From positions 62,001 through 126,000 of the forward strand of contig PAAG01000047.1 in the NCBI GenBank assembly GCA_002698785.1: a stretch of DNA of 64,000 nt, given 5' to 3'. Shown one piece after another: positions 1-64,000 of this stretch. The DNA is from Verrucomicrobiales bacterium (lineage in GTDB: Bacteria > Verrucomicrobiota > Verrucomicrobiia > Verrucomicrobiales > DEV007). A program made the position numbers and the translations under genes. The notes beneath the pieces were generated by a model that searched no databases, was not told the origin of the DNA, and worked only from the letters and a program-made list of their open reading frames with translations. Numbering within the stretch: the stretch's first letter is position 1; every line of letters starts with the position of its first letter.

Positions 1-4
1 AACC

Positions 5-742
5 TTGCGCAAAATTCAGACCGATCAAAATAGGCCGTCGGCGACTGACGAAACACCAGATTTTCTCAAAAACATTATACAGACCGAGCCTGCACCGGAA
101 AACTCTCTAACTAGTCGGAATCCATTTCGCAAACCAAATGAACCGGAGATTTCGGATAATGAGCCCACGAAACCGAATGCGTTTCGAGTCGAGTCGAACG
201 AGATGCCAAAGGAGAGTCCGTCGCGAACTAACACTCAACCTCAAATTGACTTCTCTGGTCTAATCAACCGTGTAGCAAGCAGCGCACAGTACAGAGTAGT
301 TTATGGAGGGGAAAACGGCGTCTCGGTCTTTAAGGAACCTAATACGCTCAGTAAGGTGGTTGCCACTGTTTTTTCTCACGAAGGAAACGTCTTCAAAGTC
401 TCCACGAGCGAATCTCGGGAAGAAGAGGGAGTTAGATGGCTCAGGGGAACTTTTTCTGGCTGGATGCCGGCGAGAAATCTAAGAAATGGTGATATCAATG
501 TGAAAGACACGAGCGGTGGGACAGGCATTGTCAGTTGGTATGCGCCGAACGACGACTACGTTTCGATGAGGCCCGACATTTACTTTAAGGGGAAGACGTA
601 TGCTCACGTTAAATACAAAACTCCAGTTAGCCTGGGGCGGACTCAGTTAACTGAGCAATATGAGTGGCGCTGGGCGGAATTCTCTGGATGGATCGCTGAG
701 AAAAACAAATTCGGTCAACTCCAGATCGCACCTGTGAACTGA
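5..742 (+). CDS. SH3-like domain protein, 5' end probably outside window
   Basis: No stop codon precedes the TTG at position 5 in this frame, so the true start probably lies upstream of the window and the gene is 5'-truncated here. The first ~80 residues are polar and Pro/Asn/Glu-rich, like a linker. Residues ~95-160 and ~178-238 form two similar beta-rich units, each ending in a F-S-G-W motif (TFSGWMPARNL, EFSGWIAEKN). This resembles bacterial SH3b-like repeats, which usually bind cell-wall or protein ligands. No catalytic motif is visible. Function is unknown; it is probably a binding or scaffold protein. Confidence 0.6.
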   Translation: MRKIQTDQNRPSATDETPDFLKNIIQTEPAPENSLTSRNPFRKPNEPEISDNEPTKPNAFRVESNEMPKESPSRTNTQPQIDFSGLINRVASSAQYRVVYGGENGVSVFKEPNTLSKVVATVFSHEGNVFKVSTSESREEEGVRWLRGTFSGWMPARNLRNGDINVKDTSGGTGIVSWYAPNDDYVSMRPDIYFKGKTYAHVKYKTPVSLGRTQLTEQYEWRWAEFSGWIAEKNKFGQLQIAPVN

Positions 743-1316
743 AAATCAAATCGATATTCCCTTCATTAATGTTTCGCTAAACTTTCTCTTCGTCTTACTG
801 ACTCCGTTTTGGTTTCACTTCAAAGAAGGAGGTAGTGCTTAAGGACTGAATTCAGCAAGGATCAATCCGACCTCAGCCTCTCTCTTGAATATTGTGGATC
901 TACCGTGAATTGAGTTTCTATAGAAGCGAGAACACCAAACGACAATTTGATCATACCGAAAACTCAACTAATTGCACAACAGAGGAATTTCAAACTTGAA
1001 ACAGTTTGCTAGAAAAGTGTTTCAGACAATACACACTGCAGGAATGTAAGCAACCTCTCGGGGAATCTCGCTAGAGTCACCCTTCTTGAGGAATTTTTGT
1101 GCGTAACCAGAATCAGCTATTCCTGAACCACACTGCCTCCATTCAAGCAGATCGAATCACTACGCCATAGAGTATTGTTGAGATTGCTTTTGGAAAAACT
1201 GTCGAATGGTTCTCAGCTGCAATCTTTGGAATTAATCGAAACATCAAAAACTCACCAAGAGTTGCGAATCCGGGAATCATACGGGATTCTCACCGAGATT
1301 AATTTGAGCTGCATTC
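743..1316. other. non-coding stretch holding the left 28-bp recombination site
   Basis: No convincing gene. The outer part (743-996) is unremarkable. The 28-bp site lies at 997-1024. The inner part (1025-1316) lies inside the module, downstream of the minus-strand ATPase gene; a 68-codon plus-strand frame at 1175-1381 runs into the antisense of the ATPase 3' end and is not credible. Confidence 0.6.
997..1024 (+). repeat. left 28-bp dif-like site (inverted copy at 4742-4769)
   Basis: The reverse complement of these 28 bases is found base-for-base at 4742-4769. The internal dyad has 11-bp arms matching at 10 of 11 positions around the asymmetric core GCTAGA, so the site has a direction. Flanking bases differ from those of the other copy on both sides. 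Confidence 0.85.
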
Positions 1317-3986
1317 TCAGAATCCGTATTTTTCCTGTCGCTTTAAAAATGCGGTGTCGCCACCTTCCAGCACTTCCTTAATCAACTGGCAAACCGAAGG
1401 CTTATCGATCGACCCCATGTTCTCAGGTTCGACGACAGCATGGAGATCGCCGCCTTCACCCTTCGCTTCCATTCCTACAATCAGTTCGGCATCTCCGAGA
1501 ACCGGGATGTTTGCGTTGTGACTGGCAAAAATGAACTGCCTCCGACTCTTGCCATCCCGCATCTTCGAGACGATGTCTCGGCTGATGAACTTGTTGTCGA
1601 GATCGTCTTCCGGTTGATCAATGATCAGGGGCACATCGGATTCAAGCAGGAGAAGGAGAAGGATCGCGGTTGCTTTCTGACCGGTCGAAAGATCTTCGAG
1701 GCAACGCCAGTCTTCGGAGCCTTCATTGCGCGCGATGTTGAGTTCGATTTCGGTTTGGGAAAGAAACTCAAGCTCCTCAATCTTGAGGAAGAACTCTTCG
1801 CCCGCTTCTGTAATCCGCTGAGCGGTGCCCACTGCAATACCGAATTGCTCCTGAAGCTGTTCCGATCCAGCGCGGCAGGCATCGGCAAATTCACTCGGGG
1901 TAAGATCGTCCAATTCCTCTAGAGCCTTAACCGCCTGAGCCGTCTGTCCTGAAACTTCCGATCTAATCAACTCAAACAGAGGCTGTCGATCGGCGAAGAA
2001 AATAGTCGAGACTCGAATGACGGATCGCAAGCGTTTGCTGACCTTCTTTGCCGCTTTTTCGAGAGCGCGAAAATTTGAGGCCCGGGCGTCGTTCAACTTA
2101 ACGAGGAGTTCCCGCCGCTGTTTCCGCAAACTGTCTTCCTTCTTTCTCGCAGATTCTGCCGTCTTTTCGAGTGGTGAAATTTCGCCAAGCTTCTTGAGCA
2201 CCGAAAGATACTCATCGACGTCGATGCCCTCTTTTTCCAATTCGCGGGAAGTCTTCTGAAAGGCCTTATCATTCCCGGACCTAATTTTCTCCCACGCAAC
2301 TTCGATGGCATCGAAGTCAGTTTTTGCTTTCACTACCGCATCCGCGAGCAACTTGTGGGCGTTTCTTCCAGCGATCGGAATCAACTCCAATGCTGCCCGC
2401 CCTTTCTTGATCAACTCAACGTTTGGGAGGTCTTTGAGTTCCTCATCATCGAGACTTTCTGGAAGTTCCTCTTCCACATTTTCTTGTATGTCATCCACCC
2501 ATTCCTCCCATGCCTCAATCTCGGACGAGATGCTCGCCAATACCTGCTCCTCTTCAGCCAAGGCTTGAGATAGCCCCAGTTTCTCGTCAACCTTTGCCCT
2601 CTTGAACTGCTTCATCTTTTGCTTCAATGCGGGAAGTTGTCCGACTTTGCTACGGACTTCATCCATCTCTTCGTGGAGTTCGAGCAGTTGTTTTCGATTA
2701 GCCGAAAGGGCACGATTCAGCTCTGAAATCTCTCCATCGTCATTGGCTGAACTCCCCACGAAGCGCGCCAGCAGTTTTGTCAGCATCGTCGGATCGCGAG
2801 CGAGTTCGGAAATCTCATGTTGGCCGAAAATGTCGAAGACCGGAAGAATCTCCGTCGGTCGCACATCGAGAAGATCGCCAACTTCGCCTCCATCGATTTC
2901 GCGCACTTGGGGCGGATTAGGGAGAACTCGTTCGATCAAATATTCTCTCTCTGCTGGCCTTCTGACCCTTACGTGCAAAGAAATCTTCGTCCCGCGACCG
3001 ATCACTTTTTTGATCAAGGAATCGACCGATGTCTTCACTCCTTCGGTTGCGGGCTCAATGCCCATCACGTGCCGAATACTTTCAACGACCGACGACTTTC
3101 CTGAGCCGGGACCCCCAATCAGGACGTTGAGGTTCTCGTTGAAATTGATCGTTGTTCCATCGAGGAAACCGCCTTCCCAGCTGATCGAGAGAATCTCGGT
3201 CCGTTCTTCTTCGGGGCATTCGAGACGAATCCTGGACTCGGCATCCAAGAATGCTTGGCGCAGTCCTTCGACTGTGACATCCGACATCTTGATCCAGCAA
3301 GAAACGCTGGGGCTGCCTGCGTCATTCGGAGAGGATAAATCGTTCGCGTTGATGAGAGCTACGGGGCGTTCTCGCTTGTACTCAGGCTCCTTATTCTTGA
3401 GGATGTTCCGGTGTTCGTGAGGAGCTCCGTCGATGTCGCCTGGAAGGCACCCGGCGAACAGTTTTTCTGACTTCCAAGCATTCGCCCTTGGCGCGTTGGA
3501 CAATTCCTTGAGGAGGCCGTTCTTAGAACAAAGGTGCGCTGCCACGCAGATCGCTCCTTTCCACGTGTGGCATTTGTCCATGAACTCAAGCGCGTCATAC
3601 TTACCGACCGTTTCCGGCTCCTCGCCGTCATGGTCAACGCAATCGTGAAGCTTGGCTTGGACTGATTTGATCGACGTTCCGGGATCGAACAGGCAGAGGA
3701 AGTGAACACCATCTTTGGAATAAAATTCGAACCCCGGAAATACGGTGAGACCAGCCGCTTCCGCTTCGAGCATTAGCTTCTCGGAACTCTCAATTCGGTG
3801 GTGATCTGTGATTCCGATTACCTCGATGCCTTCCTCTATGCAGGCGGCGATCAGAGCGGAGGTGTATTCGTCTTCGTCCAAATCGCCCGTATCCTTGGCG
3901 TTGTCCTCGCAGTAGGCGAACGGATTGACTTGTAGCGCACAGCGCCAGTATCTTGCTCCGTATAGGTCGTTTCTTGTTTCCATCAA
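1317..3986 (-). CDS. PHP domain-AAA/SMC-like ATPase (TrlF/Ppl type), probable anti-phage protein
   Basis: 889 aa. The N-terminal ~250 residues form a PHP-type phosphoesterase domain, with ITDHH at 59-63, an E/H motif around 86-95 and AAH near 149-151. The C-terminal part is an SMC/RecN-like ATPase: Walker A GGPGSGKSS at 291-299, a long charged coiled coil (~410-720), ABC signature LSTGQK at 766, Walker B with DQPEDD around 790, and an SHNAN switch near 821. PHP-ATPase fusions are named TrlF-family, and a single-gene PHP-ATPase has been reported as the defence system Ppl. Oddity: the first metal motif, normally H-x-H, reads Q-V-N (19-21), so the phosphoesterase may be altered or inactive. It shares the module with a recombinase. 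Confidence 0.8.
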   Translation of the reverse strand: MMETRNDLYGARYWRCALQVNPFAYCEDNAKDTGDLDEDEYTSALIAACIEEGIEVIGITDHHRIESSEKLMLEAEAAGLTVFPGFEFYSKDGVHFLCLFDPGTSIKSVQAKLHDCVDHDGEEPETVGKYDALEFMDKCHTWKGAICVAAHLCSKNGLLKELSNAPRANAWKSEKLFAGCLPGDIDGAPHEHRNILKNKEPEYKRERPVALINANDLSSPNDAGSPSVSCWIKMSDVTVEGLRQAFLDAESRIRLECPEEERTEILSISWEGGFLDGTTINFNENLNVLIGGPGSGKSSVVESIRHVMGIEPATEGVKTSVDSLIKKVIGRGTKISLHVRVRRPAEREYLIERVLPNPPQVREIDGGEVGDLLDVRPTEILPVFDIFGQHEISELARDPTMLTKLLARFVGSSANDDGEISELNRALSANRKQLLELHEEMDEVRSKVGQLPALKQKMKQFKRAKVDEKLGLSQALAEEEQVLASISSEIEAWEEWVDDIQENVEEELPESLDDEELKDLPNVELIKKGRAALELIPIAGRNAHKLLADAVVKAKTDFDAIEVAWEKIRSGNDKAFQKTSRELEKEGIDVDEYLSVLKKLGEISPLEKTAESARKKEDSLRKQRRELLVKLNDARASNFRALEKAAKKVSKRLRSVIRVSTIFFADRQPLFELIRSEVSGQTAQAVKALEELDDLTPSEFADACRAGSEQLQEQFGIAVGTAQRITEAGEEFFLKIEELEFLSQTEIELNIARNEGSEDWRCLEDLSTGQKATAILLLLLLESDVPLIIDQPEDDLDNKFISRDIVSKMRDGKSRRQFIFASHNANIPVLGDAELIVGMEAKGEGGDLHAVVEPENMGSIDKPSVCQLIKEVLEGGDTAFLKRQEKYGF

Positions 3987-4167
3987 CTTCTACTGATATT
4001 CAATCACCTTTCAGATGCTCTGACCACCAATATCGCGGCCCAAAATCGATCCCATAAGAGAAAACAATTCAGATTAAATCTGACGATCAATGCGGCGTCG
4101 TGTTACTCGCGATTGAGTGCTCTAGCACTGCCAAGCTGCTATGGAATGGCCGAATTCGATCCTCACA

Positions 4168-4731
4168 CTATTTCTCAATAAAGTTCCAAGTTCGACTCAT
4201 CAACTCCCTTTCCTCTCCATCGCGTACATCCAAATAAATCGCTGTTGTTTCAACGCTAGAATGTCCCATCCAGTCTTGGATTTGGGTCACTGGAATTCCA
4301 GCAAGCGCACATCGGACTCCGAATCCGTGCCGCAGTCCTTTTGGGCTGGCTTGCGGTCCGTATATCTCCGAGACAAGCATGACGAGTTTTACCTCACGCC
4401 AAGCGGTAGTTCGTGAGAAGTTCCAGAGTTTTCCATCATCAGTCGCGTTCTCCTCAAGTTTTTTCGCAAGTTCCTGAGGAACCGGAATTCTCCGGACGGT
4501 GGCTTTCGATCGCTGCTTTAGTGTTCGAACTCGGAGGTAGTTTTCTTCGAAATCGATATCATTAAGGGTCAAGCTCAGTGCCTCAGAGATACGGCATCCC
4601 GAGAAGTAGAGGAGTTTACAAAACAACTGCTCCCGCAGCGGGAGCACACACGACCGTTCTATGAACCGCTTTCCCTCTGCTAAGCTCAGATATTTCCTTC
4701 GCCCTCCCTCATCATACGCACTCAAGCTCAT
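4168..4731 (-). CDS. short tyrosine recombinase / integrase (catalytic domain only)
   Basis: 187 aa, about half the length of XerC/D or phage integrases, because the N-terminal core-binding domain is missing. The catalytic set is present: R47 in GCRISEAL, a basic beta-hairpin with K72/K76, LRHGFGVR (133-140; the first His of the usual HxxR box is Lys131), H157 in MGHSS and nucleophile Y166. The SPKGLRHGFG box resembles that of small integrases on plasmids and integrons. The start codon at 4731 is 10 bp from the right 28-bp site, the usual placement of an integrase beside its attachment site. It probably acts on both 28-bp sites. Confidence 0.9.
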   Translation of the reverse strand: MSLSAYDEGGRRKYLSLAEGKRFIERSCVLPLREQLFCKLLYFSGCRISEALSLTLNDIDFEENYLRVRTLKQRSKATVRRIPVPQELAKKLEENATDDGKLWNFSRTTAWREVKLVMLVSEIYGPQASPKGLRHGFGVRCALAGIPVTQIQDWMGHSSVETTAIYLDVRDGEERELMSRTWNFIEK

Positions 4732-4741
4732 TCAACCTCCA

Positions 4742-4769
4742 TGAAACACTTTTCTAGCAAACTGTTTCA
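4742..4769 (-). repeat. right 28-bp dif-like site (inverted copy of 997-1024)
   Basis: Exact inverted copy of the left site. It separates the integrase start (4731) from the next gene, and its last base is the A of that gene's ATG at 4769. The module boundary therefore falls exactly at a start codon, and no Shine-Dalgarno sequence remains in front of it. Confidence 0.85.
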
Positions 4770-5686
4770 TGAACACCATCCGTTTCCTCTTCACGGCGCT
4801 TTTCAGCTTCACTTTTTCGCTAGGTGTTGCCGAAGAGTTTCAGTTCAAACCTGCCCAAACTAACTTGACCTCGATCTTCCTCCGGCTCGCAAACAGTCTG
4901 GAGCAACACGGTTCTCCCGTCCCCTATTGCCAACACATCCTCGCCGAGCACGAGAGAATCCGTTCGAAGTATTCCGAAAAACACGGGAAAGAGATGGGCC
5001 GTTTGCTCCCTTCCTATTTCACAGCTGATTACATCACCACACTTGAAGAAAGCTGGACCGATTTCGAAGAAACACTTCAACTTCCTCGATTGGCAACAAA
5101 AACCGGCCAGTTGCTACGACTTGCAATCAACGGAGAAAACGGAACCGGCACTACACTTGTGATGGTATTCAACGAATACCAAGACCCCGCCTATTCAGAG
5201 TTAGCAACCGGAAAGAGCCTCGAAGCAGACCTTGGTCACTTGTCCACGGAACTTCTCCGAATCGCAGAAGACGGAGACGCCCGCTACCTGGCCAGTAGAG
5301 AAGCTGCACTCTCGGAGAAAGAGCAGAGCGAATTCCGAAAACTCCTTGAGAAGAACACCTTCAGTAAAACCGATTTCCAAACACTGGAACGTTTCTATAA
5401 CGGTCCATACGACCGCCTAACAGAATTCGGGAAGTCACAAATCTCCAAACGGGTATTTGCGGGCCAGCGGGGAACCCCGGTCACCCCTTCGGAAGCTGCG
5501 AGATACTCGCGTGAACTTTACGATATGTATTCTTCCATCTTCCACCAACTCGAAGAGCAACTTCCCCAAAGCCGAGCCAACGAACTAGAAAGCTGGATCA
5601 AATCCGTGATCAACATTTTGAATCACGCCATCATGGCAGAACTCCGTCTCGGTTTCATGGAACGGGCTCTGGATCGAAAAGGCTAA
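4769..5686 (+). CDS. exported protein of unknown function, shares a domain with its convergent neighbour
   Basis: 305 aa. Residues 1-21 form a Sec signal peptide (NTIR, then a hydrophobic stretch ending GVAEE). The rest is mainly helical and charged. Residues ~180-235 (LSEKEQSEFRKLL...TDFQTLERFYNGPYDRL) align by eye with residues ~85-142 of the convergent gene at 5683-6492; the shared core is F-T/S-x-x-DF-x-x-L-x-x-FY-x-x-x-YDRL, followed by GK and RV. The ATG overlaps the right 28-bp site, so promoter and ribosome binding must come from inside the module. I do not recognise the family. Confidence 0.7.
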   Translation: MNTIRFLFTALFSFTFSLGVAEEFQFKPAQTNLTSIFLRLANSLEQHGSPVPYCQHILAEHERIRSKYSEKHGKEMGRLLPSYFTADYITTLEESWTDFEETLQLPRLATKTGQLLRLAINGENGTGTTLVMVFNEYQDPAYSELATGKSLEADLGHLSTELLRIAEDGDARYLASREAALSEKEQSEFRKLLEKNTFSKTDFQTLERFYNGPYDRLTEFGKSQISKRVFAGQRGTPVTPSEAARYSRELYDMYSSIFHQLEEQLPQSRANELESWIKSVINILNHAIMAELRLGFMERALDRKG

Positions 5687-6492
5687 AACTTGAGTTGAAC
5701 GGACGCATCGGCTCCCGTTTTCGAAACTTCCGAAATGCGTGGACATTCGACATCGTTTAACGTCAGTTCACCGCTTCCCTTTTCCTCAATACTCCGATCA
5801 TCCTCCTCCCGTGAAGAGGATGATTCCCGCGAGACAATTTCCGCAGTAGGTGACAGTGCCACATTGTCCCGGAATCCTTCTCCATTCAGAATCCGGGCAG
5901 CTTCCTCTTTTCTACCCGCTTCCATTGCGGCCATGAATTCCTTGCGGTCCTCTGACGGAATCCGTTGCAGGTTTGCCGCTATCTTTTCCGTATCAGCAAG
6001 CAAAGCATACAGCCGCTCCGATTCCTTCTCTTTCACATTCTCCGGAAGGTCGGTAAACAAATATTCACCCTGACGAATCCCTTCCCAAACACGGTGAGAC
6101 ATTTCGGCCTTTCCACGATCACTCAATCGGTCGTAGGCCGATCCGTAGAATCCGTTCAACTCTGTGAAATCGGCCCGAGTGAAAAACGGCCGTTCCAGAA
6201 ACGAACCATATTGGGCCCGCTCCGCGGAAGTCAGACCCTGCTCTTGGTCGGCAAGATAAGCGATCGCCAAGTATTGATACCTCGCCTCTTCCTTCCGTTC
6301 GCGGCTTTCCGGATCGCCTGCCCCTTCCGCTTTCAGCGCTTCAATTCTCCGCTCATTTCCGGCAATCGCGGCCCCCACCATCACACTGGTGGAACTATCA
6401 CCTCCCACTCCAGTGATTCTCTTTAGGGCACTTACCGCTTTTTCCAGCTTTGCCAGTTCGATGTCGTCGAGTTCGTTCAAGGCAACCTCCAC
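5683..6492 (-). CDS. unknown protein with the same ~57-aa domain as the convergent gene
   Basis: 269 aa with no signal peptide. Residues 1-80 are helical. Residues 85-142 (SAERAQYGSFLERPFFTRADF, then ELNGFYGSAYDRL and MSHRVWEGIRQG) match the domain in the convergent exported protein. The C-terminus is Ser/Glu-rich and probably disordered. The two genes converge with a 4-bp overlap at their stop codons. The arrangement suggests a duplicated pair, one copy exported and one probably cytoplasmic, as in effector/partner or paralogue pairs. Function is unknown. Confidence 0.65.
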   Translation of the reverse strand: MEVALNELDDIELAKLEKAVSALKRITGVGGDSSTSVMVGAAIAGNERRIEALKAEGAGDPESRERKEEARYQYLAIAYLADQEQGLTSAERAQYGSFLERPFFTRADFTELNGFYGSAYDRLSDRGKAEMSHRVWEGIRQGEYLFTDLPENVKEKESERLYALLADTEKIAANLQRIPSEDRKEFMAAMEAGRKEEAARILNGEGFRDNVALSPTAEIVSRESSSSREEDDRSIEEKGSGELTLNDVECPRISEVSKTGADASVQLKF

Positions 6493-6900
6493 GTTCCATT
6501 GTATCAGAGAAATGTTACAAATTTATGAATCTCCATTCACCTCCTTAGCTGTGCTAAGGGACGATGTCTGAACACCCAAGATGCAATTCCGCCACTACTC
6601 AGAATTCGCACAATTCGAGCAGAAACTTGGGACTCCAATACCCATTTCTTCCTTCCCCCACTCCGCAAACTCAAAGACTACATCCAGAGGACTCTCCGAA
6701 GCAGTGTCCTCCTTCGAGGCAAGCGTGGAGGAGCTTCGGTTGAGAGGTTCCGGCTGCGTCTGCCGAGGAACGAGGCGCCGGAGCCGGGTTCTCGAAACGG
6801 AAGCGACGCGGCAGGGGGGGGCGAGTTCTTCGTTTCTTCACTCAAGAAGCAATAACGGCGAAGCCCTTCCGGACTCCGCCGTTCTGTCGGCCAACCTGAT
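6493..6900. other. non-coding stretch
   Basis: No supportable gene. A plus-strand frame at 6581-7039 is Ser/Arg-rich and mostly runs antisense to the DUF2958 gene. The middle (~6715-6870) is G-rich with short repeated GAG/GCG elements and a run of seven G's near 6814. Confidence 0.5.
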
Positions 6901-7245
6901 TCAGGCACAAATCCGCTCCTTCTCCCTTGCCTCCACTGCATATTCCGACAGCCTTTTCTTCGCTTCGAAATACCGGTCCCGCTCCACCGGCAATCCCAGC
7001 CCTCCTCGGATACTCTCGATTTCCTCCAAGCTGACATAGCCCAACTCCGGAAATCCCAATCCCAGATCGCATAGCCCGAACGCTACATTGTGCTCCGGAT
7101 TCAACTCCGTCAGCAGCCACGTCGCACCCGCATCCGGTGTAAAGAGTTTCACGATCGGTTTAAAGTCGATTTCCTCTCCTTCGCTCTGTTGCTTGCGGTA
7201 GTTTTCGATGAGTTGGTTTCGAATCGATTTCGTCAGTAGTTTCAT
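6901..7245 (-). CDS. DUF2958 domain protein
   Basis: 114 aa. The pattern is that of DUF2958: MKLLTKSIRNQLIENY at the start, KLFTPDAGATWLLTEL, FGLCDLGLGFPELGYVSLEEIESIRG and LPVERDRYF. The family is small, of unknown function, and typical of plasmids and integrative conjugative elements. A strong ribosome site (AAAAAGGAGAACACT) precedes the ATG. It is the last of a minus-strand set of small plasmid-type genes beginning at 8490, though 235 bp separate it from the next one upstream. Confidence 0.88.
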   Translation of the reverse strand: MKLLTKSIRNQLIENYRKQQSEGEEIDFKPIVKLFTPDAGATWLLTELNPEHNVAFGLCDLGLGFPELGYVSLEEIESIRGGLGLPVERDRYFEAKKRLSEYAVEAREKERICA

Positions 7246-7480
7246 AGTGTTCTCCTTTTTGATGTGAATTCTCCCTTTGGTGGGATTGGCGCTCGAAGAG
7301 GCGGGAGGAGCGGAGCGAGTCCATGGAGAACACGGGAACGAAGCGCAGCGAGTGAATGGAGCGGGCCGGAATGGACGCGCAAAGCCCTTCTGCCAGAGTG
7401 CCCTTCCCCACCCCGGAGAATTCTTTCGAAGGAGAACCTGGAACTCCCGTCAAATCCGGAAGATTACTTCACCAAACCGT

Positions 7481-7792
7481 TCAGAACAGACAGGGTTGCT
7501 CCGATTCAGTCACGAACTCCTGCCACTCCTGGTTGCCGATCGATTCCTCGAGCCAGTCCCGGACCGCTCCGGCGGCCTCCTCCGCCGACGCATACTCCCC
7601 GTGAACCGGCCAGAGCGACTTATAGCCCGTCTTCGTCACCGGGAGCGGATGGCCCTGCGGTTCCACCGAGCGAATTTCGAGATGATCGTGACTACTCCCG
7701 AAATACCGTTTCATTAACCGTACTTCGACCCGGGCCGTCAGGTGACTGTAATCCCAGACGAAAACATGGCACTCCATTCCCTCGTCGGTCAT
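7481..7792 (-). CDS. small conserved mobile-element protein
   Basis: About 103 aa from the ATG at 7792 (MTDEGMECHVFVWDYSHL...). The frame is open further upstream, but that part looks like read-through without homology character. GGGAAG lies 5 bases before this ATG. The start lies inside the 3' end of the upstream gene in another frame, an overlap of about 100 bp. It is rich in aromatic residues, with an acidic C-terminus (AVRDWLEESIGNQEWQEF). Family not recognised; position suggests an accessory gene of the plasmid/ICE cluster. Confidence 0.55.
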   Translation of the reverse strand: MTDEGMECHVFVWDYSHLTARVEVRLMKRYFGSSHDHLEIRSVEPQGHPLPVTKTGYKSLWPVHGEYASAEEAAGAVRDWLEESIGNQEWQEFVTESEQPCLF

Positions 7793-8252
7793 CAGAACTT
7801 CCCGTTGAAAGCAGACGCTGAATCGTCCCATCCATGAGGATTTCCTGTCCCGAAGAGGTTCGTCCCCACCAGGCACCGAAATCGTTCCGCAAGACCGGTT
7901 CACCGCTACGCACCAAATGACGGGCAAGAGCGTCAGAAACACGCCACCACTCCAGAATATCCTTCAGCACCGGGGAAAACTCGAACCGTCCGGCAACAAG
8001 TCCTTTTCCGGCATCATCCAGTTCGTTCCAGTTTTCCGGCAGGCAACCCTCCTCGATAAGGAACTCTTCCATTGCCTCCACCGAATCGTCGAAAAGGTTC
8101 GCAATGCGATCGAGACCAAACTGCCCCGCGAATTTCTCACGGATCAATAGAGGTACAAATCCCGAGTCGTTGCACAGGATTTCCGAAGCAACGAGGCGTT
8201 CCGCCCGCTCGTGAACCGAGCGGGTGAAACCGTAGACAGAATCCCTACTCAT
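7692..8252 (-). CDS. plasmid/ICE-type conserved protein (EWWRVS / WWGR motifs)
   Basis: 186 aa from the ATG at 8252, which overlaps the stop of the upstream gene (ATGAGTAG). Features are YGFTRSVHERAERLVASE at the start, then ILEWWRVSDALARHLVRSGEPVL, NDFGAWWGRTSSGQEILMDGTIQ. This pattern recurs in small proteins carried beside DUF2958 on ICEs and plasmids; no biochemical role is known to me. Such proteins usually stop soon after the DGT-Q motif, whereas this one continues ~36 residues into the next gene. A TGATGA in another frame at the downstream start hints at a past frameshift that extended the C-terminus. Confidence 0.65.
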   Translation of the reverse strand: MSRDSVYGFTRSVHERAERLVASEILCNDSGFVPLLIREKFAGQFGLDRIANLFDDSVEAMEEFLIEEGCLPENWNELDDAGKGLVAGRFEFSPVLKDILEWWRVSDALARHLVRSGEPVLRNDFGAWWGRTSSGQEILMDGTIQRLLSTGSSDDRRGNGVPCFRLGLQSPDGPGRSTVNETVFRE

Positions 8253-8490
8253 GGGATTCCTCCGCATCCTTGGCGTTCTGGAAGATCCAGCGATAGGCCT
8301 CTTCGACCGCCGCGGTCAGCTTGGGAAGATCGTCACGTCCGAACGAATCGCTCGATTTCCACTGGTCGTCCTTTCGGTAGGAACGCTCCAGGGTAACGTT
8401 GTGAAATCCGGTCTCATTGCGCCAGATCGCGACACGGACATTGCCGTATCGAATCGAATGAACCGGTTTGTTCGTTGTAGATTGAGTCAT
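8245..8490 (-). CDS. small conserved mobile-element protein
   Basis: 81 aa. The core (HSIRYGNVRVAIWRNETG...YNVTLERSYR-like strands, then SFGRDDLPKLTAAVEEAYRWI) has the beta-strand then helix layout of a small protein common next to DUF2958 and primase genes on ICEs; its function is unknown. A strong ribosome site (AAAGGAGAATAAC) precedes the ATG. It is the first gene of a translationally coupled set (8490 to 7481) and lies just downstream of a long inverted repeat that may carry promoter or operator functions. Confidence 0.65.
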   Translation of the reverse strand: MTQSTTNKPVHSIRYGNVRVAIWRNETGFHNVTLERSYRKDDQWKSSDSFGRDDLPKLTAAVEEAYRWIFQNAKDAEESHE

Positions 8491-9042
8491 GTTATTCTCC
8501 TTTGGATTGGTTTCTCCCCGAAGGGATTGAGGAGCGACCGGCAGAGTACCTAGCCGTTTCGGTCAACGACAACACGGATCGGCGCGGGCAGGAGATTGAC
8601 CGAAACGGCAGCTCTGCCAGCATTCGAAAAGACATGAGGAAGGAGGAACCAGTCCCGAAGGGGAGAAGGGAGATTCAACAATCCGGCAAACGCCATGCGT
8701 ACCACGTGCCCCATTTTAGCATGCATCCCATTTTAAGTCAGACATGTCTTGACGCCAATTGATTCAAGCGGATCAGCAGAATTCTCCAACCCTGCCAACC
8801 AGAAGGCTTTCGACCACACTATGCACAAGCCACAACTATCACATAATTCATCTTTTACGCGTTCAATTTTCGCATACCACTATTATTTGCAAGTTATTTA
8901 CATTAAATGGCTTTTTTCATTGCATAAAAACAGGTTTTCACGGATCATTCTTACACAGGGCCTTTCTGGCATAGTGATCGGCCTATTATCAGAACCTGGA
9001 ATCCATGAGATTCTTTCACCATCTAACCCAATAGAATGCGTT
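8491..9042. other. non-coding stretch with a long inverted repeat
   Basis: Upstream region of the minus-strand small-gene cluster. It holds the inverted repeat at 8540-8618 and an AT-rich part (~8830-8960). A plus-strand frame is open from 8749, but only its last 75 codons look protein-like. Confidence 0.5.
8540..8618. repeat. long imperfect inverted repeat upstream of the plasmid-type cluster
   Basis: Arm CCGTTTCGGTCAA (8554-8566) is perfectly complementary to 8596-8608, with a further outer pair GGCAGAG (8540-8546) and CTCTGCC (8612-8618). No T-run follows, so it is not a classical terminator. It sits 50-130 bp upstream of the first gene of the minus-strand cluster. It could be an operator, a plasmid structural site or a small-element remnant. 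Confidence 0.6.
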
Positions 9043-9270
9043 ATGAAGCAGAAGACGAATACTACGGTGGCCAAAGGTCAGGTCTCACCGAAACGAACGG
9101 AGGATCAGTTCTTCTTCGTTCTTTACTTCATCAAACAGAAGAACGGAAGAAAAGTACCCGCTGAGATGTTGATAACGGAAAAAGAGCGCCTCGGGTTGAG
9201 GGACCTCATTGAAAGCCTTCACGGAACGAGTGCTGAAACTGAAGATGGATACTTCCTTATCTCTCTCTGA
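9043..9270 (+). CDS. small hypothetical protein
   Basis: 75 aa from the ATG at 9043 (MKQKTNTTVAKGQVSPKRTEDQFFFVLYF...). It is Lys-rich with a helix-like second half (AEMLITEKERLGLRDLIESLHG). The frame is open ~98 codons upstream, but that part is AT-rich with no protein character. No clear ribosome site. It ends by overlapping the convergent gene at 9257 by 14 bp. Family unknown. Confidence 0.4.
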   Translation: MKQKTNTTVAKGQVSPKRTEDQFFFVLYFIKQKNGRKVPAEMLITEKERLGLRDLIESLHGTSAETEDGYFLISL

Positions 9271-9856
9271 TGGGGACTGATACAGAAAAATTCGGCGACA
9301 TCTCCTGCCCTATCCGATCAAAGCTGGTGAGAAAATCCACCAGCTTTTTTTGTACCTCGCTAGGAAGAATCGAACCTTCATCTGTGATTTTCACAACTGG
9401 ATACGGGCGGTCAGGAACGCTTACACCGTGCAATCGGATAAAGTTGCCTCGTAGAACCAGATTCCTCTCTGAAACGATGAAACTATAGCCCAATTCGTTA
9501 CCCACCTCATCTCTGTCAGTGAAGTCGATCACCTCAACAAACCAATAATCGTCAGGCTGAAATTTTCCTTCCGAAATATAAATCCGAAGCGTTTGTCTGA
9601 TCTCACCAGCCTCCTTAATGGCGTAGTTCGAAACCGGCCCGTAATCAGGCACGGGCAAGGCCAAGGCAAACAGCCGTTCCAGCAAATATCCCGTTCTCTC
9701 GACCAAATCATCAGGCATTCGAAAACGCGGCGAAAGGACCGTGTTTCCGGATACCTCACAGTGACCCATTCCCCAATCCTGACTGGAACCGCCAAGCCCA
9801 TCGGTTTCAGCTTGACCGGATCGGAAAAAATTTAGCCATCTTAACAATCTTGGCAT
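9257..9856 (-). CDS. hypothetical protein
   Basis: 199 aa with no signal peptide or clear membrane segment. Mixed alpha/beta composition with many acidic residues (DDYWFVEVIDFTDRDEVGNELGYSFIV) and a helical C-terminal part (VQKKLVDFLTSFDRIGQ). It is followed on the same strand, 25 bp on, by the 361-aa gene at 9881-10966, but that gene lies upstream in transcription. I recognise no family. It lies between the plasmid-type cluster and the ABC operon. Confidence 0.6.
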   Translation of the reverse strand: MPRLLRWLNFFRSGQAETDGLGGSSQDWGMGHCEVSGNTVLSPRFRMPDDLVERTGYLLERLFALALPVPDYGPVSNYAIKEAGEIRQTLRIYISEGKFQPDDYWFVEVIDFTDRDEVGNELGYSFIVSERNLVLRGNFIRLHGVSVPDRPYPVVKITDEGSILPSEVQKKLVDFLTSFDRIGQEMSPNFSVSVPIRER

Positions 9857-9880
9857 CGGAAGTCAATAGTTATGTGTTTG

Positions 9881-10966
9881 TCAGGATTCTGGCCTTCCAT
9901 CCATATTCTCCAATTCACTGGAGATCGTCTTGCTCCAAATTTGCTTGAACCTTTCAATCCGATCTTCATGGGGGGCTGTTTTGACTCGCTCCCGCGTAAA
10001 TCGAGTCAGTTTCGCGAGATTTGCGTCCATCGATCCGAGCTTGTCGTGTCCGAGAGATTCAAATTTCGGGTGGAAAATCACTTTATCCAAAACGGGGGGA
10101 ATCGACTTGTTGTAGTCCACACCATTCAGCACGGCAATGTGCGTGGCAAACTCTATCTTGATCGAACCGTCTCCTACGCCACCTACCTGTTCGATGATCG
10201 TAACCGCCAAATTCGCCACTCGCATCAGCAATCTCATGTCGGTTGTCTGAAGGGTAAGAGGAATATCGAGAATTTTGCGAAAACTACCGTCAGGATTTCG
10301 CTCCAAATCGCCATCTTCCGATTCCACCAACTTGGGAATGGCCGGAACGGAAAAGCCGAGGTTGCACAAGAGTTCCAGCAACAACGGATGGGTATCGTCC
10401 CGCAAAGTCAGATGCATCTCCCCTCTTCGGAACCTGTCACGCTTCCCATTTTTCAAGGGATCCAAACGCCGTAGCTCCACAAGTGCGGGAAGAGTCCGCG
10501 CCTGGCCTTTTTCGATGGCAGAACAATAAGTTGGGAATTGGCCTTCGCCATCGGATCGGGGCGCCACCCTTTCAAAGGCCTCGTAATTGAGCGGCTTCGC
10601 AGGCAAAGGCTCATCCAAAACGATGAGCTCTCCTTCGACATAGCAACGAGCTTCACTTTTCTCGACAATACCAACCGCTTTCATCCATTGCTCCCTATAT
10701 CTCGGTGCATTTGACGTTACGAACGTCATATGTTGAACCGGTGCAAAATGCCCGAAAGGTTTATTCGGATCGCCATCCTTACCATAAAAATGCCATTCCG
10801 GGTCGAACAGATCGTATGTGAAGCCTGCGTCAAGGAGCGCTTTCGTTGCTCCCTCAGGTAGAACTTCCTGAGAATCAACATGAATATGAAAAGCAGCAGT
10901 TTCATTTTCCCGTTTTTCATCCGGGCGGATCTTAATGTAGTGGCGGAGCAATTCTTCTTGTTTCAT
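9881..10966 (-). CDS. hypothetical protein, divergent from the ABC operon
   Basis: 361 aa from the ATG at 10966 (MKQEELLRHYIKIRPDEK); an alternative start lies 11 codons upstream. No signal peptide. Notable stretches are TAAFHIHVDSQEV, FYGKDGDPNKPFGHFAPVQHMTF and GEMHLTLRDD; the H-x-H and H-L-T patterns are suggestive but not diagnostic. The last ~100 residues are basic and helical. It is transcribed away from the ABC transporter operon with a 96-bp shared upstream region, so the two may be co-regulated. No family recognised. Confidence 0.6.
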   Translation of the reverse strand: MKQEELLRHYIKIRPDEKRENETAAFHIHVDSQEVLPEGATKALLDAGFTYDLFDPEWHFYGKDGDPNKPFGHFAPVQHMTFVTSNAPRYREQWMKAVGIVEKSEARCYVEGELIVLDEPLPAKPLNYEAFERVAPRSDGEGQFPTYCSAIEKGQARTLPALVELRRLDPLKNGKRDRFRRGEMHLTLRDDTHPLLLELLCNLGFSVPAIPKLVESEDGDLERNPDGSFRKILDIPLTLQTTDMRLLMRVANLAVTIIEQVGGVGDGSIKIEFATHIAVLNGVDYNKSIPPVLDKVIFHPKFESLGHDKLGSMDANLAKLTRFTRERVKTAPHEDRIERFKQIWSKTISSELENMDGRPES

Positions 10967-11062
10967 GCTAAAATTTCGTATTACATTACAAAACCGCAAG
11001 AAAAACGCAATTAACTCGCATTAAATGTATTTCAATTTCCTATTTTTGTCGTATTTTTTCGC
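10967..11062. promoter_or_regulatory. shared divergent promoter region with repeated CGCA-TTAA motifs
   Basis: An AT-rich 96-bp gap between divergent starts. CGCAATTAA (11006-11014) and CGCATTAAA (11017-11025) repeat with 11-bp (one helical turn) spacing, and two TCGTATT motifs occur at ~10976 and ~11049. Candidate operators for the XRE regulator encoded at the end of the operon. No Shine-Dalgarno precedes the ATG at 11063, so the mRNA may be leaderless or weakly translated. Confidence 0.4.
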
Positions 11063-12067
11063 ATGAAGAGGTTTTTAATTCCTGTAATTCTGGCTGTTTT
11101 GGCCATTGGAATTGGATGGCATTTTGTCCGCAAACGCGAAAATACGGTTCCGGAAGTATCGCTCAGAAACCCGATCCCCCCGATTACAACCGGTCAAACT
11201 CCACTTTTCGTAGCACGTGACAAAGGTTTTTTTGAAGAACTTGGGCTGTCTGTAAAGCTGGAGCAAGGCGGTGCCGAAGTGAATCCTGTGAAGATGGTGG
11301 CCGCGGGAAAGAACACCTTCGGTATAGTTGGAGGACCGGAAATCCTCTTGGTAGCCAAGGGACAAGGTATTCCGGTCAAGGCCATCGCAATCCTCCACAG
11401 GAACGCCAACTTTCCGTGCTTTGTCACTTTAGAGCCCTCGGGAATCACTGAAATATCTCAGTTGCAGGACAAAAAAGTCGCGTTTTTCCCGGGCCACATC
11501 ACTACCGACGTGCTAAAACCGCTCTTAAAGAAGGAAGGGGTTAAGATCAATGAGAGCAGTATGGGCCTCGATTACACCCAGTTAATCACCAGCAAAATCG
11601 ACGCTCAGTGGGCGTTCACGGTACGCGCCGCGATCCAACTTCCGCTGGAAGGCCACCCCGTGAATGTGATTCGCGCATCCGATTACGGTGTCATCACTCA
11701 TGGTTACACGATTTTCGCTCTGGAAGAAACGATTGAAAGCCGGCCCGAGATTTGCGAAAAAATTCTTAGGGGTATCTTCCAAGGCATCGATACCACTTTG
11801 GAACACCCGGAGGAAGCCGAGTCGATTCTGCTGAGTGCAAATCCCACTCTGGCTGACGATCTCGAATTTGTCCGGAAGAGCGAGTCTATGTTTAATGCGG
11901 TAATCAGCAATTCCGAGGAGTTTCCGAAAGGATACATGGATTCCGGAATGTTCGAGAGCGCGTACAAATACTTAAAAGAGGAAGGGGCAATTGAAAACGA
12001 CTTCCCGGTTAAAGAGGCATTCACGACCCAATTCCTTGAGAAAATCCATGGCCGAAAATTCGAATAG
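11063..12067 (+). CDS. ABC transporter substrate-binding protein (SsuA/TauA/NMT1-like)
   Basis: 334 aa. N-terminal hydrophobic segment (residues 4-21) with no lipobox Cys, so secreted or membrane-anchored in the periplasm. The NMT1/SsuA pattern is clear: TTGQTPLFVARDKGFFEELGL, EQGGAEVNPVKMVAAGK, GIVGGPEILLVAKGQG, LQDKKVAFFPG, and a C-terminal helix set with a FTTQFLEKI end. The family binds small organic ligands such as sulfonates, nitrate, HMP-type thiamine precursors or flavins; the ligand here cannot be read from sequence. First gene of a four-gene overlapping operon. Confidence 0.9.
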   Translation: MKRFLIPVILAVLAIGIGWHFVRKRENTVPEVSLRNPIPPITTGQTPLFVARDKGFFEELGLSVKLEQGGAEVNPVKMVAAGKNTFGIVGGPEILLVAKGQGIPVKAIAILHRNANFPCFVTLEPSGITEISQLQDKKVAFFPGHITTDVLKPLLKKEGVKINESSMGLDYTQLITSKIDAQWAFTVRAAIQLPLEGHPVNVIRASDYGVITHGYTIFALEETIESRPEICEKILRGIFQGIDTTLEHPEEAESILLSANPTLADDLEFVRKSESMFNAVISNSEEFPKGYMDSGMFESAYKYLKEEGAIENDFPVKEAFTTQFLEKIHGRKFE

Positions 12068-12806
12068 CGAATCTCTCACGGTTCGCGATCTTTCCTTTTC
12101 GTTCGGGAAGAAGTTGAAAGTTCTAACAAACCTTAGCTTCTCACTGAATCAAGAAGAGGTTCTGGCATTGGTCGGTCCCAGTGGATGCGGAAAAACCACT
12201 ATCGCCCGATTAATAGGTGGCTTTCTCTCCCCGGCATCCGGTGAAATTAGAATTAACGGTACGAGTGCCGAGAAAGAGGAACTAAAGGGGACAGTGGCAT
12301 TGTTTTCTCAAGCCCCCACTTTGCTCCCGTGGAGGACCATGGAAGGCAACATTCGATTGCCTTTGGAGTTTGAAAAAGTTGATAGAAGCGGGGCTAGTAT
12401 CGACGAGGCTGTTGAAACGGTCGGATTGATGGGATTTGAAAAGTCATATCCCGACCAACTTTCCGGAGGGATGAAACAGCGGGCCGTGTTTGCGAGACTG
12501 ATCGTGGCCGAGCACAAACTCGTGCTTCTGGACGAACCGTTTTCCTCACTGGACGATTTCAGCAGGCAGGAAATGGGACAGCTTTTTATTGAGATTCAGC
12601 GTTCCCGGAAATTTGCCGCTGTAATTGTCACCCATTCGATCGAGGAAGCAGTTTTCCTTGCCAATAAAGTGGTCGTGCTTTCCGCAAGGCCGGGACAAGT
12701 CGTGTCCGAACATCGGATAAGCTTCGAGGGTCCCAGGACGCGAGAATTGTTGAAAAAACAGGAGTTCTTCAACGAAGTCCAAAAAATCAGATCCTTGTTG
12801 CCGTGA
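12048..12806 (+). CDS. ABC transporter ATP-binding protein (SsuB/TauB-like)
   Basis: 252 aa from the ATG at 12048, which lies 20 bp inside the end of the binding-protein gene. Walker A GPSGCGKTT (43-51), Q-loop Q88 followed by PTLLPWRTMEGNI (typical of nitrate/sulfonate-type ATPases), signature LSGGMKQR (138-145), Walker B LVLLDEP (158-164) and switch His in VTHSIEEA. Complete and apparently active. It energises import with the permease, and its stop overlaps the permease start by 4 bp (GTGA). Confidence 0.93.
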   Translation: MAENSNSESLTVRDLSFSFGKKLKVLTNLSFSLNQEEVLALVGPSGCGKTTIARLIGGFLSPASGEIRINGTSAEKEELKGTVALFSQAPTLLPWRTMEGNIRLPLEFEKVDRSGASIDEAVETVGLMGFEKSYPDQLSGGMKQRAVFARLIVAEHKLVLLDEPFSSLDDFSRQEMGQLFIEIQRSRKFAAVIVTHSIEEAVFLANKVVVLSARPGQVVSEHRISFEGPRTRELLKKQEFFNEVQKIRSLLP

Positions 12807-13543
12807 GAAAACTCGTGCCAATTCTTGTAGGGTTCGCTGTGTGTGCCGGAATTTGGGAGGCAGTTCGAGTTGGGTTGAAACTTCCCGAGGTAGTCTCGCC
12901 GAGCCTCGTTTCGATTGCCGGCGCACTCGGAGATAAAGCGGGTTATCTCTTCCTCGAACTCCTGTTCACGATTGGCGAGTCACTGGCAGGTTTCCTGATC
13001 GGATCGACCCTGGGCTGTTTCGTCGCTTTCCTCTTTATCCTTTCCACGTTCTTCCGGCAAGCCGCCTACCCCATTGCGCTCATGATCAAAGCCACACCTC
13101 TAATCGCGATGGCTCCGGTTGTGATTTTGTGGTTCGGAAGCGGTCTCTTGAGCAAGGTCGTAATGTCGTCGATATTGTGTTTCTTTCCCGTCCTGGTCGC
13201 TTGTTTTGACGGATTGCGAAGCACCAATCAAAGCGTGGTCGAACTTCTCGATATGTATGGCGCGACCAAATCTCAGATATTCTGGAAAGCACGTATCCCC
13301 TCGGCTCTGCCTTCGCTGTTTTCAGGCCTGAAAGTTGCTTTACCGATGGCCTTGGTCGGTGCAGTCATCGGCGAATATTTGAGTGCAACACGAGGGATAG
13401 GATATGTCATCGCAAACTCAAGTTACCACTTGAAGACCCCCCTGATGTATGGCGCCCTGTTTCTGGTCTCAGCCACCGGCCTTATCCTCTTTCTTGCCCT
13501 GATACTTATGGAAAAGAAAATCGCATTCTGGAAAGATAAATGA
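12803..13543 (+). CDS. ABC transporter permease (SsuC/TauC-like)
   Basis: 246 aa with a GTG start overlapping the ATPase stop. About six hydrophobic segments, and the cytoplasmic EAA loop is visible as ELLDMYGATKSQIFWKARIPSALPSLFSG (starts near residue 152). Family length and layout are normal. Its stop overlaps the start of the XRE gene (ATGA), so all four proteins are made from one coupled mRNA. Confidence 0.92.
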   Translation: MRKLVPILVGFAVCAGIWEAVRVGLKLPEVVSPSLVSIAGALGDKAGYLFLELLFTIGESLAGFLIGSTLGCFVAFLFILSTFFRQAAYPIALMIKATPLIAMAPVVILWFGSGLLSKVVMSSILCFFPVLVACFDGLRSTNQSVVELLDMYGATKSQIFWKARIPSALPSLFSGLKVALPMALVGAVIGEYLSATRGIGYVIANSSYHLKTPLMYGALFLVSATGLILFLALILMEKKIAFWKDK

Positions 13544-14538
13544 ATTTCTCACAGCTACTTCAACAGAACCGTAAAAAGCACAAACTCTCTCAACAGGAAC
13601 TGGCAGAAAGAATCAACGAACACTTGTCGTTATCCGGCAAACACACACTCACCCAAGCCTCGATTAGTGCATGGGAGTTGGGGCGGCAAGTACCCTCCCG
13701 AACTAGAGAAAATATTGTCCTGGCTATCGCCGATGTCCTAGAAATCGATCGAAATCGAATTCTTGACGTATGGATCAAGGGAAAAAAGACGCCCGCTCTC
13801 CCGGACGACCAATACATCAAAAACCTGCAACGATGGATTAAGCGGGCAATCAGCGAATGTGCCGACAAGGAGAATACCTCCCCCTCCATCTGGTTGATTT
13901 CACCACAGGAACTCCCCGCTCTTGCGGAATCGTCGAAAGGAAAGTTCGAAGAACTTTGGCGGCCAAACCTGGCTTCCGGAGTTATTTATAACTTATTGTG
14001 GGTGGTGGATGAAGACCTCGCGTCAGGAAATTTCAAGGAATTATACGACTATTTGTCCACGATAGACAAAGACCTGAAGTTCAAGCATCCAAACGCACAT
14101 CTGAGAAACTACCTTCTCAATCCGACCGGGAAAGTACCGGCAAGTATTTCCGAACCTTTATTGTATGCGTTTCGAGGGTTCCGAGATAAGTGGGAAGAAG
14201 CAGGCGACACCCACAACTTTCAAGTCGAATGGATCGAGCTTACCGAAAGCCATATGAATTCGGAAGGAACTATAGAACGATGGCGGGAAATCTTGAAACG
14301 AATCGGGGAACTTGAAATTTTCTTAAAGAGCAGGGTAGCTCTCTATCGATCTCCGGCCCCATCGTTTCCATCCGCTGCGACAGTAATGATTGCCGGTACA
14401 ATGTCTACTTGGGACGATGAAAATGTCAGTCACTGCTATCGCTGGTTGACCAGAGACGGGGTAAAGAAAATCGAAGGCTTGGTCAACATGTTCGAAGATT
14501 GGTGCTGCTGGAAGGTCATGAAAGCGGATGGTGAGTAA
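13540..14538 (+). CDS. XRE-family regulator with an unidentified C-terminal domain
   Basis: 332 aa. Residues ~3-65 are a Cro/CI-type helix-turn-helix (LLQQNRKKHKLSQQELAERI...TQASISAWELGRQVPSRT). The remaining ~260 residues are a Trp-rich alpha/beta region that I do not recognise (IWLISPQELPALAE, VIYNLLWVVDEDL and, at the end, WDDENVSHCYRWLTRDG). It starts inside the permease stop, so it is co-translated with the transporter. Inferred: a ligand- or flux-sensing regulator of its own operon, possibly binding 10967-11062. Confidence 0.8.
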   Translation: MNFSQLLQQNRKKHKLSQQELAERINEHLSLSGKHTLTQASISAWELGRQVPSRTRENIVLAIADVLEIDRNRILDVWIKGKKTPALPDDQYIKNLQRWIKRAISECADKENTSPSIWLISPQELPALAESSKGKFEELWRPNLASGVIYNLLWVVDEDLASGNFKELYDYLSTIDKDLKFKHPNAHLRNYLLNPTGKVPASISEPLLYAFRGFRDKWEEAGDTHNFQVEWIELTESHMNSEGTIERWREILKRIGELEIFLKSRVALYRSPAPSFPSAATVMIAGTMSTWDDENVSHCYRWLTRDGVKKIEGLVNMFEDWCCWKVMKADGE

Positions 14539-15308
14539 CCCGAATTCGGTAGAATCGGGATCAGCTCAAATCCACTTGCCATTTAAACACTATAGGGACG
14601 GCAACCAAGTTACCCGTGGTGGACCTAAGCAAACTCATCAAGACTGACTCGACACAAAAGCCCCTGAAACGCTACCAAAACTTCACTTGGGAACCCCCAA
14701 AAACATCCGTAGCCCTGCAATCCAGACCGATGGCGCAAGACCACGAAAAGAAGCTAAGAAAAAACATTGCGAGGGCCACATATGCTTAAGGAATCGGGAA
14801 TATTTCCGCAATATATTCGGTTTGGCAGAACACGGTTAGATCAAAGGAGAAAATAAGTAAATTCAGATCATGTTACACTCGAAAATGAAAACTAGTCTAT
14901 ATAAAACCGTCTTATGGCAGCGGGATCATGAAAGAGCTCCGAAGTTTTAACAAAATCCAAATCCATTAGGCTGAATCAGTCGATTTCCCGCAAAAAATTA
15001 AAAACTTCCCCCTTAAATGTTTCTTATTCAGCTTTTCTCGTACCTTTTATTCACCTGAGACTTCTTTAGAAAACGAAAACGCATCGCTCAAACCTATCCC
15101 CAAAGGTTCGATTTAACGACCTCCTCATTCGCAACTACGTGAACCCCAATCAATTACATAAATAGAAAAAGTTTAGAAATTCTTAAATTCTTTATTTTAA
15201 AAACTTCTTATTGATATTTACTAATTTTTAGCTACTGTTAATACTAGATTGCGATAAGAAATGCTACCTGCAAGTGTAGCTGAGTCGTAATCTTAAATAG
15301 CCGTATAA
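14539..15308. other. 770-bp non-coding, AT-rich stretch
   Basis: No open frame of any credible length on either strand. From ~14810 it becomes strongly AT-rich, especially 15160-15250 where T- and A-runs dominate just upstream of the small gene at 15309. It probably includes the promoter of the downstream three-gene cluster. I see no tRNA fold or terminator. Confidence 0.5.
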
Positions 15309-15764
15309 ATGGGTAACACTTTGGGAGAAGAAAATTACAGCAGAGAAAAACATCGCGCTCGAAGCAGTGAAGTATTGGAAGCACTCATTTCCGGCATCAC
15401 TACGCTCGAAGAGCATCTCTCTAAAGTTACGCCTACCACTCCTCCCGACCCTGGCTTCACCGTGTGTTTGCTAGCTCGACGTATCAGATCAAAGGCCCAT
15501 CACTATTGCGATCTGGAACCCGATGAGACACTACCCACGGATGCCTCGGAAAAAGCCATAGGCGCACTGCAAGACACGATTAGAATCTTGCAAGGGCAAT
15601 TTGAGGTCGCTAGAGATGTTGAAGTGCAGAACAATATTTCCCTGAGCATCCGAAGCATTCAAGACCACGTGACGTTCTTACGTGCTCTGACTGAAGGAGG
15701 ACGTGAGCGAGGAACTGACCTAATTGATCAGAAGCTTCTTGAATTGCAGTCCAACTTCCGTTAG
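15309..15764 (+). CDS. small helical hypothetical protein, first gene of the phosphoesterase cluster
   Basis: 151 aa, almost wholly helical and charged, with regular heptad-like Leu/Ile spacing (EVLEALISGITTLEEHLSKV, ALQDTIRILQGQFEVARDVEVQ). No signal peptide or catalytic motif. No Shine-Dalgarno before the ATG. A small hairpin and the next small gene follow on the same strand within 40 bp. Probably a coiled-coil adaptor; family unknown. Confidence 0.6.
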   Translation: MGNTLGEENYSREKHRARSSEVLEALISGITTLEEHLSKVTPTTPPDPGFTVCLLARRIRSKAHHYCDLEPDETLPTDASEKAIGALQDTIRILQGQFEVARDVEVQNNISLSIRSIQDHVTFLRALTEGGRERGTDLIDQKLLELQSNFR

Positions 15765-15773
15765 GTGAAGAAA

Positions 15774-15794
15774 ATGACACCCGCCGCGTGTCAT
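15774..15794. repeat. short hairpin between two small genes
   Basis: ATGACAC (15774-15780) and its complement GTGTCAT (15788-15794) enclose a 7-base GC-rich loop. No T-run follows, so it is more likely an mRNA processing or attenuation structure, or a chance dyad, than a terminator. Confidence 0.4.
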
Positions 15795-15801
15795 CCCCCC
15801 G

Positions 15802-16191
15802 ATGGAGAAGCCGGATGAAGACTTTCTGCTTTTGCGCGAAAACGTACTGTGCGCAATGGCAATCAGCATTTCAAGCAACGTTTGCGAATGTTTAGACAGC
15901 CATTGTACTGGCTACCTTGGTAAGAACCGTGAGATCGACATAGAAGGGGCAAAGCAAGCTCTCTCAGAGTTTGAATCTCGCCGTAGCGATATACTAATGT
16001 TTCTTTCGTGTTCTGACGCCGAATGGGTTCTCTCCAAAAGTGCAGAATACCTTCTCAAGAAAGGCGGTCTTATGCTCCAAATTCTAGTAGAAAATTGTGA
16101 AACCATGTGTCCTGAAGAGCTCTGTCTTGAATGGAGGAAAACTTCTGTCTTTTTTCATGAGTTCCGAAATATGCCTTTTTTCGAAAAGTAG
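15802..16191 (+). CDS. small Cys-containing hypothetical protein
   Basis: 129 aa. Helical, with seven Cys residues (for example NVCECLDSHCTGYLG and NCETMCPEELCLEW). The spacing does not form a recognised zinc-finger consensus, though metal binding is possible. No signal peptide, so probably cytoplasmic. It sits 37 bp after the preceding small gene and 56 bp before the phosphoesterase, consistent with one operon. Family unknown. Confidence 0.6.
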   Translation: MEKPDEDFLLLRENVLCAMAISISSNVCECLDSHCTGYLGKNREIDIEGAKQALSEFESRRSDILMFLSCSDAEWVLSKSAEYLLKKGGLMLQILVENCETMCPEELCLEWRKTSVFFHEFRNMPFFEK

Positions 16192-16247
16192 TTGCTAGAT
16201 GTATTTAGCATCGTAAAAAGCGGACTATACTTACCACCGCTCAAGCG

Positions 16248-18515
16248 ATGAATGCGACTATTCTTCAGATTTCAGATCTTCATCCAGGTAAAGCTTCGAT
16301 TGACGGAACTTTCGAGTCCACGCTCGAAAGAATGATAAAGGATCTAATTGTTCCCAAGCTCAGCTCACGGCTAATTGCAACCGAAGATAAAAGTGTAAAA
16401 GACGAGCAAGTTTTTCTCGTATTGAATGGGGACTTTGTTTGTGCAAAAACGGCGGCTTCTCACAGTCCTAACTCTAAAGGAGGCCATGAAATGCAATTTA
16501 AGCTCTCTTATCGGGTACTCGTCGAATTGCTCAAGTCTGAGTGCAAGAGTAATGGGATTGAGTTCAATCTATGCGTCGCAGTTCCGGGTAATCACGACAT
16601 TACCCGTCAAAACGACTCCCAGGCGTCAATTATCTTATCTTCTGAGAGAGGTGGAGACATTGGGATCATTCCAGGGAAAGATCGTGCTGAACCTTTCAAT
16701 AGAGTTTTTTCCGACGGGCGGTTTGTCACACCTCGAGACGTTAATGATGAAAGATTTTTTGAAAAGGCTACTTCGAAACAAATCGTCTTTTGGCCCATTG
16801 ATTCTTCGACCCGATGCGGATATCGATACGAGTGTACATTTCTCCAACGGGCGGGGAAAGCAGCTAAATTACTAGCGGGAATTTCGCATATGCGCCCAAT
16901 GAGTCAGCCACCTGCGATCTTCAGGCCCAAATTAGATCTAATCGAAGTAGAAAGAGAGCATATCAGAAAGATTTCAGAAGGAATTGGCGCCCTCCCTAAT
17001 TCGCATATTTTTCCCATCGCCGTGGTTCATCACAGCCCATTTCGTACAGCGAACCGCTTTGAACCACATCTTTACAGTCAACAAGGAATGTTTCAAGACT
17101 GCTTGTTACGGAACAATTTCAAGTTGCTACTTCATGGTCACAATCACGAGTCGACTATTTGGCACTTTTCGCATCCAAAGAAGATGGAAACCACCAACAT
17201 TCCGGATGTTCGGCCATATATAGAATCGGGAATTATTTGCATTGGAGCGCCTTCACTTTGGCCCGATAACGAACAGGCTGAAAAGGGTTTCAACATCATA
17301 CGCCTACGGTCGGAGGAAGGAACCAGCATTGTCAAAGTTACACTTTTTAAGAACGTCTTCAGTAAAACGGAATTCGGACCAAGAGGTAAAGAACCCGAAC
17401 TCATCGAAACCGCCGCTAATTTGCGAGTCTCGACGACCCCTATCGAATCTTTTCCCGATCCGCATGATCGAATGAAGGCTATCGAAGTGTTCAGTCGGTA
17501 TGCTTACAGCGATGTTCCAGTGGAAGAGTTTGACCGAAGTTTTATTTCTGACACAAATGCTAGGGAGCGGCTCGAATCAATTAACCGGTGTTATTTTGAG
17601 TATTCGAAAATTGATTCGCTCCGAGAAGTCATCTTTCAGTCTCCTGGGAGTTGGAGGAATTCGGGATATATGATTTCTTCCGTGCCTCATGTAAACCAAT
17701 ACCTTCGCAGATCACATTCATTCTTGAAATCTAATTCCATCGGCGATTCAATCACACACGGGGATGTCGATTCTCGCCAAAGTCGAATCAATGATGCTTT
17801 TTCGAAAGAGATCCACGACGCAATGGTGACCTGCCTCAACCGTTCGCGGGACCTGAAACCGGGCTTCGAAGTCGGAAGTGTATTGAGCAAAAATCCGGAG
17901 GTGGGAAGATATATGTCGATACTCTTGGACTCGCTTTATCGCAGGAAAGATCAGGAATCCAAGAATTCTCTAAGTGTGTGGGGAGAATTTGAACAAGAGT
18001 CATTAGAAAGGCAGAGAAACACGGAGCATCAGATAAAAGGTATGTGTTTTGCTCGGATACTGGTGTGGCCCAGCAATTGGCTACGACGAGAGTCCGCTTT
18101 GGAGATCATTCGTTTTCATGAAGATAATTATATCCCGCTATTTTGGCTTTCGCCAGATGAAGTCACTGATTCGGATAGCGAGGACGAAGAGAATTTTGAC
18201 ATTAGAGAGGAGGTTGGCTACTTGCATATTACGGGTGTTAAAAAGCACAAGAAATCAGAGAACAAATCTGAGGCAATTTTCCTTATAGACAAATTTGGAA
18301 AAAAGCCGGACAGAAACATGTCAAGTGGTGGAGACCACGACGCTACTTCAAGAATCTGGAGCATAAAATCGGATGATCTCTTGAACACACAGGTCAGTCC
18401 TCGTTGTCAAAGCATTGAAGACGATTTCAGTTTTTTACTTGAACGTCCCAGTCTTCTATTCGCCGCAGATGCTTGGTATATTGCGAACTCAGGGATACCT
18501 ATCAAACTTGATTAA
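16248..18515 (+). CDS. large calcineurin-like metallophosphoesterase
   Basis: 755 aa. Residues 1-~340 are a calcineurin-type phosphoesterase with all metal motifs: D10-L-H12, G61-D62, G114-N-H-D117, H261-H262 and G297-H-N-H300. These enzymes hydrolyse phosphomonoesters or diesters, including cyclic nucleotides and nucleic acids. The C-terminal ~400 residues are not a family I know: they include a helical region with RRSHSFLKSNS and an alpha/beta end (WLRRESALEIIRFHEDNYIPLFWLSPDE), an overall design like that of sensor-effector defence proteins. No signal peptide. Last gene of a three-gene cluster. Confidence 0.82.
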   Translation: MNATILQISDLHPGKASIDGTFESTLERMIKDLIVPKLSSRLIATEDKSVKDEQVFLVLNGDFVCAKTAASHSPNSKGGHEMQFKLSYRVLVELLKSECKSNGIEFNLCVAVPGNHDITRQNDSQASIILSSERGGDIGIIPGKDRAEPFNRVFSDGRFVTPRDVNDERFFEKATSKQIVFWPIDSSTRCGYRYECTFLQRAGKAAKLLAGISHMRPMSQPPAIFRPKLDLIEVEREHIRKISEGIGALPNSHIFPIAVVHHSPFRTANRFEPHLYSQQGMFQDCLLRNNFKLLLHGHNHESTIWHFSHPKKMETTNIPDVRPYIESGIICIGAPSLWPDNEQAEKGFNIIRLRSEEGTSIVKVTLFKNVFSKTEFGPRGKEPELIETAANLRVSTTPIESFPDPHDRMKAIEVFSRYAYSDVPVEEFDRSFISDTNARERLESINRCYFEYSKIDSLREVIFQSPGSWRNSGYMISSVPHVNQYLRRSHSFLKSNSIGDSITHGDVDSRQSRINDAFSKEIHDAMVTCLNRSRDLKPGFEVGSVLSKNPEVGRYMSILLDSLYRRKDQESKNSLSVWGEFEQESLERQRNTEHQIKGMCFARILVWPSNWLRRESALEIIRFHEDNYIPLFWLSPDEVTDSDSEDEENFDIREEVGYLHITGVKKHKKSENKSEAIFLIDKFGKKPDRNMSSGGDHDATSRIWSIKSDDLLNTQVSPRCQSIEDDFSFLLERPSLLFAADAWYIANSGIPIKLD

Positions 18516-18544
18516 TGCCCGGAAAGCAGACTACTCAGTTTGCC

Positions 18545-18559
18545 GCGGGGTGTCCCCGC
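18545..18559. terminator. GC hairpin after the phosphoesterase gene
   Basis: GCGGGG and CCCCGC pair around a TGT loop about 30 bp after the stop codon of the phosphoesterase gene. There is no downstream T-run, so termination activity is only possible. Confidence 0.35.
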
Positions 18560-18672
18560 AGAATGGGTAGGGCCGCACAGCGTAGCCCCGAGGGAAAGCC
18601 CTTTCCCTCCGATTCTCCCTTGCCCTAACTCCTTCCTTCCCCGACACTGAAAGAACCACCCGTCCTATCTTG

Positions 18673-19308
18673 ATGCCCGAAAAGCTCAATAGCAAACAAT
18701 GGGCCCGGGCCGTCGCCTCCCGCCGCACCGTCGAACCCAAACCCTTCACCGAGCAGGTGCGCCAGCAAAAGGCTACCCGGCCCTCCAGCCTGACCGGTAA
18801 AGAATGGACAAAGCGAATCGAACAGGTCCGTCAATCCACCAAAGGCGGAGGACGACACCGAGGCCTTACGCCGCCCTCCCACAGCAAAGTCCGGCAACGC
18901 CAGATCGGCGGCTTCCTCAAATCCAACCAGCCCAAGAGCCGACCTATTCTAACTGAAGCACAACGGCAGGCCCTTCCCAAAACCGGCGACCAGACTCCTA
19001 AAAAGGGAATCAACGCCGAAAGCTGGACCTACGACCACCGCAAAGCCACCGCCGCCCGCCGCAACATCACTACCCAACCCGGCGAAAAGAAAGGCATCAA
19101 TGCCGGGAAATGGCATTACGACCATCAGAAAGCCAAAAGCCAGCAAAAGACCGGCACCAAAGTCAAACCTACCACCCACCTTTCCCCCGAAAAGAAACGA
19201 ACCCAGAGCGATGCCATTGCCAAACACCAGCCGAGGCAACCCGCCCGACCGACCCAGCCCAAGGCAAAACCCGCTCCGAAAACACCGCCCCGCACTCCGC
19301 GGAAATAA
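18673..19308 (+). CDS. very basic repeat protein of the mobilisation block
   Basis: 211 aa from the ATG at 18673. Very rich in Lys, Arg, Gln and Pro. Two near-identical motifs occur, KKGINAESWTYDHRKA and KKGINAGKWHYDHQKA (~residues 115-130 and 139-155), and the N-terminus has another loose pair (KQWARAV, KEWTKRI). The C-terminal ~50 residues are low-complexity Pro/Lys/Arg. It has the same strong preference for C in third codon positions as the relaxase gene. Inferred: a DNA-binding accessory protein of mobilisation; no known family. Confidence 0.6.
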   Translation: MPEKLNSKQWARAVASRRTVEPKPFTEQVRQQKATRPSSLTGKEWTKRIEQVRQSTKGGGRHRGLTPPSHSKVRQRQIGGFLKSNQPKSRPILTEAQRQALPKTGDQTPKKGINAESWTYDHRKATAARRNITTQPGEKKGINAGKWHYDHQKAKSQQKTGTKVKPTTHLSPEKKRTQSDAIAKHQPRQPARPTQPKAKPAPKTPPRTPRK

Positions 19309-19311
19309 CAC

Positions 19312-19851
19312 TCACCGGTGCTGGTAGCAATAGCTGCCTCCCCGCACCATCCGCTTACAGCGATATCCCTTCTGCGTGTAGCCCGCACACTGCCGCGAGC
19401 TGGTAGACGAAGAATACGACGAAGAACGGGAGGGCGACGACAACAACCCAAACCCTGAGCTACCCGACGAAGATCCCGAGTTCGAAGCTCCCGAAGAAGA
19501 ACTCGAAGCCCCCGAAGAGTTACCGTAGCGGGACACCCGATCCTCCTTGTAGCGTGTAGTGGAAACCGGCGTGGAACTGGAAAGAGCCTTGCGGGACGAA
19601 TTCACCGGCTGTTTTGCCGCCTTGTACTTGTCCTCCTCAAACCCGAAAGTCCACAGATCCGGAACCGGAATCACCGCATAATCCAGGAACACCTCCCCGC
19701 CTCCCTCATAAGCAATCCGTATCCCTAGATCCGTCTTTTCCCGAAGCCGGATATCCTTGAAGACCCTTCCGTCCCTGGTCGTCAAATCATAAGCCGGCAG
19801 TGGAACCGCCAACAGACAAACTGCCAGAACCGCGATGCCGAACGCTTTCAT
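19312..19851 (-). CDS. exported protein with C-terminal Cys/His (DUF5763-like) motif
   Basis: 179 aa from the ATG at 19851. Residues 1-18 are a signal peptide (MKAFGIAVLAVCLLAVPLPA). Residues ~20-70 form a small beta domain (TTRDGRVFKDIRLREK, IRIAYEGGGEVFLDY), followed by a ~70-residue Ser-rich linker. The end, CAGYTQKGYRCKRMVRGGSYCYQH, matches the C-x-T-x-x-G-x-x-C...C-x-x-H motif of DUF5763-type putative zinc-binding tails. The start overlaps the stop of the DUF350 gene (ATGA). Function unknown. Confidence 0.7.
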   Translation of the reverse strand: MKAFGIAVLAVCLLAVPLPAYDLTTRDGRVFKDIRLREKTDLGIRIAYEGGGEVFLDYAVIPVPDLWTFGFEEDKYKAAKQPVNSSRKALSSSTPVSTTRYKEDRVSRYGNSSGASSSSSGASNSGSSSGSSGFGLLSSPSRSSSYSSSTSSRQCAGYTQKGYRCKRMVRGGSYCYQHR

Positions 19852-20075
19852 GATCCCGGCAAAATGGCAGCAGCAATAACAATCGCCAGCGAAAGAATCA
19901 CCGCCGCCGTGACAATCGCCACTGCGATGTTTCCCTTCTTCAGTTCCTCCCACTCATCCACCGGAGTGATCCAGTCCCATACCTTGATCAAAATTCCCAG
20001 AGCCACCGCCATCATGATCGAACCGGCGACCCCATAGGCAAACAACACCAGAATATTATAAAGAACAGGATGCAT
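19848..20075 (-). CDS. DUF350-like small membrane protein
   Basis: 75 aa with two membrane segments (~8-30 and ~50-72) around the loop WDWITPVDEWEELKKGNIAVAI. The E-x-x-K-G-N-x-A-V-A-I motif at the start of the second segment is characteristic of DUF350. The family is of unknown function and often lies beside exported proteins and putative peptidases. It is translationally coupled to the exported Ser-rich protein downstream. Confidence 0.8.
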   Translation of the reverse strand: MHPVLYNILVLFAYGVAGSIMMAVALGILIKVWDWITPVDEWEELKKGNIAVAIVTAAVILSLAIVIAAAILPGS

Positions 20076-20340
20076 AATCAGAAAAGGTGAAGGTCAAATT
20101 GTGGCGAAGACAATCACATGCCGCAAGAGAATTATCTACACAAGACCTACCGTTCCCGCCACACGAACGGCCCCTCGCCCCAGAGAACCCACCGGACTTC
20201 CCGCACCCATGCCTACCCGGCAATAATGCTTCCACTTTCTCACTGCAGTAGCCCAAAATCATTAAAGACCGAGACCGGTATGATTCCGGAATCGGACTTT
20301 CTAAAATGTGACATGAGTGGCAGAAAGCAACCCAACAGAG

Positions 20341-21117
20341 TCATTCCTCCAAATCATTTTCCGCATCGCGCTCGAATCGATACCCCCGCATACGGCACTT
20401 CATCACGTTTTCATCGTCATTCTCTCCGATGATTTCGATCGATCTATCTCCTGATCCAGTGTAGAGCCACCCTGTTGCCTGCCCCTTGTGATACCCCGAA
20501 ATTCCCGCAATGCTGTAAGGATTGGCAACAGCATGGGCACGTGCCGCCATTTTGTCACCACCATCCTGGCCATACATTTCCACTTCGACAGCATAGGTCA
20601 TGACCGGAGCGTAATCATCAACATCCTTGGTAGTAGCATTGTATGTCCCATCTGGATTCACATTGTCATCCAAAACGATTTGGCTGGCAAAATAATACAC
20701 ATCCCCGATACGGCGCGTGTGCTTGAGAGAAGAAGTCGCATTCTCGTACAAAATCGCCCCAACGCACCTATCCTCTCCATCATACCATCCTTGAGCGGAA
20801 TCGCTCCAAACCGGTTCGGTCAACGAATCATAGAACGAAGGAGACGGGTAGGAACTGGCGGAATGATCGATATAGAAATAAACCGCATCATCCGCCCCCG
20901 GCGTCACGGTGATATCCAGCATTGCCACTGAAGTCACCTCCCAGTAGTAGCCGCTGCATTCACCGTATCCGACTACAATCCGGACCGTATCCGAATCTTC
21001 GTAATCCACGTGAGCCCCTTTGATTGTCCCGACTGGAACGGGCAGGTTGAACGAATTGGCTCGAAGAACCCCGGAAAAAACGAACAAAACCGATAGAATT
21101 ATATAATTGATTTTCAT
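20341..21117 (-). CDS. exported beta-rich protein of unknown function
   Basis: 258 aa from the ATG at 21117 (MKINYIILSVLFVFSGVLRANS), which gives a clear signal peptide. The mature part is strand-rich with many Tyr, Asp and Ser and no Cys pair pattern that I can assign (YEDSDTVRIVVGYGECSGYYWEV, DAVYFYIDHSASSYPSPSFYD, DVYYFASQIVLDDNVNPDG). It resembles phage tail-fibre or beta-sandwich surface proteins in composition only. It lies just upstream of the relaxase on the other strand. Confidence 0.65.
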   Translation of the reverse strand: MKINYIILSVLFVFSGVLRANSFNLPVPVGTIKGAHVDYEDSDTVRIVVGYGECSGYYWEVTSVAMLDITVTPGADDAVYFYIDHSASSYPSPSFYDSLTEPVWSDSAQGWYDGEDRCVGAILYENATSSLKHTRRIGDVYYFASQIVLDDNVNPDGTYNATTKDVDDYAPVMTYAVEVEMYGQDGGDKMAARAHAVANPYSIAGISGYHKGQATGWLYTGSGDRSIEIIGENDDENVMKCRMRGYRFERDAENDLEE

Positions 21118-21270
21118 ACCTACATTAATAGGCGAATACCATATGTACGTTACAGTTTCATTTTTGACACACACCCAGAAAACCCGCACATCACCCCACC
21201 CGACTGAAACTAGAGAATCGCCAAAACATCCCCTCGCCTAATTCCCTACCTCATGCTACCCTGATTCCCT

Positions 21271-24200
21271 ATGATTCGCGTGGTGGCCAGCACGAGCGGC
21301 GTTTCCGCCAGGGCTTATTTCCGCAGCGGCTTGGCCCGCGCCGATTACTATACCGATGAAATCCTCGGGAAGTGGCACGGCAAAGCCGCCGCCACCCTCG
21401 GCCTGACCGGCGAAGTCAAAGAAGAGCAATTCGCCCGCCTCCTCGACAACCACCACCCCACAACCGGCGACAAACTCAATCCCCGCGTCAACACTTCCCG
21501 CACCGTGGGCTGGGACATCAACTTCCACGCCCCCAAATCCTTCAGCCTCGCCCTTTCCCTCGGAAACGACCCGCGCCTCCTCCAGGCCTTCCGCGACAGC
21601 GTGCAGGATACCATGGCCGACATCGAAGCCCAAACCCAGACCCGCGTCCGCATTCACGGGGCCGACCGGGACCGCGATACCGGCAACCTCTGCTGGGCCG
21701 AATTCGTCCACCTCACCGCCCGCCCTATCGGAGGCATTCCCGATCCCCACACCCACGTACATGCCTACGTCTTCAACACCACCTTCGATCCCACCGAATC
21801 CCGCTGGAAAGCCGCCAAGATCCAGCAAGCCCGCCGCGACCTACCCCTCCACCAGGCCCGATTCCACGCCCGCCTCGCCCTCCGCACCAAAGCCCTTGGC
21901 TACCAGGTCCAGCGCACCCGTTCCGGCTGGGAAATCGCCGGAATGCCCCGCCCGCTGATCGACAAATTCTCCCGCCGCACCGCCGAGATCGAACGCCTCG
22001 CCCGAGAACAACACCTCACCGATCCCGAAAAAGACAAACTCGGAGCCCTCACCCGCCAAGGCAAACGCCGCGGCCTCACCGAAACCGAACTCACCCAGGC
22101 CTGGCAGGCCCGCCTCACCCCCGAAGACATCACCCAGCTCCAACATACCCGCACCCAACCAGCTCCCCCCTACCTCAGCGCGAAACAAGCCCTCGACCAC
22201 GCCTTCGAAAAGCTCTTCGCCCGCGATGCCGTCGTCCGCCGCAACCGACTCCTCGCCGAAGCCCTCCGCTATGGCGTCGGCCAGGTCACCCCCGAAGCGA
22301 TCGAAGCCGAATACCGCACCCGCAAAGTCTGGGAAAAACAGGTCCACGGAGACCTCCTCCTCACCCATGACGAAGTCCTCGCCGAAGAAATCTCCCTTGT
22401 GACCCAAGTCCGCGCCGGAAAAGGTCGTTACCCCTCCCTCGTTCCCGGTTCCCACCGCTTCCGCACCCATTTCCTGAGTGACGAACAACAGGCTGCCGTT
22501 TCCCACATCCTTCACTCCCACGACCGCGTCATCGCCGTGCGCGGTGGAGCCGGAACCGGCAAAACCACCGCCATGCAGGAAGCCGTCGCGGCCCTCGAAT
22601 CACACGGCCATACCGTCCTTGCCCTCGCTCCCTCCGCCGACGCCTCCCGCGACACCCTGCGCGAGGCCGGATTCCCCAACGCCGAAACTGCCGCCCACTA
22701 CCTCGCCAATCCCAAACTCCAGCAACAGACCAAAGGCCAGGTTCTCTGGATCGACGAAGCCAGCCTCCTCGGCACCCGCGATCTCCACGCCCTCCTCCAG
22801 ACCGCCGGACCCGACACCCGCATCCTCCTCACCGGCGACACCAGACAACACGCCCCCGTAGCCCGCGGCGATGCCTTCCGTACCCTCCAGCAATTCGCCG
22901 GACTGCGCCCCGCCGAAATCACCCGCATTCGCCGCCAGAAACCCGAAACCTACCGCGAAGCGGTGTCCGACCTGAGCAAGGGCGATCTCCCCAACGCCTT
23001 CCTCAAACTTGACGCCATGGGAGCCCTTCGCGAAATCCCTGATCGCGAAGAACGCCACCGCCAACTCGCCCAGGACTACCTCACCCTGAGCCTGAGCAAG
23101 ACCGCTCCCCTTGTCGTGTCCCCGACCCGCGCCGAAGGCCGCCAAGTCACCGCCGCGATCCGCGAGAAACTCTTCGAGGCGAAGCGGCTCCGCGACGAAC
23201 ACACCTTCCCCTGCTACCGCAACCTTCATTGGGAAACCGCCGAGAAGCGCGAGCCCGAACACTATTCCCCCGGTCTCCTCATCCAGTACCACCAGAACGG
23301 CAAAGGCGTCAAACGCGGGCAGCGTTTGACCGTAACCGAAATCACTCCCCAGGGCGATATCCTCGTGCAATCCAAGAACGAAACACCCCGGCCCCTCAAC
23401 CTGACCGAAACCAAAAAGTTCCAGGTCTTCGCCCACGAAACCATTTCCCTCGCCCACGGCGACCGCATCCGCCTGACCCGCAATGGTTTCAGCCGGGACG
23501 GCCGCCGCCATAGCAACGGCAACCTTCGCGAAATCGAAGGCTTCACCCCCGAAGGCCACCTCCGCCTCACCACCGGGGCCATCCTCGACAAGAACGACGG
23601 CCACTGGACCCACGGCTACTGCACGACATCCCACGCCTCCCAGAGCAAGAGTGTTAAGGATGTCCTTATCGCCCAATCCTCCGACAGCTTCGCCGCCGCG
23701 AGCCGAGAACAGTTCTACGTTTCCGTGAGCCGGGGCAAAGAACGCGTCCAGATCTACACCGACGACCGCACCGCCCTCCAGGAAGCCGTGGGGATTTCCG
23801 CGAAACGGCGCTCCGCCCTTGAACTGGCCAAAGCGACCGGACGCGATTGGAACGCCCTCCTCGAAAAAGAACTCGACCGCGAGGGCTGGCGCAAGACAGT
23901 TGCCAAAAAAGGAACCAAGGAAGCCGCTCGCGAGTTTCTCACGAAGCTCCATCCCCCGAAAAAATCCTCACCAACCAACCAACGCTGGACCGACTATCTC
24001 ACTCAGCGCCGGGGTTACGGCGAGTTCCGCTCCCCCAACGCCCCGCGTCATCTCCACCCGAAACAGACTACCCAACCTAGCAAGACACCCCGTCCGCAGC
24101 CCGAACGCACCCACCTCCTGCGCAAGTTCACCGCCCACCTGAAGAGCGCGCAAGAATGGATGACCTCCACCCGCGTGCTCCGCAACGCTCAGCGAATCGC

Positions 24201-24330
24201 CCAGCAACGCATCCGCCAGATCCGAGCCTTCACCCACCGCCATGCCGATCCTGCCAAAACACCCGTGAAGACTTCCTTAAAACCGGTCCGGACCGCTACA
24301 GTGCAACGCCCGGCCATTCCACACCGGTAA
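21271..24330 (+). CDS. MobF-type conjugative relaxase with helicase domain
   Basis: 1,019 aa. The N-terminal TrwC-type relaxase has candidate nicking tyrosines Y16, Y26 and Y27 and the metal triad H160-x-H162-x-H164 in DPHTHVHAYVFN. A RecD/TraI-like helicase follows, with Walker A RGGAGTGKTT near 425-433 and Walker B LWIDEAS near 492. The last ~150 residues are basic (DNA-binding tail). The enzyme nicks oriT and unwinds the transferred strand. It is shorter than F TraI (~1,750 aa) but normal for mobilisable MobF elements. A small acidic gene follows 21 bp on. No coupling protein or secretion gene is visible. Confidence 0.93.
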   Translation: MIRVVASTSGVSARAYFRSGLARADYYTDEILGKWHGKAAATLGLTGEVKEEQFARLLDNHHPTTGDKLNPRVNTSRTVGWDINFHAPKSFSLALSLGNDPRLLQAFRDSVQDTMADIEAQTQTRVRIHGADRDRDTGNLCWAEFVHLTARPIGGIPDPHTHVHAYVFNTTFDPTESRWKAAKIQQARRDLPLHQARFHARLALRTKALGYQVQRTRSGWEIAGMPRPLIDKFSRRTAEIERLAREQHLTDPEKDKLGALTRQGKRRGLTETELTQAWQARLTPEDITQLQHTRTQPAPPYLSAKQALDHAFEKLFARDAVVRRNRLLAEALRYGVGQVTPEAIEAEYRTRKVWEKQVHGDLLLTHDEVLAEEISLVTQVRAGKGRYPSLVPGSHRFRTHFLSDEQQAAVSHILHSHDRVIAVRGGAGTGKTTAMQEAVAALESHGHTVLALAPSADASRDTLREAGFPNAETAAHYLANPKLQQQTKGQVLWIDEASLLGTRDLHALLQTAGPDTRILLTGDTRQHAPVARGDAFRTLQQFAGLRPAEITRIRRQKPETYREAVSDLSKGDLPNAFLKLDAMGALREIPDREERHRQLAQDYLTLSLSKTAPLVVSPTRAEGRQVTAAIREKLFEAKRLRDEHTFPCYRNLHWETAEKREPEHYSPGLLIQYHQNGKGVKRGQRLTVTEITPQGDILVQSKNETPRPLNLTETKKFQVFAHETISLAHGDRIRLTRNGFSRDGRRHSNGNLREIEGFTPEGHLRLTTGAILDKNDGHWTHGYCTTSHASQSKSVKDVLIAQSSDSFAAASREQFYVSVSRGKERVQIYTDDRTALQEAVGISAKRRSALELAKATGRDWNALLEKELDREGWRKTVAKKGTKEAAREFLTKLHPPKKSSPTNQRWTDYLTQRRGYGEFRSPNAPRHLHPKQTTQPSKTPRPQPERTHLLRKFTAHLKSAQEWMTSTRVLRNAQRIAQQRIRQIRAFTHRHADPAKTPVKTSLKPVRTATVQRPAIPHR

Positions 24331-24351
24331 CCCAACCTAGCAAGAGCACCC

Positions 24352-24774
24352 ATGCCCTCCAATCCCATCGAAGACATCCTCGCCGACCGCCGCAACAAAA
24401 GCGCCCCCGAAGACGAAACCGATCCGAATAAGTTCTATTCCGTGCTCTCCGCTGAAGGCTACCAGGAAAACTTCCTCGAGATCCGCTTCCGGGACGGCCT
24501 CCGTACCTGCTTCGCCTACCCCGACCTCAACTGGTTCAACCACGATCCCGACGAAGGCACCCTCGACCTCGAGTTCGGCGGATTTCTCGTCACCCTCGTG
24601 GGACGAGGCCTCGGCGACCGCCTCTTCCATGCCATCAAATCCAAACGCGCCGCCTGGGTCAAAGAAGCCGATTCCGACTTTCAGGACAATTCCGACAACG
24701 AAGTCTACATCGAAAAAATTCTCATCAGCCCACCCCAGGGCTTTGGCGAGAGTGAAGAGGAGGAAAACGAATGA
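24352..24774 (+). CDS. small acidic protein linked to the relaxase
   Basis: 140 aa, cytoplasmic and acidic at both ends (C-terminal ESEEEENE). The core has strands and one helix (FLEIRFRDGLRTCFAYPDLNWF, LDLEFGGFLVTLVGRGLGDRLFHAI). It starts 21 bp after the relaxase stop and overlaps the next start by 4 bp (ATGA), with AGGAGGAAAACG just before it serving that gene. Probably a relaxase-operon accessory. Family not recognised. Confidence 0.68.
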   Translation: MPSNPIEDILADRRNKSAPEDETDPNKFYSVLSAEGYQENFLEIRFRDGLRTCFAYPDLNWFNHDPDEGTLDLEFGGFLVTLVGRGLGDRLFHAIKSKRAAWVKEADSDFQDNSDNEVYIEKILISPPQGFGESEEEENE

Positions 24775-26168
24775 TCAAACGTCTCCTTCTCCAGTTCCCC
24801 AAATGGGCCATCGCTGGGGGTATCTTCCTTGTCAGCACCCTGATCTTCTCTGTCTGGGCCATCGGATATGCGTCGCGTTCCCAATCCAACTCATCCCGAA
24901 TCGACACAACTCCTTCCACTACCTCCGCTCCCGCACCCGTTGCCAAAGCACCCGAATTTCCCATCAATCCCGACACGATGGTCGTCGCTGGATCTTCCCT
25001 CTTTCAAGTCACTGGCACCGGTCTCGAACCCCTCCGTCCGAACTGGCTTACCCAGCCACTCAAACCCACCGATCAGGTCTATTACTTCTCCGCCCCCAAC
25101 CGGATCGCCCTCTTCCATTCCCCCAGTTCCGTCGATGTGCTGGACACAGGTGGCAACCTCATCGGTCCCCTTCGACTCTCCCATGGCCGTCCCTTTGATG
25201 GTTACGTCCCCGACGAAATGGACCGCATCATTCACGTTCAGGACGGAGACATTTGGAGAGGCACCCCTGACTGGTCCAACGCCACCATCACCAACGAAAC
25301 CCAGGTCACCAATCTGGGATACTTCCTCGGCTCCCCCTTCCTCGGACGCCTCCTCGCCGGCACCAGGCAAGCCCTCCTCTACCGTGAAATGCGCTACGGC
25401 CTCGTTCGAGTAGATCTCGACACCGGCGAAGCCAAGCCTATCCGGCTTCCCGCCGTCACCTACCCCGATCCCTCCTTCCGCCTCCGCCTCGGTTCCGCAG
25501 CCACCACCCCTCCCCAACTCATCGTCTACGATGTCGACACCGATCACCAAAACACAGTACCTCTACCAAGAGGAATACCTCAACATGGTGTAGCCTGGCT
25601 CGACGACCACCGTGCCGCCCTGCTTTTGATCGATTCCGTTCTTCTCTACGATCACAATACTCAAACCGTCACCACCATTTACGAGACCGGGCAACGGCAA
25701 TATTCCCTCCGCCTCGCCGCTCAACCGCTTCTAGGTGAGGATTACCTCATGGTTCTGGATTCCGCGAAGGGTCTCCTTTGCTTGAATGTGAAAAACAAAG
25801 AAGCTCACCCTGTCATCAATGGTCCTCCTCCATCGGCTATTGAGATGCTTCCCGAGGGAACCTTCCTGCTGTCGAGCGACAGTAGCGATTCGACAGAGCG
25901 AGGAACGTGGCTCGGGAAGTTTGGGAAAACCGAACTAAAACGAATCTTTGCTCAACCGGTGACCGACAAGATCGAAGCCATGACCAGAAATGCATCCAAC
26001 GCAATTCCGATAAGCGGTACAGATGTTGTTTTAATTTCCGCGTTCCGGAGCTGGCATCTTCTCGACACGGCCAGCGGCGAAACTGCGAATATCGCAGTTT
26101 CCGATTCCCCGGTGAAAAGAATTCAAATTCCCTTGAGGGGTCCCGAGAAAGTGGAGCGGAATGAATGA
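24771..26168 (+). CDS. membrane-anchored beta-propeller-like protein
   Basis: 465 aa. One membrane segment at ~12-34 (WAIAGGIFLVSTLIFSVWAIGYA), then a Ser/Thr/Pro linker and ~380 residues of repeated strand-turn units with aspartate-rich turns (VDVLDTGGNLIGPLRLSHG, VRVDLDTGEAKPIRLP, LLDTASGETANIAVSD), as in beta-propeller folds. It would face the periplasm. It is coupled to the acidic gene upstream and so probably part of the mobilisation operon. A surface or entry-control role is only a guess. Confidence 0.68.
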   Translation: MIKRLLLQFPKWAIAGGIFLVSTLIFSVWAIGYASRSQSNSSRIDTTPSTTSAPAPVAKAPEFPINPDTMVVAGSSLFQVTGTGLEPLRPNWLTQPLKPTDQVYYFSAPNRIALFHSPSSVDVLDTGGNLIGPLRLSHGRPFDGYVPDEMDRIIHVQDGDIWRGTPDWSNATITNETQVTNLGYFLGSPFLGRLLAGTRQALLYREMRYGLVRVDLDTGEAKPIRLPAVTYPDPSFRLRLGSAATTPPQLIVYDVDTDHQNTVPLPRGIPQHGVAWLDDHRAALLLIDSVLLYDHNTQTVTTIYETGQRQYSLRLAAQPLLGEDYLMVLDSAKGLLCLNVKNKEAHPVINGPPPSAIEMLPEGTFLLSSDSSDSTERGTWLGKFGKTELKRIFAQPVTDKIEAMTRNASNAIPISGTDVVLISAFRSWHLLDTASGETANIAVSDSPVKRIQIPLRGPEKVERNE

Positions 26169-26278
26169 GATTTTTTCCGGTTCCCGGATAAAACATATAT
26201 CATTGCTTATATCCAACTATTACTTTCCACATAATTGACTCACAAACATGGTCCACTTCAAACGCTGAATCAACTAAG

Positions 26279-26467
26279 CTAGTTATCCTCCTTCTCGGTG
26301 CTCTCCCCTTCAATCTTACCTTTTTTAAACTCACCTAATCCTCTCCCCATTCCTCTCGCCAAATCAGGGATCTTCTTAGCACCGAAAAGAAGGATTACTA
26401 TCACTAGAACAACCAGAAGCTCTTGAACTCCAGGCATTCCCATTGCCAGAGGCGTATAAGGGTTCAT
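26279..26467 (-). CDS. tatA: TatA/TatE-family translocase subunit
   Basis: 62 aa from the ATG at 26467; a TTG start 14 codons upstream is also open. It has the TatA layout: short N-terminus, membrane helix [19 protein letters not shown] with the FG-x-x-x-I/L-P hinge, amphipathic helix [15 protein letters not shown], and an acidic tail. It forms the pore of the twin-arginine export pathway. No tatB or tatC is adjacent, so it would work with chromosomal partners. A Tat-signal lipoprotein is encoded 10 kb away (36313-36855). Confidence 0.88.
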
Positions 26468-27170
26468 TTCAAATGATCTAATTTCAATTCCACTTCTGAG
26501 TTTCGTCAACTGTCGAACGAAAACATAAGTATCACGAAAGCTCCATTCTCTTCAAGCAATTTCAACTCCATTTCAGCTGTCAAAACAATCCATTGGCCTG
26601 ATTGACTAACGTCACTCCAGACGGCAAGACTTCCAGAAAGTCTAAATTTTACAGCTGGTTCAAAACCTAGAGTTTGGCAGTGACATAGTTCGAGCACTAC
26701 GGAATGGACATGGAGAGACCGAAAAGGCCCTTGAACTCCCGCGTTTAAAACTCAGCACAAATCCAAATAAGAACCCTCCGGAAAATTCTCTCCGTCTCAA
26801 TGTTCTACTAGCAAAAAAACAAACGCTCAGGCACACACCGCCACCCTAGAAGAAAAACCAATAACCCCGAGAGTTCAGAACTACAATCATCACTTCTCCG
26901 CTCGGTCTGGGACATCCACAAGCTCTCAAAAGGAGATCGAATCAATTACGTGGAACCGTGAGCGCTGAATTCTACATTGAATTCATCTTGAATAATAATG
27001 CCACCATTAAAGGGGAACAAAAAGACGGACGATCCAAACTCATTTTCTCGAGTTCCAATCACTATCTCACACCAGAAACATTCAGTTGTCCGCTTTGGAC
27101 CTCCATGCTACGAAGGCATCCGAATGAATGAATCTTGACGTGCCACTTCACAACCAATAAGGTCGTATGA
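26468..27170. other. 700-bp non-coding stretch
   Basis: No supportable gene. The base composition changes here from the C-rich mobilisation block to an AT-richer glycan region, so this is a likely junction between acquired segments. A 63-codon minus-strand frame at 26506-26697 lacks protein character. I see no repeat or tRNA that would mark an attachment site. Confidence 0.45.
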
Positions 27171-28160
27171 ATGACTGATACGGAAGTTGACGATACAGCA
27201 CTTAATGTAAAACCAAAAGTCTACGATATCCATACACCTGAGTTCTATGCTTCCTATGCCAAAAATATAGGTTTAAGGAGATCCCTACTGCCAACAAATC
27301 CTTTTAAAATTACGCTTATACAAAAGGGAGACAGAGAGCCGCTTGCTGGATCCTGCGCATTTGCTTCCCCAGGTCTCAGTCACTCGGCCGAATCATGGAT
27401 GGAAAACCATCGTCACGACGAGCTCTCTCGGAATTATCTCGAGAACGAGCTCATACTTGAACGTGGAAAAGGTAGAGGAACCTCTTGGTGGAGCCTTTAC
27501 GCTCGGCTTGCAAAAGAATTGGCAGAACAGATCGATCTCGCGTTAGTCGTGTCACAAGACGTAAGCAAGGCCTTGATCGAGTTCCTCCCAAAATCAGTTT
27601 GGATTTATGTGGCAAATACCCAGGTGGACATGATCGGCCATGGAGCGAGCCTCCGTTACTTTTTGTCCGAGATGCACAGTTTATTCTATGTGGACCTTGA
27701 TGTGGAAATAAATCGTCAAATGAATTGGCTAAAAAGAATGCAAATTGCACGGGAAGACTCTAATGCCGGAATGATAAGAACTTGCGGAAGGACCCGCAGC
27801 AATGAGTTCTATCGAGGTGTATTAGGGTCACGTGTCTTCATTCGAAAGATCACGGAATTTGACTTCTCAGAAGCTGCTTTTGGTCAGGTTCTATGCAATC
27901 TCGCGCATTCTGGACCGCCGACCTTCCTGTGTGAGGGCCCCTCAAAACCTACCCAACCATCGTTTGGGGAAGTCTGGCCGAACTACTGTTGGGACGAATA
28001 CATGTTACACACTCTAGCTATGCCGTTTTTTGCACGCAAAGGTCAGCTGCACACGATTGAGACTCACACCGCAGATGTGACGAAAGATCCCCGCTGGGAG
28101 GCAGATAAGAATTTTGTAGAGCAGTTTGTCGGAAACACCTTTTCTACTTGGCATCGGTGA
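27171..28160 (+). CDS. putative glycosyltransferase-like protein
   Basis: 329 aa, cytoplasmic. A GT-A-like layout is suggested by the metal-binding-type motif YVDLDVEINRQMNW (D-x-D) and by CWDEYMLHTLAMPFF with GQLHTIETHTADV near the end. I cannot assign a CAZy family. It is followed 81 bp on by a polysaccharide pyruvyl transferase on the same strand, which supports a role in a surface glycan. Confidence 0.5.
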   Translation: MTDTEVDDTALNVKPKVYDIHTPEFYASYAKNIGLRRSLLPTNPFKITLIQKGDREPLAGSCAFASPGLSHSAESWMENHRHDELSRNYLENELILERGKGRGTSWWSLYARLAKELAEQIDLALVVSQDVSKALIEFLPKSVWIYVANTQVDMIGHGASLRYFLSEMHSLFYVDLDVEINRQMNWLKRMQIAREDSNAGMIRTCGRTRSNEFYRGVLGSRVFIRKITEFDFSEAAFGQVLCNLAHSGPPTFLCEGPSKPTQPSFGEVWPNYCWDEYMLHTLAMPFFARKGQLHTIETHTADVTKDPRWEADKNFVEQFVGNTFSTWHR

Positions 28161-28241
28161 TCAACTCTCAAAACTAAGCTAAGACAGAGCTGCCGCTTAC
28201 CAAATTTCTACCCATAATTGACTTAACTTTTACATCAGGAA

Positions 28242-29222
28242 ATGTGCGAAGATAAAGTGAGCCTCATCTGGGTAAAGAGACCACCAGGTACAAAGACTTG
28301 TAATTTCGGTGACGCATTATCTCCAATTGTTACAGCTCTTGTGTCGGGTAAAGAAGTTGTACCCCATAGAGTAAATGATGAGCACTGCGTCTGTGCAGTC
28401 GGAACAATCGGACATTCGATCGAAGGACTTGTTTCGGAGAATACGTCCGTTTCAATATGGGGCACGGGAATAGACGTAAATTTCGACCCGCGGAAGAATT
28501 TACCATATTTTAAGGTCTATCGGAATAGCAGGCTCAGGGCAACAATGACACGCGGGGCCATCTCGGAGATGGTATTAAAACATAACGGTGTCGATACTTC
28601 GGGAATCTATGGTGATCCTGCTTGGATAATGAAGAAAGTTCTGCCAATTCCCGTTAAAAAGAAGTATGATATTGGAGTCGTTTTACATTTATCCGAGCTT
28701 GAAGATCAATTCTCATTATCAAGCTCACCACGAGACGAGTTCGTTCGATATAAAGTAAGTGAGGGTGACTCAGTAAGGATCATCTCAACAGTGGCCGAAA
28801 GATCAGTTAAAGGTGTTATCGCAAAGATAAACGAAATCAGGTCATGTAAAGTGATACTGTCTGTTAGTCTTCACGGTGTAATCATTGCCGAGGCATTTGG
28901 TATTCCCTGCGCTCACTTCCACTTTGCTGGAAGAAAGGGAATCGAGATGTCCCCCATATTTGGGTTTAATTCTGCTCAGCCCATTGACCATCGTTTCCGA
29001 GACTTTTACAGTGGTATAGCAAACAGAAATTACGTTCTTTGCTACAGATGGCCTCGCTCGGAGAGGCTAGACTATTCGGGAATCGCGGAGATAGTTGCGT
29101 CATATTGGGAGCCAATCGAATACGACGAGTCGAAAATGATTGAGTCCTTTCCTGAGCAAGGCAATATATCAATATCACAAGAGCATTTACTCCGTCTTGA
29201 AAGGCAACTTCAGGAGGTTTAA
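28242..29222 (+). CDS. polysaccharide pyruvyl transferase family protein
   Basis: 326 aa. The family pattern is present: an N-terminal NFGDALSPIVTAL (the N-x-G-D-x-L/A motif), a fold switch near WGTGIDVNF, TRGAISEMVLKHNGV...YGDPAW in the middle, and SVSLHGVIIAEAFGIPC in the C-terminal half. These enzymes add ketal-linked pyruvate to surface polysaccharides, and distant members may have other transferase roles. One of three such proteins in the window (also 31931-32806 and 50143-50934). Confidence 0.85.
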   Translation: MCEDKVSLIWVKRPPGTKTCNFGDALSPIVTALVSGKEVVPHRVNDEHCVCAVGTIGHSIEGLVSENTSVSIWGTGIDVNFDPRKNLPYFKVYRNSRLRATMTRGAISEMVLKHNGVDTSGIYGDPAWIMKKVLPIPVKKKYDIGVVLHLSELEDQFSLSSSPRDEFVRYKVSEGDSVRIISTVAERSVKGVIAKINEIRSCKVILSVSLHGVIIAEAFGIPCAHFHFAGRKGIEMSPIFGFNSAQPIDHRFRDFYSGIANRNYVLCYRWPRSERLDYSGIAEIVASYWEPIEYDESKMIESFPEQGNISISQEHLLRLERQLQEV

Positions 29223-29423
29223 TTCCTGAAGCGTTTTATTCTGACTTAGATTTACGTCGAAAAGCGTTACGGCTATTTTGAATTCGTGCCGTATTTCGGC
29301 CAGGTAAATTGCCTCCACCAGAAGGCCGCAGAACAATCCCCCGTTCTAGTCGGATCTCGCGTTCCCTGTGATGTTTAATCTTAGGCAGTTTAAACTTAGA
29401 CCGTTTTCCAAATTTAATGTCCG

Positions 29424-29665
29424 TTAATCGCTGTGGGTTCTACAGACAGATTGAAGTTTGTCTGGTTCCTTGAGGAGATCGCGAATAGAGGTTTCCAACT
29501 TGTCGGTGAGTTCAGAAGTATACTTCGTGATGAACCCCGCGAAGTAGTGGCTCTTGAGGTGTTGCCAGAGTCGTTCGATGGGGTTGTGATCCGGGCTTTA
29601 GGAAGGAAAGAACAACGGATGTGATGCCAGAATTGGGAAGTTGGCGTGGCTTGGCAATAGGTCAT
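29424..29665 (-). pseudogene. IS630-type transposase C-terminal remnant
   Basis: Reading the minus strand, one frame gives WHHIRCSFLP and a shifted frame continues with PDHNPIERLWQHLKSHYF, then KLETSIRDLLKE and a stop. NPIERLWQHLK holds the third catalytic acid of the DDE triad in IS630/Tc1-mariner-type transposases. A stop codon and frame change sit just before it, and the N-terminal two thirds are absent, so it is a degraded end fragment. It marks an old insertion between the two glycan groups. Confidence 0.72.
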
Positions 29666-29705
29666 CTTGACTCACTATAAAAATAGCACAACTCAAGGAT
29701 CACTC

Positions 29706-30068
29706 TTACCGGAAACTAATTTCGGAAATCAGTTTAGGTTCAACGTCAGCAGCACGGGCCTTTTCTCCTCTGAAAAGAACTCCGAATACTGCCGAACGAG
29801 AGTATGCGTATGCACTGCCCTCTGCTACAAAACCATCGAAAATCTTGCTACACCACCTCTCAGCAGCGCTAATAGTTTGTACAAGCAGCTCAACTAATAC
29901 TCTCCCTAGATCGAAAGCATCTGCCGTCGAATAATTGCTAGATGCTCGCAGAATGCTGCCTTTCAAGCAATGCAACGTTTCATACACAAAAACCACCTTG
30001 CGGAAACGGCGTTCGCTCAATTCAATCGGGTCCTCTTCCCATAATCGCTTTTCTTTGGAGTCCACCAA
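29706..30068 (-). CDS. possible small hypothetical protein
   Basis: 120 aa with a GTG start that overlaps the end of the upstream gene by 52 bp in another frame. The helical sequence RRFRKVVFVYETLHCLKGSILRASSNYS, then FDLGRVLVELLVQTISAAERWC, has a natural amphipathic pattern, but the Shine-Dalgarno is unclear and no family is recognised. It could be a real coupled gene or the shifted tail of a longer ancestor of the upstream gene. Confidence 0.35.
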   Translation of the reverse strand: MVDSKEKRLWEEDPIELSERRFRKVVFVYETLHCLKGSILRASSNYSTADAFDLGRVLVELLVQTISAAERWCSKIFDGFVAEGSAYAYSRSAVFGVLFRGEKARAADVEPKLISEISFR

Positions 30069-30871
30069 AACTCCTGAGCCTTGTTTGCGGTCGGAGACTT
30101 CAACACTCGCTTGGGAATTCTCATAGTAGAATCGCGCTTAGCCCGCTTCATAACGCTCGGTTGTACAATTCGTACATTCTTGCTCGTTGCCCGCTCTCCA
30201 AGCGGACGACTCGGATCAACGGCAATATCGATGCCTATTTCCCATGGTATCTTCCTCAACACTACTATATGACCGTCCGATGAACGTCTCGCGACCAACC
30301 AAAGCGTAAACTTCTGGTACCTCTCTACTCTCAACAAATCAGGCTCTCCCTCACGAGCTATACCACTTGGAGGCTCGAGCTCTTTCCATGAAATCTGGAT
30401 ATCGAAGTTGTCATTCACCGCAACTTCCACAATCGCGTCGACCGCACCACCTTTCACAATCGCACTCCCCTCCCGCGCGTGATACCATGGAAGAAGCGCC
30501 CCACTCGCGTCATTTATAGGAAAAAAAGGCATCTCCCAACTCGTTGTAGCACGTTCGTATTCCATTCTCAGTTGTAGATCATCTACCTGCTGAATAAACC
30601 CGATCGTATAGTCCTCACCAGAGGGGATAGAGCATTCGACCGTAGCACTAGCCACAAGATAAGGTGAAATATAACGCAAGTATCCCGCAACTTCGATGGT
30701 CAGTGTTTGGTGAGGAGATATTTTCGCAACACAATTAACAACCTCGAAATCAGCATCCTCAGTCTCTCCGGAGGCACCAAAGGGGAATAAAGCCGTGATC
30801 GTCAGTGCAGATAATACAATAGCTAAGAATACCGCCAATTCGCAGGGGGAGCGGAACCTCTTTACATCCAT
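30017..30871 (-). CDS. exported or membrane-anchored protein of unknown function
   Basis: 284 aa from the ATG at 30871, preceded by AAGG at a usable distance. Residues ~12-36 form a signal/anchor (LAVFLAIVLSALTITALFPFGASG). The mature part is strand-rich (DFEVVNCVAKISPHQTLTIEV), with a basic Lys/Arg-rich tail (residues ~235-284). The tail overlaps a downstream frame, which hints at a frameshift near the 3' end. No family recognised. Confidence 0.6.
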   Translation of the reverse strand: MDVKRFRSPCELAVFLAIVLSALTITALFPFGASGETEDADFEVVNCVAKISPHQTLTIEVAGYLRYISPYLVASATVECSIPSGEDYTIGFIQQVDDLQLRMEYERATTSWEMPFFPINDASGALLPWYHAREGSAIVKGGAVDAIVEVAVNDNFDIQISWKELEPPSGIAREGEPDLLRVERYQKFTLWLVARRSSDGHIVVLRKIPWEIGIDIAVDPSRPLGERATSKNVRIVQPSVMKRAKRDSTMRIPKRVLKSPTANKAQEFWWTPKKSDYGKRTRLN

Positions 30872-31149
30872 ACATAAAACCTTGTTTTTTTTCGAGAGCA
30901 TGCACCCGGTTCTCCAGAATTCGTTGATGTTTTTAGAGTGAAAGTTAGTCTATTTCACGCTCGTGAGTTTTGACAAAAGCTATTCAAAAAGCAACAAAAA
31001 CCCCTTCATAAATGTCTCATCAAGTTTCTGATCGGATATATCCGGTTATACCGTAATTCGAAGAATACCTTTTTGCTCTGACTGATACTTCCCCCTAAAG
31101 CACAGAGTTAGCTCAAGGAAGGTATCCATTGGGCTAAGCCGAATCCGGG

Positions 31150-31962
31150 CTACGCTACACTCGAGACGTTGCCTCCAATTAGCTCTTCAGCGCGGAGATT
31201 ACTTTTCTGGAAAGCACGTTCGCGTAGTTCGAAATACAGCGAATCAATTCTTTCGGACTGCTTACATGTGAGCCATGTCTCCCAACCTCCCACACCGACC
31301 GCCTTTCTCCGAAGAAACGTATCACGTTGGCTGTATCCCAGTCGGATAGAATTCCTAACCGTTTCATCGACCCGACGAATAATGTCTTTCGATTCAGGCC
31401 AGAACCTATGAATCAAGGTTCTTATCTGATCGTAAGGATTATACATCATTGCCTCATATGACAATGTCACGCATTGCGGACTTTCACCTCGTTCATGAAC
31501 TACAATCTCAGCCAACCATTTCTCCACAAGTGGACATTGTTCGAAAAATGCGTTCACAAACTCAGCATCGGTAAAGTCGCCTAACGTATCAACAAGATCT
31601 TCTAACTCATCATCACCGACACCCCGACCTTCATTGGGTCTGATGTGGATCGCGTAAAGAACTCTCGAAATAAGGCTGTCCTTATAATTCCGCGTCAGTC
31701 GCACAATCGGGAGAGAATCCGATAAGCCCGCCCAGTCGAGATCAACGATCTGATGCGATTTGATTATGCCAGCTGCTGGCCCGTTACCCACAAGATCTTC
31801 GATCTGCTCGATAGAGTTTGCGACAAGATTGTCTGGCACTTCTATAATCCCACGGAGCATTTCAACAAGCCATGTTGATCCAGTCCGCATGGGAGAGCTT
31901 ACAATGACAAATCGTGGAACGAAATTCATTCTACGAAAAGGTATTTTTTGAATTATCTTCAT
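31150..31962 (-). CDS. sulfotransferase
   Basis: 270 aa from the ATG at 31962; an ATG at 31929, one base after the upstream stop, is the alternative. The PAPS 5'-phosphosulfate-binding loop is VSSPMRTGSTWLVEM near the N-terminus, and the 3'-phosphate motif is RLTRNYKDSLISRVL. The enzyme would transfer sulfate from PAPS to a carbohydrate or other acceptor. It overlaps the pyruvyl transferase gene, so the two are probably co-translated. One of three sulfotransferases in the window. Confidence 0.87.
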   Translation of the reverse strand: MKIIQKIPFRRMNFVPRFVIVSSPMRTGSTWLVEMLRGIIEVPDNLVANSIEQIEDLVGNGPAAGIIKSHQIVDLDWAGLSDSLPIVRLTRNYKDSLISRVLYAIHIRPNEGRGVGDDELEDLVDTLGDFTDAEFVNAFFEQCPLVEKWLAEIVVHERGESPQCVTLSYEAMMYNPYDQIRTLIHRFWPESKDIIRRVDETVRNSIRLGYSQRDTFLRRKAVGVGGWETWLTCKQSERIDSLYFELRERAFQKSNLRAEELIGGNVSSVA

Positions 31963-32806
31963 CGCTCTCGCCCAACAACAGACTCCCAGAATAGATATCT
32001 CTGGCGTTGTTGATTGCATCCATCAAAGATCCACGCGCTCTTTCAGCCGCCTGTTTACGAAACTCCAGTGACATCACATTTCCAGTTAGCTCACCATCAA
32101 AATCTGGGGGAACAAGGTCCACATGGGCAACAAGCGCACCAACCGCTGGCGATAATTTCTCCGATACGAATACCACAGGCGTACCGAAGGCAAGGCAGGC
32201 TAATGCTGCCTGCACACGTGTCGTAATAACTAATGATGCTTTCTGAAAATATTCGAGCAGCTCTTTGGTCTTTGAGCGAACAAACTGCGGATGATTATTT
32301 CTTCGACATTCAAGCGAAAGTTCAACAGTCCCGTCAGGGAGAGTAAACGTCTCTGGAACATCGACTGAGAGTATTAACTTATCGCGACGGGCCTCAATCC
32401 ACCGATCGAGACCAAGTGTCATCGAACCACTAAAGTGACATTCGACACCCATTTCAGAGAAACGGCGTGCAGTTTCAGGGTCACGACAGCCAATCGGCTG
32501 CCAACTCCGGAAGTGTAGTAATTGTTCGTATGAAAGGACATCCGTCCAATCCCAATGAAATCCCACATAGGCCAGAGCAATGTTTTGAGAAGGTGGGAAG
32601 TCGCTCTTCCGCTGCTTCCACCATCCACTCGCAACTAGCAAACACTCTCTTGGCTCCCATCGAACATTTTCTTTGTCAGTATACCCGTCTATCCCCCCCA
32701 ACATGCGTTCTATCGCGAAATTCTCGATATCATCCTCAATGTCCCGACTCAAAGAGCTAAATGCAGCGTGAACGGGAATTTCTTCAGGTGTAGTGTCGGT
32801 ATACAT
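31931..32806 (-). CDS. polysaccharide pyruvyl transferase family protein
   Basis: 291 aa. The middle has IGCRDPETARRFSEMGVECHFSGSMTLGL, the family's R-D-x-x-T/S and S-G-x-x-T-L region, and the C-terminal half has ASLVITTRVQAALACLAFGTPVVFV, equivalent to the S-x-R/H-x-x-x-A-x-x-x-G-x-P motif. It is shorter than CsaB/ExoV-type enzymes and may be specialised. Minus-strand neighbours are the fused glycosyltransferase (26 bp upstream) and the sulfotransferase (overlapping), together a glycan-modification unit. Confidence 0.8.
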   Translation of the reverse strand: MYTDTTPEEIPVHAAFSSLSRDIEDDIENFAIERMLGGIDGYTDKENVRWEPRECLLVASGWWKQRKSDFPPSQNIALAYVGFHWDWTDVLSYEQLLHFRSWQPIGCRDPETARRFSEMGVECHFSGSMTLGLDRWIEARRDKLILSVDVPETFTLPDGTVELSLECRRNNHPQFVRSKTKELLEYFQKASLVITTRVQAALACLAFGTPVVFVSEKLSPAVGALVAHVDLVPPDFDGELTGNVMSLEFRKQAAERARGSLMDAINNARDIYSGSLLLGESDEDNSKNTFS

Positions 32807-32831
32807 TTTAAATCAAGCTAAGGCTTTTCAT

Positions 32832-35144
32832 TTAGCAATGCTCCGCATCTGTAAATTCAGTCTGCCGTTCGCTCGCCAGTATTCCACTATAATTTTTGTG
32901 TTCGCCCCCATTTACAATTTCCTTCTCTGGTTTTACTTTATCTTTAAGTGCGTTATCGACTGTGCTGGCAACCGTAGCAGCTGTAATACCCACAAGCTCG
33001 GAACATCCATTCTGGCACGCGGAATTGTAACCGTTTTCAGGCTGCCACCTGCATCCCGCACATTCCCCGTTTGCAAAAATACTTACCACACTGGGTGAGC
33101 ACTGAAACAGAAAATCTGGTGACATCTGCGAATGAATCGCGAAGACAGTAACCTCGAGGAGTCCGCAGAGATGTGTGATTCCACTATCCAAACCTACCAC
33201 AAACTCAGCACCTAAAAGAATATCGCACACCACGTCAGGATCTAGGCCGGTCAGCCATGCTGCATTGCTAGAACTAAAAACTGACTCGATATCACCCTCT
33301 TGTGTATCTGTTCCCAGTATGACAACTTGATACCCCCTTTCTTCCATTTTGTTGGTGAGTCTCTGCCAATGAATTGGACTCCAATTTCGTTCTTCACGAG
33401 AAGCGAATGGAGCGAAGACGACATAACGAGAAAACTCATCGATGGGGTCTCTCAAGGAAGTGTCTACAAAATCCGGGCGAGCAGCGATACAAGACTGCCC
33501 CACAAGACCCGAAAGCCAATCTAATCTTGATTTGCCGTGACGGTTCATCAAGTGATATCGAATCCCCAAATTCACAGTTTCATACCCTTCGAAGTCTGTG
33601 GGTAATTCAGAAGCCACTGTAACGCCCGGATGGCATGCGCGATCCAACCAATCTGCTCTTGGCGAAACAAGGACAACCTCATCATACAAATCTGCCGCAC
33701 CAACAGCAACGTATAAAGAATGAATCAAGTCGCCAATACCCGTTGCAGAATTTGTCAGAAGTAGTTTCTTCGTGGTAACTTGTTCGCTAAGACTGGACTC
33801 GACCTCGGAACCGAAACTTTCGATGGGAAAAAGCTCGGAAAATGGTGCCATACGGACAGGCCTAAAAGAGTCTCTCTCTCCGATACTTCCTTCCCAGCAT
33901 GAAAACGGCAGATCGTCTCGAAATCTAAGCAACATTTCCACGTTCCGGTCACCATGAATATAGAGCACATCGCCAAACCTCCCCATCTTTATCTGCCAAT
34001 ACCACAATCCAGTGCTCTCCAATCCTTCGACCCTCCCCGATTTCAGGAAACGAATTTCATTACCGGCAAGTCTAATTCCACCAGCTATCTCATCAGGATC
34101 AACAAAAGTCGATTCTGGCGCTGCCCATGACCGATTGTTTACCAAGCCATGCTCTCGCATGCCGTAGAGATTATCTGTTGTCGTAACTCGATGCTCTTTT
34201 ACTCGGCCTACCCCTGCCAAGAGCCATGGCTGGTCAAACAAGTGAACGGCTACATCATTTAGAACACTTTGAGGTGTAATTTCATCAGCATTGATTTTGC
34301 CATTCCATCGCTCTCTCAGTTCGTTTAGGAACTTCCGACACAATGGTTCATGAAGAAATCCGGCAACTTGAGGATTTTCGCCAAAGAGCTGCCATTTTAA
34401 AATGTTACGGTGCTGAAATATCCGTCGCCCTTCAAAGTCGTGCTGGCACATTACCCCACCATTCTTCGGGCCGCTTGCGGCCGTTAAGAGTTCGACCTCA
34501 GTTTCAGGCATCGCAAAAGAACGATTAAACTTATGCCACGCAAATCGGAACGTATCTTTGTCTCCCCATATGTGCTGATAATATTTGTCAGCATCATAAT
34601 TCATCTGCAAAGCAAATTGAAGCGGCTCCAAGAAGTCGTTTTTGTTTATCAAAATTTGGCCGCTCTCGAACTCCCACTCATCACGTGGAAAAAGACCAAG
34701 AAGATTCCAGATCTTGTTAAAAGGCGAAGATTTCTGTAAGTCCGGCCAAAAGACTGCCCCAAAGCTATTGAACTCATCCGAGTCGAAGAGGTATTCTGGA
34801 TTGCGCACTACAAAATTGTCTGAATCTAAATAAAGCAACTCGTCAAAGGTCGAATGGAGCATAGCAAACGGTTTAAGCGCCCAGCCAGTAGGCGGTGTGA
34901 GTCCCTTTTCAAGTGCTTCATCACGAGATGAGCGAAAGGTCACTTTGAGGTCGTCAAAAACGGATACTGCGTCGTCATCCAACTCGCTTGCATCTTGATA
35001 CCACACTTCGACTGGAAGATCACACTTGTGATAACGCAACAGCCTGAGGGCAATATAGGCATTCGTGAGATAGGTGACGCCACCAGCACACATAACGACT
35101 CCACGGGAGGCAACCGGTAATTCTTCGAAGCGCGATGCTATCAT
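32832..35144 (-). CDS. fused glycosyltransferase: mannosyltransferase-like plus GT9 (heptosyltransferase-like)
   Basis: 770 aa. The N-terminal ~330 residues resemble the MNN1/putative mannosyltransferase group: a Rossmann start (GVVMCAGGVTYLTNAYIALRLLR), ALKPFAMLHSTFDELLYLDSDNF with D107-S-D109, and a QHRNILKWQLFG end. The C-terminal ~300 residues match GT9: NSATGIGDLIHSLYVA, FAPFASREERNW, EFVVGLDSGITHLCGLL, and a Cys-rich tail region (CAGCRWQPENGYNSACQNGC). Two sugar-transfer activities in one chain would couple successive steps. It starts inside the stop of the trypsin-like gene (ATGA). Confidence 0.82.
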   Translation of the reverse strand: MIASRFEELPVASRGVVMCAGGVTYLTNAYIALRLLRYHKCDLPVEVWYQDASELDDDAVSVFDDLKVTFRSSRDEALEKGLTPPTGWALKPFAMLHSTFDELLYLDSDNFVVRNPEYLFDSDEFNSFGAVFWPDLQKSSPFNKIWNLLGLFPRDEWEFESGQILINKNDFLEPLQFALQMNYDADKYYQHIWGDKDTFRFAWHKFNRSFAMPETEVELLTAASGPKNGGVMCQHDFEGRRIFQHRNILKWQLFGENPQVAGFLHEPLCRKFLNELRERWNGKINADEITPQSVLNDVAVHLFDQPWLLAGVGRVKEHRVTTTDNLYGMREHGLVNNRSWAAPESTFVDPDEIAGGIRLAGNEIRFLKSGRVEGLESTGLWYWQIKMGRFGDVLYIHGDRNVEMLLRFRDDLPFSCWEGSIGERDSFRPVRMAPFSELFPIESFGSEVESSLSEQVTTKKLLLTNSATGIGDLIHSLYVAVGAADLYDEVVLVSPRADWLDRACHPGVTVASELPTDFEGYETVNLGIRYHLMNRHGKSRLDWLSGLVGQSCIAARPDFVDTSLRDPIDEFSRYVVFAPFASREERNWSPIHWQRLTNKMEERGYQVVILGTDTQEGDIESVFSSSNAAWLTGLDPDVVCDILLGAEFVVGLDSGITHLCGLLEVTVFAIHSQMSPDFLFQCSPSVVSIFANGECAGCRWQPENGYNSACQNGCSELVGITAATVASTVDNALKDKVKPEKEIVNGGEHKNYSGILASERQTEFTDAEHC

Positions 35145-36163
35145 CTCAACGATTTTCTATGTTTCTCTATCATCTCCATTATAACAGTGTGCCGAAGACC
35201 TGCTGCGACTTCAACAGCTCGAACTCCGAAACCTTGAGCTAAAGTACCAATTTTGATACCGACAAGTTCTCCGTCTCCATTAATAATAGCTCCACCACTG
35301 TCGCCATCCCTACTCAAACCTTTACCGGCCATCTTGAGCGGATAGAAACTAGAAAAGGTGATCGGCAGGTTATCTAAATCCCGATCTATTCTTCTAGTTA
35401 CGTAATTCAATCTCCCAGCATGCCTAACAGGATTCATAAACACCATTATTGGTTCACCGACTTGAACCTCTGAAATTGAGAGAGAAAAATATGATGGAGT
35501 CGGGAAAGGAATTTTGACCAAAGCCAAATCGTCTTCGTTCCAGATTTTAACTTCTTTTAGCTTGATGCAGAATAGATCGTCGGATTTCTGCAGATGATCT
35601 TTGGCAATTTGTAAATCACTTGCCTCCAAAACCCTAGAGAGCACTCGAACATCTCGTGATTCTACCTCATTTGTGGAGAAACGGTTTTTACCCGTTTGCT
35701 TGATAGTAACAGCTTGACCAGCCCGCTCATCCAGCAAAACAAATGGAGCAGGAGCATTTTCTCGAAAATCTGTAACAACGAACGCCGCGCCGTAGTCTCG
35801 GTTTTCTGGCACGGGCTCGAAAATAGTCATTAGGTCTCCCTTCCCGATGTTGTGTGCAGCAGTGAGACAGTAGCCGTCAGGAGTTATTGGAACAAGAAGG
35901 CCCGACACTACACCGATATCAGCATACTTGTCTTTCGGATCTGATACTCCTAAAGAATCAACTCGCCGGACAGCAGTCCCCCTCTCCGTAACGACCTGAT
36001 ATAAGGGCGGGACCTCCGGAAGATTGAACGAGGCTCGAGAAAGAAGACCTTGTGCAAAACTTGACGAAAAGCCGGCAAAGAAAAACACAAGCACAGCGCT
36101 AAACGGGAATCTAACCTTACGCACAAAATTCCAAAATGAGTTTTTGGTGTAACTGCCTACCAT
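35141..36163 (-). CDS. exported trypsin-like serine protease
   Basis: 340 aa from the ATG at 36163. A signal/anchor segment lies at ~19-37. The catalytic triad of the S1 family is readable: H104 in CLTAAHNIG, D212 in NEDDLALVKI and S289 in RDGDSGGAIING. An unusually long insert (~85-200) separates His and Asp. It would act in the periplasm or at the surface. It overlaps the glycosyltransferase start by 4 bp, an odd pairing that suggests maturation or quality control of the glycosylated product, or simple operon expansion. Confidence 0.85.
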   Translation of the reverse strand: MVGSYTKNSFWNFVRKVRFPFSAVLVFFFAGFSSSFAQGLLSRASFNLPEVPPLYQVVTERGTAVRRVDSLGVSDPKDKYADIGVVSGLLVPITPDGYCLTAAHNIGKGDLMTIFEPVPENRDYGAAFVVTDFRENAPAPFVLLDERAGQAVTIKQTGKNRFSTNEVESRDVRVLSRVLEASDLQIAKDHLQKSDDLFCIKLKEVKIWNEDDLALVKIPFPTPSYFSLSISEVQVGEPIMVFMNPVRHAGRLNYVTRRIDRDLDNLPITFSSFYPLKMAGKGLSRDGDSGGAIINGDGELVGIKIGTLAQGFGVRAVEVAAGLRHTVIMEMIEKHRKSLR

Positions 36164-36312
36164 TTTCGGAATTAGCTTCGAGCAATGAGGTGGACAGAGC
36201 GAAGTAGTGCGTGAAGGACGCTGCCCCTCACGCACTCACTAAAGCGCAATTGAACGAATCGAGAACTCAACATACCTCCAATCTCGAAACAGAGTTTAAG
36301 TGTCCCACTTCG

Positions 36313-36855
36313 TTAACCCTCACCAATATCTAATGTTTCATTCGGTGCTAGAGAATATCCCGCCCCTAGATCTACATCCGTATTCGATATATTCGTAATG
36401 GACCAGGAATCGGGATTCGGCTCGGTAGCTGAGAGCGATTGGCCGGCAGCCAGCGTGACCTCGACATTGGTCAAATTGACTGCTGAGCCATCAATTTCAT
36501 CAAGACCGTATCTGAGAATGACAATATCCTCCTGGGTGAGGTTTTCGATCGTGTAAGTGTCAGTAACCGAGTCATACGTAGTCGTAACTTGCCCGCTATT
36601 GTTGTTACCATTTCCTCCCCCGCCAATACCGACTCCACCAAGAGGAAACTCAAGTCCGCCCGTAGCTTCCCAACTATCTGGCGTTACCTTGTAGCCAAGA
36701 GTTCCTTTCGTTCCTTCTGGAAACCTTAGGCCCGAACCGCCACCTGGGGTCTGGCACGACGAGAGCCCTGCCCCAAACCCCACAGCGAGAGTCGATCCAG
36801 CACTCCGGACTATGAATTTCCTACGGCTAATACCGTTTTTGTCCTTTTTCTTCAT
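36313..36855 (-). CDS. Tat-exported lipoprotein of unknown function
   Basis: 180 aa. Twin-arginine signal S-R11-R12-K-F with a hydrophobic stretch and a lipobox ending LSSC34, so exported folded and lipid-anchored. Then GGGSGLRFPEG, a Gly/Asn-rich strip (GIGGGGNGNNNSG), and a small beta domain rich in Thr, Asn and Asp (TYDSVTDTYTIENLTQEDIVIL...). AGAAGG precedes the ATG. It pairs naturally with the tatA gene at 26.3 kb. Family unknown. Confidence 0.75.
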   Translation of the reverse strand: MKKKDKNGISRRKFIVRSAGSTLAVGFGAGLSSCQTPGGGSGLRFPEGTKGTLGYKVTPDSWEATGGLEFPLGGVGIGGGGNGNNNSGQVTTTYDSVTDTYTIENLTQEDIVILRYGLDEIDGSAVNLTNVEVTLAAGQSLSATEPNPDSWSITNISNTDVDLGAGYSLAPNETLDIGEG

Positions 36856-36995
36856 TTCTATACCTTCTAATTGATTTGACTATTTCTCTTATCTATCTCG
36901 CCCATGACATAAAATTTGACAGGAACGAAAATTTCATTTTGCAACAGATCAATTGATTTCACCATACTATCTGGGCTTCCCCTTTATTGCCGTAA

Positions 36996-38060
36996 CTAAA
37001 AATTCGCTAATCGTTGCTCTCTTCGGATGATATCATCGACTTCCTGAACTTCTCTGTCCGCTGCAGAATGCTTCAGAAGCAGGTCCCTTCTTCGCTGTTC
37101 AAAAGCATGAAGCTCAGGAATCTCTGATCGCAAATGATGTCCCAACATCGCTCGCTTCATCCCGAGAACAGTTAGATCACTAATGATATCCTCGATGCCA
37201 ATTGGTAAAGCTGAATCGACCATGTCCATCTCGGAAGACTTAACCTCTTCTGCAATCTGCCCTCTCCGATCCGGTTGCTCCAGAAGGTTTTTAAGAACAA
37301 TCTCATTCGGCACAACAGAATCGCTGAATTCCCGAAAGGAAAAAAATAGCGCCTCCCGCCCCTCAGTCGCTGAAAAAAAAGCCTCATCGGCTTCAGATAA
37401 CTCCAAACGACTCCTCAACCATGATTCAGCGATATCACTGGAATCGGGGTCAGACAGAAGTCGGTCAGCTTCGTAAAGAAAATAGAATTTTCTGACTTTC
37501 TCTGATTCAGACTTCAAGAAATCTTTCATTGACTTGAAACTACCTGGATCGTTTGCGCCACTCTCAACTAATTCTTTTACAATACGTGCCCGATCTTTAA
37601 TCGACCATGCGGAGAGTTCGTGAAGCCGAGGATCACGCAAAGCCTTATTGAGTGTGTGATCGATATCCTCCCTTTCTCCGACCATCGATACCAAGTCTGG
37701 GCGGGAATCAATTGCACGCGTGAGAATTTCCCAGCGTTCATCTGGTAATTTACGAATTTCCGCCCCAATCGAATCTCTGACTTTCCTTAGAGCGAAGGCC
37801 TGTTTTTTGAGTTCGTCTATTTCAGGTCTAGATGAGTCTGAATCAAGAAGCGTCACGGCGCTACCCGAATTAGCGCCTTCACCGATTCCGTCGCGGTGAG
37901 ACGTGGTATTCCCCCCCGCACCAGTTTCGCCACTAAATCCTTCCCGCAAGTTGCTCGACAAGGATAGGAATAGTCCAGCAATACTCACAACAACGAGTAA
38001 ACCCCAAAGAAGTCGACAACTTATTTCCTTCCGACGTTTCTGCAAATCTGGGTTATTCAT
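36996..38060 (-). CDS. membrane-anchored helical protein of unknown function
   Basis: 354 aa. A single N-terminal membrane segment (~16-36: RLLWGLLVVVSIAGLFLSLSS), a Ser/Gly linker, then ~270 residues of charged helix without Cys (DELKKQAFALRKVRDSIGAEI, QRRRDLLLKHSAADREVQEVDDIIRRE at the end). It resembles periplasmic coiled-coil or stalk proteins. Possibly first in the minus-strand series towards the Tat lipoprotein. No family recognised. Confidence 0.65.
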   Translation of the reverse strand: MNNPDLQKRRKEISCRLLWGLLVVVSIAGLFLSLSSNLREGFSGETGAGGNTTSHRDGIGEGANSGSAVTLLDSDSSRPEIDELKKQAFALRKVRDSIGAEIRKLPDERWEILTRAIDSRPDLVSMVGEREDIDHTLNKALRDPRLHELSAWSIKDRARIVKELVESGANDPGSFKSMKDFLKSESEKVRKFYFLYEADRLLSDPDSSDIAESWLRSRLELSEADEAFFSATEGREALFFSFREFSDSVVPNEIVLKNLLEQPDRRGQIAEEVKSSEMDMVDSALPIGIEDIISDLTVLGMKRAMLGHHLRSEIPELHAFEQRRRDLLLKHSAADREVQEVDDIIRREQRLANF

Positions 38061-38326
38061 AGGTTGTTAGAGGAAACTTGATAGTAGATACTAAGCGGAG
38101 TGCAGTTAAAACATTAACCTATGTGGTTGCGATGACAATAGGCGACTGCGCCTGAAACAGCAGTTATTGATCTCAGAGCTGTCCCGGTACACGCAGGAGA
38201 ATCCGAAATCAAATCCCTCATAAATGAGGCTACTAGTAAGAGTAGGCGACTTATTCATCAGAACTCTCTCAGAATAGCGACTGGAACTGAAACTCATCAA
38301 TCACTTGGTTACCGCGATTGCGTGAC

Positions 38327-38380
38327 ACCGATATTTGCATACATACCGATATTTGCATGCATACCGATATTTTCATACAT
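38327..38380. repeat. three tandem 18-bp repeats
   Basis: Three consecutive 18-bp units beginning ACCGATATT and ending CAT; the units differ at single positions (TGCATACAT, TGCATGCAT, TTCATACAT as second halves). They lie just before the IS ends, 0.27 kb upstream of the membrane-protein gene start. They could be iteron-like or regulator-binding repeats. Confidence 0.75.
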
Positions 38381-38424
38381 AAATAAATTGGCAAGAAGTT
38401 TCCCTTTTCGAGGAAAATCCCGAA

Positions 38425-38505
38425 TTGCCTCAAAATAAATGACACCGAAGGAGTGTAGCCGGAAAGCGTGATTTACCTACGTTGCGTCAAAATAGATGAC
38501 ACTGG
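38425..38505. repeat. paired IS-end-like direct repeats
   Basis: Two imperfect direct copies of a ~24-bp sequence containing TCAAAATA-A/G-ATGACAC (38425-38448 and 38482-38505), immediately upstream of the truncated transposase. Repeated transposase-binding sites at one end are usual for insertion sequences. Confidence 0.6.
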
Positions 38506-39381
38506 ATGGATCGCCCATCCGAAATGAGTCAGCAGAGTAAGAACGAGTATGTTGAGAAGATGCGAATGCGCTCCCAGAGTCGTGGTCGACGGGGCAAAAG
38601 CCGACTGCTTGATGAGTTGGTCGAGGTGTGCGGCATGAGCCGTAAGCATGCGATCAAGCTCATGAACCGGCCCGTGGGTTCCACCCTCGGCAGGAAGGAA
38701 ACCCGAGGTCGCAAGGCAACCTACGCAGAAGCGGACCGCAAAGTACTCAAGACGATCTGGCTGGCTGCCAACCAACCCTGTGCCAAGCTTCTCCAGCCGA
38801 TGATCGAACAGTGGTTGCCACACTACGAAAAGAAATACGGACGCCTGGGCAACGTCCTGCGCAAACGGCTCCAAACCATCAGCGCGAGCAGCATCGATCG
38901 ACTTCTCGCGCCCGTGCGGGCCAGTGAGAAGCGGAAACGAAACAGCGGGACCAAGCCCGGAACCCTGATCAAGACCCAGATCCCGATCCGTACCGACAAC
39001 GACGACATTGCCATGCCCGGGTACGTCGAGGCCGATACCGTGGCCCACTGCGGAGACCGGCTCGAAGGCGACTTCACCTGGACCGTCGACCTCACCGACG
39101 TGCATACCCAGTGGACCGAATGCCGTGCGGTGTGGAACAAAGGGCAGCATGGAGTGGTGTCCGCCATTGCCGAGATCGAACAAAGTCTGCCCTTCGATTT
39201 GGTCGGGTTCGACAGCGACAACGGAAGCGAGTTTTTGAACTGGCATCTCGTCAGCTACCTTCAGGAGCGAGGCGAAAGGCCCGCCGTGGCCTTTACCCGG
39301 TCGCGCCCCTACCGCAAGAACGATAACGCACGAGTCGAGCAGAAGAACTGTCGGAAATTACACCGGTTCCGATCGCAATGA
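38506..39381 (+). pseudogene. truncated integrase-core (rve) transposase, IS481/ISNCY-like
   Basis: 291 codons, or 285 aa from the ATG at 38524. An N-terminal helix-turn-helix region (SRLLDELVEVCGMSRKHAIKLMNR) precedes an rve-type core with all three acids: D in YVEADTVAH, D in GFDSDNGSEFLN, and E in NDNARVEQKN. The sequence then leaves the family abruptly (CRKLHRFRSQ, stop). Full-length relatives continue for another ~100-150 residues, so the 3' end was deleted. No right-hand IS end is visible before the next gene. Confidence 0.8.
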
Positions 39382-39559
39382 ATAGCAATATTTGCCGGTC
39401 GCTCCACCATTCACAAATAGTACTGTCCGACGACTGCAACCATTCCTTGATTCCGAAGTCGTTCGAATGCCCACCTTGATGCCATGTTCCGCTCTCTCAA
39501 GAGTCATCACCGAATTCAAATCCCTCAGGACGACAGATGATCCGCAGCGCGAGATTAAA

Positions 39560-40753
39560 CTAATCCAACCGTTTTAACGGAGTCAGCGCAGCTTCAACAG
39601 AATTCAAATCAATTGCTCCAACATCTTGCAAAGCTAAACCTCTCGCAAATGAGGCTGCAGATTCAAAACGGCTGTCCTTTGCATCGGAACCTTTCTTACT
39701 GTCCGGCTCCTCGCCGCACACCCCTTCTATCGCTAATTTCCACGAATCCGCCTTTCTATCTTGGAGATACGAAGAGAACGCCTCAAGAAAGCTTCTCATG
39801 TCTTTGTTACGACATTGCTGGATGACTAATCCCAGGTGAATATCCGGCCAGCTCCTACTCATTTGCCGATGAGACTTGCGAACTGTTTTCAATCCCGTGG
39901 CTAGCATGTGGGCAAATACGGAAATCCTCTCTTCCCTTCTCTTATTCTGCTCAGATTTCCAGTTTTTGTGTGCAATCGCGTCAACCAAGTGGTCTGAAGT
40001 CATTGTCCAAAATTGAAACAGATTTGTATCAGAAACAAACCGAGATCTCATCTCACCGGACGAAAGAATCTCTTCATTCAGAACATCCCAGATTTCCTTC
40101 AAACTTCGAAGTCGATAGGCATCGATGTCAAACTCACCGCGATCCTTCGCCTTATCACTGACAAACCTAACAAAAGCCTCCATCGCCTCATCCAATTCGA
40201 CTAACGACGACTGGGAGTCCAATTTACGAATTCGATTTAGTAGTTCCTCCTTAGACCTCTCCAAAACCCCCTCCTGCGACAGAAACGAAAAGACAATCTT
40301 GTCTCCCCCACCAGGCTTGACATCTTCTCGAAGACGGTAAAGCGCAAAATTCTCATCATCTACTGGAAAGATTTGAAGTTGATCACCGTTTCGAGCCCAT
40401 CCAATCCACTTCTCGTCACTTTTGAGCTGAACAGACCGCGTCATTTCACCAGTAAACTCCTCCTTTGATCCTTTCGGCTGATACCCGTACATACTAAGAT
40501 ACCGGAACTCACCTGAAGCAGTTTCCAGCACAACTTCTACGTCACCGAGCACCGCCTTAAACTTATCAGGACGTTTCCTGCCATCGATAATAATCGTTAG
40601 TTGACTTATGTGTTCTTCATCGGCAGCCAACTTCCCAGGAAGACACTGGAAGATAAAAACCACAGTTAAAATTAAAAGCCCACCCCAACTACCTGTATCA
40701 GAAGTTTTAGCAGTTTGGATAAAAACTGAATGATTCACAAGTTTTCTGGTCAT
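39560..40753 (-). CDS. exported protein of unknown function, end of the caspase operon
   Basis: 397 aa. A hydrophobic signal/anchor lies at ~26-44 (LLILTVVFIFQCLPGKLAA) behind a 25-residue cytoplasmic-type N-terminus. A beta-rich part follows (LTIIIDGRKRPDKFKAVLGDVEVVLE...YLSMYGYQPKG) and a helical C-terminal half. The ATG lies two bases after the stop of the upstream membrane-protein gene, so the two are co-translated. No family recognised. Confidence 0.65.
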   Translation of the reverse strand: MTRKLVNHSVFIQTAKTSDTGSWGGLLILTVVFIFQCLPGKLAADEEHISQLTIIIDGRKRPDKFKAVLGDVEVVLETASGEFRYLSMYGYQPKGSKEEFTGEMTRSVQLKSDEKWIGWARNGDQLQIFPVDDENFALYRLREDVKPGGGDKIVFSFLSQEGVLERSKEELLNRIRKLDSQSSLVELDEAMEAFVRFVSDKAKDRGEFDIDAYRLRSLKEIWDVLNEEILSSGEMRSRFVSDTNLFQFWTMTSDHLVDAIAHKNWKSEQNKRREERISVFAHMLATGLKTVRKSHRQMSRSWPDIHLGLVIQQCRNKDMRSFLEAFSSYLQDRKADSWKLAIEGVCGEEPDSKKGSDAKDSRFESAASFARGLALQDVGAIDLNSVEAALTPLKRLD

Positions 40754-40755
40754 GC

Positions 40756-41658
40756 TCAGGATGGGCTACTCGGAAGAATACTGACAACATATGAAGGCAG
40801 GTTTAACAAACCATCTTGAACAGGCGTAAGTTCCTTAAGCTGAATCTTCGACAGCCTTCCACCGAAACGCTCCTCTGCATTCGCATTTCCCTGTTTAGCA
40901 GCCTTTGTGTTATAACCAACCACAAGAGAACTCCCTGTCCAATCATCGGCGGGATGATTGACTACTGGGATCCACAATGAAATTGCATTTTCATCCCGCT
41001 TATCCGTTCTTGTAAAGTTCAGCAGTTTTCCCCCGCCGGTCATGTTCGTCCCTCCACTATCAACTGGCTCACCATCACTCGAAATGTAACAGTACAAGAA
41101 ATCCGGCGCTTCTTCACCTTCCTCCTGCCTAAGCGTCACCGTGACATGCACATGAGAGATGAGAAACGCATATGCTGAAATTCCGGCCGCCAAAGCAAAT
41201 ACTACCACAAGCCGTGAAACTACGGGAACGACCGGACGAATTAGATTCAACCCGAAACGGATCGAGCACCAGAATCGCTCCCAAAAGCCATTCCTTTCCG
41301 TAGTATTTGTGGACTCTCCTCGAAGAAAAGCCGAGGCCGGCAGCGCCAAAACAAGAGTTGCAAAGGCACAGGCAAGCAAAGAACCCAATACAAACCGATC
41401 AGGTTTATCAAAATGGTAAATCATTCGTTGCCCCACAAAGAATCCTATCCAGGAAAATATTGCCATCGCGGCAACAGAATCTATTGCCCGTGCAGTTCTG
41501 CTTTCTCCATCATCGGAACTACGAATACGAATCCACCCTGCAGTCAGTACCAGCGGGATGATAAATCCAAAGCCGATAAAGATGTCGGGCAATATCTTAG
41601 AGAGAAGCTCTGAATCAATAAGAAATTCGGTTATAGCAACAGTTTGACTTTCAGCCAT
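40756..41658 (-). CDS. multi-pass membrane protein with a periplasmic domain
   Basis: 300 aa from the ATG at 41658 (MAESQTVAITEF). About four membrane segments lie in the first 170 residues (IFIGFGFIIPLVLTAGWI, MAIFSWIGFFVGQRMI, LGSLLACAFATLVLALPASAFL, LVVVFALAAGISAYAFLI). A ~130-residue soluble end begins VHVTVTLRQEEGEEAPDFLYCYISSDG. Inferred: an envelope partner of the exported protein downstream. A 147-bp gap separates it from the caspase cluster, so membership of that operon is likely but not certain. Confidence 0.65.
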   Translation of the reverse strand: MAESQTVAITEFLIDSELLSKILPDIFIGFGFIIPLVLTAGWIRIRSSDDGESRTARAIDSVAAMAIFSWIGFFVGQRMIYHFDKPDRFVLGSLLACAFATLVLALPASAFLRGESTNTTERNGFWERFWCSIRFGLNLIRPVVPVVSRLVVVFALAAGISAYAFLISHVHVTVTLRQEEGEEAPDFLYCYISSDGEPVDSGGTNMTGGGKLLNFTRTDKRDENAISLWIPVVNHPADDWTGSSLVVGYNTKAAKQGNANAEERFGGRLSKIQLKELTPVQDGLLNLPSYVVSILPSSPS

Positions 41659-41804
41659 GACAAAATTGGCGAAACAAGAATACACAAGCGGAATGTTCTG
41701 GAAAATTATATCTATAAAGAAACAAAAGTAAAGGTTAATCACTACGATCAAGCAAGCGATTCAGTGATCCAACAGTAAACCCTTCCGGCTTTCTTATTGG
41801 ATCA

Positions 41805-43298
41805 CTAACTAGTCTTTTTCTCCATCGAATCGATCACTCGCATTACTCCCGACATCGGCACTCCTGAGTCCCGAAATTGTCTCATGAACATGTCAGTGCT
41901 TGGAGCGATCCCCGATGCGGCGATTTGTCCCAAAACCGATTTCACCTGCCTGCCCACCGAATCGTCAGCAGAGGCGGATTCCGTTGAAATTTCCTTTTGC
42001 CACCATTTCTTCGTTTCCCGTTCCAATCCCGTTTTGAATTCACCGAGAGTCTCCACGAAGGAGGGTTCGAAACGCGGGGGCGGCGGAATATCCGCAATAA
42101 CTTCTTCCGGTTCACGTTCTGTCTTCCAAACTGTCCATGGGCCTTGCGGGAGTAGCTTCGCGGACGCTTTTTCAGCCAGACTACCCGGCAGAATAACGCC
42201 TCCCTCGTTCCACTCACGCGACAACACTCCCTGATACGCCGGATACAGCATGGGTGGAACCTTGATCGGAGAAGTCCGAGTTCGAGCCGTCTGCTTCCGC
42301 CGCATCTTTCCCATCATTCGCAAGGCAACCACATCCGGACAATAGGGCAATAATCGGCTCAAATTGGCGATCACCGTATCGAAGAGATTCCAATTTACTT
42401 CTCTCTTGAGCAACAAGGCATGAGCACCTAACACACCTGCCATCGGATTCCGGTATTTCGCGTTCAGAATTCGATGCAGAAAATCTCCCGAAATCATCCC
42501 GACTCCCTGCCGAATTCCGTTCAGAGCCATCTCTTGCATCAGTGCTACCTCCCTCTGCTCCTCAAGAGCCAATCGTAATCCCTCCCCAAATTTCGCCATG
42601 TATATGCTCATCCCGGTCATGCGAGGCTCGAATCGCTCGGGATGGGATGCCATCATCACCACTGTAGTCCATCCCTTCTCAACCCACAATGGTTGTGCCA
42701 CCGAAGCGCGTAGTTTAGGATTTTTTGCCCACTGACTGTGCCGCTTTTCTGTCCACTTGAGCAAATAACCACCGGGATTCAATTCAGCGCTCATCCCGGC
42801 CCAACCACTTGAGCGATCTATCACCATACCTTGCCGCGAATCCGACGCTCCCCCCAAGCGGGCCAACATTTCGCCTCCTGCATCGCAAACTTCCAACCCA
42901 TGAAGGGAGAACCGTTCATCCAGGGATCCCTCCGAATCGCGAACAAACAAAACTAATCTGGATCGCTCACCGCCCACGCGAAGAATTGGATGCCGGCAAA
43001 ACTCATCAATGGACTCTGCATGACACCGGCGCACCGCTTCTTCTCCGGAAATGGGTGCCGCAGAAACGATAGGAGCTTCGAGAGAATTGTCGCGAAAATC
43101 TTCGTTAGGCCGGACCGTAATGATTTCCTCCCCCTCCCATCCTCCGGCACTGGTCTGCACCAAATAGATCCCCGGTTTCACCCGAACGTTCAACTTCCCG
43201 TATCCGTGGGCAACTTCGTTGAACTGGTGATCCAGCAGACGAATCCGAATCGGCCCCATGGCTGACGAAAGTTCGACGGATTGTAGCACCTCAGACAT
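41805..43298 (-). CDS. caspase-partner protein with shared beta-rich N-terminal domain
   Basis: 497 aa from the ATG at 43298, which overlaps the caspase stop by 8 bp. Residues ~15-65 (RIRLLDHQFNEVAHGYGK...VRVKPGIYLVQTS) resemble the C-terminal ~70 residues of the caspase; both carry FNEV and a K-x-G-x-YLV core. Residues ~215-330 are helical (YMAKFGEGLRLALEEQREVALMQ...), and the C-terminus has a Pro/Glu linker and helices. The shared domain suggests the two proteins bind a common partner or each other. Not a known family. Confidence 0.7.
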   Translation of the reverse strand: MSEVLQSVELSSAMGPIRIRLLDHQFNEVAHGYGKLNVRVKPGIYLVQTSAGGWEGEEIITVRPNEDFRDNSLEAPIVSAAPISGEEAVRRCHAESIDEFCRHPILRVGGERSRLVLFVRDSEGSLDERFSLHGLEVCDAGGEMLARLGGASDSRQGMVIDRSSGWAGMSAELNPGGYLLKWTEKRHSQWAKNPKLRASVAQPLWVEKGWTTVVMMASHPERFEPRMTGMSIYMAKFGEGLRLALEEQREVALMQEMALNGIRQGVGMISGDFLHRILNAKYRNPMAGVLGAHALLLKREVNWNLFDTVIANLSRLLPYCPDVVALRMMGKMRRKQTARTRTSPIKVPPMLYPAYQGVLSREWNEGGVILPGSLAEKASAKLLPQGPWTVWKTEREPEEVIADIPPPPRFEPSFVETLGEFKTGLERETKKWWQKEISTESASADDSVGRQVKSVLGQIAASGIAPSTDMFMRQFRDSGVPMSGVMRVIDSMEKKTS

Positions 43299-44337
43299 GA
43301 ATCTCCTTCTTTTCCCCGACGACCATAAACTGCCCCCCATTGGCAAACTTCGTTTCGTTTTCGTCCGATACCAGATACAGTCCTTTCTTCAGTGAGACTG
43401 TCCAGCTTGGTTCCGTGACGTTTTTTCGATCTACCTCGTTGAAACTTCCATCCAACAGGAAGGCTTCCCCCGAGTACGCCGCAGGAAACCGTATGGTAAT
43501 CTCAAACTCAGTCGCAGCCGTTTCCTCGTTTGTGAAAACGATTTCCCCTCCGCCGCCATCGATGTAGGCTTTCTGGTTGACCCCGTTGTCCGACGCAATT
43601 TCCTTCACTCGTTTTTCCAAAAAGCGTTTCAAGTTGTATCCCGTAATGGCGGTTTCTCCCGAAGCAAGGGCGGCACCTTTCAAGGCTTGCAGCAATGCGC
43701 CCGTGAAGTGCCCCCGATTCAATTCCGGCTCGCCGCTTGGTTCGAAGGCAAGCCCGCCGTACTCGGCTCCGCAACCAACCAAATAACTTACCTCTCCCCG
43801 ATTCTTTCCCGATTTCAGCCAAGGAAGAAAGGCCGCGTCGATCCCACTTACCCTCTCACGGCAACAATCGGCGAAAACGACAACCTCACGGAAACTCTGG
43901 GTCTCTTGAAAAAAATCTCTCAATCTACCGCTATCTAGGTGGTTTCCCGGCACACTGGGACTCGAGTCAGCCGCCAGTAAAGCAACACTGTTTCCCGTCG
44001 GAGCAATGCCATGCCCCGACACGAAAACATACAAGCGTGTCTTCTCCCAATCGCCGATATTGAGGGAAAGGTGGGCTTCTATTGTATCGATCCATTTTTT
44101 GATCTCATCGAGAATTTGGCTCTGCGACGGGACTCCGTCTTCTCGTAGCGTCCCCTCCGGCATATCGGCATCGTCCACGACAACCAGCTTTGCATTGCCG
44201 GAAGGCAAGCCTCCTCCCCCTGGAGAAATCAACCAGTCGTGAAAAGCCTCAGCGTCCCTCCTCGCGAATTTCAGGTCTCGAAACTCTGGATATCGATTGA
44301 TTCCGACACAAACTCCGAAATGAAGTGGATTCGGCAT
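43291..44337 (-). CDS. caspase-like (C14) protease with C-terminal beta-rich domain
   Basis: 348 aa. The caspase fold is clear: GVCVGINRYPEFRDLKFARRDAEAF at the start, catalytic H109 in FVSGHGIA, catalytic Cys in FADCCRE (C159; D157-x-C), and a later substrate-pocket region (LVGCGAEYGGLAFE, GHFTGALLQALKGAA). Residues ~278-348 form a beta-rich domain shared with the next protein. Bacterial caspase homologues often act in conflict and cell-death operons. It is cytoplasmic and lies 16 bp after the alpha/beta hydrolase gene. Confidence 0.88.
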   Translation of the reverse strand: MPNPLHFGVCVGINRYPEFRDLKFARRDAEAFHDWLISPGGGGLPSGNAKLVVVDDADMPEGTLREDGVPSQSQILDEIKKWIDTIEAHLSLNIGDWEKTRLYVFVSGHGIAPTGNSVALLAADSSPSVPGNHLDSGRLRDFFQETQSFREVVVFADCCRERVSGIDAAFLPWLKSGKNRGEVSYLVGCGAEYGGLAFEPSGEPELNRGHFTGALLQALKGAALASGETAITGYNLKRFLEKRVKEIASDNGVNQKAYIDGGGGEIVFTNEETAATEFEITIRFPAAYSGEAFLLDGSFNEVDRKNVTEPSWTVSLKKGLYLVSDENETKFANGGQFMVVGEKKEIHV

Positions 44338-44352
44338 TCTTTCAATCAGGTT

Positions 44353-45873
44353 CTATATCGACAATATTTCGGATACGCTTTCCATCGTCTTCCTTGGCGC
44401 TGGTGGGTCCCAATCGTCGAAACCGCCGTGTTTAACCGCATTGGTCGCCTTGCCGTCCCCCGAATCGACAATCGAATAGAATACCCGGTCCGGACCAGCT
44501 TCGAGGAACTCACGAATCTCAGGCACCCCTTCGGATTGGTACACATCCGACAGGGAAAGATACCTAGCCATTCCAACCAAGGGCTTGTCGTAGACTCCGC
44601 TTCCATCGCCGTCGACTTCGAACAAACCGGACACAAGATAGAGCAGAGAACGCGGATACACTCCGGGGACTTCCCAGTAGCCACTCTCCAACTCATCACC
44701 GAGATTGAACATCCGGAACTCCCGGAAGAGGTCGGCATTGGCGGAAAGCGTCTGGGCGAAGCGTTCGTGGCTGACGGCAGGCGCCATGAAGAGCAGGTTT
44801 CGCAACTGGAAGTTCTCCGGTAACGGATGGGTTTCGCTGGCCCGAGCCATGGCCAAATAGTCGATCAAATTGCAGGCAAAGACTGAGCCGAGACTGTGCG
44901 CGACTATATTTACCTCCAAGTCGCCCTCGTCTTGCAGCAACTCTCCGAGCCGCTCCACAAAGTACCAACCGCCTCGCTTCTCCTCTCCTCCGGGCTGTTC
45001 GAAGGTATCGGAAGTCTCTTTTTTCATGGCACCCCACACGCTTGCTCCGACATTGGCCAGATAAAACTCACGAAGCAGTTCTTCGACCACCGTAGTATAG
45101 AGCCCATGGTGCCGTTTTTCTAGAAACCGGGAAACAACACGGCTGAGAATCTTTCCGGCCCTCAAGAAAAAAGCCGCTGACGCAAAGATCCCCTTGCCTT
45201 CCTTCATCCTAGCCTCTTCGACAAGCTCGCTGACCACATCCGGCGACATCAGTGTTTCTGTGGAAACCTGATGTGAAACCGTAATCCCCTTGGACGATTC
45301 CTCGACACGGCTGAAGTCGGCGGCTCCGTTTACGACCGCCTGAATTTCCTCCTGCAAGATGACATTGGTGGACAATTCTTCCCGAAACCGAGCTTCCTCC
45401 TGCTCGGTCAAGGCTTCGGCCGTAACCGTCTGAAACCCCGGAAAGGGCTCGATCTCCTGATTCACCTTGCTGAGAGCCACTCCGATTTCGATTTCGCTGG
45501 GAAGTGGAAATCCACCTATTCCTTTTGCCCCCTCGGGAGTTCCGAGTTTCCCTTTTGCATATTGGAGAATCTTGTTTAACAAGATCTTGAAGATTTTCTC
45601 TTTGGCAATTTCTCCGACATTGTTTCGTACAATCTCCAGAAGTCCCGTCTCATAGATGAAGAAGACAGGGTGGCAACCCGTTCCTTGATATACCGGAAGC
45701 AACTCATCGGCTTTTGCTCTCGCCTTTTCTTCGTTCACCAGCCCTCCATGAAGATGGATGACCAATCTCCCCTTCTCTTTGGCGGCAGCCATCATGAGGT
45801 CGATGTGTTCGACCGTCGTGGTGTCGAGGGTTCCGTTTTTTCCCGTGTGAATCACAAACTCCGGTGCAGGCAT
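44353..45873 (-). CDS. alpha/beta hydrolase (lipase/esterase-like)
   Basis: 506 aa. Oxyanion-type motif H40-L-H-G-G44 in RLVIHLHGGLVNEE, nucleophile S327 in NIVAHSLGSVFACNLIDYLA, and a likely catalytic H482 in AVKHGGFDDW. A ~230-residue helical insertion (~85-300) separates the first strand from the nucleophile, much larger than in simple esterases. No signal peptide. It lies between the peptidoglycan hydrolase and the caspase with 30- and 16-bp gaps. Possible roles: a membrane-lipid-damaging effector, or a zymogen cleaved by the caspase. Confidence 0.85.
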   Translation of the reverse strand: MPAPEFVIHTGKNGTLDTTTVEHIDLMMAAAKEKGRLVIHLHGGLVNEEKARAKADELLPVYQGTGCHPVFFIYETGLLEIVRNNVGEIAKEKIFKILLNKILQYAKGKLGTPEGAKGIGGFPLPSEIEIGVALSKVNQEIEPFPGFQTVTAEALTEQEEARFREELSTNVILQEEIQAVVNGAADFSRVEESSKGITVSHQVSTETLMSPDVVSELVEEARMKEGKGIFASAAFFLRAGKILSRVVSRFLEKRHHGLYTTVVEELLREFYLANVGASVWGAMKKETSDTFEQPGGEEKRGGWYFVERLGELLQDEGDLEVNIVAHSLGSVFACNLIDYLAMARASETHPLPENFQLRNLLFMAPAVSHERFAQTLSANADLFREFRMFNLGDELESGYWEVPGVYPRSLLYLVSGLFEVDGDGSGVYDKPLVGMARYLSLSDVYQSEGVPEIREFLEAGPDRVFYSIVDSGDGKATNAVKHGGFDDWDPPAPRKTMESVSEILSI

Positions 45874-45902
45874 AGTATCCGTGTGGTTAAATTCAAAATT
45901 CC

Positions 45903-47666
45903 TTACGCAAGTGAAATGAAGTCGTATGTTTTTCCTGACATGCTTCGTGTGCTTCGCCGGGCCTCCCCACCGTTTCTACTTCCTCCGCCGTTGGTGTTCC
46001 CTTCGATCGTATCGAATACAATTTCCTCCCCGGTTCCTTGAAAATTGAAGGCGAGCCCGGTGTGGTTCCAATCGTTGTGAGACTTCCGCTGCAGGAACAC
46101 GGCACAACGCCCGAACGATTTCCACGGGAACTCTCCCGTCACCAGTTCGGAGCGCGAAACGAATCGGTCTGTTGCTTTCGCCTGGGACGCCAGGGTGTCG
46201 CAGGAAACCGACCCGTCTATCAAGGGAGCCTGGCCCCGGTAAAAGGCCGCTTGCTTCATCAGAAATGTGGCAAATCCCGCGCACCACAACCAGTCTTCGC
46301 CATCGTTCCCCCCGCAGTACAACCTCACCCACGGACCACAATTCTGTCCGCCCACTTCAAACGGCCGAACCTCCGCGTGTTGCAGCGCGACAGCCAATAC
46401 CGCTTCCGGATACGGTATTGTTTCGATACCGGCCGGTTTTGACAAGACCTGCTTCATCGGTTCGATCAGCTTCGACCACGTTCTTTCATTCACGGAACCT
46501 GATTGCCCGAGCTTCTTCGCCTTTTGAAATCGTTTCAGAACTCTCTCCGTCGCCGGTCCGAATTCCCCGTCAATGGAAGTGTCGAATTCATGGAATGTCA
46601 GCCACTCCTGAACTCGTCTTACCTCCTTCGACTTTGTCCCCGGCGACAGCGCCCCCGTTGGCATGTCAAGTTCGGCACGGATATACCCCGGGATCTTCTC
46701 CAGATCAATCGCGACCGGTTCCTCGGTCCGTATCGGAATGGCACGAATCGGTTCCAGGTAATCCGCTAACACATACCCTCGGAAAATACCTTCTTCCAGA
46801 TTCACTTCGACTCTCCAATAGTCTGCCTCCCCCTCATCCAAACGGACTACGACCTGTCCCGGATCGAGCTTTCGAACTTCCGTGGAGTATTTCGTGGCCC
46901 GTTCGCGGAGACTGGAAACCGAGCCCGCCGCCACTTGATACACGCGGACGGCTAGCGAGTTCGGCTCCGGCTCTTCCATTCCCAAATTCACCACCGGCAC
47001 AACCGAAATGCCTTCCGCGATTCGCAAATACTTATCGATCCACTCACCGTAGTATTTTCCGCCCGAATAATATCCCTGCTTGAACCCTTTACTCAGATTG
47101 GATGTCCCGCGATTGTAGGCAATGGCTATGTGAATCTTCTCCTTACGTGTCAAGACTGTTTTCGTCTTCCAACCTTGCCGCGCCATCGCCGAAAACAGCT
47201 CCTTGATACAGTTTGCCAGGCACAAATCGAAATCCTGCCAACTTTCGTTGAGAAAGTATCCGGGATCCTCCTCAAAAAACTGCAAGTCATACTGGAAAAT
47301 GCCAAACCCATGGCAAAATTTATTGGGGTTTTTCACCGCCCCGGCATACCCGGACTCGTACTTGGCAACGAGCCGCAAAGCCTTCCGGGCAATCTTGAAC
47401 ATCTCCTTTCCTTTGGGCTTTGCCTCAAGGTCGGCCCGGGTGCGAGGAAATGCCTTTCGCTTCGGGTAGTCGAGAGAATCCCCTACGCAGATTGATAAAA
47501 TTTCCGGTATCGAGAGGCTCTGGATGTATTTTCCCCACACATATCCCGTTTCCTGATAGGCAATGGCACAGAGAAGGTCGGAACTAAATGGTGTGTCTTT
47601 CACAGCCCACTCCAGCTTATCGGCAAACGTTGTTTTGAACCATCGAATCGAAGAAGCGGAACTCAT
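45903..47666 (-). CDS. multidomain peptidoglycan hydrolase (lysozyme-like, SH3, PG-binding, CHAP/NlpC-like)
   Basis: 587 aa from the ATG at 47666. Residues below are counted from the GTG one codon upstream. In order: a lysozyme/transglycosylase-like domain with E40 in AIAYQETGY and a second part near 115-190 (CHGFGIFQYD, AIAYNRGTSN); an SH3-like domain (~235-310); a PG_binding_1 domain (~346-403: VRRVQEWLTFHEFD...IDGEFGPATERVLKRFQ); and a cysteine peptidase domain (C463 in WLWCAGFATF, H536 in HTGLAFNF, polar third residue near 556-559). No signal peptide, so release would need a dedicated route or cell lysis. First gene of the caspase operon. Confidence 0.85.
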   Translation of the reverse strand: MSSASSIRWFKTTFADKLEWAVKDTPFSSDLLCAIAYQETGYVWGKYIQSLSIPEILSICVGDSLDYPKRKAFPRTRADLEAKPKGKEMFKIARKALRLVAKYESGYAGAVKNPNKFCHGFGIFQYDLQFFEEDPGYFLNESWQDFDLCLANCIKELFSAMARQGWKTKTVLTRKEKIHIAIAYNRGTSNLSKGFKQGYYSGGKYYGEWIDKYLRIAEGISVVPVVNLGMEEPEPNSLAVRVYQVAAGSVSSLRERATKYSTEVRKLDPGQVVVRLDEGEADYWRVEVNLEEGIFRGYVLADYLEPIRAIPIRTEEPVAIDLEKIPGYIRAELDMPTGALSPGTKSKEVRRVQEWLTFHEFDTSIDGEFGPATERVLKRFQKAKKLGQSGSVNERTWSKLIEPMKQVLSKPAGIETIPYPEAVLAVALQHAEVRPFEVGGQNCGPWVRLYCGGNDGEDWLWCAGFATFLMKQAAFYRGQAPLIDGSVSCDTLASQAKATDRFVSRSELVTGEFPWKSFGRCAVFLQRKSHNDWNHTGLAFNFQGTGEEIVFDTIEGNTNGGGSRNGGEARRSTRSMSGKTYDFISLA

Positions 47667-47962
47667 CACAAACTAGGAATATCCACCCAACGCAAAAACA
47701 ACAAACACTATTTCAAGTTTTCTCTCGTCTATCTGTATATTCTTTGCAAAATCCCAAATTTCAAACAAACCCAAACCTACTGGAGGCATAGAGACAAAAC
47801 CATACAGGCACATTAACAGTAGCCCGCATCCATATCAACGCATGATTTCGATCGGGAACTGGCAATCGCTCGCCCTGAAATTCACAGTCACGGATAACGA
47901 GAAGCACATATACAGATATTGAGATCCGAACACCTACTCCACCTAAAAATAAGCCTCCCAAT

Positions 47963-48421
47963 GTGCGAGCTTCGAATCGAAAGCCGGGCCGCCCCCGGTT
48001 GCGGGAGGCCGTGCGGCGGAGCGAGAGCCGCACGATCGTCGAACGCATCCGGCGCAGCCTGCATGTCTTCGAGAAGAGCCGAACCCACCTGCCTAGAAGT
48101 CTCATGGGCAAAGCGCTTCACCACTCCCTCGGCCAATGGCCGATGCTGGCGCGCTTCCTCGACAACGGTAGAATCGAAATCGACCACAACCTTTGCGAGA
48201 ACGCCATTCGGCCCACAGCCGTCGGCAAGAAGAACTGGTTGTTCATCGGGGGCGAAGACGCAGGGTGGCGGAGTGCGGTGATTTATTTGATCGTCACCAA
48301 TTGCCGGAACCGCGGCATCGATCCCTACGAATACATCAAAGATGTTCTGACACCCCTGCCGACGATGACCAACCGCCAGATTCACAAGATCACTCCGGCG
48401 ACTTGGGCCGATGCGAAGTAG
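47963..48421 (+). pseudogene. IS66-family transposase C-terminal fragment
   Basis: 152 codons ending in a stop. The sequence FLDNGRIEIDHNLCENAIRP, TAVGKKNWLFIGGEDAGWRS and IVTNCRNRGIDPYEYIKDVL is the IS66 (TnpC) C-terminal signature. The upstream two thirds of the transposase and the TnpA/TnpB genes are missing, so the fragment is inert. Its terminal sequence (48437-48514) is intact and recurs inverted at 51022-51099. Confidence 0.87.
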
Positions 48422-48436
48422 TCGGCCAACCGCCTC

Positions 48437-48514
48437 GCGTCGTAGTGACCATCGGTCATAGCGATCTGCTACGACCCGTAGTGACGCTGCCAGTCAAGTG
48501 GCGCTCCGTTTGAC
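48437..48514 (+). repeat. 78-bp IS66 terminal sequence, left copy
   Basis: It matches the reverse complement of 51022-51099 at 70 of 78 positions with no gaps (counted by eye). It contains an internal dyad, GTCGTAG (48439-48445) and CTACGAC (48469-48475), and starts 16 bp after the transposase stop. Confidence 0.82.
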
Positions 48515-48726
48515 GCATACGAAGAATCGGCAGTGCGAAAGAGCATTTCTAAGGATAAACCCAAAATCACTCAATCCTGCTTCTCAGAAATATTCACAAA
48601 AAATAGCCTGTTATATAAACGGCTTGGCTTCGAGATGTACCCTGGCGAATACGACTCTTAACGTCTATGATTGCCTGCTTGAACCAACGCAAAAAAACAG
48701 ATGAGATCTCTCCGTCTCAATTCTAT

Positions 48727-50010
48727 TCACTTCCACCGAGACCACGGTGGATTGAGGTTCAATTCCGACCGAAGCTTCTTGACGGTATCCGCGTAGGCCT
48801 CAGTCAACCATTGCTCTGTTTCCTTCTTTAGTGGAGGCACGATATAGGATACCGAGTTGGCTGAGCTTGTTTTGATTCTTTCCTGCCGGATTTCCAGGAA
48901 ATCCTGAATTCGATTCAGCTCTTTGTCGGGGTTGCTTTTGAGATCTTCGGTAAAGCAATAGTGGATTGCATCGTCTGAATATAGAGAGCGAAGCATTTTG
49001 ATCTGTTCGAAGTAAAGGCCACAACTGAATAGTCCAGGGAAGCAGTCCTTTTTCAGGGTGTCGATGTCTCCACGCAAATTGTCCTCGAAGGTTCCCTCTG
49101 GAAAGGGTAAACGAAACCGAGCTTGCTCATCGGGAGGGAGTAAATTCCAAAAGTTCCAATGGCTGTATGACCTTATAACCGGGTCGCGCATTACGATAAT
49201 AAATCGGGCATTGTGAATATGTTTCCGAATTCGGTTTAGGATATGGCGATTACTCAGATAAATCGGTGTAGCGTCCAGGTTGATGGAACGACGATCTTTG
49301 AATTGGTTGGAATACCAATCCAGGCCCTCTGCGTAACGTCGTGTGAAAAATCGAACTTCTTTGCACGATGTTCCGTCGTCTTCTACCGCTCCTGAAATCT
49401 GTGAATGCTGGACTAGCATTTCGTGCAAGGCCGTGGTGCCACACTTTGGAAAACCAGGAATGAACAATCTTGGAAGATTTCTCCATTTTCTTCCGTCGCG
49501 GCGAGCAGCCCAGATCTCCAATTGAATGACTGCCTCTCCGAGACTTAGCTCAACCACTGGGTTTCTACTTCCCAGACGGGACGAGGAGAATGCACTTCGT
49601 TTCCCGAAAAAGACCAAAGCTTCCCCGATACTGGCTCGGTAGACTGTTTCGGATTGCCCAGAGATGCCATCAATGATCTTTTGTTGAAATTCGCCTGAGA
49701 GCCAGTCTTGGTTTCGGAGAACGATAACAATTAGTTCTTTCGCACATGCAGTGGGCAATACGCGTGATAGATAAGAGTCAAAATCAGACACGTGACTGTC
49801 AGTCTCCACAAATGCAATCAAGACCTTCTCCTTAAGTGCATCCTTTCCGGACGTTCGCTGAGGATTCCTCCAGACAGATAAAATTTCCCGTAGGAAATCA
49901 CTCAGCCGACGTGACAAGACTGCCTTTTCATTTGAGATCAGTGAATCATCACTCACGTCAAGAAAACGCAACGGAGAACCTCGCCTAAGCACACATTGTC
50001 CTTCTATCAT
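48727..50010 (-). CDS. sulfotransferase with a ~180-residue N-terminal extension
   Basis: 427 aa. The sulfotransferase domain begins near residue 180: PAPS loop FIPGFPKCGTTALHEMLVQH, ATPIYLSNRHILNRI, and the 3'-phosphate motif IVMRDPVIRSYSHW. The N-terminal ~180 residues (including KVLIAFVETDSHVSDFDSYLSRV) form a separate alpha/beta domain that I cannot name. It is cytoplasmic, transferring sulfate from PAPS to a glycan or other acceptor. It lies 132 bp downstream of the pyruvyl transferase gene; both are enclosed by the IS66 ends. Confidence 0.85.
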   Translation of the reverse strand: MIEGQCVLRRGSPLRFLDVSDDSLISNEKAVLSRRLSDFLREILSVWRNPQRTSGKDALKEKVLIAFVETDSHVSDFDSYLSRVLPTACAKELIVIVLRNQDWLSGEFQQKIIDGISGQSETVYRASIGEALVFFGKRSAFSSSRLGSRNPVVELSLGEAVIQLEIWAARRDGRKWRNLPRLFIPGFPKCGTTALHEMLVQHSQISGAVEDDGTSCKEVRFFTRRYAEGLDWYSNQFKDRRSINLDATPIYLSNRHILNRIRKHIHNARFIIVMRDPVIRSYSHWNFWNLLPPDEQARFRLPFPEGTFEDNLRGDIDTLKKDCFPGLFSCGLYFEQIKMLRSLYSDDAIHYCFTEDLKSNPDKELNRIQDFLEIRQERIKTSSANSVSYIVPPLKKETEQWLTEAYADTVKKLRSELNLNPPWSRWK

Positions 50011-50142
50011 TTGCTGCTAAACCTAATACGGTCTCTCAATTCTTGGCGACTATCGTGATCGACACTTCATTCGAAGCATACTGCCGACGACCCAAAAAAT
50101 TATAGCTTCCTTCTTCCAAAGGCCCACGAACGAGCCCTCATT

Positions 50143-50934
50143 TCAGCCATCTTTCTCGGCTTCTTTTCGAAGTCGCTCAAACCGGCGGTAAAACGAATCG
50201 TTCCTACGTCGGCACTCCTGTAGGAAGTTCACGGACGGTGTCGCGCCTTGGACTTGGTCCTCAGAGTTCACGATCTTAGCTCCCGGCAGGCACCTGAACT
50301 TTGTGGAGAATGCGTTCGCAATGTAGACTTCTTTTCCAAGAAGGAGACCCCAGTACGCACCGTGGTAGCTTGAAGTAACGAGCTTCCGGCAACCTCCGAT
50401 CCACTCGATCACCTCCTCGAAGGTGTGACGCTTGAGCGTATTGATAAACCGTGGTTGGTTCGGAAATAGATCGATACCATATTGCATGTGTTCGTAGACT
50501 CTTACTTCCTCCTGGATTTCGTAGTCGCGGTCGAACACTTCATGTTTGCAGCTTACGCACGGAACAATATGAGACTCCGCCGCAGGCAAAGAGTCGGGTC
50601 GGGCATCGAAGTTACGAATTCCAAGCAGGTCGAACTTGGACACAAGGTCCGATCTATGTGGCTTATGGAGATCGGTGGTATGCTCGTTGAACCCAAGTCC
50701 CCACCCCACGAGTTTGTTGTTTCCTTTATGCATCTTGAGAAAGTAGTCAAAAAAGCACAATACTCCACCGCCTCCCACCAGGATGATAGAGTCCTTGATG
50801 TCGGAAGGCTTCGTGGTGAGCAGATTGAACTTATGCGCGTAAGGAATGGGGTAGTAGTCGAGCGGGCTCACCACCGAGTCCCCGGTATTGGGGGTACTGA
50901 TGGCAAACAGGTTAAAGACAATTCTCGTGACCAT
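50143..50934 (-). CDS. polysaccharide pyruvyl transferase family protein
   Basis: 263 aa. Motifs are NTGDSVVSPLDYYP near the N-terminus (N-x-G-D), ILVGGGGVLCFFD, WGLGFNEH, FDLLGIRNFDAR and CRKLVTSSYHGAYWGLLLGKEVYIAN, the family's S-x-H-G-x-x-x-G motif. It is compact for the family. First gene of a two-gene unit with the sulfotransferase. Confidence 0.83.
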   Translation of the reverse strand: MVTRIVFNLFAISTPNTGDSVVSPLDYYPIPYAHKFNLLTTKPSDIKDSIILVGGGGVLCFFDYFLKMHKGNNKLVGWGLGFNEHTTDLHKPHRSDLVSKFDLLGIRNFDARPDSLPAAESHIVPCVSCKHEVFDRDYEIQEEVRVYEHMQYGIDLFPNQPRFINTLKRHTFEEVIEWIGGCRKLVTSSYHGAYWGLLLGKEVYIANAFSTKFRCLPGAKIVNSEDQVQGATPSVNFLQECRRRNDSFYRRFERLRKEAEKDG

Positions 50935-51021
50935 TATCTATCATTTGCAAATACGGCTCCATTGGCAAGCCCCTCCAGTGCTATGGTCAACTAGCGGTGG
51001 ATTTGATGCTTGGGTTGTATG

Positions 51022-51099
51022 GTCAAACGGAGCGCCACTTGACCGGCAGGGTCACTATGAGTCGTAGGAGATTGCTATGACCGGCGGTCACTACGACGC
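51022..51099 (-). repeat. 78-bp IS66 terminal sequence, right inverted copy
   Basis: Inverted copy of 48437-48514 (70 of 78 positions identical). Similarity stops at the outer end where the transposase stop codon would begin, so only the non-coding terminus remains. Confidence 0.82.
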
Positions 51100-51694
51100 G
51101 ACCGGCTTTCTGACATTCTGAGGGTCCTGGAACTGACGTTTTCTAAAATGATGGGGTTTTCGTTTTCTCATCATTTTCCACATAACATGTTGATTACAAG
51201 AGTTTTGAAATGCTTTCAGAGCTATCATTTCCGGTTTTTTCCTCTTTTTTGGCTAGTCGGGGTGGAATATACGGGATTACCTGCAACGGAGTTTCGCGTG
51301 GGCAGAATTCCAGAAAATACTCGCCTCCAACATCGACTCCATTCTAGCAAAATGCGTTTGAAATGTCGAGTTTATAGCTGTATTGTTAGTATCGTCGCGC
51401 ACTGTGGCTGGCTGGTGGCGTCCGAGAAAAAAAGCCACTAATTTCATAAACGCCTTGAACAGTTTCCAGGGTTCCTTCATCTTCGTCCTGACATCGTGTG
51501 AAAGGTCGCATCACTATCCAACCGAATTGGGTCGGAACCAAGGAAATCGAATTGGAGGGATGACGTTTTGATTCCGTTTTTGAGGGCGACTGATCGAAGA
51601 TGGGTTCAACCGCCGAGAAGCTTTTCGGATTTTGATTTTTTTATACGGTTGGCGTGGACATTTTTCTAAACCTAGATTGCAATTCGCGGGTCCG
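51100..51694. other. 595-bp stretch without a supportable gene
   Basis: T-rich in places (51150-51260). Two weak frames (51148-51441 plus, 51277-51480 minus) overlap each other and show no family motif. It may be a decayed insertion following the IS66 end. Confidence 0.45.
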
Positions 51695-51934
51695 TTATTC
51701 CCGAAAAATCCAGCCCCCTTTTCCTTCCTTTTTAAACTGCCGATAGCAAAGGAAATAGTAGAAGACAGGAGCTATCCAAAATGTGAAAACTAGCAAGCAA
51801 AACCATCCCGCACGTGCGCGCGGATCTTCAATGCGCTGCATAGCATGGACAGAGAAAAACAGCCAAGTGAGAAACAATATTAGCGAAATGACAAACTTCA
51901 AAAACAATCCACCCCACCCTTGCAACAAGTCCAT
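51695..51934 (-). CDS. small membrane protein coupled to the Rhs gene, candidate immunity protein
   Basis: 79 aa from the ATG at 51934, whose A is the last base of the Rhs stop (TGATG). Two membrane segments, LFLKFVISLILFLTWLFFSVHA and WFCLLVFTFWIAPVFYYFLCY, around a short RIEDPRARAG loop; the C-terminus is basic. Small downstream membrane proteins are common partners of toxin genes, and the Rhs tail here is hydrophobic, so an immunity role is plausible but unproven. The second segment also recalls PLDc_N-type membrane modules. Confidence 0.65.
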   Translation of the reverse strand: MDLLQGWGGLFLKFVISLILFLTWLFFSVHAMQRIEDPRARAGWFCLLVFTFWIAPVFYYFLCYRQFKKEGKGGWIFRE

Positions 51935-54900
51935 CACGCGGCCCCTCCTCCCCCTCCACGACGGTTGCACGCATACTCATCGTCGCAATACTTCCGAGTC
52001 GCTTCTGCTGCGGTATCGGAGATCACTTGCGTGGCCCATAAAGTGACTACAGCGTCTGCGATCGCGCCTACCGCGCCAACTAAGCCAGCAATTTTCGTAG
52101 GAGTTGTAGGTATGAAGCCGACTATTGCTAACCCAATATCCACCGCATATCTAATGACGTTGGGAGCTATCATATCAATAGTGAAGTTAATCTTCATTCT
52201 TCGCATATTATATAAGCATATATCATACTCCTCGTGTTTTCCTGACTTATAGTGTTCCACTTTCATTCCTGGAAAATCCCTTAGGGCGGTTTGTATGGCA
52301 TCCTCTACTGCACCAAGAATTGGTATCCAATCTAAATACCATCCAAATAAATCGCGGTTTGAACACGGGTTGTTGCCACAATACATCAACAAATTCAGCC
52401 CTCCATTTTCTTCAATTGGGTCTCTACCCAACCATCTCCCAATTTCGGATTCATAATACCGAAATCCATAATTCACGAGCATAGTTTCTAAATCCAAGAA
52501 CTCTCCATGGAACGCATAAGTCCAGTCGTAATTGGTGCCTGAGCGGTCGCTAAAGTCGGCGGCCATCACCGTCCGTTTGCCAAATGCGGAGTAGCCGTAG
52601 CGCTCTTGAACCGCACCCGATGTATCCAATACTGCAGCGCCGGAACTCATTGCATCCCGTGTCGCATAGAGCCTTTCGTCCAAAGTTCCGTTTCCGGTCG
52701 TGTCGCGGTCTCGTAGGACCAAATTGTTCCGGTTGTCAGCCCCCCACACGTACTGCCGTTCTGCATCCGTTTCTGTGTCCAGCCGCTCTTCTACGGCTTT
52801 CCATTGATCGTTGTAGTAATAGTGACGAACCTGCGTCGGTAACGTCTCCACCGACAACCTTCGGTATTGTCCGTCATAATCGATCGGTCCCACCAAGGTC
52901 ACCTGATCCCCTTCCCAGATTTGAATCTCGGTGATCCGGTTCCACGCATCCCATTTCAACTGCTTGTAATTGCCCGCAGTCCAATCTCCTTCCGCATCCG
53001 GCGGCATTTCGGTCGCGTTTCCGTTCAAGTCGTACTCGACATCCTCACTCGATCCGTCGAACTGCGTGATCTGGTTATCCATGTTGTTCACTCGGGTTTG
53101 GTCCAGCGTCACGGTTCCATCTTCAGCCTCGGTATATCTGAGCCAGTTGCCGGTAGGATCGTAGGAGAAGGTCTCCTCGGAACCTGGCACTCCTCCCACT
53201 GCGGTCCGGTTGATGTTCAGGTCTCCTCGTGTTGCCTGTGTCACCTGATATAAACCATCGTAACGGTAGGCACTATCCTGACCATCCCCGGGCGACGCCG
53301 CCAGGTTCGAACGCCAAGTCCGCATCGAACTCCGGTCATAACCATATTGGAACCGGTCCCGCACCGCTCCTCCGCTAGTCGTCGCCCAGCGCATGTCCAC
53401 CACCCGCCCGAAGCGGTCGTAGCCGTTGTACTGGTCGCCCGCATCGCCTGCTGCGGCACTCGCTGTCTTGATATACGACAATGCCACTCCCGGTTCCGGA
53501 CTCGTCACCTTCACCACGGTGCCCGTCCCCAAATAATCATACTCCGCCGCGTTGTCGCTTTCTCCGTTGATCTTGATTGTTGCCACACGACTCATCAGGT
53601 TGTCCGCACTGCTCGTACTACCGTATCCGTAATCGACCACCCGACCGTCTGGATAGGTCATCGAGGTCCGCCGGATTGTGTTGCCACTGCTTCCATTTTC
53701 GTAAGCATACGACACTTCCGGCGTGCTGCCACTCACCGCGCCGCTATGCGACTGCTTGTCCGCCGCCAACTGCCCGAAGTCGTCGTATTCGTAGGCCACT
53801 TCGTTGACCACGGTTCCGCTACCCACTGTCGCATTGTCGTAGGAGGTAATTTTGCTTTTCTGCCCCCGGTCATCATACTCGGTCGTTATGCGTAGCACGG
53901 CATTGTCGATTCCACTGGCAAGTGTTGTCACCCGATCCTGTGTTTGACGACCGAACTTGTCGTAGTCGTACTCGTGCACTGTGCCGTTGGGATCCGTCAT
54001 CGCAGTCGTCGCTGATTGACGATTGTAACTGTACTCGATCCGTTCGTAAAGATCATCCGCCCCGTCTCCCAACGGATCGTAGTCGTCGTCGCTCTCCGGA
54101 TAGATCTTCGCCCGGAGCAGGTCGTTGCGCGCCACTTTCGAGTCGTCCAAGGTCGTGCCATAGATCCACCTGGTTACCTGGTCACCCGTCACTTCGTTCA
54201 CCAGCGTCAGGGTTTGCAATTGATCGTCGAGCGTGTAGCGGTAGGCCATCGTCCGGTTGGCTCCGTAGTCGCTCGACGGCTTCGATGGATCGTAGTTCTC
54301 GATCAGAACAATGCGGCGCCCGAGGGCATCCTTTGTCCAGCGGGTTTCGATGCCCATCGGGTCGATCGAAGCGTCGGCTTCGTATTCGGTCACGTAACGG
54401 TAGCTCGTAACCAATACCGTATCCGAACGGTCCGGAACCGCTGCTGGCCTCGTCAAGTCCGCTCCTCCGTTGGTTCCATAGTTGGCACTGGCCACCTGCC
54501 GGCTCACCCCGTCGAACCAGTTCGCTGTGTAATAGCGACGCGCCTTGGGCTGCGAACCATTTGGTCCGTTCAGGGCTCCGTTACCCGTCGCATCGTGGAA
54601 GCGCTGGTAGCGGGTTTCGAGTTCCAACCACCCGAGCGGATTGTAGCTCTTTTCCCACTGCTCGACCACCACGTCTCCGGACGGGTCGTTGTCGTCAGTG
54701 GAAGTGCCTGCGTTGCAGCACAGATAGTTCTCGATGGGACGGTTCATCCCGTCATAGACTGTTTTCGAAAACGCTTCGCTGCCCTGGTTGAGTTGCTTGA
54801 TCACGTTGCCGTTGACATCGCGCCAGCTCTCGCTGCGGATCGCATTGCCCACCGTGCCATTCGAGGCCACTCCGTATCGCTCGCTCTTGTAGATACGCCC

Positions 54901-57900
54901 CAGATTGTCCCAGTAATCCTTGGTTCGGCCCCGCAGGTTTCCGGCGGCGACGCTGGTGTGGTAAAAGTCGGTCTGGGTAATGTAGCCGAAATTGTTGTAG
55001 GTGTAGGCCGTGATCAAGTCCTGCGCGGTGGACACGGCATCTTTCCTGGTCGTCTGCACCAAGAGTGTCCGATAATCGTAGGCGTATTCGGTTATTTGGT
55101 CGTTGGCGGAGGTGTCGTCCACCGGCCTCGTCTCGCTGGTCAGCAACCCGTTTCCGTTGAAGTCTCCGTTATCGTAGTCCATCAACAAGGTCATGCGCAT
55201 GTTGTTGCCCGCCGCTTGTCCGGAGGTTCCACCATCCGGTTCGGCATTGGTCGCATCGATGTCGTCCGTGCCCACCCAACGTTCGATCGCCAGGCCTCGT
55301 GTGTCGTAGACAGTTCGCGTAATTGTTCCGACAGGGCTGACCATCCGCACGATCCGTCCCATCTCGTTGTATTCATACTTTGTTTCCCCGTAGTGCTCGC
55401 CCTTTTCTCCTTCGCCGAATAGGGGGATGTTGTGGTATACGCGCTTCACCAGTAGCCGACCCCAGTCGTCGTAGACGTTCTGCGTCCACGATTCCCAGGT
55501 CTTCTGCGGGAACTTCTCGGTAGCACGCAGAGTCCCGCAGGTGCATTCCCGGTTCGCACGGATCTTTTCGGTCACCTTTCCGTTCTTGTCGTAGCGGGTG
55601 ATGGTCACTTCACCCACGGTTTCGTATCCATAGGCCGGGGCGTTGCCGGTCGCGTATCCGGTTGCGGTCCATACTTCGTCGAGGTCGGGGCGGTAGAGGG
55701 TCAATTTCACAGTACGAACGTTCACGGCCTCGGTGTCCTCTTCATGCAACACGGCCTGGTGCCAAGGGCCATACTGGATCAGGGGTTTGCCCACCGCATC
55801 GCTCACGATGTCGGTCACGAGGTTCTGCCCGCCTCCCGCCGGGGTTGTCCACCCATCCGGCACGTTTTCCACTTTCGTCGTGTCGACATCATCGATTCGC
55901 TGCATGAGCACTCCGTCGGGACGGTACTGCCAGTTGGTGATATACCCGCGGGCATCCTTCTTCCAAATGAGGTTCCCGTTGACGTCCATGATGGAGGTAA
56001 TTTCGTGCTCCAGCCCGTCTCCGTTCTGGCTTGTTGGCACCACTGGCATTTTCTGCACTATCTGGTAGACCTGCAGGGTGTCGTTGCCGTCAGCGTCCTG
56101 GTAGTAGGTGTACTCGGTTTCCAGGGTGGGAGGACTGCTCATCCCCGCCTCCGGATACCGGATGCGTTGCCAAAGAGGAAAGATACTCGCTCCGTTCACT
56201 GTCTCGGTATTCCAGGTGACCTGGTCGAGCAGGTCGGGTGTCCCTCCACTCCCTTCCTGGGCCGACCAGCCCGCGGGACGGCCCGCGACGGCACCGGTGG
56301 TCGGGTTGTCGGTGTCGTAGTAGTCGAAGGTGTAGATTAATCCGGCGTCAGTGTTGTAGTTCACGGTCAGGGTCGTGCTGCCCCCGGACGGTTCGGTCAC
56401 GCTGTTGACTGCGGTCGGGTAGGCGTGCTGGGAGTTCCAACCGTAGTCGTTGAACTCCATCGCATCGTAGGTCTTGTTGCCCTGCGGATCTTCGTAGATC
56501 GACACCAGCACCCCTCCGCTCGGATTGGTGTAGACACGGCGTTCGCTCCCGTCGGGATTGGTCGTCGTGGTCTGCACGGCCCAGTCGTTGTTGTCCCCGG
56601 TGGTCGGGTTGTCCGGGTTGTCGGTGTAACTGTACTGGATGGTTTCGGTTCCGCCACGGAACTTCTGCAGGGTCACCCTCCGGGTTTTTGCTCCATCCGC
56701 GACATCCGAATACTCGAAGTAATAGTCCGCATATTGGGCGAGAACGGTGTCGCTGGCGGTTTCCGGGTCGATGCCTGCTTTGCGGATCGTGCTGCAAGCC
56801 TGGCCTCGCAGGGCATACTTCAACCCGTGGGCAAAACCCGTCGAACTCTCTTCGGTGTAGTACCGGTAAAAGTTTTCGTGTGCAAACGCCCACTCGCCCC
56901 CCGCCGCCTGGCTTGCTTGCGAAAGATCCGTGTTTTCGTTGAAGTCCAACCACCCCCAAACCCGCGCACTCTTGAGGTCGTTGTCGCTGCCCTTGCCGTC
57001 TTCGTCGGTGTAGTAGGTGTATTCCACCTTTCGGAAGTTCACCCCGTTGTGTTTGTAGGTCACGCTCTTGAGCATTCCCAGGTGATCAAGGGTGTCGTAA
57101 TATTCGTAGATAAACAGGTCGTTCTGGTTCTCACCGTTAAGAGAGTCCCACCACTGGAAGTTTACTCGCTCCAATTCATCATTGACATCGTACTGCAGAT
57201 TGATTGTGCTGCCATAACTTGATGTCAGGCCCTTGAGCTTACCTCGAAGGTCGGCGGGATGGCTTACCGAGTTGTCGTAGTAGATCCACTGCTCGCCCGA
57301 TTCCAATGTGATCACAAACGTGTCGCTCACGTGCTCCAGTTGTCCGTAAAAGGCTGTCAGGGGAGCATAGTCCCCGGTCGACTGGTTTTTCTCAAAAAAC
57401 CAGGACTGGTTCGCCAGTCCCCGCCGGATAATACGGTCGGGATCGTTCACCCCGGCTGCCGCTCCCTGGAAATCAAGGTAACCAAGCTCTTTGTTCAACC
57501 AGCGGTTCCCGTTGATCTGACCGGTGTCCGATCCTTCGATGTTCGCGTAACTTCGCGTTTGCCCCCAAGGAAAAAGTTGGCCCGGATCGTAGCCCGCAGA
57601 GTCGCCCGCCGGTGAACTCACGCTAGAATTCCGGGTCAAGTCGCGCTCAATCATATAGATCTGACCGATCCCGTCCCGCACCAGGGCTGTTTCGCCCCCG
57701 ATGGAGTTCATGTTCGTCACCTGTGCCGGACGGTTCGGTGCCTGGTCCCGCAAATCTCCGAATGGCTGGGTTCCTCCCGGTGTCCACGGCACCCCCGTGG
57801 CATTGTTTTGTGCAGCCGGATTTTCTTCTTCTGGCGGGCCTGAACTCGCAGGAGGACTGGAAATCTGAGCGCAAGACGAATCAGGATCTGTATAATCACA

Positions 57901-58161
57901 TGGGTCAAAAACGCACCAATTTCCTCCACCAGCTCCCTCAGGATCGCACGGATCACCATCCTGACAAAATATACTGGGATCCGTCATGTCGCACGTATCG
58001 CACGTATCAGTCGGACTTCCGTAGCGAGGACCAACCCGGCCTCCGTTGGTGTCGGCGTTGCCCCAGGGATTGTAGGGCGATTCAGAGGAGGGCGCAGAGC
58101 TAGGCATGGAAATTTGGGTGTTAACTGTTGGGCTTTGGGAGATTGATTCCCGTCCTCGCAT
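51934..58161 (-). CDS. Rhs/YD-repeat protein with distinct C-terminal tail
   Basis: 2,075 aa from the ATG at 58161; a GTG two codons upstream is also open. Residues ~55-110 hold a Cys/Asp cluster (CDTCDMTDPSIFCQDGDPCD...). Many YD repeats follow (YDKFGRQTQDR, YDYRTLLVQTT, YDGLYQVTQATRGD), ending with the conserved Rhs core end: AFHGEFLDLETMLVNYGFRY, WLGRDPIEENGG, NLLMYCGNNP. The last ~134 residues are variable and hydrophobic (IRYAVDIGLAIVGFIPTTP..., AIADAVVTLWATQVI) with a GGGGG end. Rhs shells encase a C-terminal toxin; this tail matches no enzyme I know. No signal peptide or export motif is seen. Confidence 0.9.
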   Translation of the reverse strand: MRGRESISQSPTVNTQISMPSSAPSSESPYNPWGNADTNGGRVGPRYGSPTDTCDTCDMTDPSIFCQDGDPCDPEGAGGGNWCVFDPCDYTDPDSSCAQISSPPASSGPPEEENPAAQNNATGVPWTPGGTQPFGDLRDQAPNRPAQVTNMNSIGGETALVRDGIGQIYMIERDLTRNSSVSSPAGDSAGYDPGQLFPWGQTRSYANIEGSDTGQINGNRWLNKELGYLDFQGAAAGVNDPDRIIRRGLANQSWFFEKNQSTGDYAPLTAFYGQLEHVSDTFVITLESGEQWIYYDNSVSHPADLRGKLKGLTSSYGSTINLQYDVNDELERVNFQWWDSLNGENQNDLFIYEYYDTLDHLGMLKSVTYKHNGVNFRKVEYTYYTDEDGKGSDNDLKSARVWGWLDFNENTDLSQASQAAGGEWAFAHENFYRYYTEESSTGFAHGLKYALRGQACSTIRKAGIDPETASDTVLAQYADYYFEYSDVADGAKTRRVTLQKFRGGTETIQYSYTDNPDNPTTGDNNDWAVQTTTTNPDGSERRVYTNPSGGVLVSIYEDPQGNKTYDAMEFNDYGWNSQHAYPTAVNSVTEPSGGSTTLTVNYNTDAGLIYTFDYYDTDNPTTGAVAGRPAGWSAQEGSGGTPDLLDQVTWNTETVNGASIFPLWQRIRYPEAGMSSPPTLETEYTYYQDADGNDTLQVYQIVQKMPVVPTSQNGDGLEHEITSIMDVNGNLIWKKDARGYITNWQYRPDGVLMQRIDDVDTTKVENVPDGWTTPAGGGQNLVTDIVSDAVGKPLIQYGPWHQAVLHEEDTEAVNVRTVKLTLYRPDLDEVWTATGYATGNAPAYGYETVGEVTITRYDKNGKVTEKIRANRECTCGTLRATEKFPQKTWESWTQNVYDDWGRLLVKRVYHNIPLFGEGEKGEHYGETKYEYNEMGRIVRMVSPVGTITRTVYDTRGLAIERWVGTDDIDATNAEPDGGTSGQAAGNNMRMTLLMDYDNGDFNGNGLLTSETRPVDDTSANDQITEYAYDYRTLLVQTTRKDAVSTAQDLITAYTYNNFGYITQTDFYHTSVAAGNLRGRTKDYWDNLGRIYKSERYGVASNGTVGNAIRSESWRDVNGNVIKQLNQGSEAFSKTVYDGMNRPIENYLCCNAGTSTDDNDPSGDVVVEQWEKSYNPLGWLELETRYQRFHDATGNGALNGPNGSQPKARRYYTANWFDGVSRQVASANYGTNGGADLTRPAAVPDRSDTVLVTSYRYVTEYEADASIDPMGIETRWTKDALGRRIVLIENYDPSKPSSDYGANRTMAYRYTLDDQLQTLTLVNEVTGDQVTRWIYGTTLDDSKVARNDLLRAKIYPESDDDYDPLGDGADDLYERIEYSYNRQSATTAMTDPNGTVHEYDYDKFGRQTQDRVTTLASGIDNAVLRITTEYDDRGQKSKITSYDNATVGSGTVVNEVAYEYDDFGQLAADKQSHSGAVSGSTPEVSYAYENGSSGNTIRRTSMTYPDGRVVDYGYGSTSSADNLMSRVATIKINGESDNAAEYDYLGTGTVVKVTSPEPGVALSYIKTASAAAGDAGDQYNGYDRFGRVVDMRWATTSGGAVRDRFQYGYDRSSMRTWRSNLAASPGDGQDSAYRYDGLYQVTQATRGDLNINRTAVGGVPGSEETFSYDPTGNWLRYTEAEDGTVTLDQTRVNNMDNQITQFDGSSEDVEYDLNGNATEMPPDAEGDWTAGNYKQLKWDAWNRITEIQIWEGDQVTLVGPIDYDGQYRRLSVETLPTQVRHYYYNDQWKAVEERLDTETDAERQYVWGADNRNNLVLRDRDTTGNGTLDERLYATRDAMSSGAAVLDTSGAVQERYGYSAFGKRTVMAADFSDRSGTNYDWTYAFHGEFLDLETMLVNYGFRYYESEIGRWLGRDPIEENGGLNLLMYCGNNPCSNRDLFGWYLDWIPILGAVEDAIQTALRDFPGMKVEHYKSGKHEEYDICLYNMRRMKINFTIDMIAPNVIRYAVDIGLAIVGFIPTTPTKIAGLVGAVGAIADAVVTLWATQVISDTAAEATRKYCDDEYACNRRGGGGGAA

Positions 58162-58515
58162 GAGCACTGGAATCAGTGAATCTGTTTGTTATATATGTAT
58201 AATTCAGAAGATTGCTAGGCACATCAAATCTGAATAGGTGCCAACATTGGCACTCCTCTCCGTTCAACGTCAATGCTTTTTAAAATAAATATTTTCACTT
58301 GCTTGCCATGAGGTGATTTCCTATGCTGAGATAGGTAGGGTGTATTTCCAAATACACTCCTGACATCATTACTATTTACACCAATTGCGTATTATGTATT
58401 CTTACTGGATCGCCGTTCATTCTCCCTGGACCCAAAAGCGCAGGCTCCGCCCTGTTACCCACTGCCGCGGCGGTTGCTAGCGGCTTCCGTTTCATCGTAG
58501 TCCGATACCTGCTGA
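58162..58515. promoter_or_regulatory. divergent intergenic region between Rhs and DUF1360 genes
   Basis: 354 bp with no gene. It holds an AT-rich part (58180-58200, TTGTTATATATGTATAAT) close to the Rhs start that could be its promoter, and an 18-bp palindrome at 58340-58357 placed between the two divergent starts. Confidence 0.45.
58340..58357. promoter_or_regulatory. 18-bp palindrome, candidate operator
   Basis: GTGTATTT and AAATACAC form a perfect 8-bp inverted repeat around CC. It lies ~180 bp from the Rhs start and ~160 bp from the DUF1360 start. The size suits a dimeric regulator. Confidence 0.4.
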
Positions 58516-58821
58516 ATGACCGAACTGGTCCTTACCCTTTCGATTGTAACGGCCTGCATTTCGTTCTCTGTTTCCGAAACAAAGCTTTTTGAGCCGTTGC
58601 GTAATTGGATCTCTGCTCGGAGCTCCTTCTGCGGAGAACTCGTCAAGTGTCCCTACTGCTTCGGGCATTGGGTTTCCCTCGCGTTGGTACTGATCTACCA
58701 ACCTCGAATCGTCGATGTCTGGCTCTTTCTCGATCTGGCCATATCGGTTTTCGTAATCGCGTGGCTCGGTGCGTTTCAAGCACTCCTTATGTGCCGGCTA
58801 ATGGATCTCGTCGAAAAATAG
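58516..58821 (+). CDS. DUF1360-like membrane protein
   Basis: 101 aa. Hydrophobic segments at ~3-18, ~50-62 and ~68-93. The motif FCGELVKCPYCFGHWVSLAL matches DUF1360 (C-P-x-C-x-G-x-W). Members occur in phage and in sporulation-related settings; function is unknown. It is followed 10 bp on by a glycosyltransferase gene on the same strand, probably in one operon. Confidence 0.78.
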   Translation: MTELVLTLSIVTACISFSVSETKLFEPLRNWISARSSFCGELVKCPYCFGHWVSLALVLIYQPRIVDVWLFLDLAISVFVIAWLGAFQALLMCRLMDLVEK

Positions 58822-58830
58822 ACGCCAGCA

Positions 58831-60495
58831 ATGAATCGATCTGGAACCGGCATAGATGAGGTTCGACTTGATGCTGTCGCGCCCAGCCAGTTGCAATCCC
58901 GGCCGCGCCTTTCATTGTGGTCCCTGCCTCACGGAGGGTCTTCCGACTTGTCGGGGCTTTTAAACGGATCGCCCGTATTCTTGATAGGAGGAGGGCCAAG
59001 TCTTCAAGACATCGATCTGGAACCGCTTTCCCGTCCCGGTGTAGTTACCGTTGGAATGAACAATTCGGCAGCCTCTTTCCGACCGAATTTCTGGGTGTCG
59101 GTCGACGAACCAAGCCACTTCATACAATCCATCTGGCTCGATCCGAAGATTACTAAATTTACTCGCGTGCAAAATCGGGACGGTCTCATTTTCGACAATG
59201 TATCGAAATCGTTGACTAGGCGTTCGGCAGCGGAATGCCCCAATGTCTTCTTTTTTGAAAGCGACCTCGAATTTGCATGCGACGATTTTTTGACGAGGCC
59301 CTCAGTCAGTTGGGGGCCAGCGAAATCGGGAGGGGGACGGTCGGTCATGCTTGCGACGTTGAAACTTCTCTATCACCTAGGGGCCGGTCATGTTTTTCTG
59401 CTCGGTGTCGATTTCCATATGACGAAGGAGTATGCGTATCATTTCTCCCAGACTCGTTCATCGGACTCGGTAACAGGGAATATGAAGTCCTATCGACTGT
59501 TGGAGAAATACTTCACCGCGCTTCGGCCCCGATTCGAAGCCGGCTCTTTCTTCGTATGGAATTGCAATCCGGATTCCCGTCTCAAAGCGTTTCCCCACTT
59601 GCCCTACGAAGAAGCCATTCGGTTTGCTACGAAAGAATTTCCGGAACCTGGAGTAGTTGACCCGACGCAGGGCCTTTACGACCGAGAGGGTGGGGGGAAC
59701 GATTCAGCGGAGCTTTTCCCGGAAAATACGGCTAGCCATAATCGAGCAGGACTCCGCCGCATCGATCGGTCGAAACATCCGAGATCGGTCCCTGCGCCGA
59801 TTGTGAATGGTGCCGCCCCACTCCCAGGATCGAGCGGAGTTCTCTTGATGGCAGACCGCGATTTGGAATGGCTCTTACCTTGGTGGTTTCATTGCTTCGA
59901 GCAAACGAATCCACTATTGAAGGTAGCATTAGTTGACGCGGGGCTTTCTGAGGAGGGTAGGGACTATCTAGCGAGAAAAGAAGTGCCAATCATTCCCTTG
60001 AATAGTCCTCTACCTGATTCCGTGTATCCCTGGTTTCACAAACCATTTGCGATCGCCCAATCGCCCTTTGACCGAACGGTTTTTTGCGATCTGGACTGCG
60101 AGGTCCGCGGTGATATCAGCCTCCTGTTCCATTGGCCGGGAGAAGGTATCTCACTGGGCAAAGACCTAATACCTTCCGGAAGATACCGTAAGTTCTTCCG
60201 GGAGCGATATTACTACAACAGCGGACTGGTTGGCATTCACACCGGGGATTCCGTCCTCGTAAATTGGTGTGACGAAACGCTGAAACTGTACAGAAAATTC
60301 CGGAGCGACCAGGAGATTCTGAATTTCACCCTCTACGAAACCGAGGCCACTATTGTAGAGCTGCCAGAACACTTTCACCAACTTCGGCTAGCCGGAGATC
60401 ATCCAGATGCGGTGGTGATGCACTGGACAGGGCTGCCCGGCAAGAACCATATCCAGAAACGCATGAAACATTTGAACCTCCCATTACATTTATGA
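58831..60495 (+). CDS. fused protein: DUF115/MptE-like Rossmann domain plus GT-A glycosyltransferase domain
   Basis: 554 aa. The N-terminal ~280 residues carry VFLIGGGPSLQDIDLEPLSRPGVVTVGMNN (GGGPS at 53-57), FWVSVDEPSHF and GAGHVFLLGVDFHMT, the pattern of DUF115/6-hydroxymethylpterin-kinase-like proteins that often occur with sugar-modification genes and in phages. After a linker, residues ~330-550 form a GT-A-type domain with TVFCDLDCEV (D-x-D near 420), RYYYNSGLVGIHTGD and a final VVMHWTGLPGKNH. It overlaps the next start by 4 bp. Confidence 0.75.
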   Translation: MNRSGTGIDEVRLDAVAPSQLQSRPRLSLWSLPHGGSSDLSGLLNGSPVFLIGGGPSLQDIDLEPLSRPGVVTVGMNNSAASFRPNFWVSVDEPSHFIQSIWLDPKITKFTRVQNRDGLIFDNVSKSLTRRSAAECPNVFFFESDLEFACDDFLTRPSVSWGPAKSGGGRSVMLATLKLLYHLGAGHVFLLGVDFHMTKEYAYHFSQTRSSDSVTGNMKSYRLLEKYFTALRPRFEAGSFFVWNCNPDSRLKAFPHLPYEEAIRFATKEFPEPGVVDPTQGLYDREGGGNDSAELFPENTASHNRAGLRRIDRSKHPRSVPAPIVNGAAPLPGSSGVLLMADRDLEWLLPWWFHCFEQTNPLLKVALVDAGLSEEGRDYLARKEVPIIPLNSPLPDSVYPWFHKPFAIAQSPFDRTVFCDLDCEVRGDISLLFHWPGEGISLGKDLIPSGRYRKFFRERYYYNSGLVGIHTGDSVLVNWCDETLKLYRKFRSDQEILNFTLYETEATIVELPEHFHQLRLAGDHPDAVVMHWTGLPGKNHIQKRMKHLNLPLHL

Positions 60496-62810
60496 CCGAC
60501 GATTCGATCCGCATTTTACTGTCTGCCAACCAAGGGTTTGCCCAGTTGATGCTCGTGACAGTGCGTTCCCTTTTGCTCAACGCGGCAGAACCTTCCAGGA
60601 TTCACCTTTTTCTGATTGATCGCGGGATACCGGGACATCTGAAGGAATTACTTGAAGTATATGTAATGGCGGCGGGAGCCCACCTTGAGACATTGGAAAA
60701 CGCCTCGGACTGCTTCCGTGAGCATCCTGCGATTCCTGATATATTTTTCGATCTTCCCGACACCGGACATTATGACCGATTGCTCGCTCCCTACCTCTTC
60801 CCTGAATCGAAAATTCTATACCTCGATTCCGACTTGTACATTCAGTCCGACATCACCTCTCTGTGGAAAACTTCATGTGCCGGCTATCCCGTCGCTGCAG
60901 TGAGGGACCAGATTATTCCTGAAATCGGGGCGGATCACGGGGTCATCGACTGGGAAGTTCGGAAGCTGAATCCCGAGATTCCCTATTTCAACTCTGGTGT
61001 CATGCTTATGAATCTGGATATCTGGCGGGAAAGAGAAATTGCCGAAGCATGTTTTAACTGTGCTTGCGAATTCATGGCTCACTTCGAAGGCCCACCACCG
61101 CTCCACGATCAGTACGCTCTCAATGTTATCTGCTACCATGATTGGCTTCCTCTGGACGGTACCTGGAATTCTTTTGCTCAAAAAATACGTAAATGCCCAG
61201 AGGACGCGAAAATTGTCCATTTTGCCGGAGCCCAGAAACCATTTCACGCCTCAACTACGTTTTCCGGTTCGAGCCGATATTTTATTCGGCTCGCACAGAA
61301 ACTGATCCAACCAGACTTGGATGTTGCCCGCAAATCCGCAGAATGCTATTCGCGAATCAACTCTCACCATAAGCAACTTCAAAGTTTCCAAGCAAAGCTC
61401 CTCTCGCCCAACGGCAGGAACGTGACATTCGCCCCGGCGGACCGTCTCGCAGAGCAGCCCGATCCCGGAGAGGTTGCTATGATTATTCCGGTCCGAGTCG
61501 ATGACACGACTTCTCTTCGTTTTAAAAACCTCCGCTTCCTGCTGGAGCAATACGCCAAGGAATTGCCTCACCTGATCCTGTCGGAACAAGCTGGCCCAGA
61601 TTCCAACCAAGTCCTCTCGAGACTCGTAGAAAAATTGCAGGCCAGCTCTCTTCATCATTTGAAATTCGAAGTCGATGACACTGCCATTCACAAGGCGCGG
61701 CTGATTAATGAAGCTGCCCGCTACGCATTTGACGCACTTGGGGTACGCTATGTGTGGCAGATTGACGCTGATATCTATGCTAACCCAGTCGCAGTCCTCA
61801 ACCAATTGGCTGCCCTGAATTCCAAAGCAGTTCCTGTAGTAAGGCCCTTGCTTTTCTTTGTTCGCCTCGAAGCTGCCGAAAGCGAAACAGTTCTCTCGCT
61901 GTCCGGCGAAAAACTCGCAGCCTACGAACCGGGAGAAACGCCGGTCAGCCCCTACCAAATCATTGACCTGTTCGGTCCGGGGACGCTGATCTTCAGCCGG
62001 GAAGCCTTCGAGCAAACGGGAGGTCTCGACGAAAGTTTCTCCGGTTGGGGATGGGAAGACATGGACTTTGCCGAGCGTCTTAAAGAACTCCACACCCCGC
62101 ATACACTTCCTTTAGTGGGAGTCCACCTGCATCACGAAGAAGACCGGATTCCGAACAAAGAGAATTTCACCCGCTATCGGAACGCTCACTTCGGCGACAC
62201 TGATCCGGAGGAAATTGAACGCATCCTGGGTCATACGGTATTTCACAACTATTTGTCGAAGTTTTGTGTGATTCTCTTTGGCGAGAGTTCCCTGATTCCT
62301 GAGATCGAACGACTCTGTTCTTCGGATGAGAGAGTCGTGTTTCGTCCGTCACCGATCGATCCCAATACCTTTCCCACCCGTCGTGAACTGGCTCGATCAC
62401 TCACTGATCAAGTCATATATTCACTTCGCGCAAATGAAGCTCGTTGGGCCGGATTCGCTTGGAACTTGACATCCCCATTCCCTCTTCCCGCTTCCTACGC
62501 TGCTTTTCGCGAGGAAGCCTTGATCAACCTACTCGTTGCTTCCAACTTCCGGATCGTTCTCATCGAACCGGGGCAGGACAAGGAAACGGCAGCGCATCTT
62601 CACTATCGGCGTCTCCTGAATCTTCTCACGAATGTCTGTGAAGCCTACGCACGGAATTTCGATATGCTGGTTAAACAACTGCCAGAGGCGGAAGTGACGA
62701 TGGACTTGTCCTCCAGCGCACGGAATTGCCTCTCCCATTTTGGCATCGCTCCAAAGGAGGACACGCCCGCTGAGAAATTTACTGCTCCCACGGAATTGTC
62801 CGTCCGATGA
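60492..62810 (+). CDS. bifunctional glycosyltransferase: GT8 plus GT2/galactosyl-type domain
   Basis: 772 aa. The N-terminal ~290 residues match GT8: ILYLDSDLYI (D-x-D near 115), YFNSGVMLMNLDIWRE, HDQYALNVICYHDWLPL and IVHFAGAQKPFH. A second transferase follows (~325-600): MIIPVRVDDTTSLRFKNLRFL, VWQIDADIYANPVAV and GPGTLIFSREAFEQTGGLDESFSGWGWEDMDFAERL, the Glyco_transf_7C-type acceptor motif. The helical end (~650-772) is unassigned. Two sequential sugar additions are implied. The end overlaps the convergent sulfotransferase by 32 bp. Confidence 0.85.
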   Translation: MTDDSIRILLSANQGFAQLMLVTVRSLLLNAAEPSRIHLFLIDRGIPGHLKELLEVYVMAAGAHLETLENASDCFREHPAIPDIFFDLPDTGHYDRLLAPYLFPESKILYLDSDLYIQSDITSLWKTSCAGYPVAAVRDQIIPEIGADHGVIDWEVRKLNPEIPYFNSGVMLMNLDIWREREIAEACFNCACEFMAHFEGPPPLHDQYALNVICYHDWLPLDGTWNSFAQKIRKCPEDAKIVHFAGAQKPFHASTTFSGSSRYFIRLAQKLIQPDLDVARKSAECYSRINSHHKQLQSFQAKLLSPNGRNVTFAPADRLAEQPDPGEVAMIIPVRVDDTTSLRFKNLRFLLEQYAKELPHLILSEQAGPDSNQVLSRLVEKLQASSLHHLKFEVDDTAIHKARLINEAARYAFDALGVRYVWQIDADIYANPVAVLNQLAALNSKAVPVVRPLLFFVRLEAAESETVLSLSGEKLAAYEPGETPVSPYQIIDLFGPGTLIFSREAFEQTGGLDESFSGWGWEDMDFAERLKELHTPHTLPLVGVHLHHEEDRIPNKENFTRYRNAHFGDTDPEEIERILGHTVFHNYLSKFCVILFGESSLIPEIERLCSSDERVVFRPSPIDPNTFPTRRELARSLTDQVIYSLRANEARWAGFAWNLTSPFPLPASYAAFREEALINLLVASNFRIVLIEPGQDKETAAHLHYRRLLNLLTNVCEAYARNFDMLVKQLPEAEVTMDLSSSARNCLSHFGIAPKEDTPAEKFTAPTELSVR

Positions 62811-63543
62811 GTGCGGACAGGCCACTGTTCTTCTCAAAATAGAACTCTTTCAGAAATGATCTCAATCGCGGGCGAATTCTTGTCACTGTCCATTTTCGAC
62901 GATGTTGGTGTAGCAAAGGAAGGGTCAGGGGTGGAAGTTCGAGAAACCGGAAAATGGATTTCATTTCCTCTTCGAAATTGTCTCCCAAGTGTTCCGCAAA
63001 AACAAAGTGAATCCGGTCCCGGGGAATGATCCGCAAGGCCCGCTCAAGATGAATCGCATAACAGCCCATCCCCAGAAATCCTTGCCCGAAGCCGATCTTT
63101 TCTGCATTGTCCATTTCCGCTTTCAGGTTCTGTTCCAGAGTTCCTTCCGGTCGGGGAATTGGCCACCGTCCGCGGGGGTGGAGCTGGTTCCAGTGGTTCC
63201 ACGCGCTAATGAGCCGGTCCACCGGGTTTCTCATGCCCACGACGAAGCGGGCATCGGGAGCGGCCTTGGCAATTCGGCCGAGTGCGTTCTCGGCGGCGAA
63301 GTAATTCGGCGTTCCGTCGAGCCTATATCTTTCGGTGCATCCGGCATAGAGAGACTCCACGAATTCAATACCTCGATGATAATGCTGATTGAAAAAATGG
63401 GTTTCCTTCGGGTAGGTGCTGCGGTCGAGGTCATGCCAGTCGGAGGGTTCGGAAATTTCCGGATGAAGGATGAGGCTTTCGAATAGGGACGAGGTGGCAC
63501 ATTTTTGAAATCCGGGAATATAGAGATTAGGTATCGAACTCAT
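62779..63543 (-). CDS. sulfotransferase
   Basis: 254 aa from the ATG at 63543 (MSSIPNLYIPGFQK), preceded by GAAGGA at a good distance. PAPS loop YIPGFQKCATSSLFESLILH, TPNYFAAENALGRI, and 3'-phosphate motif VVGMRNPVDRLISAWNHW, followed by a typical end (FRFLELPPLTLPLLHQHRRK). Complete. Its start codon overlaps the divergent methyltransferase start codon (shared CATG at 63541-63544). It faces the glycosyltransferase genes convergently. Confidence 0.88.
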   Translation of the reverse strand: MSSIPNLYIPGFQKCATSSLFESLILHPEISEPSDWHDLDRSTYPKETHFFNQHYHRGIEFVESLYAGCTERYRLDGTPNYFAAENALGRIAKAAPDARFVVGMRNPVDRLISAWNHWNQLHPRGRWPIPRPEGTLEQNLKAEMDNAEKIGFGQGFLGMGCYAIHLERALRIIPRDRIHFVFAEHLGDNFEEEMKSIFRFLELPPLTLPLLHQHRRKWTVTRIRPRLRSFLKEFYFEKNSGLSALIGRTIPWEQ

Positions 63544-64000
63544 GAATCCTTCATCTAACGAATCAGCGGTCTCCTGGGTGGACAAGTATGAATTCACGAA
63601 AGATTGGTTTTCTAATCGGGAAAGTGACTGGTGGGAATCCTTTGGATACTTGTCTGCAGGTACGGTTCACGCGATGGAGATAGGTTCCCTGGAAGGTCGG
63701 TCGGCGATGTGGATGCTCGAACATCTCCTGGTTCAACAGGAGTCTACGCTAACGTGCATCGATTTGTTTAGCAATCCCGTGGTCGAGGCGCGGTTCGACA
63801 CCAATCTTCAAGCGAGCGGAAAGGCACACAAAGTAACGAAATTGTCCGGCCCGTCGTGGACCCACCTTCGGAATCTCCGGCCCGGCCAATTCGACCTGAT
63901 ATACATCGACGGTTCTCACCACGGCCGGGATGTGCTGGAAGATGGTGTGCTTTCGTTTCGCCTAGTCAAACCGGGCGGATTCCTTATCTTTGACGACTAC
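63542..64000 (+). CDS. class I SAM-dependent methyltransferase, 3' end outside window
   Basis: The frame opens at the ATG at 63542 (MNPSSNESAVSWVDKYEFTK) and stays open to the window edge: 153 codons, 3'-truncated here. AMEIGSLEGRSAMWMLEHLL is the SAM-binding motif I (E-I-G-x-x-E-G-x-S), TCIDLFSNP is motif II, and FDLIYIDGSHHGRDVLEDGVLSFRLVKPGGFLIFDDY gives the D-G-S-H and following strands of the Methyltransf_24-type group. These often methylate sugars or glycan ends. It starts back-to-back with the sulfotransferase, sharing two bases between start codons. Confidence 0.85.
   Translation, partial: MNPSSNESAVSWVDKYEFTKDWFSNRESDWWESFGYLSAGTVHAMEIGSLEGRSAMWMLEHLLVQQESTLTCIDLFSNPVVEARFDTNLQASGKAHKVTKLSGPSWTHLRNLRPGQFDLIYIDGSHHGRDVLEDGVLSFRLVKPGGFLIFDDY

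Follow-up and report, generated by a model that had tools for sequence, protein, structure and literature searches.

The window, a stretch of 64,000 nucleotides from a Verrucomicrobiales genome, carries an Rhs gene whose stop codon overlaps the start of a small membrane-protein gene, and we estimate a probability of about 0.57 that the two form a polymorphic Rhs toxin locus with a swappable tail that is cut free and inserts into membranes and a 79-residue protein that confers immunity. According to this reading, the large YD-repeat shell would carry the swappable C-terminal effector, which the Asp pair of the core may cut free near residue 1943, by analogy with solved Rhs effectors. The freed tail would then put its hydrophobic two-helix hairpin into the membrane of a competitor and cause depolarisation, while the two-helix protein of 79 residues, whose translation is coupled to the Rhs stop and which was probably acquired together with the tail, would sit in the producer's inner membrane and block the tail. 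A membrane-active toxin with membrane immunity had been proposed in an earlier note on this DNA; an exchangeable tail module and a coupled small membrane-protein gene are borne out, whereas the action of the tail on membranes and the immunity function of the small protein are inferred, with Tse5/Tsi5 and the CdiA ionophores as precedents. The features are as follows, with residues of the Rhs protein numbered throughout in the 2077-aa frame (GTG 58167).

51934..58107, minus strand: Rhs (YD-repeat) protein, most likely ATG start, 2057 aa (open frame; RHS_repeat and Rhs_assc_core above cut-off)
51934..58167, minus strand: the same frame from the alternative start GTG 58167, 2077 aa
57871..58002, minus strand: residues 56-99, the N-terminal cluster with 7 Cys (sequence)
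52342..52593, minus strand: Rhs-associated core; D1916 and D1939 form its putative autoprotease pair (TIGR03696; residues and spacing read from sequence)
51937..52341, minus strand: residues 1943-2077 (135 residues), the variable C-terminal tail, predicted to be an exchangeable effector module (conservation drop, GC3, no relatives found)
52036..52158, minus strand: two hydrophobic tail segments, residues 2004-2022 and 2026-2044 (hydropathy; two helices in a low-confidence model)
51942..51957, minus strand: GGAGGGGGAGGAGGGG, translated in the Rhs frame into a terminal Gly run and probably the ribosome-binding site of the small gene (sequence)
51695..51934, minus strand: candidate immunity protein, a small membrane protein of 79 aa with two helices (open frame; helix model)

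The Rhs frame and its core

The description of the long frame (51934-58167) as a YD-repeat Rhs protein was confirmed by matches above the curated cut-offs, both for RHS_repeat in the Pfam scan (30.9 bits versus 22) and for the Rhs-associated core TIGR03696 (62.5 bits versus 32.5). ATG 58107 is the most likely start codon, as the nearest relative, L029, begins at the aligned position; upstream of the frame 51934-58167 there are just 7 more codons before a stop codon. The aspartyl autoprotease pair is present in the core as judged from its residues, and cleavage is putative. D1916 and D1939 are spaced by 23 residues, the second Asp is found in 83 of 86 family members, and of those that have it, 45 show a spacing of 23 and 10 a spacing of 24, while the search pattern found no first Asp in 22. 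The residue following the core DxxG is Trp in the window protein versus Leu in 72 of the 86, a difference that counts against the toxin reading.

The C-terminal tail

Homologues of the Rhs shell occur in Verrucomicrobiota and Planctomycetota. Identity to the window protein over eight shells (itself counted) falls from 0.47 at residues 1901-1950 to 0.19 at residues 1951-2000, which places the drop in conservation at about residue 1950. Since a comparison of 88 tails taken from Rhs frames left 82 without a relative in the set (E<1e-3), GC3 is lower in the tail than in the shell in 85 of 86 cases (0.434 versus 0.695 in the window protein), some tails match known toxins, and the nearest shell carries another tail, the tail of the window protein can be regarded as an exchangeable effector module and not as conserved shell. 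The families matched by sibling tails are Ntox16, Ntox44, PLA2 (phospholipase A2), DUF4329, HNH, and JAB. The nearest shell relative, 68% identical in the core and alike at the N-terminus, is encoded by a frame-broken gene and bears the metallopeptidase-like HEVGHTLGLQH beyond its core. The alternative raised in the earlier note, a tail conserved as part of the shell in all homologues, does not hold: the tail lies outside the conserved shell, and some shell relatives carry recognisable toxins.

No homologue of the tail itself was found. Besides the window, the 384 genomes of the class gave one match at E<=0.01 (E 0.009, in an 85-codon frame), and the 387 genomes of the phylum gave weak matches at E<=0.1 in 17 further genomes; nine of these places, made into loci, had no Rhs shell, and one of them reads as a multi-pass membrane protein. 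A pattern search in one genome per species for 84,980 species yielded 38 matches with none confirmed, and no relatives were found in plasmids, the PDB, or PHROGs, nor for the tail within the whole Rhs protein in PADLOC.

The tail had been described as hydrophobic and about 134 residues long; it comprises 135 residues and holds the only two peaks of the whole Rhs protein with a 19-residue Kyte-Doolittle mean of at least 1.2. A Pro-containing turn separates the two segments, which lie near each other. The hydropathy maximum is 1.90 versus at most 0.71 in 121 shell segments of equal length, and the clustering is unremarkable given the tail's own composition, with 514 of 5000 shuffled tails reaching 1.90 and 345 of 5000 having two segments at 1.4.

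The fold model of the tail, which is of low confidence (mean pLDDT 50.5), consists of one helix, three strands, and two long helices. The three strands, preceding the hydrophobic helices, are consistent with an alternative that we regard as possible but unlikely, namely, that the same Rhs locus encodes a tail acting in the cytoplasm, with an enzyme or inhibitor in the strand part, the hairpin as an entry element, and a two-helix protein that blocks uptake and not a pore. Several sibling tails with matches to families named for enzymes (phospholipase A2, HNH, JAB) and the suggestion made in PMC3482391 that two-TM immunity proteins prevent uptake point in the same direction, but the window tail has no family match in Pfam or NCBIfam at E 0.01, the best weak one being at E 0.1.

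The small gene downstream

The overlap reported for the downstream gene was found to be a single base, shared by the Rhs stop and ATG 51934 (TGATG). A Gly run had also been reported at the end of the tail; it is present in the sequence, but it is the translation of GGAGGGGGAGGAGGGG, which probably serves the next gene as ribosome-binding site and whose last GGAGG lies 9 nt from ATG 51934 as counted by eye, and it was therefore rejected as a functional feature. ATG 51934 (79 aa) is the best start of the small gene, and a 91-aa reading from GTG 51970 is less likely. The model, predicted for the 91-aa reading, shows two long helices (mean pLDDT 77.4).

The small protein shares its two-helix layout and a weak profile match with PLDc_N-like small membrane proteins, but it does not belong to PLDc_N by the Pfam gathering score (16.9 versus 23.3 bits). 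There is also a weak similarity to DUF805, and further weak sub-threshold matches to other families were seen. A literature search for PLDc_N and immunity returned no title on a bacterial immunity protein. Among the 384 class genomes, the best non-self relative is 39% identical (E 3.9e-10), and 26 genomes, the window's own included, have matches at E<=0.01; the window's Rhs shell was found within about 1.5 kb of none of the 26 non-self loci. These similarities and the loci without a shell would fit an ordinary PLDc_N-like host membrane protein that merely lies downstream, with immunity encoded elsewhere or absent. We nevertheless consider this improbable, because the gene overlaps the Rhs stop by one base and has its ribosome-binding site inside the Rhs frame, its GC content is low like that of the tail (0.438 versus 0.471), and small genes commonly follow the shell in the Rhs family. 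An ATG ORF of at least 70 codons follows the shell in 47 of 82 cases, versus a mean of 5.24 and a maximum of 13 in 50 shuffles, and the downstream proteins of the family include LRR, TPR, HEAT, and ankyrin repeats. The counter-case of the earlier note, a small gene without linkage to Rhs genes elsewhere, holds in part: small genes lie behind many shells, but this shell is not beside the 26 loci with relatives of this particular protein.

The coupling of hydrophobic tails with membrane-type partners is weak. Hydrophobic tails and multi-helix downstream proteins coincide at a one-sided p of 0.036 with the window pair and 0.064 without it (threshold 1.2), and at three other thresholds p is 0.032-0.056 and 0.069-0.103, respectively. 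In all three related-tail pairs the genes downstream show no clear relationship to each other (z 0.7, 2.1, 0.0). That there is no toxin at all, and that the hydrophobic hairpin anchors the shell in the producer's own membrane for adhesion or surface display, is very improbable; YD-repeat proteins are reported among the predicted outer-membrane proteins of Akkermansia (PMC4960237), but only 9 of the 86 tails, counting that of the window protein, reach this hydrophobicity, and some tails are toxins by family.

Known systems and the route of export

The locus adds another member to a known type of weapon, and searches found no relative of its warhead. The toxin reading is closest to Tse5/Tsi5 of Pseudomonas aeruginosa, in which Tse5-CT is described as an Rhs pore former and Tsi5 as having two predicted TM regions. 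Both loci have an Rhs shell, an Asp pair with a spacing of 23 (D1141/D1164 in Tse5; PMC10684867), a membrane-type C-terminal fragment that is comparable in size (about 16 kDa), and a two-helix or two-TM partner. Unlike Tse5, the window locus has neither a PAAR-like N-terminus nor VgrG, its genome has no VipB match, its N-terminus is Cys-rich, and no relationship of its tail to PDB chains was detected. CdiA ionophores are described as having a membrane-acting C-terminal domain and CdiI partners of 72-100 residues that form two-helix hairpins, comparable to the small hydrophobic partner found here, but the window shell is Rhs and free of VENN by motif scan, and the unreliable tail model is not the five-helix bundle of those ionophores. 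The pair Tox-WTIP/Imm17 of the polymorphic toxin catalogue, with two membrane helices listed for the toxin and two TM segments for the immunity protein, is similar in layout, but a motif scan found no Wx[ST]IP in the Rhs protein, no RxxR in the tail, and no WxW in the small protein. In Verrucomicrobiota and Planctomycetota, where the Rhs literature found by search consists chiefly of the general polymorphic toxin catalogue, the family represents a swappable toxin scaffold, and this compact candidate pair of toxin and immunity protein poses the question of how such Rhs proteins leave the cell.

The earlier statements on the N-terminus proved accurate: seven Cys were counted at residues 56-99, neither PAAR nor VgrG is among the Pfam matches of the Rhs protein, and no signal-peptide-like stretch lies near either start codon (over the frame's first 160 residues, the 15-residue mean hydropathy peaks at 0.16), so the protein lacks the signal peptide that marks Sec-exported Rhs proteins of the WapA type. 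Contractile injection was rejected as an export route, since the genome (95.9% complete) has no match to the T6SS protein VipB or to the phage sheath PF04984, the two parts searched. The window Rhs protein is therefore without a known export route, as there is neither a VipB or phage-sheath match nor a signal peptide. A planctomycete export motif was likewise rejected; ten N-termini, including the window's, gave one sub-threshold match (L063, 14.3 versus 25.5 bits). It is conceivable, if rather unlikely, that a Rhs family of the PVC superphylum leaves the cell without a Sec signal, PAAR, T6SS, or phage-like injector, that its short Cys-/Ser-rich N-terminus is an export or docking element, and that it is armed here with a pore-forming two-helix tail of a kind not seen before and a hairpin immunity protein. 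Cys residues also occur in the N-terminus of the nearest relative, and L065 and L071 have seven within the first 150 residues. Among 40 long frames, the relative L092 has an obvious signal-peptide-like stretch, and the absence of a signal peptide does not extend to it.

Rhs gene and its N-terminus

The Rhs protein is encoded on the minus strand by an open frame with YD-repeat and Rhs-core matches above the curated cut-offs, and a small gene follows directly. The features of the locus are as follows.

51934-58167, minus strand: Rhs protein, 2077 residues
Residues 56-99 of the Rhs protein: Cys-rich N-terminal stretch, seven Cys
135 residues following the core, which ends in DLFG: C-terminal tail
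51695-51934, minus strand: small gene, 79 codons from ATG 51934; its start and the Rhs stop have one base in common

An in-frame stop seven codons upstream of the GTG start makes an in-frame signal peptide extension impossible, so that the absence of a signal peptide claimed in the earlier note was borne out, as was the Cys-rich N-terminus. Among the relatives found, the nearest is L029 (JAJRVS010000126.1, Verrucomicrobia bacterium isolate Dive96_bin10.62), which is 68% identical in the best segment. Its start aligns with Met21 of the window protein, which suggests ATG 58107 as the likelier start; Cys residues also occur in the corresponding region of L029. Of the 40 long frames listed, many have Cys clusters or Ser runs ahead of the shell; one (L092) has a signal-peptide-like N-terminus, the other 39 having been judged by eye and hydropathy only. 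Long N-terminal serine runs, possibly a surface linker, were seen in the shell relatives L040, L047, L050, L054, and L079.

Tail exchange in the shell family

A search with an alignment of eight shell regions yielded 78 loci from the best 80 of 120 confirmed candidates, and going by their record titles these loci belong mostly to Verrucomicrobiota and Planctomycetota. Against the PDB, the same profile gave matches to 27 different sequences at E<=0.001, with solved Rhs proteins, Tse5 (8cp6), C subunits of insecticidal toxin complexes, and teneurin-like proteins among those listed; the window protein alone matched six at E<=0.01. From the profile-search and earlier loci, 88 tails were cut, leaving out four loci fetched twice and all frames truncated by a contig end or stopping before the core end, and including two other Rhs proteins of the window's genome reached by the profile (L010 and L011). 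No relative within the set was found for 82 of the 88, among them the window tail, and the remaining six form three pairs. Identity to the window protein, taken over the eight shells with its own included, falls at the core/tail border from 0.47 to 0.19. The comparison of Rhs tails proposed earlier thus showed that the tail is not conserved as part of the shell.

Removal of L010 and L011 left 86 tails from 67 loci, in which the tail is lower than the shell in GC3 (85/86) and GC (81/86); the GC3 values of the window gene are 0.695 (shell) and 0.434 (tail). A Pfam scan of these tails at E<=0.01 returned 13 families with one or two members each, of which Ntox16, Ntox44, PLA2, and DUF4329 were judged convincing and HNH and JAB weak, while several others look like chance. 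The Rhs gene of L029 (6758-12629) is split into several frames, attributed to decay or assembly errors. A metallopeptidase-like HEVGHTLGLQH follows its core, in a region broken into two pieces by a stop, and the predicted effector type of the closest shell found therefore differs from that of the window tail.

Partial shell-plus-tail frames lie close to longer Rhs genes in L026, L035, L036, L044, L053, and L075; in L053, four partial cassettes come after a frame-broken Rhs gene, and the locus end cuts off the last of them. In L011 (contig 47 of the window's genome), a 4,912-aa Rhs frame is closely followed by a second one of 617 aa that resembles its C-terminal part, has a different tail, and looks like a displaced tail cassette. 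L010 (contig 23, 2930-9193) matches the shell profile only in its core and is not similar to the window shell over its full length; its N-terminus is signal-peptide-like, and a small gene overlaps its stop.

The small gene and tail hydrophobicity

The window protein has just two hydrophobic peaks, both in the tail, where hydropathy reaches 1.90, compared with at most 0.71 in 121 shell segments of equal length. Since 514 of 5,000 shuffled versions of the tail attain the same value, the hydrophobicity noted earlier stands as a matter of composition, but not of striking clustering. Values of at least 1.9 occur in nine of the 86 tails, the window tail included. A single-sequence model of the tail (helix, three strands, two helices) is unreliable, with a mean pLDDT of 50.5. 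The Gly run described at the tail end is present and encoded by GGAGGGGGAGGAGGGG, the last GGAGG of which lies 9 nt ahead of ATG 51934.

The small gene is probably real. The earlier description of a two-helix protein overlapping the Rhs stop agrees with the shared base and with two long predicted helices (mean pLDDT 77.4, run on a 91-residue reading). The gene's GC content of 0.438 is close to the tail's 0.471, and a weak PLDc_N similarity scored below the cut-off. Matches at E<=0.01 were found in 26 of 384 class genomes, the window's own included, the best non-self match being L107 (39% identity over 63 residues, E 3.9e-10). A window-type Rhs shell is absent from all 26 non-self loci fetched (about 1.5 kb on each side where the contig allows; ten also read directly, on the plus strand only), and the small-protein family is thus not tied to such shells. 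Small genes do lie behind many of the shells: an ATG ORF of at least 70 codons starts at about -4 to +56 of the Rhs stop in 47 of 82 usable shell-family cases (shuffle mean, 5.24; n=50). In L009 (1384-2130), a locus of the same genome, a 248-aa protein weakly similar to the small protein (E 0.012) lies ahead of a frame that carries a metallopeptidase-like HExxH motif.

The family scan of downstream proteins covered 78 of the 81 extracted, three of at most 56 residues being left out. The 25 of 48 families listed include LRR, TPR, HEAT, and ankyrin repeats (one to four members each) as well as host or mobile genes (FUR, NifU, and IS66 transposase). For 73 tails, an ORF of at least 45 codons begins within 60 nt. 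Its product has at least two hydrophobic segments in 14 of these cases, namely, after 8 of 24 tails with hydropathy of at least 1.2 versus 6 of 49 others (one-sided p, 0.036 with the window pair and 0.064 when it is left out). At thresholds of 1.3, 1.5, and 1.7, p was 0.056, 0.032, and 0.046 with the window pair and 0.101, 0.069, and 0.103 without it. This coupling of hydrophobic tails to membrane-type downstream proteins is suggestive only, the p values being uncorrected for four thresholds. The homologous tails of L038 and L044 are each followed by a small two-helix protein, but these two proteins have little similarity (z 2.1). For the remaining two tail pairs, the downstream proteins are unrelated.

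Possible mode of action

We give somewhat better than even odds (about 0.57) to the reading that the window tail would depolarize membranes and that the small two-helix protein would serve as its hairpin immunity protein. This is favored by precedents: Tse5-CT is described as a pore former and Tsi5 as having two predicted TM regions (PMC9637101), the immunity proteins reported for CdiA ionophores are two-helix proteins of 72-100 residues (PMC11630599), and the polymorphic toxin catalogue (PMC3482391) includes a pore toxin with two helices and an immunity family with two TM helices, whose motifs are missing at the window locus. The Rhs autoprotease Asp pair is present with a spacing of 23, as in Tse5 (cleavage pair, PMC10684867), and the second Asp is conserved in 83 of 86 family members. 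The residue following DxxG is Leu in 72 of the 86 but Trp in the window protein, and this Trp at the cleavage site slightly lowers our confidence. As to export, neither a VipB match nor a PF04984 sheath match was found in the window's genome (95.9% complete), and the Rhs protein lacks a signal peptide.

Also in the window, an 80-nt inverted repeat (48435-48514 and 51022-51101; 90%) flanks a sulfotransferase gene and a polysaccharide pyruvyl transferase-like gene and adjoins a region that, by reading of frames, is transposase-like.
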